The notes under the pieces were generated by a model. The model searched no databases, had not been told where the DNA came from, and saw only the letters and a program-made list of their open reading frames with translations. Positions 1 through 64,000 of a stretch of 64,000 bases of DNA are shown in pieces. Origin of the DNA: Granulosicoccus sp. GTDB lineage: Bacteria; Pseudomonadota; Gammaproteobacteria; Granulosicoccales; Granulosicoccaceae. Location of the stretch: NCBI GenBank assembly GCA_020627685.1, contig JAHDGK010000011.1, positions 25,107 to 89,106 of the forward strand, read 5' to 3'. Made by a program: the position numbers and the translations under genes. How positions within the stretch are numbered: the first letter of the stretch is position 1; each line of letters starts with the position of its first letter.

Positions 1-59
1 TCGATGGCCTCGTCGTACTCTTTTACGACTAAGGCCATCTGCGCTATATGCTGAGTCAT
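1..59 (-). CDS. VOC/glyoxalase-family protein, N-terminal fragment cut by the left window edge
   Basis: Minus-strand ATG at 59 reads MTQHIAQMALVVKEYDEAI..., typical of the first beta strand of VOC proteins; open to the window edge. Confidence 0.55.
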   Translation of the reverse strand, partial: MTQHIAQMALVVKEYDEAI

Positions 60-572
60 TTAATCCCTGAAATTTTGGAACTGCATGGGTAGTCCTAACT
101 CAGCGGACTTGAGCATGCTCATAACGTTTTGCAAATCATCGCGTTTTTTGCCAGTCACGCGGAGCTGTTCGCCTTGGATTTGAGCCTGCACTTTTATCTT
201 AGACTCTTTGATTTTGGCAACCGCTTTCTTAGCAGTTTCTTTATCAATACCCTGACGCACAACTATTGCCTGCTTAACCCCTTTACCACTATTTTCAACC
301 TTCCCTGCTTCCAGGCATCCGATGTCAATTTGCCGGGCAGTCAGTTTTTGATAAAGCACCGGGTGAATTTGCTGGACTTGAAAGTCACTATCAGCGAATA
401 CCATGACCTTACCGTCGCTAAGTTCTACCTTGGCTGAGGTTCCTTTGAAATCGAAGCGATTTCCGATTTCGCGCTGTGTATGATCGATGGCATTACTCAA
501 CTCGTGCTGATCTACTTCGGACACTACATCGAATGAAGGCATGACATTCCTACCGTTTATTGACAAACTCAA
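60..572 (-). CDS. yajQ: YajQ family nucleotide / cyclic-di-GMP-binding protein
   Basis: MPSFDVVSEVDQHELSNAIDHTQREIGNRFDFKGT...; characteristic YajQ N-terminus and QAQIQGEQLRVTGKKRDDLQ C-terminus. Likely start is the internal MPSFD at about 542. Confidence 0.95.
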   Translation of the reverse strand: MSLSINGRNVMPSFDVVSEVDQHELSNAIDHTQREIGNRFDFKGTSAKVELSDGKVMVFADSDFQVQQIHPVLYQKLTARQIDIGCLEAGKVENSGKGVKQAIVVRQGIDKETAKKAVAKIKESKIKVQAQIQGEQLRVTGKKRDDLQNVMSMLKSAELGLPMQFQNFRD

Positions 573-599
573 GATCTTACCAGAGCTACTGAAGAAACT

Positions 600-995
600 A
601 TGAATAAGTCGATTCTTGTGGTGGGTGCCCTTCTCGGCGCGAGTGCAGTAATGTCAGGCGCCTTTGGCGCTCATGCTCTTCAGTCCGTATTGAGCGAAAA
701 GGCAGCAGGATGGTACGACACTGCTGTAACTTATCATTCAACACATGCCCTCGCCTTACTAGCAGCCGGCTTAGTTTCGCTACACACGGCAAACGGTCCG
801 GGCACTAAATGGCTGAAAATCTCCGCGTGGTGTTTCGGCCTTGGTGTTCTTGTCTTTTCCGGTAGCCTTTACGTAATGGCTTTCACCGGCATTACGAAGC
901 TGGGCATGATTACTCCCATTGGTGGTGCATTGCTGATTATCGGCTGGCTCAGCCTTGCTTGGGGTGCCAGTCGTCTTTCAACTGGAGTATCCTAA
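600..995 (+). CDS. DUF423 family small membrane protein (YgdD-like)
   Basis: GAFGAHAL...YHSTHALALL...FSGSLYVMAFTGITKLGMITPIGG motifs. Confidence 0.9.
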   Translation: MNKSILVVGALLGASAVMSGAFGAHALQSVLSEKAAGWYDTAVTYHSTHALALLAAGLVSLHTANGPGTKWLKISAWCFGLGVLVFSGSLYVMAFTGITKLGMITPIGGALLIIGWLSLAWGASRLSTGVS

Positions 996-1000
996 GGCTT

Positions 1001-1684
1001 ATGACAAACGATAAATCCGAGAACGCTGGCAGCTCTGTTAACGAGAGCCTTATTGAAGCTAGACGTGACTACACCGCAAACACTTTAAGCCGAGCGGAGC
1101 TCGCATCCACCCCGTTTGACCAATTTACCCGATGGTTACAGGATGCACGGGACGAAAAAATTCTTGATGCAACTGCGATGACCGTCAGTACTGCAGATTC
1201 CACGGGCCAGCCTCATTCAAGAGTGGTTTTACTGAAGCAGTTTGATAATGAAGGTTTCGTTTGGTACACCTATCAAGAGAGTGACAAAGCCAAGCAACTT
1301 CAAGAAAATCCAAAGGCTTCAATCTTATTTTATTGGTGCGCCCTGGAGCGACAGGTTCGTATTGAAGGCGTTGTAGAAAAGCTCGATCCCAGCGATGCCG
1401 ATGAGTACTTTTATTCTCGACCGGAAGGCAGCCGTTTCAGCGCCGCAGCCTCCATACAATCAGCACCTGTTGAGAATCGCAAAGTGTTAGAAGACAAGGT
1501 AAAGGAGCTGCATGAACAATACCCGGACGGTAATGTGCCGCGCCCTAGCGTTTGGGGCGGCTACCGATTAAACCCTCACCGATTAGAATTCTGGCAAGGT
1601 AGAGCAGACAGATTACACGATCGGTTTATCTATTCACGAGACTCTAAAACCGCTGATTGGTCTATACAACGTATTTCACCTTAA
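1001..1684 (+). CDS. pdxH: pyridoxamine 5'-phosphate oxidase
   Basis: STADSTGQPHSRVVLLKQFDNEGFVWYTYQESDKAKQL... and C-terminal WGGYRLNPHRLEFWQGRADRLHDR. ATG at 1001 preferred over the ORF-track start at 959. Confidence 0.95.
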   Translation: MTNDKSENAGSSVNESLIEARRDYTANTLSRAELASTPFDQFTRWLQDARDEKILDATAMTVSTADSTGQPHSRVVLLKQFDNEGFVWYTYQESDKAKQLQENPKASILFYWCALERQVRIEGVVEKLDPSDADEYFYSRPEGSRFSAAASIQSAPVENRKVLEDKVKELHEQYPDGNVPRPSVWGGYRLNPHRLEFWQGRADRLHDRFIYSRDSKTADWSIQRISP

Positions 1685-1705
1685 CTACTGACGCTTCCAA
1701 CCCTT

Positions 1706-2164
1706 ATGAAATACCTCGTAGCTCTTGTGCTGGTGGTCTTGGCTGTGTTTGCACTACGCCACTATATGCCAAGTCTGGGTAACTCTGCCGCAGGTGGCAT
1801 CGTTGAACGCGATGGCGTTTCAATGCTGAGTGATTGTCCTGACACTCCCAACTGCCAATCGTCTAGCGGGAGTAAAGCGACTGGTATTTTTCCTATTACG
1901 TTGGCGCCCAAAGACGCCATTGCCAGCATGGCACGTATTGTCGAATCTATCCCTGGCATGACTGTCGAGCAATACGATGAAAAATACCTTCACGCGACGT
2001 CGACCTCAAAAGTCATGAGGTTTGTTGACGACATTGAATTTCTGGTAAACGAGGAAGGTACTGGACTCTATGTGCGAAGTGCCAGCCGTTTGGGAAAAAG
2101 TGACTTAGGCGCAAACGCTAAACGTATTGCACTGATGCGAGAGCTGTCAGCAGGCAAGCTTTGA
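1706..2164 (+). CDS. DUF1499 domain protein
   Basis: LSDCPDTPNCQSSS...VEQYDEKYLHATSTSKVMRFVDDIEF; typical DUF1499. Confidence 0.8.
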   Translation: MKYLVALVLVVLAVFALRHYMPSLGNSAAGGIVERDGVSMLSDCPDTPNCQSSSGSKATGIFPITLAPKDAIASMARIVESIPGMTVEQYDEKYLHATSTSKVMRFVDDIEFLVNEEGTGLYVRSASRLGKSDLGANAKRIALMRELSAGKL

Positions 2165-3982
2165 CGGCTGTCTACCTAGCCATTTATTCAACATTACTGA
2201 CAGCATTTCATCAGTGATCGGTTTAGGAAGGTAATCATTCATACCGGCATCCATGCATAAGGTACGATCACCTGCCAGCGTATTGGCTGTCACTGCCACT
2301 ATGGGTAACGTGTGCCCATTTTCACGAGCAAGCCGGGTAGCCTCATAGCCGTCCATTTCGGGCATTTGGCAATCCATAAATACGATGTCGAACGGCCCTG
2401 TCTTGAGTAGTTCAATGGCTTCTATTCCATTCTCCGCAACTGAGACGTCGCAATCCAAGTCTTCAAGCATGGTTTCGATGACTAACTGATTGACCGGATT
2501 GTCCTCTGCTACAAGTACTCGAGTAGACACCTTAGATGATTCAGAAGCGACATTCTGAGCATTGATATCTTTTAGGTGAGTCACGTTGTTGCACGGCACC
2601 TGCTCGGGCAGCTCTGCTTCCAACATCGGTATGACTAAGGTGGCTTGCGTTCCCACACCCACTTGACTATCAAGTTCAAACCGACCACCCATCAGGTCGG
2701 TTAAGCCCTGCACAAGCGTCAGTCCCAGACCGCTTCCGCCATAACGGCGTGATGAACTACCTTCAACCTGATGAAAGAGTTCACGCACTTTGGACAGTTC
2801 AGAACGCTCGATTCCAGCACCCGTATCACTAACGGTCACTACAAGGTCACCGCTTGATTTTGACCCAAGCTCCGCTGGCTTCATGTTTTCACCCGATACC
2901 CGGATTAACACTTCCCCATCAGCGGTGAACTTCATCGCATTGTCCACAAGCTTGCCAATCAGCTGAGACATACGTTGGGAGTCACCCATAATAAACAGAG
3001 GCACCATTTGATCTATTTTTAAACGAATATCAACGGGCCGCTCAGCAAGCGAAGACGTGTATTGAGCTATCAAAAGCTCAATAGTCTCCCGGATGTTGTA
3101 TGGCTCGCATTCAAGCCGTGTTTTACCCGAGGCCATGCTTGAAGCATCCAGCAAATCACCCACCATGGATAACATTGCTTCACCCGATTGCTGCAGCGTA
3201 GAAACCGCTTGCCTTTGCTCGGCGTTTAAATCTGTCTTTGTCAATTGCCTGGACATGCCCAATACGCCATTCATAGGTGTACGCAGCTCATGACTCATTC
3301 TGGCTAAGAACTCTTCTTTTACAACCAACGCCTTTTGCGCTTCATCCCGGGCCTGTCGCAACGAATCGTTTTGAATACTAAGGTCGTTGACCAACACCTG
3401 ATTCTGCAATCTTAAATCTATGGTTTCTGCAAGATACGAATGAAATTGTTTAGCTATAGAAAGAATCGCAATCGTAAAAAGCAATATGGGCCCCACATGC
3501 GGCAGAAAAGATCCATCACTGAGTAGGATTAGAATGATCGAATTAGGAACCAACATGCATAATGCATAGATGCGGTAAGTCCAAAGGCTAGCCCCGAAGG
3601 AAAAAATACTGGCGGCACACACCGCGTAGGGCGCAACGAGAATAAACAATTGGGTTGTTAGAGGCAGCTCAGGAGACCAGAAAAACGCCATGGTGCTCCA
3701 GCCGATACCATTCAAACCAACAATGGCCGTGTACCGGCTCACCGGTAAATGCGCTTCAGCGTACTGCCTGGTCTTTAAGACAACCGGCAGCCGCATCAGG
3801 CCGAGAAGCACCATAGAACATGTCCAGTACGACAAAGACTGGAAACCCACTTTTTCGTAGAGAAAAGCGGCACACATGAGGCCAGCTAACATGTTCATCG
3901 ACCAGGCAAGCAGCGCATGCTTGAACAAAACTCCGTGCAGAGCTTGCTCTATGTCTTGCTGGTTTTGATCAATCGCGTGCAT
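2147..3982 (-). CDS. hybrid sensor histidine kinase / response regulator
   Basis: Multi-TM N-terminus, HisKA FLARMSHELRTPMNGVLGMS, HATPase GGSGLGLTLVQGL, C-terminal REC LVAEDNPVNQLVIETML...DIVFMDCQMPEMDG. Confidence 0.93.
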   Translation of the reverse strand: MHAIDQNQQDIEQALHGVLFKHALLAWSMNMLAGLMCAAFLYEKVGFQSLSYWTCSMVLLGLMRLPVVLKTRQYAEAHLPVSRYTAIVGLNGIGWSTMAFFWSPELPLTTQLFILVAPYAVCAASIFSFGASLWTYRIYALCMLVPNSIILILLSDGSFLPHVGPILLFTIAILSIAKQFHSYLAETIDLRLQNQVLVNDLSIQNDSLRQARDEAQKALVVKEEFLARMSHELRTPMNGVLGMSRQLTKTDLNAEQRQAVSTLQQSGEAMLSMVGDLLDASSMASGKTRLECEPYNIRETIELLIAQYTSSLAERPVDIRLKIDQMVPLFIMGDSQRMSQLIGKLVDNAMKFTADGEVLIRVSGENMKPAELGSKSSGDLVVTVSDTGAGIERSELSKVRELFHQVEGSSSRRYGGSGLGLTLVQGLTDLMGGRFELDSQVGVGTQATLVIPMLEAELPEQVPCNNVTHLKDINAQNVASESSKVSTRVLVAEDNPVNQLVIETMLEDLDCDVSVAENGIEAIELLKTGPFDIVFMDCQMPEMDGYEATRLARENGHTLPIVAVTANTLAGDRTLCMDAGMNDYLPKPITDEMLSVMLNKWLGRQPSKLAC

Positions 3983-4059
3983 TCTAGTGACAAATTTACA
4001 TCTAGAGCAGCTAACGGTTGATTCGGCTTTTTTCGTTAGCCGGAAACGACGACAAGTCT

Positions 4060-5022
4060 CTAGTTTGTGATGACGTTGGCAGCTTGACGGTCGGCGTGAT
4101 AGGAGGATCTCACCATAGGGCCACTGGCGACATGCGAGAAACCCATCTCATCGCCAATCCTGGCTAGTTCGTCAAATTCATCAGGATGAACAAATCGGGC
4201 CACTGGCAAATGGGATTTGCTGGGCTGCAAGTACTGTCCCAGAGTTAACATATCAACCTGATGCTCACGAAGGTCGCGCATAACGGCTTCGACTTCTTCG
4301 ATGGTTTCTCCCAATCCCAACATTAAACCCGACTTGGTGGGCACCGATGGGAAACGCTTTTTGTGATTCTCCAGTAAATCTAGGGACCACTCATAGTCCG
4401 AGCCCGGGCGGCACTGTTTGTAGAGACGTGGCACGGTTTCTAAATTGTGATTGAAAACATCCGGTGGATTGTCAGCCATGGAATCCAGCGCTTTTTGCAT
4501 GCGTCCGCGGTAATCGGGCACAAGGACCTCAATTTGAATACCGGGTGAACGCTCTCGTACCGCTCTGATACACGCATCGAAATGCCCTGCACCGCCATCA
4601 CGAAGATCGTCTCGGTCGACTGATGTTATGACGATATAACTCAATCCCAACTGCGCTACAGCTTTGGCTAAGTTTTCGGGTTCGTTCTCATCCAACGGGT
4701 TGGGCCTGCCGTGTGCGACATCGCAGAACGGGCATCGCCGTGTGCAGATGTCGCCCATGATCATGAAGGTCGCTGTGCCATGACTAAAGCACTCGCTCAG
4801 ATTCGGGCAACTCGCCTCCTCACAGACCGATGACAAATTCAGCTCACGCATCATTTGCTTTATTTCCTGAACCCGAGGGTTATTGGAAACGCGAGTACGG
4901 ATCCACTCAGGTTTTCGCGGCATAGTTTCTGTCGGCGCAACCTTTACAGGAATTCGGGACAGTTTGTCTGCGCCGCGCTGATGGCCTTTCGGGTCAAAAC
5001 GGGAGGGGGCTGTGTAATCCAT
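4060..5022 (-). CDS. lipA: lipoyl synthase (radical SAM)
   Basis: [40 protein letters not shown]. Confidence 0.98.
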
Positions 5023-5038
5023 AACCTGAGTCTACCAG

Positions 5039-5668
5039 TTAAGAGTGCGTGGAATTGGCCATAGCAGGCGCTGCCAATTGCTTGTGAAGTTCTAGAATAA
5101 GTTGTTCCACAATCTGTGCCTTAGCGCTCTCTATACCTAATTTCTCTGTCGATGTAACCGCCAAATTTGCAAATCCACACGGATCGATACCTGAAAAAGG
5201 TGCCAGGTCGGGGTTTATATTCAACGCCAGCCCGTGATAAGTGCTACCTCGGCGCACGCGAAGACCCAAGGCCGCAATTTTCGCATCGTTGACGTATACG
5301 CCGGGCGCATCACGACGGTTTACGGCCATTACATCGTAAGTTTTCAGTAAAGCGATAACACTGTTTTCCAGCCGCTCAACCATTTCGCGGATGCCGAACC
5401 CGGCTCGACGAAGGCTTACAAGGGTGTACACAACCACCTGCCCCGGTCCGTGATAAGTCACCTGACCACCCCGGTCACTTTTTACAACCGGGATATCAGC
5501 CGGATTATGAATATGCGATTCCCGGCCTGCCTGACCTAGCGTGTAAACCGGTGGATGTTCGCACACCCAAAGCTCATCTTCGGTGTCTTCTGTCCGGTCG
5601 TCGGTGAAGGCACGCATTGCCTCCCAGGTCTGATGATAATCAGCGAGGCCGAGATGACGGGTCTTCAA
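5039..5668 (-). CDS. lipB: lipoyl(octanoyl) transferase
   Basis: RGGQVTYHGPGQVVVYTLVSLRR... and HGLALNINPDLAPFSGIDPCG. Confidence 0.97.
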   Translation of the reverse strand: MKTRHLGLADYHQTWEAMRAFTDDRTEDTEDELWVCEHPPVYTLGQAGRESHIHNPADIPVVKSDRGGQVTYHGPGQVVVYTLVSLRRAGFGIREMVERLENSVIALLKTYDVMAVNRRDAPGVYVNDAKIAALGLRVRRGSTYHGLALNINPDLAPFSGIDPCGFANLAVTSTEKLGIESAKAQIVEQLILELHKQLAAPAMANSTHS

Positions 5669-5922
5669 AGCGTATAGAGCACCTTCGGCTCTGATTTCAA
5701 CGCAGCATAGACACTTTGCAGTTGTTCCAAACTGGTAGCAGTGAACCGAACACTCACAGACAGGTACTTCCCTTCTTTGCTCGGCAGGGTCGTTATCGTG
5801 AAATCCGCTGGCTCAATGTGAGGTGTCACGAGTGCAGACACCTCCGCTTCAAATTCCGGGGTATTCAGCCCCATAGCCTTGACGGCAAGATCTGCCGGGA
5901 ATTCGATCAGTGTTTCGGTCAC
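5665..5922 (-). CDS. ybeD: DUF493 family protein (YbeD)
   Basis: LIEFPADLAVKAMGLNTPEFEAEVSALV; between dacA and lipB as in many gammaproteobacteria. Confidence 0.9.
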   Translation of the reverse strand: MTETLIEFPADLAVKAMGLNTPEFEAEVSALVTPHIEPADFTITTLPSKEGKYLSVSVRFTATSLEQLQSVYAALKSEPKVLYTL

Positions 5923-7094
5923 TGGAAATATCGTTGAATTGAATGCTTCATTCGCAAAAACAAACCGCCTTCTTCGACCTTCTGCAAGGCTAACAAAGGA
6001 ACCTCACCGACGACGCGATTATCAGCCATTAAAACGCTTCGGCCGATTTCCTGACCAATTCGCATGGGAGCTCGAATAAATTCGGCGACCTCAATGGTGC
6101 TTTGCAAAGTGTCGAAAGAATCTCTGGGCAACGTCAGATAGAGATCTTCTGCAACACCCAGTGCCAAGTTTTCTGTCTCACCCATCCAGATACGAGCCTC
6201 ACTAATTTGCTCGCCTGCCGCATACACGCGCCGGGTTTTGAAAAACCGGTATCCGTAGTTCAATAGTTTCTGGCTTTCGGCAATGCGTGCCTTATCGCTG
6301 GCTGTCCCTAACACAATGCTGATTAAACGCATGCCGTCACGTACTGACGAAGAAACCAGACAATAACCTGCTGCCTCTGTGTGCCCGGTCTTCATACCAT
6401 CGACCGATTCATCACGCCACAACAAGGTATTTCGATTTTTCTGAGTGATGTTGTTATACGTAAATTCGCGCTCTGAATAGAGTTTGTAGGTCTCGGGGTG
6501 CTCACGAATAATGGCACTGGAGATTTTGGCCAGATCGTTAGCCGTAGTGTAGTGATCCGGGTCAGGCAAACCTGACGCGTTCATGAAATTGGTGTCGTTC
6601 ATTCCCAGATTCTGGGCCATGCGATTCATGATATCCACGAATCCGCGCTCGCTAGCTGCGACGTGCTCAGCCAAGGCCACACTCGCATCGTTACCCGATT
6701 GAATAATAAGACCGCGGAGCAAGTCCTGAAGCGGCACAACAGTGTCAGCTTCAATAAACATGCGTGAACCGGGCATGGACTGCGCCTGAGCGGAGATAAT
6801 GACCGGTTCGTCCAGAGAAATGCTGCCTCGTTTGAGCTCTGAGGCCACGATGTACGCCGTCATCATTTTTGTCAGGCTGGCAGGCTCGATGCGTTTGTCG
6901 GGATCCTTAGCCGCTAAAACCTCTCCGCTTTTATGATCGAACAGCAGATAGCTGTTAGCAGATAACAGAGGTGGTGACGGCAATGGTGCTGCCGTTGCCA
7001 GAGAGCCACAAAGAGACAGCAAAAGTAGCGCTAAAACAGCGGATATCCGCTGGTTAAACAGGCAAACTTTCAGTAAGGACGTTATTACAGTCAT
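5919..7094 (-). CDS. dacA: serine-type D-Ala-D-Ala carboxypeptidase (PBP5/6-like)
   Basis: Signal peptide; PASLTKMMTAYI (SxxK), SGNDASVALAEH (SxN), KTGHTEAAGYCLV (KTG). Confidence 0.95.
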   Translation of the reverse strand: MTVITSLLKVCLFNQRISAVLALLLLSLCGSLATAAPLPSPPLLSANSYLLFDHKSGEVLAAKDPDKRIEPASLTKMMTAYIVASELKRGSISLDEPVIISAQAQSMPGSRMFIEADTVVPLQDLLRGLIIQSGNDASVALAEHVAASERGFVDIMNRMAQNLGMNDTNFMNASGLPDPDHYTTANDLAKISSAIIREHPETYKLYSEREFTYNNITQKNRNTLLWRDESVDGMKTGHTEAAGYCLVSSSVRDGMRLISIVLGTASDKARIAESQKLLNYGYRFFKTRRVYAAGEQISEARIWMGETENLALGVAEDLYLTLPRDSFDTLQSTIEVAEFIRAPMRIGQEIGRSVLMADNRVVGEVPLLALQKVEEGGLFLRMKHSIQRYFQ

Positions 7095-7200
7095 ACAAAG
7101 ACCCGGCTAAATAAAACGCAAAAGCAACACACGCACTGGTTCGCTGCCTAGTTTAATGATTTTCGGTGGACACTGCGCTTACAGTGTAAAGGATTTGACG

Positions 7201-8136
7201 TTACGGATTGGCAGTGACGAACGTAAAGCTATCAATTCCAGCCGATGACAATGAGGCAATAGCCTCCTCCACCATTGACTCGTTTGACATTGGGCCGATT
7301 TGAACCAGGTGAAGCCGGCGGTTTACATCATGATTAACACCGACCGGAAAGTTCATCCTGCCTCTAACTTGATCCGCCATTTTCTTTGCATTCGGTGCTT
7401 GAGAGAACGCACCCACCTGGATGTAAACATCGTTCGTAACGAGTTCTTGCACCGCCACATCTATAGGTTCAGCAGCAATAAGAGCAGCTTGTTGCTCTGT
7501 GCTGTAATCCAAAGGTTCTGTTAATAGCGGCTCAACAATATTGTGCGTGCTCAGTGCTTCGATATACACATCCATTTTGCCACTTTCGATCATGCCCAAC
7601 TCGGAGGCCGCCGCAAATGAAAGATCAATGATTCGATCACCGACAAAAGGGCCTCTGTCATTGACTTTCACAACGATAGATTTTCCGGTGTCGACTCTGG
7701 TGACTCTGACAAAGGTCGGAATGGGCAGGTGTTTGTGTGCAGCAGTCATCTGGTACATGTCGTAAATTTCACCACTGGACGTCTCTCGACCGTGAAACTT
7801 TTTCCCGTACCAGGACGCAACGCCCCACTCTTTAAATTCTTCTGCCGAATCTAAAACACGGTAGGTCTCTCCGAATACACGATAGACAGGCGGGTTTCCA
7901 CGTAATGACTTGGGTAGATTACGGACCTCGACAGCACCGGTCTGAACTCGGGCCGGATCACCTTGCGCATCGCCTGCAACCGCTGCAACCCATGGCGGCT
8001 CCTTCGAACTACCCATAAGTGCACAGCCATTCAGCGATAGTGCTGCCAAACAGATTGCCGCCAAACGCTTTGGTGTTTTTGTAGTTGTAGCTGGAGTCAT
8101 AGCTAATTTCCTAACGGTCGACTTCATGAAACTCAT
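7201..8136 (-). CDS. rlpA: septal ring lytic transglycosylase RlpA with SPOR domain
   Basis: EWGVASWYGKKFHGRETSSGEIYDMYQMTAAHKHLPIPTFVRV; C-terminal SPOR VYIQVGAFSQAPNAKKMADQV; lipobox LSLNGC. Confidence 0.95.
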   Translation of the reverse strand: MSFMKSTVRKLAMTPATTTKTPKRLAAICLAALSLNGCALMGSSKEPPWVAAVAGDAQGDPARVQTGAVEVRNLPKSLRGNPPVYRVFGETYRVLDSAEEFKEWGVASWYGKKFHGRETSSGEIYDMYQMTAAHKHLPIPTFVRVTRVDTGKSIVVKVNDRGPFVGDRIIDLSFAAASELGMIESGKMDVYIEALSTHNIVEPLLTEPLDYSTEQQAALIAAEPIDVAVQELVTNDVYIQVGAFSQAPNAKKMADQVRGRMNFPVGVNHDVNRRLHLVQIGPMSNESMVEEAIASLSSAGIDSFTFVTANP

Positions 8137-9131
8137 CGATTGAACGCATCGGCCAGTTGAACGACGGCCAACGCATATAAACGACTGTGGTTGTAACGAG
8201 TGATGGCATAAAAATTTTGATAGCCAACCCAGAATTCCTCGCCACTTTTTCCTTCCATACTCATGACGCTTAACGAACGGCCGCCTTTAACGCCCCGAGC
8301 CAGCCCCTTCGAATAAAACCCCAGATCTGAAACAGATTTAGCGCTGAGTTTGGGCTTAAGCGATTTGGTGACCAACGCTCGAACAGCTGCACGATCAGAA
8401 AATCCGGACTCCCAGGGTTCGGCTATGGGCCCATTCTCGACCCAACCATGAACAGACAGATAGTTGGCTACCGAGCCGACGACATCGGCTGTGCTGTTAA
8501 ATAAATCGCGTCGACCATCACCATCAAAATCAACGGCGTATTGTCTATAGCTGGAAGATATGAACTGCGGTATGCCCATGGCACCGGCATAGCTGCCTCG
8601 CACATTCAGCGTATCCCACTCTTCAGCACTGCTAAGCACGAGAAACTCAGTGAGTTCCCGTTTGAAAAATTTCGCACGCGGCGGATAGTTAAAAGCCAGC
8701 GTGGCCAAAGATTCAAGCACACCGTACTTACCCGTGATGCGCCCGTAGAAGGTCTCCACACCAATAATGGCAGCAATGACATTAACGGGAACGCCATAGG
8801 CATCAGATGCTCTCTCAAGCAAGGCTCTGTGCTTGTCTATGAATTCCCGGCCTTCAACAATACGACGCTCTTTGAGGAATATCGGGCGATACTCTTTCCA
8901 CGTCAATGTCCGCTCAGCTGGCTTCGAGATCGCATCCAAAATACTCTGCTGGGAGCTAATTTTTACGAACAAGCTGGCCAGGTAATTGGCATCGAGCCCC
9001 TCTTCAGCGCTGACTTCTGCTATGTACTGACGCACGTCGGCGCTCTGCAGGAAATTTTCTGCTTTCGCGATCGGGACATAGGTAAAAAGCATCAGCGCAA
9101 ACAGGGCTGTGCCAGTTCGAAAACTCATCAT
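8133..9131 (-). CDS. mltB: lytic murein transglycosylase B
   Basis: NVIAAIIGVETFYGRITGKYGVLESLATLAFNYPPRAKFF; SYAGAMGIPQFISSSYRQYAVDFDGDGRRDL. Confidence 0.95.
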   Translation of the reverse strand: MMSFRTGTALFALMLFTYVPIAKAENFLQSADVRQYIAEVSAEEGLDANYLASLFVKISSQQSILDAISKPAERTLTWKEYRPIFLKERRIVEGREFIDKHRALLERASDAYGVPVNVIAAIIGVETFYGRITGKYGVLESLATLAFNYPPRAKFFKRELTEFLVLSSAEEWDTLNVRGSYAGAMGIPQFISSSYRQYAVDFDGDGRRDLFNSTADVVGSVANYLSVHGWVENGPIAEPWESGFSDRAAVRALVTKSLKPKLSAKSVSDLGFYSKGLARGVKGGRSLSVMSMEGKSGEEFWVGYQNFYAITRYNHSRLYALAVVQLADAFNR

Positions 9132-9199
9132 GCCCGAAGTCTAGTTCAGGACTTTAGACAAATCAGTAGCGACTTTATTGCAAATCGCTCAAGCGACGA

Positions 9200-9907
9200 T
9201 TATCTGACGTCGAACCAGTCGATTGGCGCTTGCTCATGCTTCTCCAGCCAATGGTTAGCTTGGGAAAAATGGCGGCACCCCAGAAAACCCCGGTGAGCTG
9301 ACAACGGTGATGGGTGCGGACACTTCAGCACAAGATGTCTTTTAGGATCAATCACTTGGCCTTTCTTCTGGGCATAGCTTCCCCATAACAGAAATACCAG
9401 CCCTTCCCGTTCATCACTCAACTGCCTAATGACATTGTCGGTAAAGGTTTCCCAGCCGCGGCCCTGATGAGAGGCTGCCTGGCCGTGCTCAACGGTCAAC
9501 ACGCTGTTTAGTAGAAAAACCCCCTGCTTGGCCCAGGGAATTAGACAGCCTTGCCGACGTTGCACCAGGACAGGTTCACCGTCTCCCACATCGGCGTCGA
9601 TTTCCTTAAACATATTCAAGAGTGACGGTGGAATAGCCACACCTTCAGGGACGGAGAAACTCAAACCGTGTGCCTGCCCCGGGCCGTGGTATGGGTCCTG
9701 ACCCAAAATAACGACCTTCACTTTGTCGAATGGCGTGAGGGCAAAGGCTGCAAACCAATCGGAGGAATGAGGGTAAACAACGGCTGATTGTGATTTTCGA
9801 TGCGCCAGGTACTGCCGCAGCTCGGTCATGTACTCTGATGCAAACTCCTTGTCGAGGCGCTCTTGCCAGCTCGGATCTATGGATGGGGTTGATCGCTTCT
9901 GTGTCAA
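9200..9907 (-). CDS. ung: uracil-DNA glycosylase
   Basis: VKVVILGQDPYHGPGQAHGLSFSV and HPSPLSAHRGFLGCRHFSQAN. Confidence 0.98.
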   Translation of the reverse strand: MTQKRSTPSIDPSWQERLDKEFASEYMTELRQYLAHRKSQSAVVYPHSSDWFAAFALTPFDKVKVVILGQDPYHGPGQAHGLSFSVPEGVAIPPSLLNMFKEIDADVGDGEPVLVQRRQGCLIPWAKQGVFLLNSVLTVEHGQAASHQGRGWETFTDNVIRQLSDEREGLVFLLWGSYAQKKGQVIDPKRHLVLKCPHPSPLSAHRGFLGCRHFSQANHWLEKHEQAPIDWFDVR

Positions 9908-9966
9908 AGGTTTGTTCCGTTCTGCGGATTCGGGTGTTCCTTAATAGAAGTGCAGTTTACCTGCTA

Positions 9967-12246
9967 ATGCACCACCCAGGATTGAGGCGGAGTGCAAAGG
10001 CGACTATCATTTCACCCCTACCCATCCGTTGGACTTTCAACATCAGGCGCGTGCAACTATTTTCAGTCGGATTGCTGGGCGCTCTCTTCATCTCCAATGG
10101 AGCTCTGGGGTCGCAATGCCCCGCGCCTCGTTTCGTCTACGAACCCGGCCAATTTGAGAACAACCCTTCGGCACCCGTGGTCGCTGAAGCGGACAGTGTG
10201 CTCTCGGAAAATGGGCAGGTCACTCTCACGGGCAATACGAGCATTCGCTATCAAGGGCGTGAACTGGCGGCTGAGAACGCCCGCTACAACCCAGATACCG
10301 GCGAAATTGCCGTTGACGGCGATTTAAGTTTTGTCGGACAGGGAATTCAGCTTAAAAGTAACGAAGCATTTATTGATATTGATGATGATGTGTTTCGTAC
10401 GGGTGAGAGTGACTATGAGCTTGATCTGAACGGCAAGCGGGCAACCGGCTCGGCCGACAGTATGGCAAGACTTGAGAACGGCCAATTTCTCATGGAAGGC
10501 GCAACGTATTCCACGTGCCCTCCCGGTGATGCCAGCTGGTTCGTTCGAGCAGACAGCATCAACCTCGATTCGGAAGCAGGCATAGGAACAGCAAAAGATC
10601 TGAGGCTCGTTTTTAAAGGCGTTCCGTTGTTTGCATTGCCGGCTTTCAGTTTTCCCATTGGCGATAAACGTAAATCAGGATTTCTAGCGCCTGTCTTAGC
10701 ACGTGGCGAGAGAACCGGCTTTGAACTGCATATTCCCTGGTATTGGAATATTCGACCCAATGCAGATGCGACGATAACGCCGCGCCTGATGACAAAACGC
10801 GGCGCACAGCTTCAAACTGAATGGCGTTATATGAATCGCCAAGGAGCCTGGAAACTCGATCATGAGTACCTTAAAGACAAAGCCCGCAACCACGACTCCC
10901 GTTATTTTACGCAGCTGACTCACAAAGGCAGTTTTAACGCGGACATGACCTCCACTATTGTGGCAAGACGTGTCTCCGATAAGGACTATTTGGAAGACTT
11001 AGGTGACAGCTTGCAGGTGGCCAGCATCACTCACTTAGAACAACGAGCTGACCTTAATTTTGAACGCGGTCGTGTTAGTGCGCTTGCTCGCCTACAAAGT
11101 TTTCAAACGGTCGATGAGGACATCGTGGCAGAAGATCGGCCGCACCGAAGACTGCCGCAAATAAAAGTACAAGCCGATTCCGACCGTTTGCCTTTAGGCT
11201 TAAGAGCCGGGATCAATGGAGAGTTTGTCTACTTTGATAAAGACGATGCCATTACCGGTGCAAGATTTGATGTCCGACCACAAATAACCCTGCCAATTGT
11301 TCGAGATGCCTGGTTCTTTAAACCCAGTGTCTCCCATCGATTCACCTACTACAGCTTGAACAATACGGAAGGGCAAATAGACCGAAGAATCAGCCGAAAC
11401 CTGAATACGGTGAGCGTTGACAGTGGATTGTTTTTCGACAGAATTCTTGATGATGAAGGTTCTGTTCAAACACTCGAACCACGACTTTTCTACTTGCGTG
11501 TTCCCTACTCTGATCAATCGAACATCCAGGTGTTTGACTCCAGCGCGTTCGACTTCAATATCAGTCAATTGTTTCGCGACAATCGATTCAGCGGCGCTGA
11601 CCGTATCGCAGATGCCAATCAGCTCTCCGTAGGTCTGACCACGCGCATTATTAACGGTGGAGACGGAAAAGAACGTTTCAGCGCGAGTATTGGGCAGATT
11701 CGACACTTTGATGATAGACGTGTGACATTAACCAACGATGAAGACGTTGATACACGCAGCACCTCAGATGTGGTTGGAGAGCTTTCAACGACGCTGGCGG
11801 AAGACTGGATAGGAAAAGGCAGCATTCAGTGGAACCCGGACGAGAAGCAAACGGTTCGAAGTGCCCTCTCTCTCGGTTATCGGCCCGGACCCAACAAGAT
11901 TGTCAATGTAACCCACCGTGTGGTTAACGATCAAACTCGTGAAGAGAAAACCGAACAAATTGATCTCTCCGCGGTTTGGAAAATCCAGGACAGCTGGCGC
12001 TTAGCCGGTCGGTGGAACTATTCTCTGGATGCCGATCGAAGTATCGAATCACTTTTGGGCATTGAATATGACAGTTGCTGCTGGGCCGTGAGATTTGCAG
12101 CGCGCCGATATATCGCCGATGGCGGCGATGATCACGACACCAGTCTATATTTCCAGTTGGTACTTAAAGGTTTAGCGCCTCTGGGGCAGAATTACGGGGC
12201 ATTACTTGAAAACGCCATTTTGGGATATCGGGACGATGTCCAGTAA
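9967..12246 (+). CDS. lptD: LPS-assembly protein LptD
   Basis: OstA-like N-terminal jellyroll, FPIGDKRKSGFLAP, C-terminal GIEYDSCCWAVRFAARRY, followed by surA. Exact start uncertain; the track start at 9790 overlaps ung. Confidence 0.95.
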   Translation: MHHPGLRRSAKATIISPLPIRWTFNIRRVQLFSVGLLGALFISNGALGSQCPAPRFVYEPGQFENNPSAPVVAEADSVLSENGQVTLTGNTSIRYQGRELAAENARYNPDTGEIAVDGDLSFVGQGIQLKSNEAFIDIDDDVFRTGESDYELDLNGKRATGSADSMARLENGQFLMEGATYSTCPPGDASWFVRADSINLDSEAGIGTAKDLRLVFKGVPLFALPAFSFPIGDKRKSGFLAPVLARGERTGFELHIPWYWNIRPNADATITPRLMTKRGAQLQTEWRYMNRQGAWKLDHEYLKDKARNHDSRYFTQLTHKGSFNADMTSTIVARRVSDKDYLEDLGDSLQVASITHLEQRADLNFERGRVSALARLQSFQTVDEDIVAEDRPHRRLPQIKVQADSDRLPLGLRAGINGEFVYFDKDDAITGARFDVRPQITLPIVRDAWFFKPSVSHRFTYYSLNNTEGQIDRRISRNLNTVSVDSGLFFDRILDDEGSVQTLEPRLFYLRVPYSDQSNIQVFDSSAFDFNISQLFRDNRFSGADRIADANQLSVGLTTRIINGGDGKERFSASIGQIRHFDDRRVTLTNDEDVDTRSTSDVVGELSTTLAEDWIGKGSIQWNPDEKQTVRSALSLGYRPGPNKIVNVTHRVVNDQTREEKTEQIDLSAVWKIQDSWRLAGRWNYSLDADRSIESLLGIEYDSCCWAVRFAARRYIADGGDDHDTSLYFQLVLKGLAPLGQNYGALLENAILGYRDDVQ

Positions 12247-12260
12247 TAGGAAACACTAAC

Positions 12261-13544
12261 GTGCAACAAACAATTAAGCAGTTTTTTGCCACTCTAACGC
12301 TGGCATGCGCCCTGTTTTCAGTAAACAGCGTATGGGCTCAAGATGTTGTGCTGGATAGAATCAGAGCCGTGGTAAACGACGGTGTCGTACTCGATAGCGA
12401 TATCAAATCTGCTATCCGGTTTTTCAGGCAGCAAGCAGCCAGCAACCAACAGACCCTGCCCGGTGATAGCGTACTGTCCGAGCGAATTTTACAAGAACTC
12501 ATTGATCGGGAAATTCGTCAGCAGCGCGCAACGCAAATTGGTATTGCGATTGACGCCAACAGCGTAAACAGAGCTATCGAACAAGTGGCTCGCGGTAACA
12601 ACATGAACACCGTACAGTTTCGCAGAACTTTGCAGCAGCAAGGTTTTGATTACGAGCTGTTTCGTAAAAACATTGAACAAGAACTACTGATGCAGCGGTT
12701 GGTAGAGCGCGAAGTTCAACCACGAATCAGAGTCTCTGCTCAAGAGATCGACGACTTCATTGAAAGCGTTAAAGGTGATGCCAAAGAAAATCAGCGTTAC
12801 CGTATTCAACATATATTGATTGCGATCTCTCCCACTGCGAGTCGCGATGAGATCGATGCTGCAACCGAACGTGCAAACACCGTACTAAGCGCATTGAAAG
12901 CAGGTGCAGATTTTAGCGAACAGGCTGCCACATCCTCTGACGGCGCTCGTGCACTTCAGGGAGGAGATCTTGGTTGGAGAACGCTTCAAGAGTTACCGGC
13001 ATTCCTGTCGAAGGCATTGAGAAAAATGCAACCTTCCGAACTCAGCGAACCTTTGCGTTCGGCCAATGGCCTTCATATCGTTAAGTTGTTGGATCGGGAA
13101 AGTAATGACCAGACACAAGTTAGCGAGCAGTTGGTACGCCATATTTTTATTGCAGGCGACACTGGGACTGAGCGACAAAAACTAGCAGCAGCCCGCGCTC
13201 AGCTGCAAAGCGGTGCTTCATTTGCGGACCTGGCCGCTCAGATAAGCGAAGATCCGAACAGTGCCAACAATGGCGGCGAACTCCCTTGGTTTAGTAAAGG
13301 CCAGATGCCTCCGCAATTGGAACAGATGGCTAACACGATGTCTGTAAAGCAGTTAAGTCAGCCTTTCCAGACGCAGTTTGGATGGCACTTGATGCAACTT
13401 ATCGATAGACGAACGCGCTCTGTCGATGATGAAGCGCTTCGTGATCAGGCGAGTACATCGCTACGGCAAAGCAAAGTCGAGCAAGAAACCTTGCGCTGGT
13501 TGCGACAAATGCGCGATGAGTCCTTTGTGGAAATTCGCTCTTGA
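12261..13544 (+). CDS. surA: periplasmic chaperone / peptidyl-prolyl isomerase SurA
   Basis: Signal peptide, SurA_N, two rotamase domains (YRIQHILIAIS..., VRHIFIAGD...); GTG start. Confidence 0.96.
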   Translation: MQQTIKQFFATLTLACALFSVNSVWAQDVVLDRIRAVVNDGVVLDSDIKSAIRFFRQQAASNQQTLPGDSVLSERILQELIDREIRQQRATQIGIAIDANSVNRAIEQVARGNNMNTVQFRRTLQQQGFDYELFRKNIEQELLMQRLVEREVQPRIRVSAQEIDDFIESVKGDAKENQRYRIQHILIAISPTASRDEIDAATERANTVLSALKAGADFSEQAATSSDGARALQGGDLGWRTLQELPAFLSKALRKMQPSELSEPLRSANGLHIVKLLDRESNDQTQVSEQLVRHIFIAGDTGTERQKLAAARAQLQSGASFADLAAQISEDPNSANNGGELPWFSKGQMPPQLEQMANTMSVKQLSQPFQTQFGWHLMQLIDRRTRSVDDEALRDQASTSLRQSKVEQETLRWLRQMRDESFVEIRS

Positions 13545-14539
13545 AGGCAATCATTGCCCTGACACCGGGCGAGCCTGCGGGTATTGGACCTGACCTGGCG
13601 GTCATGCTCGCGCAGCAAACGCGTAAGGATCCCATTGTTGCCATTGCTGATAAACAGTTGCTGAAGGAAAGAGCTGAAATACTCAAACTACCTTTGTGTA
13701 TTCAGGATTTCACTGACAACGCAACAGAGGTTTCGACAGAGGCTCATACACTGTGTGTGAAACATGTGCCAGTGCACGCGCCTGTCGTTTGTGGCGAACT
13801 CAACTCGAAAAACGCTGCCTACGTACTGGCCACACTAGATGACGCCGTTAACGGCTGTATAAGTGGCCGTTACAGTGCGATGACGACGGCACCTTTGCAC
13901 AAAGGTGTTATTAACGATGCCGGTATCGCTTTCACAGGACATACTGAATACCTGGCCGAAAAAGTCGGTAGCGAGCCTGTCATGATGCTCGCCACAGAGA
14001 CAGCAGCAGGTCCGCTACGCGTGGCCTTAGCCACTACTCACCTGCCAGTATCAGCAGTACCAAAAGCATTGACACCCAGTGTGCTGACGCGTGCTCTACA
14101 AATTTTACATGCCGACTTGGAAAAACGATTCGGTGTTAAAAATCCACGCATTCTGGTTGCAGGATTAAATCCTCACGCTGGAGAAGGCGGACACATGGGA
14201 CGCGAAGAAATTGATGTTATCGAGCCCGTACTTGAATCACTTCGTCAACAAGGGATGCAACTGATAGGACCACTACCTGCGGACACACTATTCACTCCCC
14301 AGCATCTAGCGCATGCAGATGCTGTTATGGCGATGTACCACGATCAGGGACTACCGGTTTTAAAATACGCGGGCTTTGGTGATGCTATCAATATCACCTT
14401 GGGTCTATCTATCATTCGCACATCCGTTGATCACGGAACCGCACTGGACAAAGCCGGCACAGGAAATATCGATAGCGGCAGCTTAGACGCTGCCCTGTCT
14501 CTGGCGAGTAAACTGGCCAACCCTACTGCTGAGAATTAA
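13541..14539 (+). CDS. pdxA: 4-hydroxythreonine-4-phosphate dehydrogenase
   Basis: LTPGEPAGIGPDL, TTAPLHKGVINDAGIAFTGHTEYLAE, GLNPHAGEGGHMGREE; TTG start overlapping surA. Confidence 0.96.
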   Translation: MKAIIALTPGEPAGIGPDLAVMLAQQTRKDPIVAIADKQLLKERAEILKLPLCIQDFTDNATEVSTEAHTLCVKHVPVHAPVVCGELNSKNAAYVLATLDDAVNGCISGRYSAMTTAPLHKGVINDAGIAFTGHTEYLAEKVGSEPVMMLATETAAGPLRVALATTHLPVSAVPKALTPSVLTRALQILHADLEKRFGVKNPRILVAGLNPHAGEGGHMGREEIDVIEPVLESLRQQGMQLIGPLPADTLFTPQHLAHADAVMAMYHDQGLPVLKYAGFGDAINITLGLSIIRTSVDHGTALDKAGTGNIDSGSLDAALSLASKLANPTAEN

Positions 14540-14545
14540 GCTGCT

Positions 14546-15316
14546 GTGAATCACAAGGCTCGAAAACGCTTCGGACAGAATTTTTTACAAGATTTCTCTG
14601 TCATAGAGCGAATATTGTCATCAATGCGATTGGCTGCCGATGACAATGTGGTTGAAGTCGGGCCGGGCCTAGGGGCGTTAACCTTGCCCTTACTGGAGCG
14701 ACTTGATCGCTTGCATGTTATCGAAATTGATCGCGACCTGATCGAACGCCTTGAGGCAAAAAATCTTGAAGGTTTGCATATTCAAAGCGCAGACGTACTC
14801 ACTGTAGATTTCAACACTCTGGCAATGGGCAGCTCTTTACGAGTCGTCGGCAACCTACCCTACAACATTGGAACACCGTTGTTGCTGCGCTTACTAGAGG
14901 TTCACCCACTACTAAAAGACATACACGTTATGTTGCAAAAGGAAGTCGTTGATCGCCTTCATGCAAGTTGCAATACACGCTCCTACGGCAGACTAAGCGT
15001 CATGATGCAAAGTGTCTTTGAGGTTGAGCCATTGTTCACTGTCCCGCCCCATTCTTTCGATCCGGCGCCCAAAGTAGACTCGGCCGTTGTTCGCTTAAAA
15101 CCGCTTGCGACACCACTTGCAAAAGACGACATCGCGGCACTTGAACGATGCACCCGTATAGCGTTTGCTAACAAGCGAAAAACCCTGCGAAACAACATGA
15201 AAGCTCATCTTGATGACCAGTCTCTTGAAGCAATTGATATAAACCCGCAAGCAAGAGCAGAAACCTTGGATATTGATGCGTTTCATCGGCTATCAAAAAG
15301 GTTAAGTCAAGGCTAA
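14546..15316 (+). CDS. rsmA: 16S rRNA (adenine1518/1519-N6) dimethyltransferase
   Basis: HKARKRFGQNFLQD, VEVGPGLGALTLPLL, VGNLPYNIGTPLL; GTG start. Confidence 0.97.
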   Translation: MNHKARKRFGQNFLQDFSVIERILSSMRLAADDNVVEVGPGLGALTLPLLERLDRLHVIEIDRDLIERLEAKNLEGLHIQSADVLTVDFNTLAMGSSLRVVGNLPYNIGTPLLLRLLEVHPLLKDIHVMLQKEVVDRLHASCNTRSYGRLSVMMQSVFEVEPLFTVPPHSFDPAPKVDSAVVRLKPLATPLAKDDIAALERCTRIAFANKRKTLRNNMKAHLDDQSLEAIDINPQARAETLDIDAFHRLSKRLSQG

Positions 15317-15360
15317 GCGGTGCTACTATAGCTGCATCACTTCAGTAACTGCACTTAACA

Positions 15361-15744
15361 ATGGATGTAGAAGTCACTGACGGCATTCAGGTTGACGTAG
15401 ATACACTCTACGTAGAATCCGAATCCGATCCGGACAACAACCGCTTTGTTTTCGCTTATACGATTACTATTCGTAACGTGGGAAGCACGGCTGCCAAATT
15501 ATTGACAAGACATTGGGTTATCCGCGATGCCAACGGCAAAGTTCAGGAAGTACAAGGCGATGGCGTGGTCGGTGAACAACCCCATTTAAAACCCGGCGAA
15601 GGTTTTCAATACACTAGCGGAACAATGCTGGAAACATCGATGGGAACCATGGGCGGCAGCTATCTATTGGTGACCGACGAAGGGGAAGAATTCAAAGCAC
15701 CGATTGCTGATTTTCTACTGTCTGCACCGCGCACACTTCACTAA
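15361..15744 (+). CDS. apaG: ApaG (CorD) protein
   Basis: RFVFAYTITIRNVGSTAAKLLTRHWVIRDANGKVQEVQGDGVVGEQPHLKPGE. Confidence 0.97.
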   Translation: MDVEVTDGIQVDVDTLYVESESDPDNNRFVFAYTITIRNVGSTAAKLLTRHWVIRDANGKVQEVQGDGVVGEQPHLKPGEGFQYTSGTMLETSMGTMGGSYLLVTDEGEEFKAPIADFLLSAPRTLH

Positions 15745-15767
15745 ACGTCCAATAGCATTCGCAACCA

Positions 15768-16571
15768 GTGACCACCTACGCGATAGGCGATCTACAAGGA
15801 TGCCTAACACCACTCAAACGACTGCTCGACCATATTAATTACGACCCTGCGAGCGACAAACTGTGGTTCGTTGGCGATTTGATTAACCGTGGCCCGGAAT
15901 CTCTGCCAGCGCTGCGCTTTGTCAAAGCGCTAGGCTCAAACGCCATTACGGTTCTAGGTAATCACGATCTACATTTGTTAGCGGTCTTGCATGGTGTAAG
16001 AAAAGCCTCTGGCAAAGATACGCTCGATGAGATCATTAATGCCCCGGACAGAGACGAATTAACACAGTGGTTGTCACAACAACCCCTCATCCACACCGAT
16101 GAAAAATTAGCTCATACCCTGGTTCATGCCGGCATCCATCCGCATTGGTCTCTTGAGCAAGCGCACGCTATGGCTAGTGACGTCAGTGATGCTTTGAAAA
16201 CTGACATGAATGGTTTCTTGCAACATATGTACGGCAATTCCCCATCGCGCTGGTCGACGGATTTAACAACACGTAAGCGGCACCGATTTACAGTCAATAC
16301 ATTTACCCGAATGCGCTACTGCCATGAGGACGGCCAACTGGATTTCGATTTTAACGGCCCGCCCAGTGCTGCACCGGAACAGCTATACCCCTGGTATGCA
16401 ACACCCAATAGACAGCCTTTACCTACGACTATCATATTCGGGCATTGGTCTAGTCATCCGGCAATTGCACCGGCTTACGCGATACCGACTGATCGTGGTT
16501 GTGTTTGGGGCGGTAGCTTAACGGCCTATGCTATTGAGAATCAGGAAAGTTATTGGGTTGATGCTGGTTAG
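15768..16571 (+). CDS. apaH: symmetrical bis(5'-nucleosyl)-tetraphosphatase
   Basis: YAIGDLQGCLTPLKRLL, FVGDLINRGPESL, VLGNHDLHLLAV; GTG start. Confidence 0.96.
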   Translation: MTTYAIGDLQGCLTPLKRLLDHINYDPASDKLWFVGDLINRGPESLPALRFVKALGSNAITVLGNHDLHLLAVLHGVRKASGKDTLDEIINAPDRDELTQWLSQQPLIHTDEKLAHTLVHAGIHPHWSLEQAHAMASDVSDALKTDMNGFLQHMYGNSPSRWSTDLTTRKRHRFTVNTFTRMRYCHEDGQLDFDFNGPPSAAPEQLYPWYATPNRQPLPTTIIFGHWSSHPAIAPAYAIPTDRGCVWGGSLTAYAIENQESYWVDAG

Positions 16572-16600
16572 TTTCTAACACTTGCATTAACAACGCTTTG

Positions 16601-17119
16601 TTACTTTTCTAACACCCAATAAGTCACGGGCAAGCCATCCGTATCCTCTAGCGATTGCTTATCCTCACTAACAACCGTCCAGTCATTCCAGTTAAAACTG
16701 TCTAACCAGGTATCGCCTTCGTAGGCTTTATCGACAACGGTTAAATACAAACGCTGAGTTATACCCATAGCATCACGGCAAAGTGAAGCGCCGCCGATGA
16801 TCATAATTTCATCAGCAGGCTGATCGTTCAGTGCATAGTGGCTAGCTGCAATTGCATCGTCAAGGCTGTTAACCACAACAACACCTTCACTGCTCCATTC
16901 GCTATTTCGGGTAACAACAATATTGGTTCTGCCCGGCAAGGGTTTACCGATGGAGTCAAACGTTTTGCGCCCCATCACAACCGGCTTACCCATGGTCACG
17001 CGCTTAAAATACGCAAGCTCTCCCGGGATTTTCCACGGCAAGCCGCCATCCTGACCAATGAGTTTATTTTTATCCATTGCCATCATCATGGCAATATCAG
17101 GCGCAGCATCATTGGACAT
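16601..17119 (-). CDS. folA: dihydrofolate reductase
   Basis: MMAMDKNKLIGQDGGLPWKIPGELAYFKRVTMGKPVVMGRKTFDSIGKPLPGRTNIVVTR. Confidence 0.97.
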   Translation of the reverse strand: MSNDAAPDIAMMMAMDKNKLIGQDGGLPWKIPGELAYFKRVTMGKPVVMGRKTFDSIGKPLPGRTNIVVTRNSEWSSEGVVVVNSLDDAIAASHYALNDQPADEIMIIGGASLCRDAMGITQRLYLTVVDKAYEGDTWLDSFNWNDWTVVSEDKQSLEDTDGLPVTYWVLEK

Positions 17120-17143
17120 GGCTTAATCCTTTATTGATCACCG

Positions 17144-17938
17144 TCAAACGGCAATAGGCGCTTTGATAGTCGGGTCGGCATCGTATCCGATCAACGTAAA
17201 GTCATCGTAGGTAAACGCGAATAAATCTTTAACCGATTCATTGATTTGCATCGTGGGTAATGCTCTTGGCTGGCGGGCCAACTGAGTATTCACTTGATCA
17301 AAATGATTCTTGTACAAATGAGCATCACCAAGTGTGTGCACAAAATCACCGGGTTCGAGATCACATACTTGCGCCACCATGAGCGTTAGCAAGGCATACG
17401 AGGCTATATTGAACGGCACACCTAAAAACACATCGGCGCTTCGTTGGTAGAGCTGGCAACTTAGTTTTCCGTCCGCAACATAAAATTGAAACAGCGCGTG
17501 GCAAGGTGGTAATTTCATATTATCTATTTCACTGACATTCCAGGCACTGACGATGTGACGCCTAGAGTCCGGGTTGTTTTTTATTTGATCAAGTAGCTTA
17601 CTAATTTGGTCGATGTGTGTACCGGCAGGTGTTGGCCAACTTCTCCATTGGCTACCGTAAACCGGCCCGAGATCACCGTTCTCATCGGCCCACTCATCCC
17701 AAATAGATACGCCATGCTGGTTGAGGTAGGCGATATTGGTATCGCCATTTAGAAACCACAGTAGCTCATGAATGATGGACTTTAAGTGCAACTTCTTCGT
17801 GGTTAATACCGGAAAGCCCTTTTGCAGATCAAACCGCATTTGATATCCAAAGACTGACCGTGTACCGGTACCCGTACGATCAGATTTATCTGTCCCGTTA
17901 TCCAGAATGTGCTGAAGAAGATCAAGATAGGTTTGCAT
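17144..17938 (-). CDS. thyA: thymidylate synthase
   Basis: [55 protein letters not shown]. Confidence 0.98.
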
Positions 17939-17948
17939 ATTGCGCTTG

Positions 17949-18746
17949 TTATGACCTGCTGTTGTTGTAAGCGAAGTAAATCAGTGCAGCCCCCCCGATG
18001 ATCATCGGGAATGACAACAGTTGCCCCATGGTCAGCCAGTTGAAGGCAATGAAGCCAAGATCTGCATCGGGCTGACGAACAAACTCGATAAGGAATCTAT
18101 AGATACCGTACGTTAGTACGAAGACTCCTGATACGGCCATTCGTGGCCGACGTTGGGAGGAAAAAACCCAGACTATTAAGAACAGAATAATTCCTTCACC
18201 AATGAACTGGTAGATCTGATTCGGGTGACGAGGCTCGGGACCTGCGTGTGGAAAAACCATGCCCCAAGGAACGTCAGTGACTCGACCGTACAACTCACCG
18301 TTTATAAAGTTGCCGATACGCCCCGCTCCCAATCCGATTGGGAACATAGGCGCAAAGAAATCAGCCACCTGAAAAAAAGAGCGATGGGTATTACGAGCGT
18401 ACAACCAAAAGGCCACGACAACACCTAGAAATCCGCCGTGAAAAGACATGCCTCGCCAACCGTACTGGCTAAACGGATTCAGAGCCTCCAGCGGCTCACT
18501 CAACAAAATGTCCGTTTGATAAAACAGCAGCGAGCCAACTTTGCCGCCAACAATTACACCAAGCACTATGTAGAAAACGGCATCGCCGATTTCATCAGCA
18601 GTCCAACCCGAGCCCGGTTTGCTAGCACGATACTTGGCAAGCCACCAACCGGCCATAAACGCAAACAGATACGTAATGCCGTACCAATGAATGACCAGCG
18701 GGCCAAGTTCCAGTGCAACCGGATTTATATTGGGATATTGCAGCAT
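17949..18746 (-). CDS. lgt: prolipoprotein diacylglyceryl transferase
   Basis: [39 protein letters not shown]. Confidence 0.97.
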
Positions 18747-18840
18747 CTAAGACAGCCAGTCCTGTGTATTGGCGCGTTGGCGACGCACAGAGTATAACGA
18801 TATCGATGCGATATCGTCACAGTGGTAACGATTGCCAGTA

Positions 18841-20022
18841 TTAAACAACGCGCCCGATAACCCCGGTGAGATAGAGAGTCTCGGGCATAGAGGCGTGCAC
18901 CGGATGATCGGCGCCCTGACGCAGAGTTGATAGCAGTTGTAGACCCAGACTCCCCTTTGGAGTTCCCAGTCTCATTTGCTGGATCAACTCCTCGTGACTC
19001 AGCGCTTGAGAACACGACGCGCTCAGGATTATGCCTCCCGGATTCAGCAGACGCATGGCAAGACGGTTGTTGAGCGCATAATGACGCATACCTGCATCCC
19101 GATCTTTTCGGCGCTTTATAAACGCGGGAGGATCAAGAATGACCACATCAAAACGCTCACGCTCTTCAAACAGCGTCCGCATAGCCTCAACCGCATCTGA
19201 TGCCTTCGCCGTAAAGTTACTTTCTAGACCATTGCGTTTAGCATTGGCGTTTGCAGCATTCACGGCCGTCTCAGATGCATCTATTGCCAGGACAGATTCC
19301 GCACCGGCCACAGCCGCGTTAAGTCCGAATGCGCCCAGATACGTGTACAAGTCTAGAACCCGCTTACCTTTCACCCAATCTTTAATGGCATTCCGGCTGT
19401 CTCGATGATCATAAAACCAACCGGTTTTCTGGCCAAGCTCTGCAGGTACTTCAAAATCAAGATCGTTTTCATTAATTGTCAGCGTATCGGTGGCAATGCC
19501 TAACACCCATTCGCGGTACAGCGGCAGATGCTCAAGCTCTCGCACTGAGGCATCGTTTCTCAAATAAATATTGGCGGCACCTGAGAGAGTCTGTAAGGCA
19601 TCAACGATATCGTCGCGATAGTGTTCCATGCCAGCGGTAGTAATTTGAACTACCAGCGTTTCACCGTAACGATCAACGGTTAGCCCGGGTAGAAAGTCCC
19701 CTTCGCTATGCACCCAACGGTAATAGGGCTTGGGATAAAGTGCCTCGCGCAGTTCAAGAGCGTGTCCTAATCGCGCACGCAAAACCGTTGCATTAAAGGG
19801 TTCGTTTGCACGTCTGCTGGTTACCCGCGCTGCAATTAGCGAGTGAGGATTGACGTAGACGTGGGCTAGGAATTTTCCATTAACCGACGTGACAGTCGCC
19901 GGCGCCCCTGGTTCCAATCCTTTGAGCGGTGTTTGCTGAGTATCAATCTCGTTTGAGAAGATCCAGCCATGGCCGCTTTGAATCCGACGCTCTTCCCGTT
20001 TCTTTAAGCGAAGGACATTCAT
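18841..20022 (-). CDS. rlmI: class I SAM-dependent rRNA (cytosine-C5) methyltransferase, RlmI-like
   Basis: PUA-like N-terminus GHGWIFSNEID; VLDLYTYLGAFGLNAAVAGAESVLAIDAS; VILDPPAFIKRRKD. Confidence 0.88.
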   Translation of the reverse strand: MNVLRLKKREERRIQSGHGWIFSNEIDTQQTPLKGLEPGAPATVTSVNGKFLAHVYVNPHSLIAARVTSRRANEPFNATVLRARLGHALELREALYPKPYYRWVHSEGDFLPGLTVDRYGETLVVQITTAGMEHYRDDIVDALQTLSGAANIYLRNDASVRELEHLPLYREWVLGIATDTLTINENDLDFEVPAELGQKTGWFYDHRDSRNAIKDWVKGKRVLDLYTYLGAFGLNAAVAGAESVLAIDASETAVNAANANAKRNGLESNFTAKASDAVEAMRTLFEERERFDVVILDPPAFIKRRKDRDAGMRHYALNNRLAMRLLNPGGIILSASCSQALSHEELIQQMRLGTPKGSLGLQLLSTLRQGADHPVHASMPETLYLTGVIGRVV

Positions 20023-20067
20023 GTTGACGACACCACCAAAGAGGTGTCGTTTAAAACACGTTGCTTG

Positions 20068-20571
20068 TTATTTTTCCAAGGCGCTGAGCAGTTGGTCTTC
20101 CAACTCTCCGCGGACCGCAATAACTTCACCCAATCGTGAAAGATCGCCGGATAGCATGTGGACGTCATCGCCCGTTCCGTCAAAAGCATCGTACTTGTCA
20201 TTAAAATCGACCAGGAAGTCTGTAGTTTCAGCAATTGCGGGGTATACCTCAGCTGCAACTTCTTTCACAGCCCGGCGGCGCTCTTTGCCTTCAATGATGC
20301 GCTGATACACTTCAAAGTGCCCCATCGCGGTGTAGTCCACCATTATCTGGCAAAAACGACGTAATTGGTCGGCTTCGACTTGATGAGTTTCGATATCACG
20401 TGCAGCAAACGAGCTGACACCCGCCAACTGGCAGTAACTCACTACAACTTCTTGCCTTAATTTAACCAACGACTCGATAGTGTTGTGCAATCGAGCGCGG
20501 CGATCTACTCCAGCGGCGCTGTCTCCGTTGGGTTCGAATGATGCTGTATTGGCTTCTGCTTGGACGCTCAT
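20068..20571 (-). CDS. rsd: Rsd/AlgQ family anti-sigma-70 regulator
   Basis: SLVKLRQEVVVSYCQLAGVSSF...LRRFCQIMVDYTAMGHFEVYQRI...DFLVDFNDKYD matches the Rsd/AlgQ pattern. MSVQAEAN start preferred. Confidence 0.85.
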   Translation of the reverse strand: MSVQAEANTASFEPNGDSAAGVDRRARLHNTIESLVKLRQEVVVSYCQLAGVSSFAARDIETHQVEADQLRRFCQIMVDYTAMGHFEVYQRIIEGKERRRAVKEVAAEVYPAIAETTDFLVDFNDKYDAFDGTGDDVHMLSGDLSRLGEVIAVRGELEDQLLSALEK

Positions 20572-20615
20572 TGCGTTGATCTCCGGCACGAAATAAGAAA
20601 AGTGGAACAAACCTG

Positions 20616-20637
20616 GGGGTTACTTATAAGTTACCCC
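20616..20637. promoter_or_regulatory. near-perfect 22-bp palindrome upstream of rsd (candidate operator)
   Basis: GGGGT-T-ACTTATAAGT-T-ACCCC: 10-bp perfect core plus 5-bp flanking arms separated by one mismatch; 45 bp upstream of the preferred rsd start. Confidence 0.4.
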
Positions 20638-20804
20638 AAGCAAGGACTTTGCCATTTAGTGAGTCAAGTAAACCACAAGTGTTGCGGAAACACCACAGCT
20701 AATTGTTAAAATAATTTCTCGGAAGGTTATCGCAAACGAATGATATTAATGACAATTCAAAATTGACTTACGACATATTTAGGCTATGTGATTTAGCCAT
20801 TATG

Positions 20805-21251
20805 CTAGTCAATGATGTGCGAATAAATTTCTGACAATGGGACAAACTGCTCAGAAATACACTGATCGGACACCGAAATGCCCGCCAATTTGACACTTTC
20901 AGGGGTTCCGCTTAGCAAGGGGTGCCAGTTATCCAGAGGCTCTCCCCGGCTTAATTTTCGGTAGGCACAGGTGTCAGGCAGCCAACTGAGCTTTTCTGCA
21001 GTGATTGGACGTACAGAAAGACAATCCGGCACTTTGGAAAAGCGATTTTCGTAATCACTGCAGCGACAGCTGCTGGTGTCGAGCAAACGGCAAGACACTC
21101 TAGTGAAGTGTATTTGCCCGGTGTCTTCGTCTTCCAGCTTTTGCAAACAGCAACGACCACAGCCATCGCACAGCGATTCCCATTCGGAATCGCTCATGTC
21201 ATCCAGCGCTTTAACTTCCCAGAATGGTCTTGCTTCAGTGCTCATGGACAA
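20805..21251 (-). CDS. YcgN family cysteine-cluster protein (UPF0260)
   Basis: CDGCGRCCLQKLEDEDTGQIHFTRVSCRLLDTSSCRCSDYENR. Confidence 0.95.
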   Translation of the reverse strand: MSMSTEARPFWEVKALDDMSDSEWESLCDGCGRCCLQKLEDEDTGQIHFTRVSCRLLDTSSCRCSDYENRFSKVPDCLSVRPITAEKLSWLPDTCAYRKLSRGEPLDNWHPLLSGTPESVKLAGISVSDQCISEQFVPLSEIYSHIID

Positions 21252-21259
21252 TCCGGCAG

Positions 21260-22273
21260 CTAAGCCTCCTTGTGATAATCAATGACCCGCTGCACTTCCT
21301 CAGACGACCCCATGATTACCGGTACCCGTTGATGCAAATCACTTGGCTCGATATCCAGAATAGACTCAGTACCAGTGTGGGCCATTCCGCCCGCTTGCTC
21401 CATGAGCCACCCCATAGGATTAGCTTCGTACATCAAGCGCAACTTGCCGGACTTACCTGCAGCCTGGAGCTTTGCATCCATGGGGTATAAAAACACACCG
21501 CCACGACACAGTATTCGGTGAATATCACCCACCATGGACCCTGCCCAGCGCATATTAAAATTCCGACCGCGTGGCCCGGTATCACCCTGATTACACTCCT
21601 CGATATAGCGCTTTTCCGGCGCTAACCAGTGTCTCGTATACGCTGAATTTATAGCGTATTCGCTAGTGGCCTTCGGTACCGTCATATTCGGGTGACTAAG
21701 GATAAATTCTCCGATACTGCTTTCCAGCGTGAATCCGACAACTCCGTCACCAATGGTTAAAATCAACATGCTGGCCGAGCTGTACAAACAATAGCCGGCG
21801 CATACCTGTGATCTTCCACGCTGCAGGAAATCCGAGTCTTTGGGTGCCTGTGCGGAGTCGTGTCGGGTAATGGAAAAGATGGTGCCGGTCGAGCCATTCA
21901 CATCTATATTGCTTGACCCATCCAGCGGATCAAACGCGAGCAAATACCTACCTCGAGAATATTGTTCAGGAATCGGGTAATGCTCATCCATCTCTTCTGA
22001 CGCTATTCCCGCCAGATGACCTGAGGACTCCATCGATTCGATGAAAACTTCATTGGCAATAATATCGAGCTTTTTTTGCTCTTCACCCTGCACGTTCTCC
22101 TGGCCTGCCGCTCCGAGCACTCCAGCCAGCTCTCCGCGGCGAACAAGGTCGGACAATCGCTTGCAGGCTGTCGCGACATCACCCATCAGGCCGAGGAAAT
22201 CACTGCCGAGGTCGTCCCGGGAGCGGCTCTGTTCCGCTAAATATTGGGTAAGCGTTGTGCCTGTCTGCGCCAT
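21260..22273 (-). CDS. fbp: class 1 fructose-1,6-bisphosphatase
   Basis: LLAFDPLDGSSNIDVNGSTGTIFSI; MRWAGSMVGDIHRILCRGGVFLYP. Confidence 0.97.
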   Translation of the reverse strand: MAQTGTTLTQYLAEQSRSRDDLGSDFLGLMGDVATACKRLSDLVRRGELAGVLGAAGQENVQGEEQKKLDIIANEVFIESMESSGHLAGIASEEMDEHYPIPEQYSRGRYLLAFDPLDGSSNIDVNGSTGTIFSITRHDSAQAPKDSDFLQRGRSQVCAGYCLYSSASMLILTIGDGVVGFTLESSIGEFILSHPNMTVPKATSEYAINSAYTRHWLAPEKRYIEECNQGDTGPRGRNFNMRWAGSMVGDIHRILCRGGVFLYPMDAKLQAAGKSGKLRLMYEANPMGWLMEQAGGMAHTGTESILDIEPSDLHQRVPVIMGSSEEVQRVIDYHKEA

Positions 22274-22485
22274 TATATTTCTACCATGTCAAAGTCGTCT
22301 TTTATTGCACCGCAATCGGGGCAAGCCCAGTTCAGCGGCACATCTTCCCACCGGGTTCCGGCGGCAATACCATCTTCCGGCCATCCCTCGGCCTCGTCAT
22401 AGATTAGTCCACACACAATGCATAAGTATTTCTTGTATTCCACGAGAACGTCGCTGCTGCTATTAAGAGTGCGTAATTGTCTCAT
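22273..22485 (-). CDS. rubredoxin
   Basis: [47 protein letters not shown]: two CxxC knuckles. Confidence 0.96.
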
Positions 22486-22553
22486 CTACACAAGAGACAT
22501 GCCGTAAAATGGCAGCCTGAAGATTGATAACCCCTTACATTCCGGAGTCTCTT

Positions 22554-23870
22554 GTGTCATCCACAACGTCCTCGACAGAACATAATGCCGCACAACAGTT
22601 ATTCGATCGTGCGCGTAAAGTCATTCCAGGTGGCGTTAATTCCCCTGTTCGTGCGTTTGGCAGCGTTGGTGGCACTCCCCGCTTCATCACCAGCGCCAGC
22701 GGTGCGTACGTAACTGACACTGAAAACAAGCAGTACATCGATTATGTGGGTTCCTGGGGCCCCATGTTACTCGGGCATGCGCACCCGGAAGTCATCGCAG
22801 CCGTCAGAGCAGTTGCCGAGAACGGCTTAAGCTTTGGCGCACCGACAGAGCTCGAAGTTCAGATGGCAGAATTAATTTGCGACATCGTCCCATCGATAGA
22901 ATCGGTCAGAATGTGCAGTTCCGGTACTGAAGCGACGATGAGCGCCATCAGACTAGCTCGTGGCTTTACCGGCAGAGACAACATACTAAAATTTGAAGGC
23001 TGCTATCACGGGCACTCAGATTCATTGCTGGTCAAAGCAGGCTCCGGGGCTTTAACTCTGGGTGTTCCCAGCTCTCCAGGTATTCCAGCAGATTTTGCCA
23101 AACACACACTGACGCTTGCGTTCAACGATGAAGACGCATTGCGCACTCTGTTTAAAGAGCAAGGTGATTCACTGGCTTGCGTCATCATTGAACCGATAGC
23201 CGGCAATATGAACTTCGTCGAACCGTTGCCAGGTTATTTAGAAACTCTACGAGAACTTTGCACCGAGCATGGAACTGTGCTTATTTTTGATGAAGTCATG
23301 ACGGGTTTTCGCGTTGCCAAAGGCGGTGCGCAAGAGCTGTATAACGTCATGCCGGATATAACAACCCTCGGCAAGGTCATTGGCGGTGGTATGCCTGTCG
23401 GTGCATTCGGCGGGCGCCGCGATATCATGGAACAAATTGCGCCGACAGGCCCGATCTACCAGGCTGGCACCTTGTCTGGCAATCCTATTGCCATGAGTGC
23501 AGGAATTAAAACGCTTCAGCTTTTATCTGAAAACAATTTTCACGCTGACCTTCATGCGATAACTGGCAGACTACTTAGCGGCTTAGAAGATGAAGCTAGT
23601 AAGCACGGCGTGCCTCTATGTACTGCTCACGCGGGCGGAATGTTCGGCGTGTTTTTCACTGACGCTGACAAGGTAACCGGATTTGATGCCGTTATGAAAT
23701 GCAATACAGATCACTTCAAACTGTTTTTTCATAGCATGCTTAACAGTGGTATCTATCTGGCACCGTCTGCATTCGAAGCAGGGTTCTCAAGTGCTGCCCA
23801 TACCAATCAAGATATCGATGACACGGTAAAGGCTGCAGGTGAAGCATTTGCAGCCATTAAAGAGGCTTAG
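22554..23870 (+). CDS. hemL: glutamate-1-semialdehyde 2,1-aminomutase
   Basis: [51 protein letters not shown]. Start chosen at GTG 22554; track start is 22524. Confidence 0.96.
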
Positions 23871-23872
23871 CT

Positions 23873-24592
23873 ATGAGCGGTCGATGTATAGCAATGTGGT
23901 CAGGTCCACGCAATATCTCAACAGCCATGATGAGAGCGTGGGAAAACCGCAGCGATACCGTGGTCGTTGATGAACCTTTCTATGCGCACTTTTTAGATAA
24001 AACGGGCATTGATCACCCCATGCGCGACGATATTGTTGCCGAAGGTGAAACAGATTGGATGAAAATAGTTAGCCGGTTAGTTGAGAAACCGGCATCGGGT
24101 TTGTTTTATCAAAAACACATTACAACGCATTGGCTTGAAAATTTTAAAACTGACTGGTTATCAGAACTGTCACATGTTTTTTTAATCAGAGATCCAGAAC
24201 CTGTGGCTGCCTCTTATGCAGTAAAACGAAACGCTGTGACAGCCAGCGACTTAGGATACTCACAACAATCAGAGCTTTTTAGAAATATCACCAAAATGCA
24301 GGGCACAAAGCCCCCGGTTATTGACAGCAAACGCTTCTTACAAAACCCGAAATCTCAACTTGAAACTCTGTGCGAAATTCTAGAAATACCGTTCGAAGAC
24401 AATATGCTGTCCTGGCCTACTGGTGCCAGAGAAAGCGACGGGATTTGGGGAGCTCATTGGTATGATGCGGTCAACCAATCAACCGGGTTTAATCCGCCCC
24501 GCGCCAAGCATGCTGAACTCACTGACGAGCAGCAAGACATTGCCAATGAGTGCAGACCGTATTATGAAGAGCTACTAGACGTCGCTATTTAA
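23873..24592 (+). CDS. sulfotransferase-like P-loop protein
   Basis: CIAMWSGPRNISTAMMRAWENRSDTVVVDEPFYAHFL...HVFLIRDPEPVAASYA: 5'-PSB/3'-PB-like sulfotransferase motifs. Confidence 0.75.
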   Translation: MSGRCIAMWSGPRNISTAMMRAWENRSDTVVVDEPFYAHFLDKTGIDHPMRDDIVAEGETDWMKIVSRLVEKPASGLFYQKHITTHWLENFKTDWLSELSHVFLIRDPEPVAASYAVKRNAVTASDLGYSQQSELFRNITKMQGTKPPVIDSKRFLQNPKSQLETLCEILEIPFEDNMLSWPTGARESDGIWGAHWYDAVNQSTGFNPPRAKHAELTDEQQDIANECRPYYEELLDVAI

Positions 24593-24613
24593 ATCGGCTT
24601 AGAGCACAGCTAA

Positions 24614-25135
24614 CTAGAAATACCATTTTAGCCCGAAGCTTACTGCGGTAACGTCTGAGAACTCAGCACCATCAGCGCTGTAACTCATGACGTCTGCCGA
24701 TAAATCCAATCGCTCACTGAGCTGAGTCTCCATACCAATACCGTATGAGAAACCTGACTGGGAATCGGTAAAGGTGCGCCCATTGATATCCTGACTGTGC
24801 GTAAGACCGGATAATCCGACTAAGCCGAATACAGCGCTTCTATGACCGAAGGGCAAATAGCCTTTAAGGTAGGCGCCGGCATAGCTTGTACTGAACGAAT
24901 CATAGGAGGCGCTTTCGGAATCTGAACCACCGCCTAAATGCGCCTCTAAATCGAAAAATTCATTCAGACGAACCCCCATTCTCAAACGCATACCAAGCGG
25001 GTTCAAGTCGTCATTTTGGGTACTCTCGACTGACATCGAAGCACCATCAACTCCAATGTACATATCGGCGGCAGCCTGCATTGGGGAGGCTATTGCCAGA
25101 CAACTAACTAGGGATGCAGCAACGATTTTTTTCAT
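24614..25135 (-). CDS. outer-membrane beta-barrel (OmpA-TM-like) protein
   Basis: Signal peptide MKKIVAASLVSCLAIASPMQAAA; alternating beta-barrel pattern ending in aromatic LKWYF. Confidence 0.75.
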   Translation of the reverse strand: MKKIVAASLVSCLAIASPMQAAADMYIGVDGASMSVESTQNDDLNPLGMRLRMGVRLNEFFDLEAHLGGGSDSESASYDSFSTSYAGAYLKGYLPFGHRSAVFGLVGLSGLTHSQDINGRTFTDSQSGFSYGIGMETQLSERLDLSADVMSYSADGAEFSDVTAVSFGLKWYF

Positions 25136-25216
25136 GGCGGTGTCCAACCTTAAAGAAGAACACACAGCCTATAGAACCTCTCCTTAACCGGATCTGAACG
25201 ACGCGCTTAAAAGTAC

Positions 25217-25606
25217 CTAGTCAGCAGATTCAGCGAATGCCTGATAATCATCAGGGTCCATCAGAGATTCAATATCTGATGCTTCATTGGGTTGAATTTT
25301 AAAAATCCAGCCATCGCCATACGGATCTGTATTGACCAGTTCTGGATTGTCAGCGAGTTCTGCATTTGCATCGATGACGGTGCCGGCCACCGGCGCATAG
25401 ATATCAGATGCAGCCTTAACAGATTCAACGACAGCGATACCTTCTTCAGCGTCACAGCTACGATCAATTTCCGGCGTTTCTACAAAGACCAAGTCACCTA
25501 ACTGTTCTTGAGCATGACTACTAATACCGACGGTGATGGTTCCGTCTTCTTCCAACCTGACCCATTCGTGAGAAGGTGCAAATTTTAAATCGCCTGGAAT
25601 TTCCAT
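25217..25606 (-). CDS. gcvH: glycine cleavage system H protein
   Basis: [14 protein letters not shown]-like N-terminus; [16 protein letters not shown] lipoyl-lysine motif. Confidence 0.96.
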
Positions 25607-25701
25607 AAGACTACTCTGCTGATTGTTAAAGTACTAGGAGTGCTCTACTAGCAATGCCGATCAGTTTACAACACTCCGTTTGCACGGTAATACAAGCTCA
25701 G

Positions 25702-27201
25702 TTACGACGAGAATATTTTTCGCTTTAACAGAGCGACTAACACTATGACCATGCTGATAAAAAAGACAGGCCAATTTCCTGTCCTGGCGTACGGTGTTAA
25801 CCCTGAACGCGGCTGGACCTGAACGTCCATAATACCAGCTGTGTTATGAAAAATACGACCAACGACTTGGCCTCTAAAATCAATGGCTGATGAAACACCG
25901 GTATTCGTGACGCGAACAAGAGGCCGGGCAAATTCCAAGGCTCGCATTCGTGCTTTCTGCTCATGCTGATGCGGGGCGGCTGAATCGCCAAACCAAGCAT
26001 CATTGGAGACATTAATCAGTAGCTGCGAATCTGGCAGCAACGCCCTCATCTCTTCCCCGTAAACATCTTCATAACAAATTGATATCCCGACGTTTACACC
26101 TTGGATATCTATGGGTACATGGGGCCCACTACCGGCAGCAAGATCAGCCATGGGAATGACGATAAACTTTGACGCGAAATCGAGAATGAAACGCAGCGGC
26201 ATGTATTCTCCAAACGGGACCAAATGCCTCTTCTGATAGACAGCCTGAGCGCCTCCCAACTGTTTCACCGCATTGTAAACATCATCACCAACCCGTTGAA
26301 AACCTCCACTTAGCACATCAACACCCTGCGCATCCATGGAGCTGACAAACGAACTCATGACAGTCTCTACCTGATCAAAATAAGTGGGTATTGCGGTTTC
26401 GGGCCAAACGACCAAATCAATATTCTCAATACCCGGCTGCTGCGTCATTGACGTGTAGTTTCGCAAGGAGGATTCCAGCCTGCCCTGACTGAATTTCATT
26501 TCCTGTGGAATATTGGCCTGCACCATTCGGATGTTTAACGCTTCACCATCCGCTTGCGAAAAGTCGACGTTTTTCGTCGCAACCGACAAAAGAATGGGGA
26601 CCACAATAACGACGAACGACCCTACTCTCAGTCTTGTTGAACCACTGACAAATGCAACCGCGGCACATGCTGAGAGCACAACGAAGAAACTAAGCCCATA
26701 CACACCGACCACTGGGGCCAGGTGCGCTAAGGGACCAGAGGTTTGACTGTATCCAATGAGAATCCACGGAAAGCCGTTCATAATTTTACCGCGGAGCAAC
26801 TCAGCTAATACCCATAAGGCTGCGAATAAAAACGCATTAGCCAATGGCGTATTCTGTCGCTTTGCACGCACCCAGATGTAGGCGGTCAAACTGGGGAAGA
26901 CCGTCATAACAAGTACAAACAGCAAGGTTAACAAGGCGGCAAGCGGCGCAATGGCTGCGCCAAACAAATGCAAACTGAAATACACCCAATGCACGCCAAT
27001 GCCAAAGTAGCCTAGGCCAAATAACCAACCCAGCCACAATGCCTGCTTGGGGGTGGCACTTTGCAACAACGCATAAAGGACAACCAGTGAGCCTAGGGCT
27101 GCGACCCACCATTCGGTAGGAGCAAAGGAAAACGGCAGAACGAGACCACTGACGAATGCCAGTGTTGACACTAACCAACGCGGCAGGACTAGATTTCCCA
27201 T
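25702..27201 (-). CDS. lnt: apolipoprotein N-acyltransferase
   Basis: Multi-TM N-terminus; nitrilase-like domain LVVWPETAIPTYF, ISICYEDVYGEEM, NVSNDAWFGDSAAPHQH. Confidence 0.96.
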   Translation of the reverse strand: MGNLVLPRWLVSTLAFVSGLVLPFSFAPTEWWVAALGSLVVLYALLQSATPKQALWLGWLFGLGYFGIGVHWVYFSLHLFGAAIAPLAALLTLLFVLVMTVFPSLTAYIWVRAKRQNTPLANAFLFAALWVLAELLRGKIMNGFPWILIGYSQTSGPLAHLAPVVGVYGLSFFVVLSACAAVAFVSGSTRLRVGSFVVIVVPILLSVATKNVDFSQADGEALNIRMVQANIPQEMKFSQGRLESSLRNYTSMTQQPGIENIDLVVWPETAIPTYFDQVETVMSSFVSSMDAQGVDVLSGGFQRVGDDVYNAVKQLGGAQAVYQKRHLVPFGEYMPLRFILDFASKFIVIPMADLAAGSGPHVPIDIQGVNVGISICYEDVYGEEMRALLPDSQLLINVSNDAWFGDSAAPHQHEQKARMRALEFARPLVRVTNTGVSSAIDFRGQVVGRIFHNTAGIMDVQVQPRSGLTPYARTGNWPVFFISMVIVLVALLKRKIFSS

Positions 27202-27207
27202 CGAGTC

Positions 27208-28053
27208 TTAATCGGTATTGGCAAGCGTGACTTGAAGCAGGTGCAAGCGACGTGAATCGGCAGAGAGGACCCGGAACTGACAATTATCAATTTCCGCGAT
27301 TTCCCCAGCCTTTGGCATGTGCCCTATGTGCTGTAGCAACAACCCGCCAATGGTGTCGAATTCTTCATCACCAAACTGCGTACCTAGAGTTTCGTTGAAT
27401 TCGTCAATCGGTGTTAAGGCTCTAACGGAATAGCGACCATCTCCATGGTCTTTGATATCCACATCTTCCTCGGTATCGTGCTCATCATCTATCTCACCGA
27501 CAATCTCTTCAAGGACGTCTTCAATGGTGACAAGGCCACCGACACCACCATACTCATCGAGCACGATGGCCATGTGATTTCTAGCGGCTCGAAATTCCTT
27601 TAAAAGCACATTCAATCGTTTGGTTTCAGGAGTAAACGTGGCTTCTCGTAAGATATCATCGAGCCGGAATCCTTTTTGCGAACCGGTATCTGAATACCGC
27701 AGCAGGTCCTTAGCTAACAGCACACCCACCACGTTGTCTTTGTCTTCATTGATAACAGGAAAGCGGGAGTGACCAGACTCGATAACCACTTTTAGAATTT
27801 CTTCGAGCGGTGTGTCGTTTTCTACAACGACCATCTGCCCGCGAGGAATCATGATATCCCGCACCCGCATCTCAACGACCTGAAAAACACCCTCAACCAT
27901 CTGGAGCGTTTCAGCATCGAAAATTTCGCGCGCCTGTGCATCTCTAAGAAGCTCTAGCAACTCTTCCCGATCTCGAGGTTCACCACCAATAGCGTGAACC
28001 AAACGATCCATCAGCGAGCGGCCAGTACCACCATCTTGCGTCTCTTCAGTCAT
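27208..28053 (-). CDS. corC: CorC/HlyC family CBS-domain protein
   Basis: RVRDIMIPRGQMVVVENDTPLEEIL... tandem CBS; GGVGGLVTIEDVLEEIVGEIDDEHD; CorC_HlyC C-terminus. Confidence 0.93.
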   Translation of the reverse strand: MTEETQDGGTGRSLMDRLVHAIGGEPRDREELLELLRDAQAREIFDAETLQMVEGVFQVVEMRVRDIMIPRGQMVVVENDTPLEEILKVVIESGHSRFPVINEDKDNVVGVLLAKDLLRYSDTGSQKGFRLDDILREATFTPETKRLNVLLKEFRAARNHMAIVLDEYGGVGGLVTIEDVLEEIVGEIDDEHDTEEDVDIKDHGDGRYSVRALTPIDEFNETLGTQFGDEEFDTIGGLLLQHIGHMPKAGEIAEIDNCQFRVLSADSRRLHLLQVTLANTD

Positions 28054-28628
28054 TGATTTTCGATGATGTCATACGGATCAGGGATGCCTAGGTCGGATAG
28101 TATCTGAATTTCTAACGACTCCATAGTTTCTGCATCCACGGAGTTCTCATGATCATAGCCGCACAGGTGTAAAGTGCCATGAACAAACAAATGTAGCCAG
28201 TGATGATCGCCAGGCTTTCCTTGTGTAGAAGCCTCATCGTCCACGACATCAGAACAAAACACCAAATCGCCCAGCGCCAACAAATTGCCAGTGTCGGCAG
28301 AATCTGAAACCTGAAACGCAGGCAGACCAGACTCAAAACTTAAGACATTGGTTGGAGCATCCTTTCCACGATACTGAAGATTAAGTGCCTGCATGTCAGC
28401 AGGACCTACAAACTGAACCGATAGTTCAATGTCTGTTACAGAATCGAGCGTCAGTAAGGACTGAGCTGCTAATGCAGATTCGCAGCAACGCCTAATGGAC
28501 TCTTCGGTTAGCGAACAACCGCTTGAGTCAAAATTTTCAGCATCGAGCAACACGCTAACTGACGCGTTTTGTAAATTTGTAGATAACAAGCTATCACAGC
28601 TCGAATCAGAACTTGCGGGGTTACTCAC
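28050..28628 (-). CDS. ybeY: endoribonuclease / rRNA maturation factor YbeY
   Basis: ALGDLVFCSDVV and HLFVHGTLHLCGYDHE (HGxLHLxGYDH). GTG start at 28628; track start is 28685. Confidence 0.95.
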   Translation of the reverse strand: MSNPASSDSSCDSLLSTNLQNASVSVLLDAENFDSSGCSLTEESIRRCCESALAAQSLLTLDSVTDIELSVQFVGPADMQALNLQYRGKDAPTNVLSFESGLPAFQVSDSADTGNLLALGDLVFCSDVVDDEASTQGKPGDHHWLHLFVHGTLHLCGYDHENSVDAETMESLEIQILSDLGIPDPYDIIENQ

Positions 28629-29583
28629 TGTCCTCCACCGCTTCGTAGGCTGCAACAATGCGTTGCACCAAGGGATGCCGAACAACGTCAGAGGCTGTAA
28701 ATTCGCAGAAACCTAAACCGTCCACTCCGTGAAGGACATTTTGAACATGCTTTAAACCGGACAACTGGTGTTTCGGTAAATCAACCTGCGATATGTCACC
28801 AGTCACAATGGCTTTGGAACCAAAACCGATTCGCGTGAGGAACATTTTCATTTGTTCCACAGTTGTATTTTGTGCTTCATCCATGATGATGCAGGAATGG
28901 TTTAAGGTTCTACCGCGCATGTAAGCTAGCGGTGCAATTTCTATCACATTGCGCTCTACTAGTTTGCCAACTCGCTCGATTCCCAGAAACTCATAAAGCG
29001 CATCGTATATAGGTCTTAGGTAGGGATCGACCTTCTGCATCATGTCTCCGGGCAGAAAGCCCAAGCGCTCACCAGCCTCTACAGCTGGACGTACCAGTAC
29101 TAACCGCTGCACTTGATCTGTTTCTAACGCTTCCACTGCACATGCAACGGCTAGAAAGGTTTTTCCCGTTCCGGCAGGCCCAATACCAAACGTTAAATCC
29201 CGCTCTTTAACACTACGAACATATTCCACTTGTCGGGGACCACGGCATTGAATCGTGGACTTACGCGTTTTGATGATTACGTTGTTTCGAGGCTGGGCTG
29301 GCGCCTTTTCTTTCATAGCTTCCAAACCCGACTCCTGAAGCGATAAATGCACCTCTTCAGGTGCTAATGTTTCGTTCTCAGTCATTTCATATAAGTGCTC
29401 AATCAACGCCTTTGCGCTATTGGAAGATTCCGCTTCACCCTCTATCGAAAATAGATCTCCGCGGTTACTCACCTGAACGTCCAAGCGATGCTCAATTTGC
29501 TTCAAGTGCTCATCGAACTGACCACATAGACGCGCCAACCGTTCGTTGTCAGCCGGTACTACCTGAAACTCTAATCTTGACAT
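28621..29583 (-). CDS. ybeZ: PhoH family ATPase (YbeZ)
   Basis: [63 protein letters not shown]. Confidence 0.95.
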
Positions 29584-30926
29584 ACAGCTTTCATAGTGGA
29601 TTCGCCAATGAGTTCCCCGCGTAAGGAATTCGGCAATGCTTCGGTTATACGCACATCAGCAAACTGTCCGATGAGCGATTGTGGGCCTGCAAAGTTAACC
29701 ACGCGATTGTTCTCTGTTCTTCCGCTGATCTCTGTGGGGTCTTTACGCGCTGGCCGATCAACCAGAACCTGCTGAACCGTACCCACCATTGACTGGCTAA
29801 TGGCTGCCGCTTGCTTTGTAATCTGGGCCTGCAATCTGGCCAAACGCTCTTTCTTGACTTCCATGGGCGTGTCATCTTCCAGCGATGCTGCCGGCGTTCC
29901 GGGCCTGGCGCTGTAGATAAAACTAAACGAGTGGTCGAACTCTAAGGTTTCAATTAATTTCATGGTGTCTTCGAAATCTTTGTCGGTTTCACCGGGGAAA
30001 CCCACGATAAAATCTGAAGACAGCGTCAAATCAGGACGAGCTTGCATCAGCTTGCGGATTTTCGACTTGTATTCAATTGCCGTGTGTCCACGCTTCATAG
30101 CCGCCAATATACGATCGGAGCCAGACTGTACGGGCAGGTGCAGAAAACTCACCAGCTCCGGTACGGTTGCATAAGCTTCGATAAGGGAATCGCTGAACTC
30201 AACTGGATGCGATGTTGTAAAGCGGATTCTTTCCACACCGTCGATTGCTGCAACGTAGCGGATCAGCAGCGCCAAATCTGCAGTGCCGCCTTCATGCATG
30301 GGACCCCGATAGGAATTGACATTTTGACCGAGCAAATGGACTTCCCTGACGCCCTGCTCTGCCAACGCCATAACTTCATCAAGCACGTCATCGAGAGGAC
30401 GACTGATTTCTTCACCACGCGTATAGGGCACCACACAAAAACTGCAATATTTGCTGCATCCCTCGATGATGGAGACGTAGGCAGATGGACCATCCGCAGT
30501 GGGTTCCGGCAGACGATCAAATTTTTCAATTTCGGGAAAGCTAATATCGACAACGGATCCACCGTCTTCCTGACTTTGCTTGAGCAAGTTGGGTAGACGA
30601 TGCAACGTCTGCGGACCGAAGACAACGTCGACAAACGGGGCACGCTCGTTTATCGCATCGCCTTCCTGACTGGCTACGCACCCACCAACTCCAATCACAA
30701 CGCCTTTCTTAGCTTCCTTCAGCGGGCGCCAACGTCCCAGCTCAGAGAAAACTTTCTCTTGAGCCTTCTCGCGAATGGAACACGTATTCAGGAGCAGGAT
30801 GTCTGCTTCGGCCGGATCATTGGTGGCCTCTATCGGCCCTTCCTCAGCGAGTACATCGAGCATTTTCGCAGAGTCGTATTCGTTCATCTGACAACCGTGT
30901 GTCTTGATGAATACCTTTCGTGTCAT
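29571..30926 (-). CDS. miaB: tRNA-2-methylthio-N6-isopentenyladenosine37 methylthiotransferase
   Basis: [40 protein letters not shown] radical SAM motif. Confidence 0.97.
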
Positions 30927-31143
30927 GAATTTACTGATTGTTGGTGCATAAAGTGTGGAGTATACGCGCGTCAGAGCGTGCTTGGACGCACTCAGCTACC
31001 TGATTAGCTGGGAAAACCGGCAATTTGGTATCTATTTAGTCACAAACGGTCCCGAAAACGTCGTTTTACACCGCTGTGGAAACTCGCAACAAACGTATTA
31101 CCGATTGAAACGCAGCAATGATCAGAGCAGCAATCAGGGGCGA

Positions 31144-31159
31144 TCGAATTTTAATTCGA
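31144..31159. promoter_or_regulatory. 16-bp inverted repeat in the miaB / cysD-fusion divergent intergenic region
   Basis: TCGAATT-TT-AATTCGA, perfect 7-bp arms with a 2-nt spacer. Confidence 0.3.
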
Positions 31160-31439
31160 ATAGGCAATTTCGTTCTGACAAAGGCCATTGCCAGCCGAGA
31201 ACTATTTTTCCTGTCACTATTAAAGAATAAATAGTTAAACATTTTTTGCGGTGTTCAAATCATTTTCTAATTATTTTACTTAAAACTATTAATATGCCTA
31301 GTTTTACGGACGATACCGCCTTTGATCCGACCATTTAAGCCAGAACAATCTCCTCATTTTATTAAAGTTTAATTACTCTATATGCTCGGCACAGTATGTG
31401 CTTTTATCCGTTTAACAAAATTTTATTCTTTAATATTCA

Positions 31440-32252
31440 GTGTCCACTCAATCCCGAGACAGGCAATCCGTAAGTGAGCTCAACGCGCTGAGAAGACGCG
31501 CCGTTGAACTGCGCCTGGGTGGACAGACTCTGGCTGTGACCCAGGAAGCGGTGGGGCTTTCCGCACCCACGATAATTGCTGCCATGAAGTCATACCGTGA
31601 GGGTGGCTGGGACGCCGTTGACGTGGGTCCCCGAGGAAGACCCAGAACCCGATCATCGGACGCCGACCACGAGGAATTCAAACAACAGATATTGCTGCAG
31701 GCCACTGTCTTAGACGCCGCCCGCGCACAACCCGTGCAACTGTGGGATACAGATCGAGTTCAGCAATGGGCATTCGACTCTCAGGCTATCAAAGTGAGCC
31801 GCTCTACCGCCTCGAATTGGTTGAAAAAATGGTCCATCCAACCAGCAAGTCGATACACAAAATTTCGGACTGATTCTGATGCGTCCTCCACGTCACCTCA
31901 GTTATTGAAAGAGCACGACCGTTTTGCTCGTCGCGCAAGGCGCTCTGGCAAAACTGTTTACTGGCTAGACACGCAAAGAATCGATGAAACCCATTACCAA
32001 CTATTTGCACACGATCTTCGCGGTCACGCGTTGTGGATAGTCACCAACGGCAAACCGACCGCAAAACACTACCTCTTATTTTTAATCTCATTACACCAAA
32101 GGGCAGCAACTGCTACAGCAGTTGTCCTTAAAGACAAAGCACTGCTGAACGACGCAGAGATATCGACATGGCTATCTAAAAGCCAAACCGAAACTCTCGT
32201 TATGCAAGAACCTGCAGCCCTTGAAAACACAACACTAACTTCGGCAACTCCT
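31440..32252 (+). other. domain segment: IS630/Tc1-mariner-like transposase-derived N-terminal extension
   Basis: [28 protein letters not shown]...[33 protein letters not shown] aligns by eye to DDE_3 first-D and second-D regions but lacks the usual DN..H and PYSPxLNPIE motifs; ends in a T/P-rich linker. Confidence 0.65.
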
Positions 32253-33203
32253 ATGACTAAGACACCCGAAGCTGAAACGCCCACCCGGCCAAGCAGCGAT
32301 ACGCAATCACTCACACACCTACAACGACTGGAAGCGGAAAGCATCCATATCATGCGCGAGGTTGTTGCAGAAGCAGACAACCCCGTCATGCTTTACTCAG
32401 TCGGAAAAGACAGCGCTGTCATGCTGCATTTGGCTAGGAAGGCTTTCTTTCCGGCCCCTCCCCCGTTTCCTTTACTGCACGTAGATACGGGCTGGAAGTT
32501 CAAAGCCATGTATGAGTTCAGAGACACTATTACCAAAGAGTACGGTGTTGAACTGCTCACGCACATGAACCCCGAAGGTCTCAGACAGAAGGTAAATCCG
32601 TTTACTCATGGATCGGCAATTCATACCGACATCATGAAAACACAAGGCTTAAAGCAGGCCTTGGATGAGCATCAATTTGACATCGCCTTCGGTGGAGCAA
32701 GACGAGACGAGGAAAAATCACGCGCTAAGGAACGCGTATTCTCTTTTCGAAGTGCGCAGCACCGTTGGGACGCCAAGAACCAACGTCCCGAGCTTTGGCA
32801 ACTATACAACGCACGCAAATTACGCGAAGAATCCATTCGTGTGTTTCCCATTTCCAACTGGACTGAATTGGATATCTGGCAGTACATTCATAGGGAGAAC
32901 ATACCAATAGTTCCTCTTTACTACGCTGCAGAACGCCCTGTGGTGGAACGCGACGGCTCCATCATCATGGTTGACGACGAGCGCATGCCATTAAACGATG
33001 GCGAGGTACCTGAGATGCGTAGCGTAAGGTTTAGAACACTTGGCTGCTACCCACTAACAGGTGCTGTTGAATCAACTGCAAACACCTTAGAAGACATCAT
33101 TCAAGAGATGCTTCTAACACGTACCTCCGAACGTCAAGGACGCATGATCGATCACGATTCAGCGGCCTCTATGGAGAAGAAGAAGGAAGAGGGCTACTTC
33201 TAA
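31440..33203 (+). CDS. cysD: fusion: degenerate IS630-like transposase (HTH + winged helix + decayed DDE) - linker - sulfate adenylyltransferase subunit 2 (CysD)
   Basis: N-terminus [56 protein letters not shown] is IS630-type [25 protein letters not shown] is a winged-helix match; then CysD with PP-loop [21 protein letters not shown]. In-frame internal ATG at 32253 could start a conventional CysD. Confidence 0.85.
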
Positions 33204-35119
33204 TGCAAACAGAAACTAATGATTTAATTGCTAACGATATCAGCGCATACCTTGATCGGCATGAGCATAAGAGCCTTCTGCGCTTCATCACTTGTGGCAG
33301 TGTTGACGATGGAAAAAGTACGCTTATCGGGCGTCTGTTATATGAATCAAAGACACTCTTTGAAGATCAACTGGATACCGTCTCGCAGGAGTCGAAAAAA
33401 TGGGGAACGCAAGGCAAGAACATTGACTTCGCCCTCCTTGTAGATGGCCTTGCAGCCGAAAGAGAACAAGGCATAACCATTGACGTTGCTTACCGATTCT
33501 TCTCAACGGATAGCCGTAAGTTTATTGTTGCCGATACGCCCGGGCACGAACAGTACACGCGCAATATGGTAACCGGTGCGTCTACGGCAGACGTTGCCGT
33601 AATTCTTTGCGACGCCCGCCATGGATTACTCACTCAGACCCGTCGACACAGCTATCTAGCCTCTTTGTTAGGCATTAATAATGTTGTCCTGGCGGTTAAC
33701 AAGATGGACCTCATGAACTACGACGAAGCGGTGTTCGACGACATCTGCGAAGCCTATGCACCGTTTGCAAAATCTCTGGGTATTGAGAATGTCACCGCTA
33801 TTCCCATGTCAGCGTTGGCAGGCGATAACATCACTGAACCCAGCACTAACATGCCGTGGTTCCATGGTACTACCCTGCTGTCATGGTTGGAAACGGTTGA
33901 CGTCGGCAGCGATAAGATTCAAAAGGCAGCGTTTAGAATGCCTGTGCAGTGGGTAAACAGACCCTCACTGGATTTCCGCGGTTATGCAGGCACCATTGCC
34001 GGAGGCAAAATTAGTACTGGTGACGCCATCCGTGTTCAACCGTCGGGTCGCATGAGTAATATCGCGCGCATCGTGTCTATGGACGGCGATCTGGATTCAG
34101 CGGTTGCCGGTCAATCGATAACGCTCACCCTAACGGATGAAATTGATTCTTCGCGAGGCGATGTTATTTCAGCAGGTGATGAACCAGCAAGTGTTGCTGA
34201 TCAATTTGAAACAACCATCGTCTGGATGCACGACGATGCACTTCTAGCCGGTCGGCCTTATCTGCTGAAAATTGGTACCAAGACGGTAAACGCGACCGTT
34301 ACCAATATTAAGTATCAGGTTAACGTCAACACCTTAGAAGAAAGTGCTGCAACCCAGTTGGAACTTAATGCCATCGGTGTCTGCAACATAAGCACCGATC
34401 AGCCTATCGCGTTCGATGCGTATAAAGATAACCGTGATACTGGCGGCTTTATCCTTATAGACCGCATAAGTAACGCCACTGTTGGCGCAGGTATGTTGCA
34501 CTTCTCACTAAGACGTGCAGACAATATCCACCTGCAAGCGACAGATGTTGATAAGACCGTACGTTCACGTCTTAAAAATCAAAAGCCAGCTGTTGTCTGG
34601 TTCACAGGATTATCCGGTGCAGGTAAATCAACGGTGGCAAACCTTGTGGAGAAATCATTAACCGCAAAGGGACACCACACGTATCTCCTGGACGGTGACA
34701 ACGTTCGCCACGGACTCAATCGAGACCTAGGATTTACCGATGCTGATAGAGTTGAAAACATTCGCCGAATAGGTGAAGTTGCGCAGCTCATGGTCGATTC
34801 AGGACTGATCGTGCTAACAGCGTTTATCTCGCCATTCAGATCTGAACGTGCGCTTGCTCGCTCACTGGTTGAGGAAGGCGAGTTCGTTGAGGTTCACGTA
34901 GATGCACCGCTTAGCGTGGCAGAAGATCGTGACCCTAAGGGGTTGTATAAGAAAGCCCGTAGAGGCGAGCTTTCTAACTTTACGGGTATAGATTCACCGT
35001 ATGAGCCACCGGAAACCCCTGAGATATTGATTGACACTTCAACCATGAGCGCAGAACAAGCAGCAGAACGCGTTGTGGCTGAACTCAGAAGACGTGGTAT
35101 TTTAAACGCACCTGAATAG
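33203..35119 (+). CDS. cysNC: bifunctional sulfate adenylyltransferase subunit 1 / adenylylsulfate kinase
   Basis: GTPase [35 protein letters not shown]-terminal APS kinase [33 protein letters not shown]. Confidence 0.97.
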
Positions 35120-35135
35120 TATGTGAGACAACGCC

Positions 35136-36068
35136 ATGCGGCGAATGATCATCGACACGGATACGGCATCAGATGATGCCGTCGCCATAATGATGGCTGT
35201 TCATTCGCCGCATATCAGCGTAGAGGCTTTAACCGTTGTTGCCGGCAACGTCACTCTTGAACAGGCAAGTATTAATGCCCGTTTTACGCTGCAGCTTTGC
35301 AATAAAGATATCCCCGTCTATTTAGGCTGCGATCGTCCCTGGTTACAAACTGCAAGCACAGCGGAATGGTTTCACGGCGACGATGGCATGGGCAACATGA
35401 ACTACCCTGCCCCGCAGAAAGCTGCAAGTAAAACACATGCAGTCAATGCTCTCATCGAACGATTTCAACAAGCTCCCGGCGACATTGAACTCGTCACACT
35501 TGGACCCCTAACCAATATCGCTACCGCTCTGAGTATGGAGCCGGAACTCGCTAAGTGGATTAAGCATTGTTATGTTATGGGTGGTGCAGCAGCGACACTA
35601 GGCAACGTCACACCGGCAGCCGAATATAACTTCTGGTGTGATCCTGAAGCGGCCCGTAAGGTGTTGCAAAGTGGAGTACCACTCACCCTGCTCGGTTGGG
35701 AACTCAGTTGCGACGATGCCGCACTGAGTGACGGTGAGATGGAGCAAATTAGCAATCTGGGAAGTGAACGCGCCAAGGTAGCCATTGATTGCAATCGCTC
35801 GGCGGTCGTTGCCTCACGTGAACTACAAGCGCAATCCGGGATGGCATTGGCCGACCCTGTCGCCATGGCCGTTGCCATAGATCCTTCTATTTCGATCAAA
35901 CAGAAGACCTGCTTTGTCGATATAGAAACCCAATCTGATATGACACGGGGCATGAGCGTAGTCGATCTAAATCATGTTTTAGGTCGCGAACACAACGCGA
36001 CGGTATGCCTTGAAATAGATTCAGCAGCCTGGAAAGCGTTGCTGCGCAATTGCCTACACGATGCCTAA
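35136..36068 (+). CDS. nucleoside hydrolase (IunH family)
   Basis: N-terminal DTDTASDDAVAIMMA (DxDxxxDD); VTLGPLTNIATALSMEP; VMGGAAATLGNVTPAAEYNFWCDPEAA. Confidence 0.95.
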   Translation: MRRMIIDTDTASDDAVAIMMAVHSPHISVEALTVVAGNVTLEQASINARFTLQLCNKDIPVYLGCDRPWLQTASTAEWFHGDDGMGNMNYPAPQKAASKTHAVNALIERFQQAPGDIELVTLGPLTNIATALSMEPELAKWIKHCYVMGGAAATLGNVTPAAEYNFWCDPEAARKVLQSGVPLTLLGWELSCDDAALSDGEMEQISNLGSERAKVAIDCNRSAVVASRELQAQSGMALADPVAMAVAIDPSISIKQKTCFVDIETQSDMTRGMSVVDLNHVLGREHNATVCLEIDSAAWKALLRNCLHDA

Positions 36069-36069
36069 A

Positions 36070-36107
36070 ACAAAAAAAGGCTACTGACTTTTAATAAGTC
36101 AGTAGCC
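36070..36107 (-). terminator. intrinsic terminator of the minus-strand DUF1127 gene
   Basis: GGCTACTGACTT-ttaat-AAGTCAGTAGCC 12-bp perfect stem, followed on the minus strand by TTTTTTTGTTTT. Confidence 0.9.
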
Positions 36108-36154
36108 CCTTAGAACAGAACCCATCCAGCCTATGGCTGGCTGCCCGTCAGTAG

Positions 36155-36580
36155 TTACGCAGCAGTACGGTTGTTCTGGAATACACCTTCGACAGTAGGT
36201 CGACCGTATCGGACCACTTCTTCGATGTTATTGCGGCTTACGCCTAACTCCGCCAATTCGCGATCAGAGTAAGAGCTCAGCTCTTTGACTGCTTTGCGAA
36301 TTTTTCGCTTGCTCACTTTTGGCGCAGCAATCTGGGATACAACCGGGGCAACAGAGATGCCTTCCTTCGTCAGATCGGTGCCGGCAGCGACAGCGTCAGC
36401 TACGGTGTCAATACGCCATGGCCATGCTGAAACACCTTCAATCAGCATTTCACGCGAAAAACCAAAATCTTGCAGCTGTCGATCGCTCATACCCAGCAGT
36501 TGCTGGCGCAGGCGAGACTTGCTGTTGTGCATTGAAACTTTTACGAATACGTCTTTTAAATTGTTGAAAATGTTGCTCAT
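36155..36580 (-). CDS. small protein with two DUF1127-like segments
   Basis: SKSRLRQQLLGMSDRQLQDFGFSREMLIEGVSAWPWR and KIRKAVKELSSYSDRELAELGVSRNNIEEVVRYGRP both fit the DUF1127 pattern (L..ms.reL.DiGlsR..i). Confidence 0.75.
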   Translation of the reverse strand: MSNIFNNLKDVFVKVSMHNSKSRLRQQLLGMSDRQLQDFGFSREMLIEGVSAWPWRIDTVADAVAAGTDLTKEGISVAPVVSQIAAPKVSKRKIRKAVKELSSYSDRELAELGVSRNNIEEVVRYGRPTVEGVFQNNRTAA

Positions 36581-36804
36581 TTCTCATTTACCTGTTGTCA
36601 AAACTCAACGCACCCTTGTGCGACTGAGCAAATACGTACAAGACTTTTGAATTCATCAATACTCTCGCTACAGGCTTATTATGGCGTCCATGAGCACAAA
36701 TAATATAGCGATATCTCGTCATTTTATTTGTGAATAATAATATCTAATTTTGGCTAATATCGAGCGATTATGCACTTTTGGAAAGGTATTGAGCTGTGGA
36801 AAAA

Positions 36805-37566
36805 CTAGCTCAAATAGGACGCGACCAATTTCAAGCTGATCAAAAAGAGTGCAATCTGCACCACCAAGTAAAACCATTTCTCCGACAAATGCTGAATTAA
36901 CCAACGCCCGACCACTGTGCCTAGAGCCGCTATCGGCACAAGGATCAGAGCCAACGAGAGACTCTCGATATTTGGTGGATGCATGGAATAGTACGGGACT
37001 AATTTAGCCAGATTAACAATGGCAAACAGAATGGTTGTCGTACCTGCGAAGATCATCTTAGGCAGCTGCTGGGGCAGCATGTATACCTGATACGGAGGAG
37101 CGCCGGCGTGCGATACAAAACTGGTGAAACCTGACAAGGTGCCCCACCACATCCCTTTGATTAGCGACGGCTTAGCGGCTTGGCCGTTAGACGATTTTCG
37201 CAACCAACGGTCAAGACAGAACCCAATACCCAACAAACCAATCAGTAAAGATACGATTTCATCGGACACCAGTGTTGCTGTACTCCATCCGACAATCACG
37301 CCCAGGATGCCCGCAGGTATGAGAATTTTCAAATTCTCTAGGCTGTACTCTTTGCGATAAAGCCAAATGCCGACAACATCTGACAGTATGTAGATAGGCA
37401 GCAGAAGCACTGCAGCCACCACGGGTGAAATCAGGAGCGCTAACAACGGCACTGCCAGCATACCAATGCCCGGAAGCCCGCCTTTTGACAACCCTACAAA
37501 CAAAGACGCTAACAACAGCAGCCACAGTAACGGGCCGCCGGCAATTACGGTGTCGAGTGTTGGCAT
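36805..37566 (-). CDS. TauE/SafE family sulfite-exporter-like permease
   Basis: SLFVGLSKGGLPGIGMLAVPLLALLISPVVAAVLLLPIYILSD; repeated at GFTSFVSHAGAPPYQVYMLPQ. Confidence 0.92.
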   Translation of the reverse strand: MPTLDTVIAGGPLLWLLLLASLFVGLSKGGLPGIGMLAVPLLALLISPVVAAVLLLPIYILSDVVGIWLYRKEYSLENLKILIPAGILGVIVGWSTATLVSDEIVSLLIGLLGIGFCLDRWLRKSSNGQAAKPSLIKGMWWGTLSGFTSFVSHAGAPPYQVYMLPQQLPKMIFAGTTTILFAIVNLAKLVPYYSMHPPNIESLSLALILVPIAALGTVVGRWLIQHLSEKWFYLVVQIALFLISLKLVASYLS

Positions 37567-37567
37567 T

Positions 37568-38302
37568 TCAGCGCCTTTTGGCGCTTGTGTCGTACCAGGT
37601 TTTACATAACCTTTTCGAGAAAACCGCGCCCGGAATAAACATGAGTAGCATCTGCTGAAGAATTTGAGCGCTACTGTACCACTGCAATTTGCGCGCGGAC
37701 GTAATGACAGGATCGATCGTGGCGATATCGAACGTCATCTTATGACGTTTTGCCCAACGCTTCAGTTGACGAGATAGAAAAATTTCCTCACCGGCATACA
37801 CCCGATCGCTAAATCCACCAACGTCTTTAAAAGCATCTGCCCGGCAGTAAACAAAACAACCTGCCGCGAGCCGCGCTTTTATCGATAGCCAATTCCAAAA
37901 AGATATACCCCGCTGAGCCGACGCAGATACCGGCGTGTCCGGTGCAATGATGGAACCACCACCGGCTACTGAATTTCCCGATAGCTTTTCTAAGACAACA
38001 CTCAGCAAATGCTCACTGCATTGTGAATCCGCGTCTAAAAAGATGAGCGCCTCGCCCACCGCCACCGATGCACCGGTGTTTCGAGCACGTGCTATTTGAT
38101 TCACGGGCTCGAATACAAGCTTGACCTGGAATTTGGCCGCAACCGCCGCTGTTTTATCCGTAGAGTTGTTGTCCACCACGATAACCTCACCGTGGTGGAC
38201 ACCTTGCTCTTCGATATTTTGCACAACTGCTATAACAGCCGTTAACGTTTTTGGCAGGTAGGCTTCCTCGTTCCATGCTGGAATAACAATGGAAAAATCC
38301 AT
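37568..38302 (-). CDS. family 2 glycosyltransferase
   Basis: FSIVIPAWNEEAYLPKTL, VVDNNSTDKTA, RARNTGASVAVGEALIFLDADSQ. Confidence 0.92.
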   Translation of the reverse strand: MDFSIVIPAWNEEAYLPKTLTAVIAVVQNIEEQGVHHGEVIVVDNNSTDKTAAVAAKFQVKLVFEPVNQIARARNTGASVAVGEALIFLDADSQCSEHLLSVVLEKLSGNSVAGGGSIIAPDTPVSASAQRGISFWNWLSIKARLAAGCFVYCRADAFKDVGGFSDRVYAGEEIFLSRQLKRWAKRHKMTFDIATIDPVITSARKLQWYSSAQILQQMLLMFIPGAVFSKRLCKTWYDTSAKRR

Positions 38303-38324
38303 GGAGCGCCCCGAAGCGAATTGA

Positions 38325-39407
38325 CTATGCGGTAAATTTGCTTCCTTCTGTGCTGTGCCGAGTATCTTGTTTCACTATAGCCGCAACGGTTGCATTCATA
38401 TTTAGATGCCCTTGCACCTGACCGTTTTCATCTAAAACATTGACGGTTGTTGAATTTGACTCGGACATTACCCTGGCGACAACTTCCAGGTTATCACTGC
38501 AATTAACTTCAATAGCCGTTGATGAATCAGCACCCGGCTCCATCACACTGTCGGCCCGCACGACGCGCGCACGGTTCACGTCTTTCACGAAGTTCTGAAT
38601 GTATTCGTCAGCAGGTTCCAGAACAATGTCTTGCCCTGTTCCTTCCTGAATGATCTCACCATCTCGCAAGATGGCAATTCTATCTCCCAGACGCAACGCT
38701 TCATCGACATCATGAGTGATAAAGACAATGGTTTTATGAAGCTCTTTTTGTAAATCTAACAGCACTGATTGCATATCCATGCGTATTAACGGATCGAGCG
38801 CAGAGAAGGCTTCATCCATAAGAAGCAACGGTGCATCGTTGGTTAACGCCCTGGCTAAACCGACACGTTGCTGCATACCGCCTGACAACTGATTCGGATA
38901 ATTATCTTCAAATCCTGCAAGCCCGACACGATCTATCCATCGGCGCGCTTCAGTCTCTTGCTTTTCACGAGGCACGCCCTGCACTTCAAGGCCATAAACA
39001 ACGTTATTCAAGACGGTGCGATGAGGCAGCAGCGCAAATTTCTGGAATACCATGGCTGTTTGGTGCCGACGGAATGTGCGCAGAGCACCTGCCCCCATCT
39101 TACAAACGTCTTCACCACCCACCACCACTTCACCGACAGTGGGATCGATCAAGCGATTGATATGCCGAATAAGTGTTGACTTTCCGGAACCGGATAAACC
39201 CATGACAACTTGGATGGAACCAGCCGGCATCGATAAATTAATATCTTTAAGGCCGAGCACATGACTATGCTTTTCTTGCAGTTCCTGTTTCGTCATACCC
39301 TCTTTGACAGCGTCCATAAAGGCACCGGGACGCTTACCAAAAATCTTGTACAGACCACGAATGTCTATGCTTGAATTACTATTCGAAGCAGCAGCATCAT
39401 TTGCCAT
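38325..39407 (-). CDS. proV: glycine betaine/proline ABC transporter ATP-binding protein
   Basis: VMGLSGSGKSTLIRHINRLIDPTVGEV, LSGGMQQRVGLARAL, C-terminal CBS-like region. MANDAAAS start preferred over track start 39464. Confidence 0.95.
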   Translation of the reverse strand: MANDAAASNSNSSIDIRGLYKIFGKRPGAFMDAVKEGMTKQELQEKHSHVLGLKDINLSMPAGSIQVVMGLSGSGKSTLIRHINRLIDPTVGEVVVGGEDVCKMGAGALRTFRRHQTAMVFQKFALLPHRTVLNNVVYGLEVQGVPREKQETEARRWIDRVGLAGFEDNYPNQLSGGMQQRVGLARALTNDAPLLLMDEAFSALDPLIRMDMQSVLLDLQKELHKTIVFITHDVDEALRLGDRIAILRDGEIIQEGTGQDIVLEPADEYIQNFVKDVNRARVVRADSVMEPGADSSTAIEVNCSDNLEVVARVMSESNSTTVNVLDENGQVQGHLNMNATVAAIVKQDTRHSTEGSKFTA

Positions 39408-40287
39408 GGACTTCCTCCGAGTGGGCCTGCAAACGTTTGCCGTAAGCCTGACTAACGCGATCAAAGATAATGGCTACACCCACAATGGCTAAGCCATTGA
39501 ACATGCCCAAGGTAAAGTACTGATTGGCAATAGCTTGCAAGACCGGTTGCCCTAGTCCCTTAACACCGATCATGGAAGCAATAACAACGAGCGCTAGCGC
39601 CATCATGATGGTTTGGTTTATGCCCGCCATAATGGTCGGCATTGCTAACGGTATCTGAACATTCTTTAAGCGCTGCCAGGCGGATGAACCGAACGCATCG
39701 GCGGCTTCTAATACTTCCTTATCTACCATGCGTATGCCCAAATTGGTCAGACGGATGATGGGAGGAATAGCATAGATAACCACTGCCAGAAGACCCGGGA
39801 CTTTACCAATACCTAGCAGCATAACCACCGGAATGAGATAAACAAATCCGGGCATCGTTTGCATTATGTCGAGTACCGGGGTAATCAAAGATTGGAGCTT
39901 GTCTGATTTAGACATAGCAATCCCTATCGGGATACCGATAACAATCGAGACAAACGTCGACACCAACATGATGGAGATGGTACGCATGGTGTTGTCCCAC
40001 ATATCGAAGTATCCGATTAACACCATCGTGAGAAATGTCATAAGAGTGATTTTCCAGCTACGACTGGCGAACCACGCTATTAAAACAATACCGGCGAGAA
40101 TAATAGGCCAAGGGGTATCGAGTAAAAATTTTTCAGACCAAATAAGCATTTGCTTTATAGGCTCAAAAAAGGCTTCTACCGTATCACCGTGCTCCCGAGT
40201 CCAGGCACGAAATCCACCATCAATACTTTTTTTGAGCGCACGTAGCGCCGATTTATCCATCGCTGGAAATTCAGTCAACCACTCCAC
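39397..40287 (-). CDS. proW: glycine betaine/proline ABC transporter permease
   Basis: GIPIGIAMSKSDKLQSLITPVLDIMQTMPGFVYLIPVVMLLGIGKVPGLLAVVIYAIPPIIRLTNLGIR. Confidence 0.95.
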   Translation of the reverse strand: MEWLTEFPAMDKSALRALKKSIDGGFRAWTREHGDTVEAFFEPIKQMLIWSEKFLLDTPWPIILAGIVLIAWFASRSWKITLMTFLTMVLIGYFDMWDNTMRTISIMLVSTFVSIVIGIPIGIAMSKSDKLQSLITPVLDIMQTMPGFVYLIPVVMLLGIGKVPGLLAVVIYAIPPIIRLTNLGIRMVDKEVLEAADAFGSSAWQRLKNVQIPLAMPTIMAGINQTIMMALALVVIASMIGVKGLGQPVLQAIANQYFTLGMFNGLAIVGVAIIFDRVSQAYGKRLQAHSEEVHGK

Positions 40288-40309
40288 AGAACTGTTCTCC
40301 GAGTTAGAA

Positions 40310-40337
40310 AAGAAAAAAGGCGACCGAAGCCGCCTTT
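40310..40337 (-). terminator. UUCG-capped terminator/attenuator between proX and proW
   Basis: Minus strand AAAGGCGGC-UUCG-GUCGCCUUU then TTTCTTTTC; 9-bp stem (one G-U) plus U-tract in the 72-nt proX-proW gap. Confidence 0.85.
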
Positions 40338-40359
40338 CGTCCGGATCTTAATTAGGCAA

Positions 40360-41361
40360 TTATAGCGAGGACTTCACTTTAGCCATTGCATCTTCAGAAA
40401 CCCAACCACCCCAGACATTTTCGTAGTTTTCCAGGAAGTGCTGAGCCGCTTCTTCACCAGTTGCCTGGTTGTCGGCCATCCAAGCTAGCAGAACGTTTAC
40501 CGTGTCGTTCTTCCAGCTACGAGTGCTGATGTAATCCATCGCGACACCGGCTTTTTCAGCGAAATCATCAGTCACTACACTGAATACTTCACTCTTTGCC
40601 CAACCGTTGACCTTAGGTGCTTCACAATCTAATACTGCAGTACAGGTATCCCAATGCTCTTTGTCATGTGGGCCCATGTCCAGCTTAACCATCTCGTAGC
40701 GACCTAGAATGGCAGTTGGCGACCAGTAGTAGCCCAACCAACCTTCACCGCGCTCGTAAGCTTTTGCAATTGAACCGTCAAGACCGGCAGATGAACCTGT
40801 GTCGACTAATTCAAAACCTTTGTCTTCGCCACCGTAAGCGGTGAAAAGGTTGCCAGTAGTGATCTGACAGTTCCAACCAGCCGGGCAGTTATGAACTGCA
40901 CCCATTGAATCATCTTCAGGCGCTGGGAAAAGGTCAGGACGCTCGAGAGCATCTGCAGGTGTTTTGATTTCCGGGTTTGCATCTGCAATGTACTTAGGAA
41001 TCCACCAGCCTTCTTCGCCACCGTCAGAGAGAATTTCAGCTGCGATGATCATCTCACCTTCTGCGACAGCCGCATCGAGCGGTGCACGTACAGCGTTGAC
41101 CCACAATTCAGGGGCTAGATCGGGCTCGCCCTTCTCGTTCATGGATGTGAATGTTGGCATGGTGTCACCTGCTACCAATTCCGCATTACATCCGTAGCCA
41201 TCGCTAAGAATACGCTTGTCAATTTCAGCGATTAACTCAGCAGAAGCCCAGTTCATACTAGCGATGGTTATATCGCCACACTCGTCTGCGGCAACCGCGT
41301 TCTGGCCAGCCATAAGTCCTGCAGCAGCAACAGCTGCTGCCAGATATCTTTTCTTCAGCAT
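40360..41361 (-). CDS. proX: glycine betaine/proline ABC transporter substrate-binding protein
   Basis: Signal peptide MLKKRYLAAAVAAAGLMAGQNAVAADECGDITIASMNWASAELIAEIDKRIL; GWLGYYWSPTAI. Confidence 0.93.
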   Translation of the reverse strand: MLKKRYLAAAVAAAGLMAGQNAVAADECGDITIASMNWASAELIAEIDKRILSDGYGCNAELVAGDTMPTFTSMNEKGEPDLAPELWVNAVRAPLDAAVAEGEMIIAAEILSDGGEEGWWIPKYIADANPEIKTPADALERPDLFPAPEDDSMGAVHNCPAGWNCQITTGNLFTAYGGEDKGFELVDTGSSAGLDGSIAKAYERGEGWLGYYWSPTAILGRYEMVKLDMGPHDKEHWDTCTAVLDCEAPKVNGWAKSEVFSVVTDDFAEKAGVAMDYISTRSWKNDTVNVLLAWMADNQATGEEAAQHFLENYENVWGGWVSEDAMAKVKSSL

Positions 41362-41592
41362 AAATTCCTCTAAGTGGTACTTGTTAGTGTTGTGGCGCAA
41401 TGATACGTGGCTAGGCACAAGTGAATTGAGCGTCAGGACAATAATCCAACAAGATGCGTCGCGTTCAGAACATAAGCTGATCGAAATGCGCCATACGTTA
41501 CGAAACAGAACACTATGAGGCTGATAGGCAATTCACAACATGTCGATTGCTGTGATGAACAGCACAGATAGCAAAGCCTTTCCTATAGGCAC

Positions 41593-41646
41593 AAAAAAGC
41601 CGCTTTCTCAAACAGACGTGATGTCTGCTTGGGAGAAGCGGCTTTT
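41593..41646 (-). terminator. intrinsic terminator downstream of ahcY
   Basis: AAAAGCCGCTT...CAGAC gtgat GTCTG...AAGCGGCTTTT long imperfect hairpin; minus-strand T-tract TTTTTTGTGCC. Confidence 0.85.
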
Positions 41647-41722
41647 CTCAGAGGCCAAACTACGCGGCCCCTGGATGCATCAAAGACTACAGTGCTGAGT
41701 CTCCGAGCTTACTAAAGAGCGA

Positions 41723-43033
41723 CTAGTAGCGATAATGATTCGGCTTGTATGGGCCTTCTGTTGCCAGACCCAAATAATCGCTTTGCTCATCATTAAGAGT
41801 CGTTAGTTTCACGCCAATTTTCTTCAAGTGCAGACGGGCAACCTTCTCGTCCAACTCTTTAGGTAGAACGTGAACATCGACCGTGTACTGATCGCTTCGC
41901 TCCCATAATTCGATTTGAGCAAGTACTTGGTTCGTGAATGAAGCTGACATAACGAAGCTAGGATGACCCGTACCACAACCCAAGTTAACGAGACGACCTT
42001 CAGCAAGTAGAGTGATTCGCTTACCGTCAGGGAAGATGACTTGATCGACCTGAGGCTTGATGTTTTCCCATGTGTATTGACGCAAACCAGCAACATCAAT
42101 TTCGTTGTCGAAGTGACCAATGTTACAAACGATGGCCTCGTTCTTTAACGCTTTCATGTGGTCATGGGTTACGACGTTTACATTACCCGTGGCTGTAACA
42201 ACGATGTCTACTTGATCAGCAACATCATCCATGACAACAACGCGATAGCCTTCCATCGCCGCCTGAAGCGCACAGATTGGGTCAACTTCAGTTACCCATA
42301 CTGTTGCACCCATACCGCGAAACGCTTGTGCACAGCCCTTACCGACATCTCCGTAGCCAAGAACGACGGCAATCTTGCCGGCAACCATGACGTCAGTTGC
42401 GCGCTTGATACCATCGAGCAGTGACTCACGGCAACCGTACAGGTTATCGAATTTTGATTTAGTCACAGAATCGTTAACGTTGATGGCAGGTACTTTCAAT
42501 TCGCCTTTTTTAGCCATCTCGACTAAACGATGAACGCCGGTTGTGGTCTCTTCTGAAAGACCTTTGATATCTGCCATCAGTTCGGGGTAGTCGTTATGCA
42601 TCATGACAGTCAAATCGCCACCGTCATCAAGAATAAGATTTGGAACCCAACCGTTAGGGCCTTTAATAGTCTGGTGTATGCACCAATCAAACTCTTCATC
42701 AGTCTCGCCTTTCCATGCGAACACTGGAATGCCTGCAGCAGCAATAGCGGCAGCAGCGTGATCTTGAGTTGAGAAAATGTTGCACGAAGACCAACGGATT
42801 TCAGCACCTAACTCAGCTAGCGTTTCGATCAGAACCGCCGTTTGAATAGTCATGTGCAGACATCCAGCAATGCGCGCACCTTTGAGGGGCTCTTTTCCGG
42901 CGTATTCTTCACGCAATGCCATCAAGCCAGGCATTTCGTGCTCGGCCATGGCAATTTCTTTGCGGCCGAAATCAGCGAGTGAGATATCGGCGACTTTGAA
43001 ATCACCGGTCATTTCGTTAGCAGAAGCATTCAT
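41723..43033 (-). CDS. ahcY: S-adenosylhomocysteine hydrolase
   Basis: [47 protein letters not shown]-terminal [11 protein letters not shown]. Confidence 0.98.
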
Positions 43034-43061
43034 AGTTAATCTGTCTCAGTAAAATAGTAAG

Positions 43062-44231
43062 TTAGGAAAGGCCTGCTGCTTGACGCAAGGCGTCTGCACG
43101 GTCTGTCTTTTCCCAAGTGAAATCCGGATGCTCACGACCGAAGTGGCCATAAGCTGCAGTCTGCTGATAAATAGGACGGATAAGATCGAGCATAGTCACG
43201 ATGCCATACGGGCGAAGATCAAATACATCACGAACAATTTCTTCGATACGACGATCGTCAATTTTCCCAGTGCCGAACGTGTCGACGGTAATCGACGTAG
43301 GCTCAGCAACACCGATGGCGTAGGAGACCTGTATTTCACATTTGTCCGCCAGTTGCGCGGCGACAATATTCTTTGCTACGTATCGGCCAGCATAAGCCGC
43401 TGAACGGTCAACTTTCGATGGGTCTTTTCCGGAGAATGCTCCACCACCGTGACGCGCCATACCACCGTAGGTATCAACAATAATTTTTCGACCTGTCAGA
43501 CCACAGTCGCCAACAGGGCCACCGATTTCAAAAATACCAGTTGGGTTTATGTGAATATTTTCTTGAGGGCAGCCAGCGAGCCAGTCTGCGGGCAGCACAG
43601 GCTTTAGGATGTGCTCCATAACCGCTTCACGCAGATCTGCCAGGGCAATATCAGGATCGTGCTGAGTCGACAGTACCAGGGCATCTATTCCGACCGGCTT
43701 GCCATCTTGGTAACGCAGCGTTACTTGGCTCTTGGCATCTGGACGCAACCACTCAAGCGTGCCATCACGACGGACTTTCGATTGCTGTTCAACCAATCGA
43801 TGTGAGTATGTAATTGGCGCAGGCATCAAAACATCAGTTTCGTTGTTCGCATAGCCGAACATTAAACCCTGGTCACCCGCCCCCTGCTCTTCAGGAGCAG
43901 AGCGATCAACGCCCGCGGCAATATGAGGTGACTGCTTGCCAATACCGTTCAGTACTGCGCAGGTATCTCCGTCAAAACCGACAGCTGAGCGGTCATAGCC
44001 GATTTCACAAACCGTTTTTCGAACCAATGCTTCCAGATCAACATAAGCCGAGGTGGTGATCTCTCCGGCAATAATAACCAGGCCCGTTTTGACCATCGTT
44101 TCGCACGCCACACGAGCGCCTTTGTCTTCAGCGAGGATCGCATCAAGTACGGCATCCGAGATTTGGTCAGCCATTTTATCGGGATGACCTTCAGATACTG
44201 ATTCGGAAGTAAAAATATAGTCTTGCGTCAT
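43062..44231 (-). CDS. metK: S-adenosylmethionine synthetase
   Basis: [58 protein letters not shown]. Confidence 0.98.
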
Positions 44232-44441
44232 TACGTACGTCTCAATTGGTGATCTTTGCTATTGTACCTATAAACACATAAAGATTTACTTATATCAGTG
44301 TTTCAATAGCGTTATTTTGTGTTCTATTAGCGTATTACGGGCCAATTCCGGGGTATTACGCCCCGAGCATCCAAGATTTCACAGGTCTGGACAGCCCCAC
44401 GTATAATTCCAGCACTCTCAATCGACGTTGGAACCACGCCT

Positions 44442-45140
44442 GTGCACCTAAGTGATCACCCGATTTCTCAACGCTGGCCCGCGCAGCACCCGGACAGGGT
44501 CCAGCTCTATTCTTTCCCAACCCCCAACGGCGTGAAGGTTTCCATTGCGTTGGAAGAAATGGAAATCCCGTATGAGGCCCATACCGTCAAAATCAGCGGT
44601 GACCAGCACACTGAGGAATTTCGTGCGCTTAACCCGAATGGAAAGATACCCGCCATCATTGACCCGAATGGCGCCGGGGGCGAACTTGTCACGCTTTGGG
44701 AATCCGGCGCCATCCTGTTGTACTTGGCCGAGAAATCCGGACAACTGATGCCAAAAGACTCTCAGGGGCGAGCGTCAACAATGCAGTGGCTGATGTTCCA
44801 GATGGGAGGTCTGGGTCCGATGTTCGGTCAGTATGGCTACTTTTCCAAGTTCGCCGGCAAAGAGATTGAAGACCCTCGACCCAAGGAGCGTTACGTATCA
44901 GAATCCAAGCGCCTATTGGGCGTGTTGGAACAACAACTTTCAAAGACCGCTTATGTGTCTGGTGACGAATATTCGATAGCAGACATCGCTATTTTTCCTT
45001 GGCTGCGTGCTGCAAAAGACTTCTACAATGCGGGAGACGATTTTCAGATGGCTTCGTTTACTCATACGATGAGCTACCTGGAAACGTGTTTGGCAAGACC
45101 TGCAGTCGTGCGAGGCTTGCAAGTTCCCCCGCGCGAATAA
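44442..45140 (+). CDS. glutathione S-transferase family protein (YfcG/nu-class-like)
   Basis: LYSFPTPNGVKVSIALEEMEIPYEAHTVKI...LNPNGKIPAIIDPNG...LWESGAILLYLAEKSG; GTG start. Confidence 0.92.
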   Translation: MHLSDHPISQRWPAQHPDRVQLYSFPTPNGVKVSIALEEMEIPYEAHTVKISGDQHTEEFRALNPNGKIPAIIDPNGAGGELVTLWESGAILLYLAEKSGQLMPKDSQGRASTMQWLMFQMGGLGPMFGQYGYFSKFAGKEIEDPRPKERYVSESKRLLGVLEQQLSKTAYVSGDEYSIADIAIFPWLRAAKDFYNAGDDFQMASFTHTMSYLETCLARPAVVRGLQVPPRE

Positions 45141-46663
45141 TGTTCGCTGTGGGCACAAGGAAAAGCATTTTAAAGTTGTTAGCCAGTGCGGCAACGGTTG
45201 TCGCACTAAGCGCGTGTAATGGAGATTCCGCACCAACGCAGGTTTCCGAGCGACCCGAACCACTAGGCCAAACGGAATCGAACCGAAACACTGCGCGGAC
45301 AGGAAGACTCGGGCTTAGGTCTCGCATCGCCTACTCCGATATCCAGAGCTTAATAGAAATAAGTCTTCCCGATACTTATCCGGTTCAAGACTCGCAACGG
45401 GTATGCAAAAAAATATTCGGGCTAAAGGCCTGTGGTACGGCTCGCTGGGACTTAAACGTGGAGCGCCGTGGAGAAATCGACGTCACCGGAAAAGACCAGC
45501 ACATTCAAGTTAAGGCGCCCATTGCATTTAGTGGCGTCGTCGGCATTGATGGCGGCGTTGCGAAAGCTCTAGGACTATCAGACATCGATGTCAGTGGAGC
45601 TGTACTGGCGAATATCAAGCTTGGTCTGGATATCGAGTCAAATTGGTGTCCCGTCATTAGTGTATCTGTTGACTACAACTGGACAGAAACGCCTACCGCG
45701 GTTTGGCGAGGTAGCGTCGACCTGAGTATGGAATCGGTGGTGAACGATGCTTTGGACAAACAGCTTTCCACTCTTCAGCCACGAATTAACGAACTCATAG
45801 ATTGTGAAGCATTCCGCGAGCAGCTTCAGGCCCAATGGCGTAGCTATAGTTTTGCCTTTGATTTGCCTGTAGACGAGCTTCAGAACGACACCAGTAAGAT
45901 GCATCTTAACTTTACACCTTCAGCATTTAGCTTTTCCGGACTACATACTGAAGACACAAGAATAGGTCTCGGCTTCGCGATCGACGGCATCACGCTATTC
46001 GAACCTCAGGCATTGGCGCCAAAAACGATTCCCCTACCCGCATTAGAGAAAATTGCGTATCAAAACAGTCGATCAGAATTTGACATCCTCTTTAGAGCAA
46101 CCTATGACCAACTTGAACAAATTATTCTCCCATCTGTTCAAGGTAAAACCTACACAGCAGATTCCCCAGCTGGTGCAGCATCTGTCACCGTATCTTCTAT
46201 AGCATTGTCAGGCAGCACTCAAGGAGTGACCGTATCGGTGGACTTCATCGCCAATTTACCCGGCAGTCGTAAGCACACATCCGGCACCTTGTTCCTAAGC
46301 GCGCGGCCAGTGGTTAACACCGCACTAGAACAAATTTCAATTTCCGATTTACAGATAACTAAAGTCATTGACTCGAAATTGTGGGATCTGATAGGACGTA
46401 TTTTCGAGACTCAAATCATCTCCGCAATTGAAAAAAATGCGCTCATAAACTATTCAGAAAAACGTCAAGAGCTTGAAGAGAAATTAACCTTGCAACTACA
46501 AGATGAAAATCGTACTGCCGGTTTAATGGTGAATCCAACTAACTTATCTATTTCAGTACTCGATATATTTCCCGAAAAAGATGCATTGGCTGCCATGGCA
46601 AGGGTAAGCGCTGAGCTGGACATTGACGTCCCCTTGAATCTAATAAAAACCCCAATTCAATAA
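45140..46663 (+). CDS. DUF4403 family lipoprotein-like protein
   Basis: Lipobox-like VVALSACNGD; repeated BPI/DUF4403-like beta pattern (SLIEISLPDTYPV..., ISDLQITKVIDSKLWDLIGRIFE...). ATG at 45140 overlaps the GST stop. Confidence 0.65.
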   Translation: MFAVGTRKSILKLLASAATVVALSACNGDSAPTQVSERPEPLGQTESNRNTARTGRLGLRSRIAYSDIQSLIEISLPDTYPVQDSQRVCKKIFGLKACGTARWDLNVERRGEIDVTGKDQHIQVKAPIAFSGVVGIDGGVAKALGLSDIDVSGAVLANIKLGLDIESNWCPVISVSVDYNWTETPTAVWRGSVDLSMESVVNDALDKQLSTLQPRINELIDCEAFREQLQAQWRSYSFAFDLPVDELQNDTSKMHLNFTPSAFSFSGLHTEDTRIGLGFAIDGITLFEPQALAPKTIPLPALEKIAYQNSRSEFDILFRATYDQLEQIILPSVQGKTYTADSPAGAASVTVSSIALSGSTQGVTVSVDFIANLPGSRKHTSGTLFLSARPVVNTALEQISISDLQITKVIDSKLWDLIGRIFETQIISAIEKNALINYSEKRQELEEKLTLQLQDENRTAGLMVNPTNLSISVLDIFPEKDALAAMARVSAELDIDVPLNLIKTPIQ

Positions 46664-46684
46664 ACACAGGCTCGGAGAATACCG

Positions 46685-47224
46685 GTGGCTAAATCATTAC
46701 AAGAGCAACTTCGTCAAGCTGGATTAGCAAACCAGAAGCAAGTTGTAAAAGCTCGCAAAGCGAAGAACACAAAAGAGAAAATGCAACGCAAGGGCGTGGC
46801 TGTAACCGATGAAGCCGCCGACTTGGTTAAACAGCGAGAGGCTGAGAAATTAGCCAAAGACCGTGCTTTGAATGATGCTAAGAACAAAGCCGCCGAAGAG
46901 CGTGCCATTCAAGCTCAAATACAACAGATGGTTACGCTGAATGCCATTGAGGAGCGGGGCGACGTCGAATATGGATTCGAATACAACGGGAAAATTCGAA
47001 ATATATTCATCACCAATGAGTTACGTAAAGCGCTCATTAACGGCGTTCTTTCTATCGTTGGCACATCAGAAACTGAATCAATCGTCCCGAGGAAAGTTGC
47101 ACAAAAAATTGCGGAGAGAGACGAGAGCTGGGTGTTGTTGATGAACAACAAGAATGATGGTGAGAGCACACCAGCAGATGATGAATACGCCGGTTACGAA
47201 GTACCCGATGATTTGATGTGGTAA
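46685..47224 (+). CDS. DUF2058 family protein (YaiL-like)
   Basis: SLQEQLRQAGLANQKQVVKARKAKNTKEKMQRKG... charged helix, then YGFEYNGKIRNIFITNELRKALINGVLSIV. Confidence 0.88.
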   Translation: MAKSLQEQLRQAGLANQKQVVKARKAKNTKEKMQRKGVAVTDEAADLVKQREAEKLAKDRALNDAKNKAAEERAIQAQIQQMVTLNAIEERGDVEYGFEYNGKIRNIFITNELRKALINGVLSIVGTSETESIVPRKVAQKIAERDESWVLLMNNKNDGESTPADDEYAGYEVPDDLMW

Positions 47225-47228
47225 AAAA

Positions 47229-49019
47229 CTATTTTTTGGATCCCAGGTAGGTTTGGAAATTATCTTTGGACAAAGGCTTACTAAAGAAATAGCCCTGTAT
47301 TACATCGCATTTATAGTGATTTAAAAATTTCACCTGCTCTATTTTCTCAACGCCCTCAGCGACTACTTTTTGCCCTAAGCTGTGGGCCATAGCGATAATA
47401 GCTATTGCAATAGAATTATCGTCTTCGTTCCCTGGGACGTCCATTAAAAATGAACGATCGATTTTCAGCTCATCAATAGGGAATTTTTTAAGATAACTCA
47501 GGGACGAATAACCCGTTCCGAAATCATCAAGCGAAAAGGACACGCCCAGCTTTTTGATATCGTGAAGCAGACTAGCTAGCTGATCTACATCACCCATTAG
47601 CATGCTTTCGGTAATTTCCAGCACCAGTTTATTAGGATTCATCCCACTGGACTCCAAGCAGGCAACTACCTTCGATTTAAAATCTGGCTCAAGAAATTGA
47701 TTTGCTGACACGTTTACGGAAACCTTAAGCGATTCATACCCCATAGCATGCCATTCACTGGTGCGATGGCAGGCCTCGCGCATTACCCAATCGCCTATGG
47801 CTACAATCAATCCTGCTTCTTCAGCAACAGGAATAAATTTTTCAGGTGAAATAAAACCAAAATCAGGGTGCTTCCAGCGAATAAGACACTCCATTCCCAT
47901 GACCCTTTTACGCCTAATGTCGACTTTGGGCTGATAATGAAGTTCGAACTGATCATTCTCCAAGGCAGTTCTCAAGTCCGTCGCCATCTTCATCAACGCT
48001 CTGGAGTGCGCTTCCATCTCGTTGGAATAGTATTGGTATCGATCCCTTCCTCGTTTCTTCGCAAAATCTTTAGCTGAACCAGCCCTTTTAAGGAGCGTTC
48101 CGACTTCTATGCCGTCTTCTGGGAAAACAGAGATGCCAATGCTTGCCGTTAAGTAAACATCTTCACCATCGAGAGAAATAGGCTGTTTAATTTCGCTCAA
48201 TACCCTATCGGTAATTACCGTTGCGTCAGTAACACTGTTGACACCATGAACCACGATAGAGAATTCGTCTCCGCCTATTCTGGCCGTATCCTCCACGACC
48301 GTACTCGCGTCGACCCGACCGACAACATCGCTATTTCTGACAATCGAATTAAGTCTATCGGCGACAATTTGAAGTATTTGATCACCAAGATAGACGCCAA
48401 GTGATTCATTGACTTGCTGAAAGCGATCTAAACCAATGACCAGCAGAACCAGTGATTTGTTTTCTCGTTTAGCCTGACTAACGCTTTTTCCAAGGTAATC
48501 TAAAAATAATTTCCGGTTTGGCAACCCTGTGAGACTATCGTAGAACGCCAACTGATCTTGATAAGCCTTCGCTGTTAGCGTATTCCTCACTCGCAAGGCT
48601 AACTCACTGGGATCAACCGGTTTTGACAGAAAATCAGTAGCGCCCAGCTCTAGCGCTTTGAGCTTGTTATCGGGGTCTTCTGATGCCGTGAGAATAATGA
48701 CTGGGAAATGTTCATACCCGTCAATTTTCCTGACTCTTTCCAGCACTTCAAAGCCATCGACAGCGGGCATGTCCAAGTCAAGCAACAGCATATCCGGGTT
48801 TTCTTTTTGTAGGACATCTATTGCTGTGGTTGAATCCTGTACCGGCACAAAGTGCTTATAGCCGACGTCTTCGAGTAGCGCCTGAACGATCTCGAGCATG
48901 ACTGGTTCATCGTCAACCAGCATGATGGTGGAATTTTTCAAACGCACCTGACGCTGGTCACCGTTCACGGCAACGGGTTCCTTAATATTTTCCTCAATTT
49001 TGAGCGCAGCAGTATTCAT
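47229..49019 (-). CDS. response regulator with REC-GGDEF-EAL domains
   Basis: REC TIMLVDDEPVMLEIVQALL...MLLLDLDMPAVDG; ARIGGDEFSIVV; EAL region MECLIRWKHPDFG, VNVSANQFLEPDF, LDDFGTGYSSLSYLKKFPIDELKIDRSF. Confidence 0.95.
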   Translation of the reverse strand: MNTAALKIEENIKEPVAVNGDQRQVRLKNSTIMLVDDEPVMLEIVQALLEDVGYKHFVPVQDSTTAIDVLQKENPDMLLLDLDMPAVDGFEVLERVRKIDGYEHFPVIILTASEDPDNKLKALELGATDFLSKPVDPSELALRVRNTLTAKAYQDQLAFYDSLTGLPNRKLFLDYLGKSVSQAKRENKSLVLLVIGLDRFQQVNESLGVYLGDQILQIVADRLNSIVRNSDVVGRVDASTVVEDTARIGGDEFSIVVHGVNSVTDATVITDRVLSEIKQPISLDGEDVYLTASIGISVFPEDGIEVGTLLKRAGSAKDFAKKRGRDRYQYYSNEMEAHSRALMKMATDLRTALENDQFELHYQPKVDIRRKRVMGMECLIRWKHPDFGFISPEKFIPVAEEAGLIVAIGDWVMREACHRTSEWHAMGYESLKVSVNVSANQFLEPDFKSKVVACLESSGMNPNKLVLEITESMLMGDVDQLASLLHDIKKLGVSFSLDDFGTGYSSLSYLKKFPIDELKIDRSFLMDVPGNEDDNSIAIAIIAMAHSLGQKVVAEGVEKIEQVKFLNHYKCDVIQGYFFSKPLSKDNFQTYLGSKK

Positions 49020-49023
49020 ATTT

Positions 49024-51897
49024 TTACATCTTATCTACTTGCTGAATGCGACTATTGAGTTGCTTGATGACACTGACCGTATGTTTGATAGAGTCTACTT
49101 GCCTTTGTTTCGCATGATTTTCTAAATCTCTGGCGGGTTCCGTAAACGCATTGAATCCAAGAGATCCACCCGATGCTTTTAGCCAGTGACCAAATTGTTC
49201 AATTTCCTGATAATCCTTCCTGACGACAGCAAGATCAATGACCTTACATTTTTCAGACAATTCGCCAACGAATTTTCCGATGACCGGTTTGAGTCGAGGC
49301 TGTGTCTGCATAAGACGAGAACTTAAGACCTCTGGAATGACATAGTCTTTTTGATGTGTAACGTTAAGAACACTGGACTCCGTCTCATCATCTTCACTCA
49401 CACTAACTCTGTTATATATTGATTTTATGGTGTCGATTGCATCTGGAATTTTTTCGTCATTTTGATCCTTTGCAAACTGCTCAAACAACCTCGCGGGCTC
49501 AACAAACTGGTCGAAACCTACGGTACCAGATGACCCTTTCAACCAATGGCCCAAGCTTTTCAGTTCCGCATAGTCCCGAATTTCCCACGCATTATCGATA
49601 GCGGTTAATTGCTCACCTAACCGTACGACAAATTTCTCGACTATTTCACGAAATTTGGGATTGGATGCCACAAGACTCGATACTATTTTATCGCCGTCGC
49701 AAGTTGATGAATCGTTCGCCGCTCTTTTTTCCAAAATGGGTAGCTCATCAAGTTCGGTTTTAGCCACTTGCTTCCCTTCTAGAAGTTCAGCCAAACGATT
49801 AATTAATCGATCTATATTGACCGGTTTAGCCATGTATTCGCTGTAACCCGCGTCAAGGCATTTTTGTTCTGCGCCTACCATTGCATCTGCTGTCATAGCA
49901 ATGACTGGCAACGTGTAGTTCCGTTCTCGCATCAGGCCTGCCGCCGTGTAACCATCCATTGTCGGCATTTGAACGTCCATCAAAACGATGTCTACCTCAT
50001 TAGCAGAGAGCTGATCCAGTGCTACTTGCCCGTTTTCAGCCGATATGACATTTATTCCCACGTCTGCAAGAACCACCTCGAGTAATTCTCGATTTTCATC
50101 CCCGTCGTCGACCACCAAAATGGTGGAATTGGGAAACTCCCAGTGTGTTACTTCAGCTTTCGCCTGTTGCCATTGATTTGATAATACTTCGTCAATACTG
50201 AGACGTTTGATACCTTCCAAAGACCCTGTACTGACACTGGCGGTGAATTGACTGCCTTCACCAGCACCACTTTTTACAACAATATCCCCACCCAAGGCTT
50301 CAGCGAAGCGCTTACTGATGGTAAGGCCTAACCCTGTTCCACCAAATCGTCGGGTGATCGAGCTATCAGCTTGTGTAAACGGGTTAAATACATCAACGGC
50401 CTGTTGTGGCGTCATCCCAATACCGGTATCGATAATATCTATGGACAATGATGAATCGTCACCGTTTTCGTGTAACCGCGTAACAACCTTAACCCCACCG
50501 GCTGAGGTGAATTTAATTGCGTTACCAATAAGGTTAGTCACTATCTGTCTCAGCTTTCCTGCATCTGTGGCGATGTACTCAGGTAACGGCCCTTCGGGCT
50601 CAAATTCCAGGTAGATATTCTTTTCATCAGCCTTTACCTGCAAGATCTGAACAACTTCATGAATTATCTGATGTGCTGGAGTGTTTGTTTTCTCTATCTC
50701 AATTCTGCCAGCCTCAACTTTAGACAAATCCAGAATGTCATTAATCAGGTTAAGCAGATGATTCCCGCTTGATGAGATTGTATTGAGGTAACGGAAGCTA
50801 TCTTCACTATTTCTGTCGGATGCACGTTTAAGTACCTCTGAGAAGCCCAGTATGGCATTCATGGGAGTTCTGATTTCGTGACTCATATTGGCAAGAAATT
50901 CACTTTTAAAGCGATTGGCCTGCTCCGCTTCCTCCTTGGAAATGCGAAGTTCAATTTCTTTTTGTTCAAGCTCGGTCACATCATCAAAGCTGATCAGTAC
51001 ACCTGCGGGTTTTGTACCGCCTGACAAAATCGGTGAGCAGTTAACCATGAAGGTTCGATTCTCCTCGCCTTCAATTTGCATTCTGATCATATCGCCGGTA
51101 CGCGCCAAGCCGTCAGCCAGAGTTTTAGACCACGGTACCTCGGAGAGTTCCAGCTTTTGATTGTCTCTATCAAACCAGTCAAATTCAGTGGCTTTTCGAC
51201 CTACCAGCGTATCCGAAGATCCGTTGGTGAGCTTGGAAAACGCATAGTTGGCCAGTACGACATTTTCTTTTCCATCAAGCACCAACAACCCTTCTGCCAT
51301 GGTATCGAATGCCGACCGCACACGATCTGGAACAGCCTGCGACGGATCCAACTGTTTAAGCATTTTTCCTAGGTACAAATAGAAGAACAGAAAACTGCTG
51401 AAAGAAATAACGCCAATCAATATGAAAACCGGTTCGAGGAATCTGCCATACCATGTCTCTGGCATCAACTCTTCAAATCGGAGCTCCACCTGGCCCCAGA
51501 CATTCGAACCCTCAAAAATGGGGACTACAATTTGGGAATCTACCGAGTTCCCATCCTCCATATCTCGCCAGTTGTTGACGTGGTCACTGATAACAGCAAC
51601 CAGTTTTCCATTTTGTTGTCGTACACCCGCAGATAAAATCTCTTCATTCCTATCGACAACGATCTCTAAGTTCGCGTTCATACGACGAATGTCCGACGAC
51701 GTAATGAAGATAGAACTATTGACTGCGATGGCTTCTGCCAGACGTGCATGGGCATCACGGATAGCGCCGTTCCTATCAGGGACTATGCCTGCCATAGAAG
51801 ACAACAGCAACAACGTCACGATAATACTGGTGAGACCAAGGGCAATCCTTATTCGCGCCGCGTGACCTTTAAATATCCGCTCAAGCACAATTGTCAC
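49024..51897 (-). CDS. hybrid sensor histidine kinase: periplasmic sensor, PAS, HisKA, HATPase, REC, two Hpt domains
   Basis: [57 protein letters not shown]...[14 protein letters not shown]; Hpt [13 protein letters not shown] and [13 protein letters not shown]. Confidence 0.93.
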
Positions 51898-51926
51898 CTG
51901 TAGGATAAAGTTGAATCATGTCGGTC

Positions 51927-54900
51927 TCATTCATCAACTTCATCCCCTTTTTGTTTAACGACTTCATCCTCGTCTTTTTCTTTAACCATTGACTCCAGAG
52001 ATTCATCATCATCTGAGTCGTCGCTGTGCAGACTTCCAAGCACAGGTAATGGATCGATAAACCGCCATGCAGGCAAGGACGACAAGGCACTACTGAGCAA
52101 GATGCCGCTTCGGGCCAGCCAAATGACATATCCCACAGATAAACCCGCCGTAGCAGTCATACTACTGCCAATGATTTTGTCACTGGTTTTAGTTTCGGAA
52201 TCCAACTCCTCACGCAAAGAATCCAGCCTGTAAACTAATGACTCTGCGCCAATGTATTGCAGTGGATCCTGAAGAAAGTTCAGTTGATCGGTTAGTTCAC
52301 TTTTTAAAATATTGATAGCTGTTGGTTTGTAGACAGCCAAACGAGTAACCTTGTCATCGACTCCATTGTCGATATCATCGCGCACTACTTGAAAATCATT
52401 AATTTCAGCTTCGAGGTCAATATCTACAACATCTGTAGACGGACTGTCGAAATCTTCTGCCTGTTCTACGACATCGACACTCTCCTCAGAGAATTCTTCT
52501 TCTACCGCCTCCTCATCTGTCGTTTCTTCAGATGCTGGCTCCTCCTCTGATTCCTCAGTTTGTGCTTCTTCCTCTGGTTCCTCTTCTGGCTCTTCATCCG
52601 TAACAACATCCGGTAACGCTGCTGCGGGTGGCTCTATATCAGGTAAGGGGGTAACGTTAATAACTATAGTCCCAACAATAGGACCACTGGCATCCTCGTC
52701 GCCATCATCAATTGAGACACTGACTGTAGTGCTTTCAGTATTATCCGGAGCAGGTATAAATTCGACATTAGTCAACGCCGCATTCACTTCTTCAACAGGT
52801 GCTGTTAAGGTCCAGACGCCAGTGTCTGCACTATACGTGGCGCCGTCGTTACTGCTTAAGCTACCGGCATTGACATTGGCTAAAACCAGAGTAGCCGTGA
52901 TAGTTTCTTCACTATCAATGTCGACAATACTAAATGTATTTAAAGGAACACTCTCAGCACCCTCTGTATAGTCAGTTGACCCATCTAGATCTGACACAAC
53001 TGGGGCATCATTCACGGGCGTGACTACCAAGGTTACGGTGCCTTTGACCTTTGGGTCTTCGCCGCCATCATCGTCATCTATCCTGACGCGAATTGAGGTA
53101 TCTCTATCGTTGTCAGGCTGAGGAAAGAAAACAACGTTTTCCAAAGCAACATTGACACGCTCGACCGTGTCGGTAATCGTCCAAATACCTGTATTAGCAT
53201 CATACTCAGCACCGTCTTCAGCGCTAAGACTTCCTGTGTCAGTATCGACCAATATTAATTTGGCCGTTATTATTTCACCCGCATCTGCATCACTAACAAC
53301 GATATCGGCAATAGGCACAGACAACTCGCCTTCTTCATACGTGGATATACTTTCTATATTGGTTGCCGTAGGTTGGTCATTCACCGGGTCAACGATTAAC
53401 TGAACTGTTCCAGTAAGGGCATCTGATACTGGTGTTCCGATATCACGAATGCTTACCGATATACTTGAGTTCAATTCGTTGTTGGCAGCTGGAATAAATA
53501 TTACATTGGCGAGTGCCGTATTGGTGTCTTCAACGGTTCCGGAAAAACTCCAAATTCCTGTATTAACATCATAGCTTGCACCGTCATTATCACTCAGAGC
53601 ACCGGTGCTGGTATCAGACAGCACTAAGCTTGCAACAATAGTATCACCGGCATCAATATCACCTACTACGATGTTATCGATGTCAACGCTTAAGTCATCC
53701 TCAGTATAGTTTGAAGTGCTGTTAAGGTTAGTTGCAACAGCAGTGTCGTTTTCTGCAATGACATTCAACGTTATGGTACCGCTTAGCGCAGCGCTACCAT
53801 CCTCGTCACCATCATCAATCTCAACAGAAATACTTGTGTCTAAGTCGTTATTAACAGCCGGCAAATATTGTAAATTCGCCAACGCGGCATTTACGTCTGA
53901 CAGCGCCCCTGAGATTTCCCAAATTCCTGTGGTACTGTTGTAACTAGCCCCATTATTATTGCTTAGCGTTCCAGTTGTCACATCAGCCAATGTCAAAGTG
54001 GCAGTGACGTCTTCATTAGCATCGACATCGCTGATGACTATATTATCGATATCAACACTGGTATCACCTTCAGCGTAATCGGAAATACTATTGAGATTTG
54101 TGGCAATCGGCGCATCATTCACCGGGGTAACATTTAGAGAAATGGTACCGGTGAGTGGTCCACCACCATCCTCATCATTATCGTCTATTTCAACAGAGAT
54201 ACTGGTATCAACTTCATTGTCCGCTAAAGGGATAAAAGTAAGATTTTCAAGTGCCGTATTCACTGACGCGACACTGTCTGAAATACTCCATACTCCGCTA
54301 CTGGCATCGTATGTAGCACCGTCGTTAGAGCTTAATGAACCTGTACCGGTATTGGCAAGAGTCAATGTTGCCGTTACGTCTTCACCTGAGTCTGCATCAG
54401 TAACTTCGATATCGTCAATCGCTACGCTGGCATCCCCTTCTGTGTAAGATGAAATGCTATCTAGATTCGTCGCGGTTGGTGGGGTGTTTGGGATGCTGTT
54501 GACTATTGAGATAGTTCCCGTGAGCGGGCCGCTATTGTCATCATCATCAATGACTACATCAATAGTATTGTTATTGTCGTTTGTGAATATTGGGTCATAT
54601 TCTACATTGGCTAGCGCCGTATTAACTTCACTTAACGTTCCGGTGATAGTCCATCTGCCCGTAAAAGTATTATAGGTAGCGTTATCATTGGGAGTTAACC
54701 TACCCCATTCTTGCCTATCAACAGTCAGTGTTGCGGTAATAACCTCATTCGTATCGGCATCGCTTACCACGATATCAGCCAGCGGAACATTTGCACCAAC
54801 TACAGTAATCAGTGCGGTGGTGGTTAAATTTGTAGCCGTTGGTACATCATTTGAGGGAGTAACATCTAGACTGATCGACCCTGTCAGGGGACCGCTACCA

Positions 54901-57900
54901 TCACCATCGCCGTCGTCAATGATCACACTAATAGTAGTGTTCACATCATTATTTTCGGCAGGTAGAAACTGTAGGTTAGCAAGCGCCGTATTAACGTTAT
55001 CGACACTGTCTGTTATTGTCCAAACACCACTGGCAGCATCATAGGTGGCGCCATCGTTATTGGTTAATACGCCGGTAGACGTATTTTGCAAGGTTAGGCT
55101 TGCCGTTATAATTTCCCCGACATCGACATCAGTGACCTCAATGTCAGTGATGGAAACACTGGCATCGCCTTCGTTATAAGAACTGGTCGAATTGAGATTT
55201 TCAGCTGTTGGTGGAGTGTTCTCGGTAACTTTGACTTGTTGATCTGGTGTAAAAACTAATTGACTAGGGTCGTTGAGACCACCCGATCCACTGGCCACAA
55301 ACACTTCATCTGTGGTCCCATCTGTTCGTATGACAGTATTGTCCTGGAAGCTTGTGGAATAGATTCGTCCATCTGGACCGATACCTACGCCAGAGGCGAA
55401 ATCCAGTTCAGGATGTGACGTATAGGTGGTTAAGTTAGTTCCGTCCCAACGAGCTACTTCGTTGTCATCTCCATTCGCTATAAATAAATCGCCTGCTCCA
55501 TCGAATACCAATTGTTCCGGTTGATTCAATCCTGAGTTTATAATGACTGTAGGTGCCCCACCCAAATCTCCGTCAACCATGAGAATTTGATCATCGGTTG
55601 AATCTGAAATGTAGAGATTACCGTCCGGCCCAAAAACGACATCTTCGGGACTATCTAAGGGCCCACCTTCACTCCATACATCTATGAATGCTCCACTAGG
55701 ATCAAATCGGAGAATGTTATCGTCTTTATTGTTTGCAACGTATAAATTGCCATCCGCGCCCCAAGCTAACCCGGCAGGATCGTCTAGTTCCGTCGCATCA
55801 GCGAATATACCTAAATAAGAGCCGTCCGGTGCAAAATGGACAATGTTGTTGCTATTAAAACCCGAAACGTAAAAATTGCCATCAGGTCCTACAGTGATTC
55901 CGTACGGGTTCCTTAAATCATTTCCCGTGGGATCAAAAAAATCATCTGAGACAGTCCCGGTATCTCCATCGATAACAAAAATTTGGTCTCCGCCCCTAAA
56001 ACTAGTTGTCACTAGATCACTATTAGTAATGGTGTCGTTTACATCATTAGCCGTAAAAGTAATATTGTTAGTAAAGCCAACGTTTGTATAGACATGCGTT
56101 ACTGTGGTGGTCAGCCCAGCATAGGCTTCAGTGGTGACAGTACCGTCTCCCCAGTTGACGGTGTACGTCGTGATACCACTAGTACCAGGCTCATCAACGG
56201 TCAGTGTTAACGCATAGGGTTCACCTGTATTGACCTCTGTAGCTCCGCTGGCACTTACAGTCGGCGCAATATCATTCAAATCAGCCGTCACCAATATATC
56301 TGACGTCAATTCACCATCATCAGCTTCAACCGTTACTGATAGCTGCGGTGCCGCTTCAAAATCGAGATCGTCATCGTCGTTCACAGTAATGACACCGGTC
56401 GCGCTATCAACGGCAAAAGCAGGATTGCCATCGCCATCTAAGTCAACATTAGATGTCAGCGTATAGGTTATCCCCGCGTCCGCTGCACCTCCATCACCGT
56501 CGTTTGCGTCAATATCACCCACGACAATACCTACAGCGCTTCCTTCATCGACAGGGAAAGGACCATTGCTGGTAAATACAGGAACACTGTTACTTGACGC
56601 TTCATACGCACCGATATCAGGTGTTACATCTCGTGTTAGGCCTCTTTGATCGACCACTGGAGCACCTGACAGACCGGCAGGATCTATGGCAACAGCGGTG
56701 CCTGTGCCAGTCAACAATTCATGAATTCTTGTCGGCCCTCCGTTATTGACTAGCGGTCCTAAATCGACAGTGACATTAATCTGATCACTCGGGTCGGTTA
56801 ACTCAGAAACCGTGTTGGTATCAATGTTATGACCGTTCGATATGATGTTTCCAGCGAGATTATCTCCGGAATTATCAAGTAAGGTGTTTCGCAAAACAGC
56901 ACTACCTGATCCACTAGGCTCTACTTGTATGCCGGATGCGCCACCGCTTGCTACATTGTCAGCAAGCGTAGTGTTTACGAGAGAGACTGCACCACCTTGC
57001 ACGTAGATTCCACCGCCATCCGCCGATGAAGTGTTGGTGCTAATGGTAGTGTTGACTATGCTGGCATCCGATTCCGCATAAATTCCAGCACCTTGTGCAG
57101 CCTGGTTCTGACTGATTTCTACGCGCTCAAGACTAGTTGCGGATCCTGCTGCTGTATAAAGCGCACCTCCGCTCCCAGTTGCTACGTTTGCGATAAGAAC
57201 ACTGTCCTCGACAGCCAATGTTCCCGCATTTTGGATACCAGCACCCGAGTCAGCAGAACCACCCAAAATCGAAATTCCAGAGATATCAAGACCCACCCCA
57301 GCATGAACATCAAAGACACGGTCTAAACTATCTGCATCGATCTGTGTTGTCCTGGCACCAGCACCTTGTATGGTTAACTGTTCGGTGACATCCAAGTCAC
57401 CGCTAGCCGCTAAATCTTCGCCTGCCCCACTTTGCGTCAGCGTATATAAACCGCTCGGTAGCGTAATGGAATCATCCCCTGCTAGCGCGTTCGCTTCCAT
57501 GATAGCGGCACGTAAGGAGGTGTTGCCATTCGCATCAACGGCAACTCCATCGCCGGGGTTTATATCTACCGTGTCATCTGTAACATTAACGGTGAAGTTG
57601 GCGAGTACACTTGCGTATTTACTTTGTAGTTGCGCATCAAATGCCACTGCAGAATCAATTTCACCAATACGATGCTCTAATTCCCAGTCACCGCCCAGTA
57701 CAGACGCACCGGTTAGGTCGTCACTGGCGGCAACATCTGCCGACGTGAGCATCGATAGCCGCTCTAATAACAGCTGACCATTCGTATCCGCAGCAAGCTC
57801 ACAGCCATAAATGAGAAGATCCGCGCTGTCATTCAAAGATGTGGCCCACCCTTGTATAGACTCGCTATAACTATCGATATTCAGGCTCGATAGCCACGCA

Positions 57901-58430
57901 TTTCCCAGTTGTAAACCCTGAGCGCCTCCATGACTGACAATATGAATCGCATCGACATCATGAAAGTCCTCTAATGCGTTAGAAATTTTTTCGATACCGT
58001 TCGCGTTAGCGTCCAGAATCAAGACTTGATAATGGGTATCGGGATCAACCCGTAGTCCATCTATGAGCGACTCATAATCGGGAGTCGCTGAGTCAACAAA
58101 AATGATCTCCTGCCGCCCCTCGAACTCATACTCAAGTTCATCAAGGGAAGCATCATAAAGTAGAGCTGAATTGGCAGGGTTAGTTTCAAGGTCGCGGTTA
58201 TTTTGTACGTCAGCAAGACCATCCAGGTTGACTAACTCTGAAGCGTCATTCTGACTCGGAGATTCAGTTTGCTGACTCTCTAAAGAGAATGCATCGGACA
58301 GATACAACGCGCTCTGAGTCAAATCTAATGCTGTATTTTCAGCCGTGTACAGTTGATCGACAGCAACCAAGCCCGCAAAGGCATCAGCTGAATACAAAAT
58401 TTTCGGCTCCATGCGCTCAAAGAAAAACAC
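51927..58430 (-). CDS. giant LEPR-XLL / DUF4347 / CSLREA-type beta-helix / PKD-cadherin / NHL-propeller / 7x cadherin-like repeat protein with C-terminal acidic linker and hydrophobic segment
   Basis: 2167 aa. N-terminus ERMEPKILYSADAF (LEPR-XLL), DUF4347 (IIFVDSATPDYESLIDGL...IHIVSHGG...LLIYGCELAA), NTSLRAAIMEANA beta-helix entry, propeller PYGITVGPDGNFYVSGF..., then seven ~123-aa repeats. Confidence 0.92.
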   Translation of the reverse strand: MFFFERMEPKILYSADAFAGLVAVDQLYTAENTALDLTQSALYLSDAFSLESQQTESPSQNDASELVNLDGLADVQNNRDLETNPANSALLYDASLDELEYEFEGRQEIIFVDSATPDYESLIDGLRVDPDTHYQVLILDANANGIEKISNALEDFHDVDAIHIVSHGGAQGLQLGNAWLSSLNIDSYSESIQGWATSLNDSADLLIYGCELAADTNGQLLLERLSMLTSADVAASDDLTGASVLGGDWELEHRIGEIDSAVAFDAQLQSKYASVLANFTVNVTDDTVDINPGDGVAVDANGNTSLRAAIMEANALAGDDSITLPSGLYTLTQSGAGEDLAASGDLDVTEQLTIQGAGARTTQIDADSLDRVFDVHAGVGLDISGISILGGSADSGAGIQNAGTLAVEDSVLIANVATGSGGALYTAAGSATSLERVEISQNQAAQGAGIYAESDASIVNTTISTNTSSADGGGIYVQGGAVSLVNTTLADNVASGGASGIQVEPSGSGSAVLRNTLLDNSGDNLAGNIISNGHNIDTNTVSELTDPSDQINVTVDLGPLVNNGGPTRIHELLTGTGTAVAIDPAGLSGAPVVDQRGLTRDVTPDIGAYEASSNSVPVFTSNGPFPVDEGSAVGIVVGDIDANDGDGGAADAGITYTLTSNVDLDGDGNPAFAVDSATGVITVNDDDDLDFEAAPQLSVTVEADDGELTSDILVTADLNDIAPTVSASGATEVNTGEPYALTLTVDEPGTSGITTYTVNWGDGTVTTEAYAGLTTTVTHVYTNVGFTNNITFTANDVNDTITNSDLVTTSFRGGDQIFVIDGDTGTVSDDFFDPTGNDLRNPYGITVGPDGNFYVSGFNSNNIVHFAPDGSYLGIFADATELDDPAGLAWGADGNLYVANNKDDNILRFDPSGAFIDVWSEGGPLDSPEDVVFGPDGNLYISDSTDDQILMVDGDLGGAPTVIINSGLNQPEQLVFDGAGDLFIANGDDNEVARWDGTNLTTYTSHPELDFASGVGIGPDGRIYSTSFQDNTVIRTDGTTDEVFVASGSGGLNDPSQLVFTPDQQVKVTENTPPTAENLNSTSSYNEGDASVSITDIEVTDVDVGEIITASLTLQNTSTGVLTNNDGATYDAASGVWTITDSVDNVNTALANLQFLPAENNDVNTTISVIIDDGDGDGSGPLTGSISLDVTPSNDVPTATNLTTTALITVVGANVPLADIVVSDADTNEVITATLTVDRQEWGRLTPNDNATYNTFTGRWTITGTLSEVNTALANVEYDPIFTNDNNNTIDVVIDDDDNSGPLTGTISIVNSIPNTPPTATNLDSISSYTEGDASVAIDDIEVTDADSGEDVTATLTLANTGTGSLSSNDGATYDASSGVWSISDSVASVNTALENLTFIPLADNEVDTSISVEIDDNDEDGGGPLTGTISLNVTPVNDAPIATNLNSISDYAEGDTSVDIDNIVISDVDANEDVTATLTLADVTTGTLSNNNGASYNSTTGIWEISGALSDVNAALANLQYLPAVNNDLDTSISVEIDDGDEDGSAALSGTITLNVIAENDTAVATNLNSTSNYTEDDLSVDIDNIVVGDIDAGDTIVASLVLSDTSTGALSDNDGASYDVNTGIWSFSGTVEDTNTALANVIFIPAANNELNSSISVSIRDIGTPVSDALTGTVQLIVDPVNDQPTATNIESISTYEEGELSVPIADIVVSDADAGEIITAKLILVDTDTGSLSAEDGAEYDANTGIWTITDTVERVNVALENVVFFPQPDNDRDTSIRVRIDDDDGGEDPKVKGTVTLVVTPVNDAPVVSDLDGSTDYTEGAESVPLNTFSIVDIDSEETITATLVLANVNAGSLSSNDGATYSADTGVWTLTAPVEEVNAALTNVEFIPAPDNTESTTVSVSIDDGDEDASGPIVGTIVINVTPLPDIEPPAAALPDVVTDEEPEEEPEEEAQTEESEEEPASEETTDEEAVEEEFSEESVDVVEQAEDFDSPSTDVVDIDLEAEINDFQVVRDDIDNGVDDKVTRLAVYKPTAINILKSELTDQLNFLQDPLQYIGAESLVYRLDSLREELDSETKTSDKIIGSSMTATAGLSVGYVIWLARSGILLSSALSSLPAWRFIDPLPVLGSLHSDDSDDDESLESMVKEKDEDEVVKQKGDEVDE
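52639..55218 (-). repeat. seven tandem coding repeats of about 123 aa (369 bp), cadherin-like
   Basis: Each unit: PTATNLxSxSxYxEGDxSVxIxDIxVxDxDxxExITATLxLxxxxTGxLSxNDGAxYDxxTGxWxIxxxxxxVNxALxNxxFxPxxNNxxxTSIxVxIDDxDxDxxGxLxGTIxLxVTPVND. Confidence 0.92.
55223..55997 (-). other. domain segment: NHL/SMP30-like beta-propeller inside the giant protein
   Basis: Repeated GPDGNFYVSGFNSNNIVHF / GADGNLYVANNKDDNILRFDPSG / GPDGNLYISDSTDDQILMVDG / GAGDLFIANGDDNEVARW / GPDGRIYSTSFQDNTVIR. Confidence 0.85.
57636..58106 (-). other. domain segment: DUF4347
   Basis: IIFVDSATPDYESLIDGL ... DAIHIVSHGGAQGLQLGNAWL ... LLIYGCELAADTNGQLLLERLSMLTSADVAASDDLTGAS. Confidence 0.88.
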
Positions 58431-58555
58431 AGGCGCACGCGAATCCGATTCGCCAAAATCACTAGAATCAGAGCTTGTAAACCGCTTTTCGATGATTTAC
58501 TCCGAACCTGGAAAGCAAATCAACAGAAAAATAGAATGGGCTACTTTAAGAAACA

Positions 58556-59947
58556 TCAGTAGATTTTACGAGTCGTTGAATCGAAGCCCAAGCCGTCCAA
58601 CATCTGCTGGCGGTTGTCAGCATTTTTTTGTTTGCTAAATACACCCAATGAAATAATGCGCTTGTTGGGACCTTTATCGATTCTGTGAAAGTCCTCGATT
58701 CCTGAAGCCTTTAATTTTTCAACGAGTTCTCGTGCAGCCGCATCATCTTCAGGTTGTCTTATTAAAACCATATAACTCTTAGGCCCAACGGTCTCTGATT
58801 CTTTATTGCTTGATGCTTCAATTTTTGGAGAATCCGTTACATCATCATCCAACGGCACAGCATCAACAACAAGATCTTCAACATTGACGATGGCAGGTAG
58901 CGATGCCGAAGCTAGAACCAGAACAGGTGAGTTCTCATCGGGTAATTCTGATTCACCTGGCTCAGACAGCAGTTCTGGTGCTAGTGGTTCCACGCTGACT
59001 TGTGCATCATAGATTTCATCGCCAACTTCGGAATTCGCAGAATCGGCAAGGATGGAAATCGATGGATTGCTTATATGGGCTGAAGCATCGGTTTCTTCCG
59101 CCGAGTTTGCTTGATCCGCGCCTGGCTTCATAAATTTTAATATGCACTTCAAGCCAGCCGGTATCTGATAATCCGGGTTGGGAATACTCAGTTTCACACC
59201 AAAGCTACTGCTTGCAGCATCACCCACTCGATCAACGGCAATCACTTCTGCCATTAGCTCTTTTTGACGCAGCACTTCCAATAAAATTTCGGCATGCATA
59301 CCTGATTTTATTGAACCAAAATACTCCATGGGTACAATGGCTTCAACCACCAAGGGGTCAAGTTGGGCTAACTGTAAAATCGGCTGATCGTCAACGTGCT
59401 CCCCTGAGTTTTTATAGGTATCGAGTACAAAACCATCAAAAGGCGCTTTAATCAATTTCTGATTTAGCTGCTCTTCTGCTTTTCTCAGTTCCAGTTTTCG
59501 AATTTGGGCCAGCTCTTTGGCCTGTGCCAGATTCCAGTTCGAAAGTTGTAGGTCTCGCTCCGTCTGATCCACGATTTCTTTAGACACATTTTGTTCGTCC
59601 AAGAGACTTTCTACGCGTTCTTTTCGTAGTTCATCAAACTCAACATTCACTGAACTTAACCCAATGCCTGAGCCCGCTCTTGCCCTATACCTTGCCAATT
59701 CGACCGAAGCTCGTTCAACGCTGGCCTCAAGCTGCACAAGCTCCTGCCCTGCAATGACCTCTTGACTGCGTTTGACGAATATTTCATCAATTACACCGGC
59801 AACAGGACTGGAGATATCCACCACTAAATGGGGATTAACCACGCAGTCAATGCCGGGCATCGATTGATAAGGCTGGGAAAACAGGTTCGCATTTACGCTT
59901 TGACTGGATAAAAGAACCGTCAGCAGCGTTGTAAGTCTTGTAATCAT
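58556..59947 (-). CDS. HlyD-family periplasmic adaptor with C-terminal SPOR domain
   Basis: VVDISSPVAGVIDEIFVKRSQEVIAGQELVQLEASVERASVELARYRA...KAPFDGFVLDTYKNSGEHVDDQPILQLAQLDPLVVEA; C-terminus SYMVLIRQPEDDAAARELVEKLKASGIEDFHRIDKGPNKRIISLGVFSKQKNADNRQQML is SPOR-like. Confidence 0.88.
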   Translation of the reverse strand: MITRLTTLLTVLLSSQSVNANLFSQPYQSMPGIDCVVNPHLVVDISSPVAGVIDEIFVKRSQEVIAGQELVQLEASVERASVELARYRARAGSGIGLSSVNVEFDELRKERVESLLDEQNVSKEIVDQTERDLQLSNWNLAQAKELAQIRKLELRKAEEQLNQKLIKAPFDGFVLDTYKNSGEHVDDQPILQLAQLDPLVVEAIVPMEYFGSIKSGMHAEILLEVLRQKELMAEVIAVDRVGDAASSSFGVKLSIPNPDYQIPAGLKCILKFMKPGADQANSAEETDASAHISNPSISILADSANSEVGDEIYDAQVSVEPLAPELLSEPGESELPDENSPVLVLASASLPAIVNVEDLVVDAVPLDDDVTDSPKIEASSNKESETVGPKSYMVLIRQPEDDAAARELVEKLKASGIEDFHRIDKGPNKRIISLGVFSKQKNADNRQQMLDGLGFDSTTRKIY

Positions 59948-60056
59948 GGAGTTAACACGGATTTTTTGTACTGACTCTCATGATCTGAGCCATCTCTTCC
60001 TATAAATAACTCATCCAATACAGCGACGGTGACCTATATTCGTTGAAAGATAAGTC

Positions 60057-62219
60057 TTAACTAGAGAACGAAGACTGCGAGGCTAAGCTCCTGAATTTTC
60101 TAAGGTAACGATGTATCAGTGCGTCTTTCTCATGAATGAATCGCACATGAACTCTTTGCCCCAAATAACTCCCTGATGTTTCCAAGGGTAAAGCGATTTC
60201 AACTAAGAACACGTTAGATAAGAGCTGCACACCTGATTCGTCCCGAGCATCCACTTTCATGATTCCACCCGATTGCGAACCTAGCAGTTTGTTGGGCAAA
60301 CGATCTGTTGCAAGGGGTAATTCACGGATAAATTCTGCAGAGAAAGTATCCCCCGGCCTACTGCCTAACTTGGCCTCAATAGCGAGCAAATTATTTCTCA
60401 CTGCATCAATGTCCAACTGCGGAACAACCACCAAAGCGCTAATTGATTCAGCCCCGGCAACGTAACCCAGCACGTCACCACGCTTAATGTATCTACCTAA
60501 AAGATCTGGGCCTAACGTCAAAGAGACCCGGCCAGCGCTTCCACTAACAATATCGAGCTCTGATATCTGTTTTTTAACCTGCTCGATGTCCGCCTCGATT
60601 GCGGCAGCTCTGTTGTTCAAAATTTCTGATTGCGTTCTATCCACCAGAAATACAGATTGTTGAGTTGCTTTTACTTCGCCTAACTGCGCCACTAATTTTT
60701 CCAACCGGGATTTAAGCTCTATGTCTTCAAGCCCTAGGATTACACCGCCTTCATCGATAGTGGTACCGTCTGGTGCATTTACGTTTGAGACCACGCCTGT
60801 TGTCTTTGCACGAATGAGCGCTTGTTCAGGTAAATTAACAATACCCTCGCTGTAAGTACTGTGCCCAACGGGTGTTATCAGAGTGGCTACTATCAACAGA
60901 GAAGTCGTACCCGTGAACGCTAACAAGCGCTTCATTCTCCGAGCTTGATAAACTTGTGGGATGAAGTTCCACATGCTGCGAATTAGCGGATAAACGATTT
61001 GCCCGACGACAGCCCACACGGCTAGCAAAACCCCGATTATCAAAAATTTTCCAGCAACCCAAGATGCGATAAAAAGCGTGATAAACACGCGGTAGATTCG
61101 CGAAAGCACGCCGTAGCAAAACAACCATTTTGCTTCTCCGCGCGCGCTAACAGGGCGACTAACATCGGGCATATCAAGAACGTACTTTTTGAATAAATAG
61201 CGAATATATTGGTCAGAACGTGTTCCCAGATTCGGTATTTCTATCAACTCCGATAGAAGGTAGTAACCGTCAAAACGTAGCAATGGATTCGCGTTAAATA
61301 AAAGTGTTGATATACCACCGATTACAGCGATATCAAACGCAAGGTCTCGAACTAGTCCCGGGCCTGTAACCGACCAGACTAACAAAGCCGTTGCCGCAAG
61401 GAGCAGCTCAACCAAGATTCCGGCACCGCAAACTACCAACCTCTGGCTTTTCGAGCTAAATCGATGTGAAGCTGAACTATCTACATACGGCACAGGGAAA
61501 AAAACAAGAAACGTTACGCCCATTTCGCGTACCGCCCCGCCCCAAATCTTGGTCGCGTAGGCGTGCCCGAATTCATGTAGACCTTTGACCAGCGGATATA
61601 ACATCCAGTACCAAATTAAATTTTGCGGGTCTGAAAATCGTGTGGCACTGTGCTCAGCAAGCTCTGCCCCATTAACGGCGACTATGGAAAGACCGGCTAA
61701 AACCACCCCAATCCATATGAATAGCGCTAGCGGTGTTAACAGATGCTTTGCGAAAGCCGCGGTCTTATCCAGAAATCGGTCTGGATCAAGCAGTGGTATT
61801 TTAATCGCAAACGGATTTAGCCCACGTTTTTTTGGAGCGGCCGTTGTAGGCGATTTCCCGTCATGATTCGGCGCATCTTCCGCCGCAAGCAAGCCTGCAG
61901 ACTTCAAATTAGCCAGAAGCAGTATGACATCCCGTTTAAACAAAGCTACGGAGTTTGATCGTTTGCAGTCATCGAACGCCTGTTCAATGGTGCGACTGCC
62001 ATCCAATAGCCTTAAGAATTTCTCCGCCTGATAACTGCACCTAAAGTAACTTTCGTCATGTTGATTGGCGATGATTAACCAAGGTGACCCTCTATAGTGA
62101 TGCTTATAAAAACGCACCGCATTACCCAGTTGAAGCTTCAGGTTCGCAACACTCTGCCAAGCATTCTCCATGGCACTAAGACGGGTATCGGGGCTTAGGG
62201 CAGCCATCGCCAAGCCCAT
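60057..62219 (-). CDS. PqqD-like / M50 (site-2 protease-like) zinc metalloprotease / HlyD fusion
   Basis: N-terminal PqqD-like WLIIANQHDESYFRCSYQAEKFLRLLDGSRTIEQAFDDCK; KGLHEFGHAYATKIWGGAVREMGVTFLVFFPVPYVDSSAS; NANPLLRFDGYY; C-terminal biotinyl-lipoyl/HlyD region. Confidence 0.92.
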   Translation of the reverse strand: MGLAMAALSPDTRLSAMENAWQSVANLKLQLGNAVRFYKHHYRGSPWLIIANQHDESYFRCSYQAEKFLRLLDGSRTIEQAFDDCKRSNSVALFKRDVILLLANLKSAGLLAAEDAPNHDGKSPTTAAPKKRGLNPFAIKIPLLDPDRFLDKTAAFAKHLLTPLALFIWIGVVLAGLSIVAVNGAELAEHSATRFSDPQNLIWYWMLYPLVKGLHEFGHAYATKIWGGAVREMGVTFLVFFPVPYVDSSASHRFSSKSQRLVVCGAGILVELLLAATALLVWSVTGPGLVRDLAFDIAVIGGISTLLFNANPLLRFDGYYLLSELIEIPNLGTRSDQYIRYLFKKYVLDMPDVSRPVSARGEAKWLFCYGVLSRIYRVFITLFIASWVAGKFLIIGVLLAVWAVVGQIVYPLIRSMWNFIPQVYQARRMKRLLAFTGTTSLLIVATLITPVGHSTYSEGIVNLPEQALIRAKTTGVVSNVNAPDGTTIDEGGVILGLEDIELKSRLEKLVAQLGEVKATQQSVFLVDRTQSEILNNRAAAIEADIEQVKKQISELDIVSGSAGRVSLTLGPDLLGRYIKRGDVLGYVAGAESISALVVVPQLDIDAVRNNLLAIEAKLGSRPGDTFSAEFIRELPLATDRLPNKLLGSQSGGIMKVDARDESGVQLLSNVFLVEIALPLETSGSYLGQRVHVRFIHEKDALIHRYLRKFRSLASQSSFSS
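61563..61577 (-). other. M50 zinc-binding HExxH motif (HEFGH)
   Basis: Minus-strand CATGAATTCGGGCAC = H-E-F-G-H; second motif NANPLLRFDGYY at 61260-61295. Confidence 0.9.
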
Positions 62220-63463
62220 AATTTAAGGACATCGACTAATTCGTGAAAAAATATCCAACCGAATCGCCGCTTATCAATGTCTATTTTCGCGATGCCTTCC
62301 ATACCCGGCCTTAGACCTTCTGGCCGATCAACTAGACGCGCCTCTACACGATACGCACTACCCTGTCCGTCTGACGTAAAAACAGGAGATACCTTTTCAA
62401 CAACAAAGGGGAGTTTTTCGTTGGGCATGGACTTCAAAGTAAGCGCCCCTCTAAGCCCATCAGTAACATCTACAACCTGTTTCTCATCTACCAGGATGAT
62501 CAATCGATATTCATCAAGCGGCGCAACTTCGAACAATACATCTCCGGTTTTCACCGGAGCCCCTAAAGAGCGGCTCAGATCCCCGCTGATAATGACCCCA
62601 TTGAGTGATGAAACCAATCTGGAGCGTTTAATTTTCTCTTTCGTTAAATTGAGCTGGGCTTCCGCCTGCCCCACACGTGATTTAAATATGTGCGCCTGAG
62701 TATTATTGCGCTCTGTCAGGGCCTGTCGGTATTGGTGATCATATTCATTGATTTCGGCTGCAAATTTTTGCTGTTCTAACATCAGATCCTGAGTATCAAG
62801 CTCCGCTATGAGCTCTCCAGCAACAACGGTCTTACCTGCTCGTGCATGCGCCGCGGCGACATACCCGTCAAACGGTGCAACAACGGCTCTTTGTATTTCT
62901 CCCTCTAAATTCGCAGCGCCCGTTACCCGATAGGTTCCATTCACCAATACCAACGCCACGAAGAGCGCACCTAGAACCAAAAAGGTTGATGCACCACGTC
63001 GAGACTGTATTTTTTCAGCTAAGCCACCAAGCCTGGGAATTTTACGTGCAGGCTCTGCTACTTCAGGACATCGCAAACTGGGTAACAGACCCAACCATTT
63101 CTCGCCCCACCGAAGCATTTGAATGGTCGTCGATTGTTGCGACGGTTTAATGTTAACCAAAACGGCTAACGCACCATTAACGTTTTCGAAACGCGTTAGA
63201 GGTACCGCAATAATGGTATCTACTGCTACATCGGTGTCCGTCGCAACCGACAAGGTCGTCGTCACCAACTTGCGCTGACTAGAAGCCAAATTGGCCGCCA
63301 TCATCACATCTTCATGGATTGTTTCGGCACTGGGCCAACGTACAACAGGCTCGTCCCCCGGAGAGTTTCGAACCAATACGGCTTGACCAATACCAGGCAC
63401 CATCTGACACAGCAAGTCGAGCCAAGACTGTATTTGATCTGATCTATTAGTCGACATTTTCAC
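62195..63463 (-). CDS. GAF-like / HlyD-family membrane-fusion protein
   Basis: N-terminal ~150 aa GAF-like (DTIIAVPLTRFENVNGALAVLVNI), one TM, then RAVVAPFDGYVAAAHARAGKTVVAGELIAELDTQDLMLEQQKFAAEINEY... HlyD adaptor. Overlaps the M50 start by 25 nt. Confidence 0.87.
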   Translation of the reverse strand: MKMSTNRSDQIQSWLDLLCQMVPGIGQAVLVRNSPGDEPVVRWPSAETIHEDVMMAANLASSQRKLVTTTLSVATDTDVAVDTIIAVPLTRFENVNGALAVLVNIKPSQQSTTIQMLRWGEKWLGLLPSLRCPEVAEPARKIPRLGGLAEKIQSRRGASTFLVLGALFVALVLVNGTYRVTGAANLEGEIQRAVVAPFDGYVAAAHARAGKTVVAGELIAELDTQDLMLEQQKFAAEINEYDHQYRQALTERNNTQAHIFKSRVGQAEAQLNLTKEKIKRSRLVSSLNGVIISGDLSRSLGAPVKTGDVLFEVAPLDEYRLIILVDEKQVVDVTDGLRGALTLKSMPNEKLPFVVEKVSPVFTSDGQGSAYRVEARLVDRPEGLRPGMEGIAKIDIDKRRFGWIFFHELVDVLKLWAWRWLP

Positions 63464-63510
63464 CGGATAGAGAAAGCATTTGCACGTCAGATTTCATGAA
63501 AAGCCTTCTG

Positions 63511-63564
63511 ACATAGGTAATCGGTGGTATTCACACCGATGGAGTGCCTATGTAACCGGGTTAC
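63511..63564 (-). promoter_or_regulatory. structured leader / operator upstream of the GAF-HlyD gene
   Basis: Nested inverted repeats ACATAGG..(ATCGGTG gtattca CACCGAT)..CCTATGT plus adjacent GTAACC-G-GGTTAC, about 50-100 nt upstream of the 63463 start. Confidence 0.45.
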
Positions 63565-63758
63565 CTTTCGCAGGAATCAAGTGCACAGGTTTCAAGTACA
63601 TCCATTGTGCCAATCGTTCTGTCGACGGATTATTGCCCCATCTCTATAGGTAACATCACGGGAATTTATTCTACCCAACCAGAAATTGCTAGGGTAAACA
63701 TGGCCTATCGCAAATGGATAAGCCGTGTCATTTAGACTTTATATAGAGTGCAGAAAAA

Positions 63759-64000
63759 CTACGGACTCACAACATTAGACATCTCGCTTACCCGTCCACA
63801 CCCATCCACCGCATTTAGTGAGTATTGATAGGAACTATCGAACACATCTTCACCGTATAAATAGAAGCTTCCATTTATTTCAAGAGGCTCGGCATTCACG
63901 AGCGTGCCGTTTATAAATATGTTGAAGTGCACGCCCAATCGCGTTGGGTAAGCATTTTTCTGCCAGAAGAGCTCTCCCACTGTTCTACCGTAGCTTCGAA
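63759..64000 (-). CDS. C-terminal fragment of a larger gene, FN3-like ending, cut by the right window edge
   Basis: ...FNIFINGTLVNAEPLEINGSFYLYGEDVFDSSYQYSLNAVDGCGRVSEMSNVVSP; frame open past 63980 to the window end. Confidence 0.5.
   Translation of the reverse strand, partial: RSYGRTVGELFWQKNAYPTRLGVHFNIFINGTLVNAEPLEINGSFYLYGEDVFDSSYQYSLNAVDGCGRVSEMSNVVSP

Follow-up and report, generated by a model that had tools for sequence, protein, structure and literature searches.

The six genes described here are, at a probability of roughly 0.6, the form taken in one lineage by a candidate export-and-processing system of Gram-negative bacteria devoted to giant proteins with an N-terminal LEPR-XLL tag. 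The genes lie on the minus strand of the window, a 64,000-nucleotide stretch of Granulosicoccus sp. DNA. The pairing of M50-HlyD, GAF-HlyD and HlyD genes with LEPR-XLL giants as their clients is held with high confidence. As predicted from its genes, the set is likely to recognise the giants, process them and export them without the usual ABC transporter. The gene set that accompanies these giants is widespread and apparently undescribed.

Gene cluster and surroundings

All six open reading frames of the initial annotation were present on the minus strand at the positions given in Table 1. From P0006 down to P0001 the first pair of genes overlaps and is followed by gaps of 109, 125, 29 and 4 nt, the first two being the gaps around the P0004 gene that had been put at about 110-125 nt. 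A scan of the 109- and 125-nt gaps for minus-strand terminator-like or promoter-like sites returned none, the promoter part of the scan being uninformative. Pfam and NCBIfam domain calls agreed with the six gene types, with three corrections (GAF, SPOR and PqqD). Both flanks consist of housekeeping or unrelated genes: metK, ahcY, GST, DUF4403 and DUF2058 on one side, and an RCC1-like protein, SSB, MFS and UvrA on the other. The cluster had been described as lacking an ABC exporter and TolC, and neither was found in the cluster, its flanks or the contig beyond the window. The full six-gene order was seen again in other genera (Marinobacter L088, of strain sp. F3R11, and L089; L086; L047+L080), so the cluster is beyond chance.

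Table 1. Positions of the six genes and their mapped features in the window.
Feature	Position	Strand	Basis or remark
P0006, GAF-HlyD family protein, 422 aa	62195-63463	-	domain search; next to M50-HlyD in 69/69 named loci
P0006, periplasmic HlyD part	62300-62932	-	
P0005, PqqD/RRE-like + M50 intramembrane metalloprotease + HlyD fusion, 720 aa	60057-62219	-	domain and profile searches
P0005, PqqD-like (RiPP-recognition-element-like) domain	61896-62159	-	family profile and structure model
P0005, HExxH	61557-61583	-	M50 active site
P0005, NANPLLRFDGY	61263-61295	-	distal Asp motif region
P0004, periplasmic HlyD/RND-type adaptor, 463 aa	58556-59947	-	RND_mfp over cut-off
P0003, LEPR-XLL giant, 2167 aa, GTG start	51927-58430	-	domain search
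P0003, LEPR-XLL N-terminal tag FFERMEPKILYSADAF	58377-58424	-	NF012209, 20.5 bits (curated cut-off 17 bits)
P0003, DUF4347	57603-58106	-	SHG (residues 166-168), YGC (208-210)
P0003, C-terminal hydrophobic module GLSVGYVIWLARSG...LPAWRFIDPLPVL, acidic tail after	52035-52169	-	alignment of 12 window-type giants
P0002, hybrid histidine kinase PAS-HisKA-HATPase-REC-Hpt-Hpt, 957 aa	49024-51897	-	domain search
P0001, REC-GGDEF-EAL protein, 596 aa, intact GGDEF motif	47229-49019	-	domain search

The giant protein

P0003 belongs to the LEPR-XLL proteins by its NF012209 score (Table 1), and residues E8, S14 and A15 of the tag were invariant across 21 giants. The tag is followed in series by DUF4347, a beta-helix/choice-of-anchor Q region, cadherin, PKD, an NHL propeller, tandem cadherin-like repeats, an acidic linker and the C-terminal module. 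No hydrophobic N-terminal stretch or signal helix was visible in the giants, P0003 included, and P0003 contains 0 GGxGx[DN] RTX motifs. LEPR-XLL-tagged proteins are among the largest bacterial proteins. Some LEPR-XLL reading frames span 14,000 to 19,427 aa (G390:C115:112865-112924; G276:C84; G349:C1) and rank with the longest ORFs in bacteria.

The SHG and GC residues of DUF4347 were invariant in the aligned giants, and the domain is a possible clan-CD-like cysteine autoprotease. A caspase-like fold was considered for DUF4347 and has been reduced to a suggestion: legumain matched at E 1.7e-3 and caspase-6 was among the weak matches, with SDR Rossmann folds ranked above. A solved chain named DUF4347 (9qpe_G) was matched weakly, at E 0.16. 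Two copies of DUF4347 are carried by the giants of L055 and L058, the first without the SHG and GC residues and the second with both.

The C-terminal module, GYxxWLxRSG...LPAWRxxDPLPVL, was common to the 12 aligned window-type giants. In the gene for the window giant, the acidic tail is encoded at the 3' end by an imperfect tandem repeat of 27 bp (window 51937-51986). SecA-type giants often terminate in G[LF]xxW plus a basic tail (L101, L103, L123, L124, L138, L150, L151, L153, L156), an end that differs from the DPLPVL module of window-type giants. This general motif, recognised by inspection, is a possible C-terminal sorting signal.

The M50-HlyD fusion, adaptors and signalling genes

Both the HExxH motif and the distal Asp of M50 proteases are present in P0005, and H215, E216, H219, N309 and D317 were invariant in 25 M50-HlyD sequences; the M50 Pfam score of P0005 was slightly below cut-off. 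The HlyD part of the fusion matches MexA/MacA. The PqqD-like domain assigned in the initial annotation was sub-threshold when P0005 was searched alone (E 0.05) and was recovered when the family profile was compared with the solved PqqD 3g2b (E 0.0017). A predicted model of P0005 has the b3a3 order of a PqqD domain at residues 35-107, and Pfam PqqD was detected in 2 of the 25 M50-HlyD members.

In RiPP pathways, leader peptides are bound by PqqD-like domains, which are present in non-export enzymes too. Binding of the LEPR-XLL tag by the PqqD-like domain of P0005, which would make this domain the reader of the tag, is proposed tentatively and at somewhat less than even odds; the weak PqqD similarity and the occurrence of such domains in non-export enzymes count against the export model. 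The top NCBIfam match of P0005 was a daptide intramembrane metalloprotease (E 1e-45, under cut-off). Together with the GAF domain of relatives and the existence of kinase/EAL clusters without a giant, this match would suit a RiPP-like maturation or sensory module, in which small peptides are modified or sensed by the PqqD-M50-HlyD protein and its place near giants has regulatory reasons. RiPP enzymes and short precursor genes were, however, not seen in the cluster, and a far stronger link exists to ORFs of 2,000 to over 10,000 aa, so that a module of this kind is considered highly improbable.

P0006 is built from a cytoplasmic N-terminal part, a transmembrane segment at about residues 157-176 and a periplasmic HlyD part. 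The GAF domain claimed for it was not detectable in the window protein and was found in 5 of 18 homologues. P0004 has an apparent N-terminal signal peptide, judged by eye from the sequence, and its assignment as a HlyD/RND adaptor held; the C-terminal SPOR domain claimed alongside was SPOR-like but scored just under the Pfam cut-off (20.5 vs 21 bits). The three HlyD-type parts in the cluster are RND_mfp-like or fused, and all fell under the type I HlyD cut-off. The genes for the phosphorelay and c-di-GMP output that the cluster was said to own are present in the window, but they stand outside the universal core and are lineage-specific. A P0002-type kinase gene also trails the cluster in several relatives.

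Co-occurrence of giants with the M50/HlyD genes

Conserved co-occurrence of the giants with M50/HlyD genes, the absence of which would have refuted the initial annotation, was found across genomes. Genome-wide co-occurrence was scored with the NCBIfam LEPR model and an M50 profile. In the phylum sample of 348 Pseudomonadota genomes the M50 system was present in 71, and M50-HlyD was found in all 34 LEPR-XLL genomes (6.9 expected; p 1.3e-27, ignoring phylogeny). In the class sample of 276 Gammaproteobacteria, M50 was found in 24 of 28 LEPR genomes (p 2.5e-19, ignoring phylogeny). The four exceptions comprised two short ORFs, one contaminated draft and one genuine case (G253), a 7373-aa LEPR protein without an M50 match that counts against the export model. 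The converse association was weaker, 37 of the 71 M50 genomes being without a LEPR match, in part because the short model overlooks variants such as QERRILFSAD (G017).

Within the phylum sample, 19 of 23 LEPR giants on the same contig as M50 lay within 6 kb of it. ORFs of at least 2000 aa were found near 25 of 38 fully flanked loci, compared with 0 of 20 random 20-kb regions (p 3e-7, ignoring phylogeny). The LEPR-XLL tag was present in 11 of 11 neighbouring giants with a readable N-terminus in newly fetched stretches, and in 16 of 17 DUF4347 giants. Among 95 closely related relatives, DUF4347 and M50 occurred together in 42 and one without the other in 4 and 2. Distances between M50 sequences correlated with those between giant N-termini (Mantel r 0.66, n = 29, p 0.0005).

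These counts also bear on ordinary type I secretion, by which an ABC exporter encoded elsewhere would export the giant and the M50/HlyD genes would be bystanders. The only type I system of the window genome is a complete T1SS on contig C13 (L211, L213; G000), consisting of an ABC protein (703 aa), HlyD (457 aa) and OMF (619 aa) with MotA/OmpA-like genes. This T1SS adjoins its own RTX giant with dozens of GGxGxD motifs, whereas the window giant has none, and the near-obligate co-occurrence of M50 and LEPR speaks against a bystander role. No match to type I HlyD (TIGR01843) was found in G096, G107, G114, G155 and G276, all of which carry LEPR giants and/or a SecA-type locus with a giant; the LEPR tag itself was matched in G114, G155 and G276, and the start of the giant was not reached in G096 and G107. 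Two of these, G114 and G155, are single-contig genomes. An ABC exporter is therefore not required, and a T1SS as the required exporter was ruled out by the five genomes and the RTX-free P0003. Export of the window giant by type I secretion is regarded as very unlikely.

Locus layouts in relatives

Relatives were found in records of Gamma-, Alpha- and Betaproteobacteria, Desulfobacterota/"Deltaproteobacteria", Myxococcota and Nitrospira. The named-genome search gave more than 580 relatives, and in the 80 loci retained as most similar to the window protein, a choice that biases proportions, GAF-HlyD adjoined M50-HlyD in 69 of 69 scorable loci, a SecA-like ATPase lay between M50 and HlyD in 54 of 69, and a separate HlyD was present in 52 of 62.

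Three main layouts were distinguished. The first, the window type, runs GAF-HlyD, M50-HlyD, HlyD, LEPR/DUF4347 giant, hybrid kinase, REC-EAL and is that of the loci in other genera named above. The second, commonest among the named loci, has the giant, often DUF3467, then GAF-HlyD, M50-HlyD, the SecA-like gene and HlyD; Methylobacterium (L106) is among the SecA-type strains. The third has a TolC-type channel, HlyD, GAF-HlyD, M50-HlyD and the giant (L084; first four genes in L078 and L085). The extra gene of about 660 aa is a SecA relative (SecA_DEAD, E 2e-84) with Walker and DEAD motifs kept, and the channel gene of one branch is OEP/TolC (E 5e-39). A search of the window genome for a dedicated SecA-like protein found none, the housekeeping SecA alone being present, on C93.

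The initial annotation missed the SecA-like and TolC-type parts because the window branch is without them locally. With these parts in relatives, its loose suggestion of 'export, processing or tethering' becomes a specific export model.

The space between the giant and GAF-HlyD in SecA-type loci often holds a small gene for DUF3467 (PF11950, E 9e-23; L101:7556-7864, L115, L116, L123, L124, L133, L159), whose product is possibly a chaperone or regulator. In a sister genus (L041-L046, L048, L059-L062) the core is followed by a GGDEF-EAL protein of about 1090 aa, and no giant is present there. Up to 10 DUF4347 proteins are encoded away from the giant-less core in one genome of this genus (G044), and a single system may therefore have many giants as clients.

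Second copies in the window genome

A second, giant-less copy on contig C3 comprises GAF-HlyD (637 aa), M50-HlyD (710 aa), HlyD (298 aa), a hybrid kinase (963 aa) and a partly masked REC-EAL gene. The second LEPR/DUF4347 giant of the genome stands alone on C18. Both kinds lie side by side in locus L053 of G023, where the M50 protein is nearest the C3 copy (53% identity; next 34%) and the N-terminus of the giant is nearest the C18 giant (41%). Since L053 joins a C3-like M50 to a C18-like giant, the split C3 and C18 parts look, from their sequences, like a second system-giant pair. The core occurs without an adjoining giant in some loci, including the C3 copy, and this counts against the export model.

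Proposed model of export and processing

The initial annotation had proposed M50/HlyD-dependent export, processing or tethering of the giant. The gene association is near-obligate; an export function of the M50/HlyD system is predicted from the genes and moderately favoured. The giant would lack a Sec signal, and in the cytoplasm the PqqD-like domain of M50-HlyD would bind its LEPR-XLL tag. A mixed inner-membrane ring would be built from M50-HlyD and GAF-HlyD, and the third HlyD would lengthen the conduit to an outer-membrane channel, with SPOR pinning HlyD to peptidoglycan in the window branch. Transfer would be powered by a SecA-type ATPase; most genomes have a dedicated one, and in the window branch the housekeeping SecA might take its place. 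Cleavage of the tag or the C-terminal module at the M50 site would release the giant or keep it at the surface, and DUF4347 may self-cleave. Display in the window branch would be adjusted via c-di-GMP by the hybrid kinase and the REC-GGDEF-EAL protein. The lack of a dedicated SecA-like protein in the window genome and of TolC in the cluster counts against this model.

The HlyD/M50 pair could also act only after export. In such a processing or tethering role the giant would be exported otherwise, and M50-HlyD, GAF-HlyD and HlyD would form a periplasm-spanning scaffold that cuts or holds it, by LapD/LapG-like logic with a membrane protease. The intact active site of the M50 protease, the conserved C-terminal hydrophobic module of window-type giants as a potential M50 cut site, the c-di-GMP genes linked in the window branch and the absence of local SecA or TolC all agree with a scaffold. 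A mere tether would nevertheless have no need of the SecA-like ATPase seen in most loci or the TolC-type channel of one branch, no Sec signal is visible in the giants and five genomes are without type I HlyD; a scaffold that only cuts or holds is thus judged unlikely, at some distance above the type I and RiPP alternatives.

It is an evenly balanced question whether the genes represent a new kind of Gram-negative secretion system, with a leader-binding M50-HlyD/GAF-HlyD inner-membrane complex, a SecA-family motor, a HlyD-TolC-type conduit and LEPR-XLL as the targeting signal. Such a system would export frames of up to about 19,000 aa and be widespread in Pseudomonadota, with further records in Desulfobacterota, Myxococcota and Nitrospirota. 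With the tag tied to one conserved gene set, a few gene deletions could test directly how the giants leave the cell. If export is true, a secretion route that brings SecA together with HlyD adaptors and an intramembrane protease would be added, and hundreds of unexplained "peptidase M50/HlyD/SecA" genes would gain a role.

Comparison with known systems

A description of LEPR-XLL/DUF4347 proteins with an M50+HlyD+PqqD or SecA+HlyD+site-2 protease system was not found among the open-access papers searched, only two of which mention the LEPR-XLL tag. Type I secretion (HlyBD-TolC, LapBCE) and tripartite efflux pumps share with the cluster HlyD/RND-type adaptors, a TolC-type channel in some relatives and giant adhesin-like substrates. 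The cluster differs in having no ABC, RND or MFS transporter, in the fusion of its adaptor parts to an M50 protease and to a GAF protein, and in a giant with an N-terminal tag and without RTX motifs.

Retention of adhesins under c-di-GMP control by LapA/LapD/LapG likewise involves genes for c-di-GMP and for a protease alongside a giant adhesin-like protein, but the protease is periplasmic LapG there and an intramembrane M50 here, where the signalling genes lie outside the conserved core. The accessory Sec system of Gram-positive bacteria (SecA2/SecY2) resembles most relatives in having a dedicated SecA-like ATPase beside giant repeat-rich surface proteins. It differs from the present genes, which occur in Gram-negative hosts with HlyD adaptors and M50 and, in the window genome, without a dedicated SecA; a SecY2 was not noted in the annotated loci.

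The M50 proteases of RiPP pathways (EpeP/YydH, daptide M50, TglG/TmoG) are alike in having a PqqD-like domain or a leader-processing role, and EpeP is thought to cleave and also export its peptide product (PMC10885120). In the system described here, by contrast, the partner is a giant protein rather than a peptide, the protease carries a fused HlyD part and GAF-HlyD is its constant partner.
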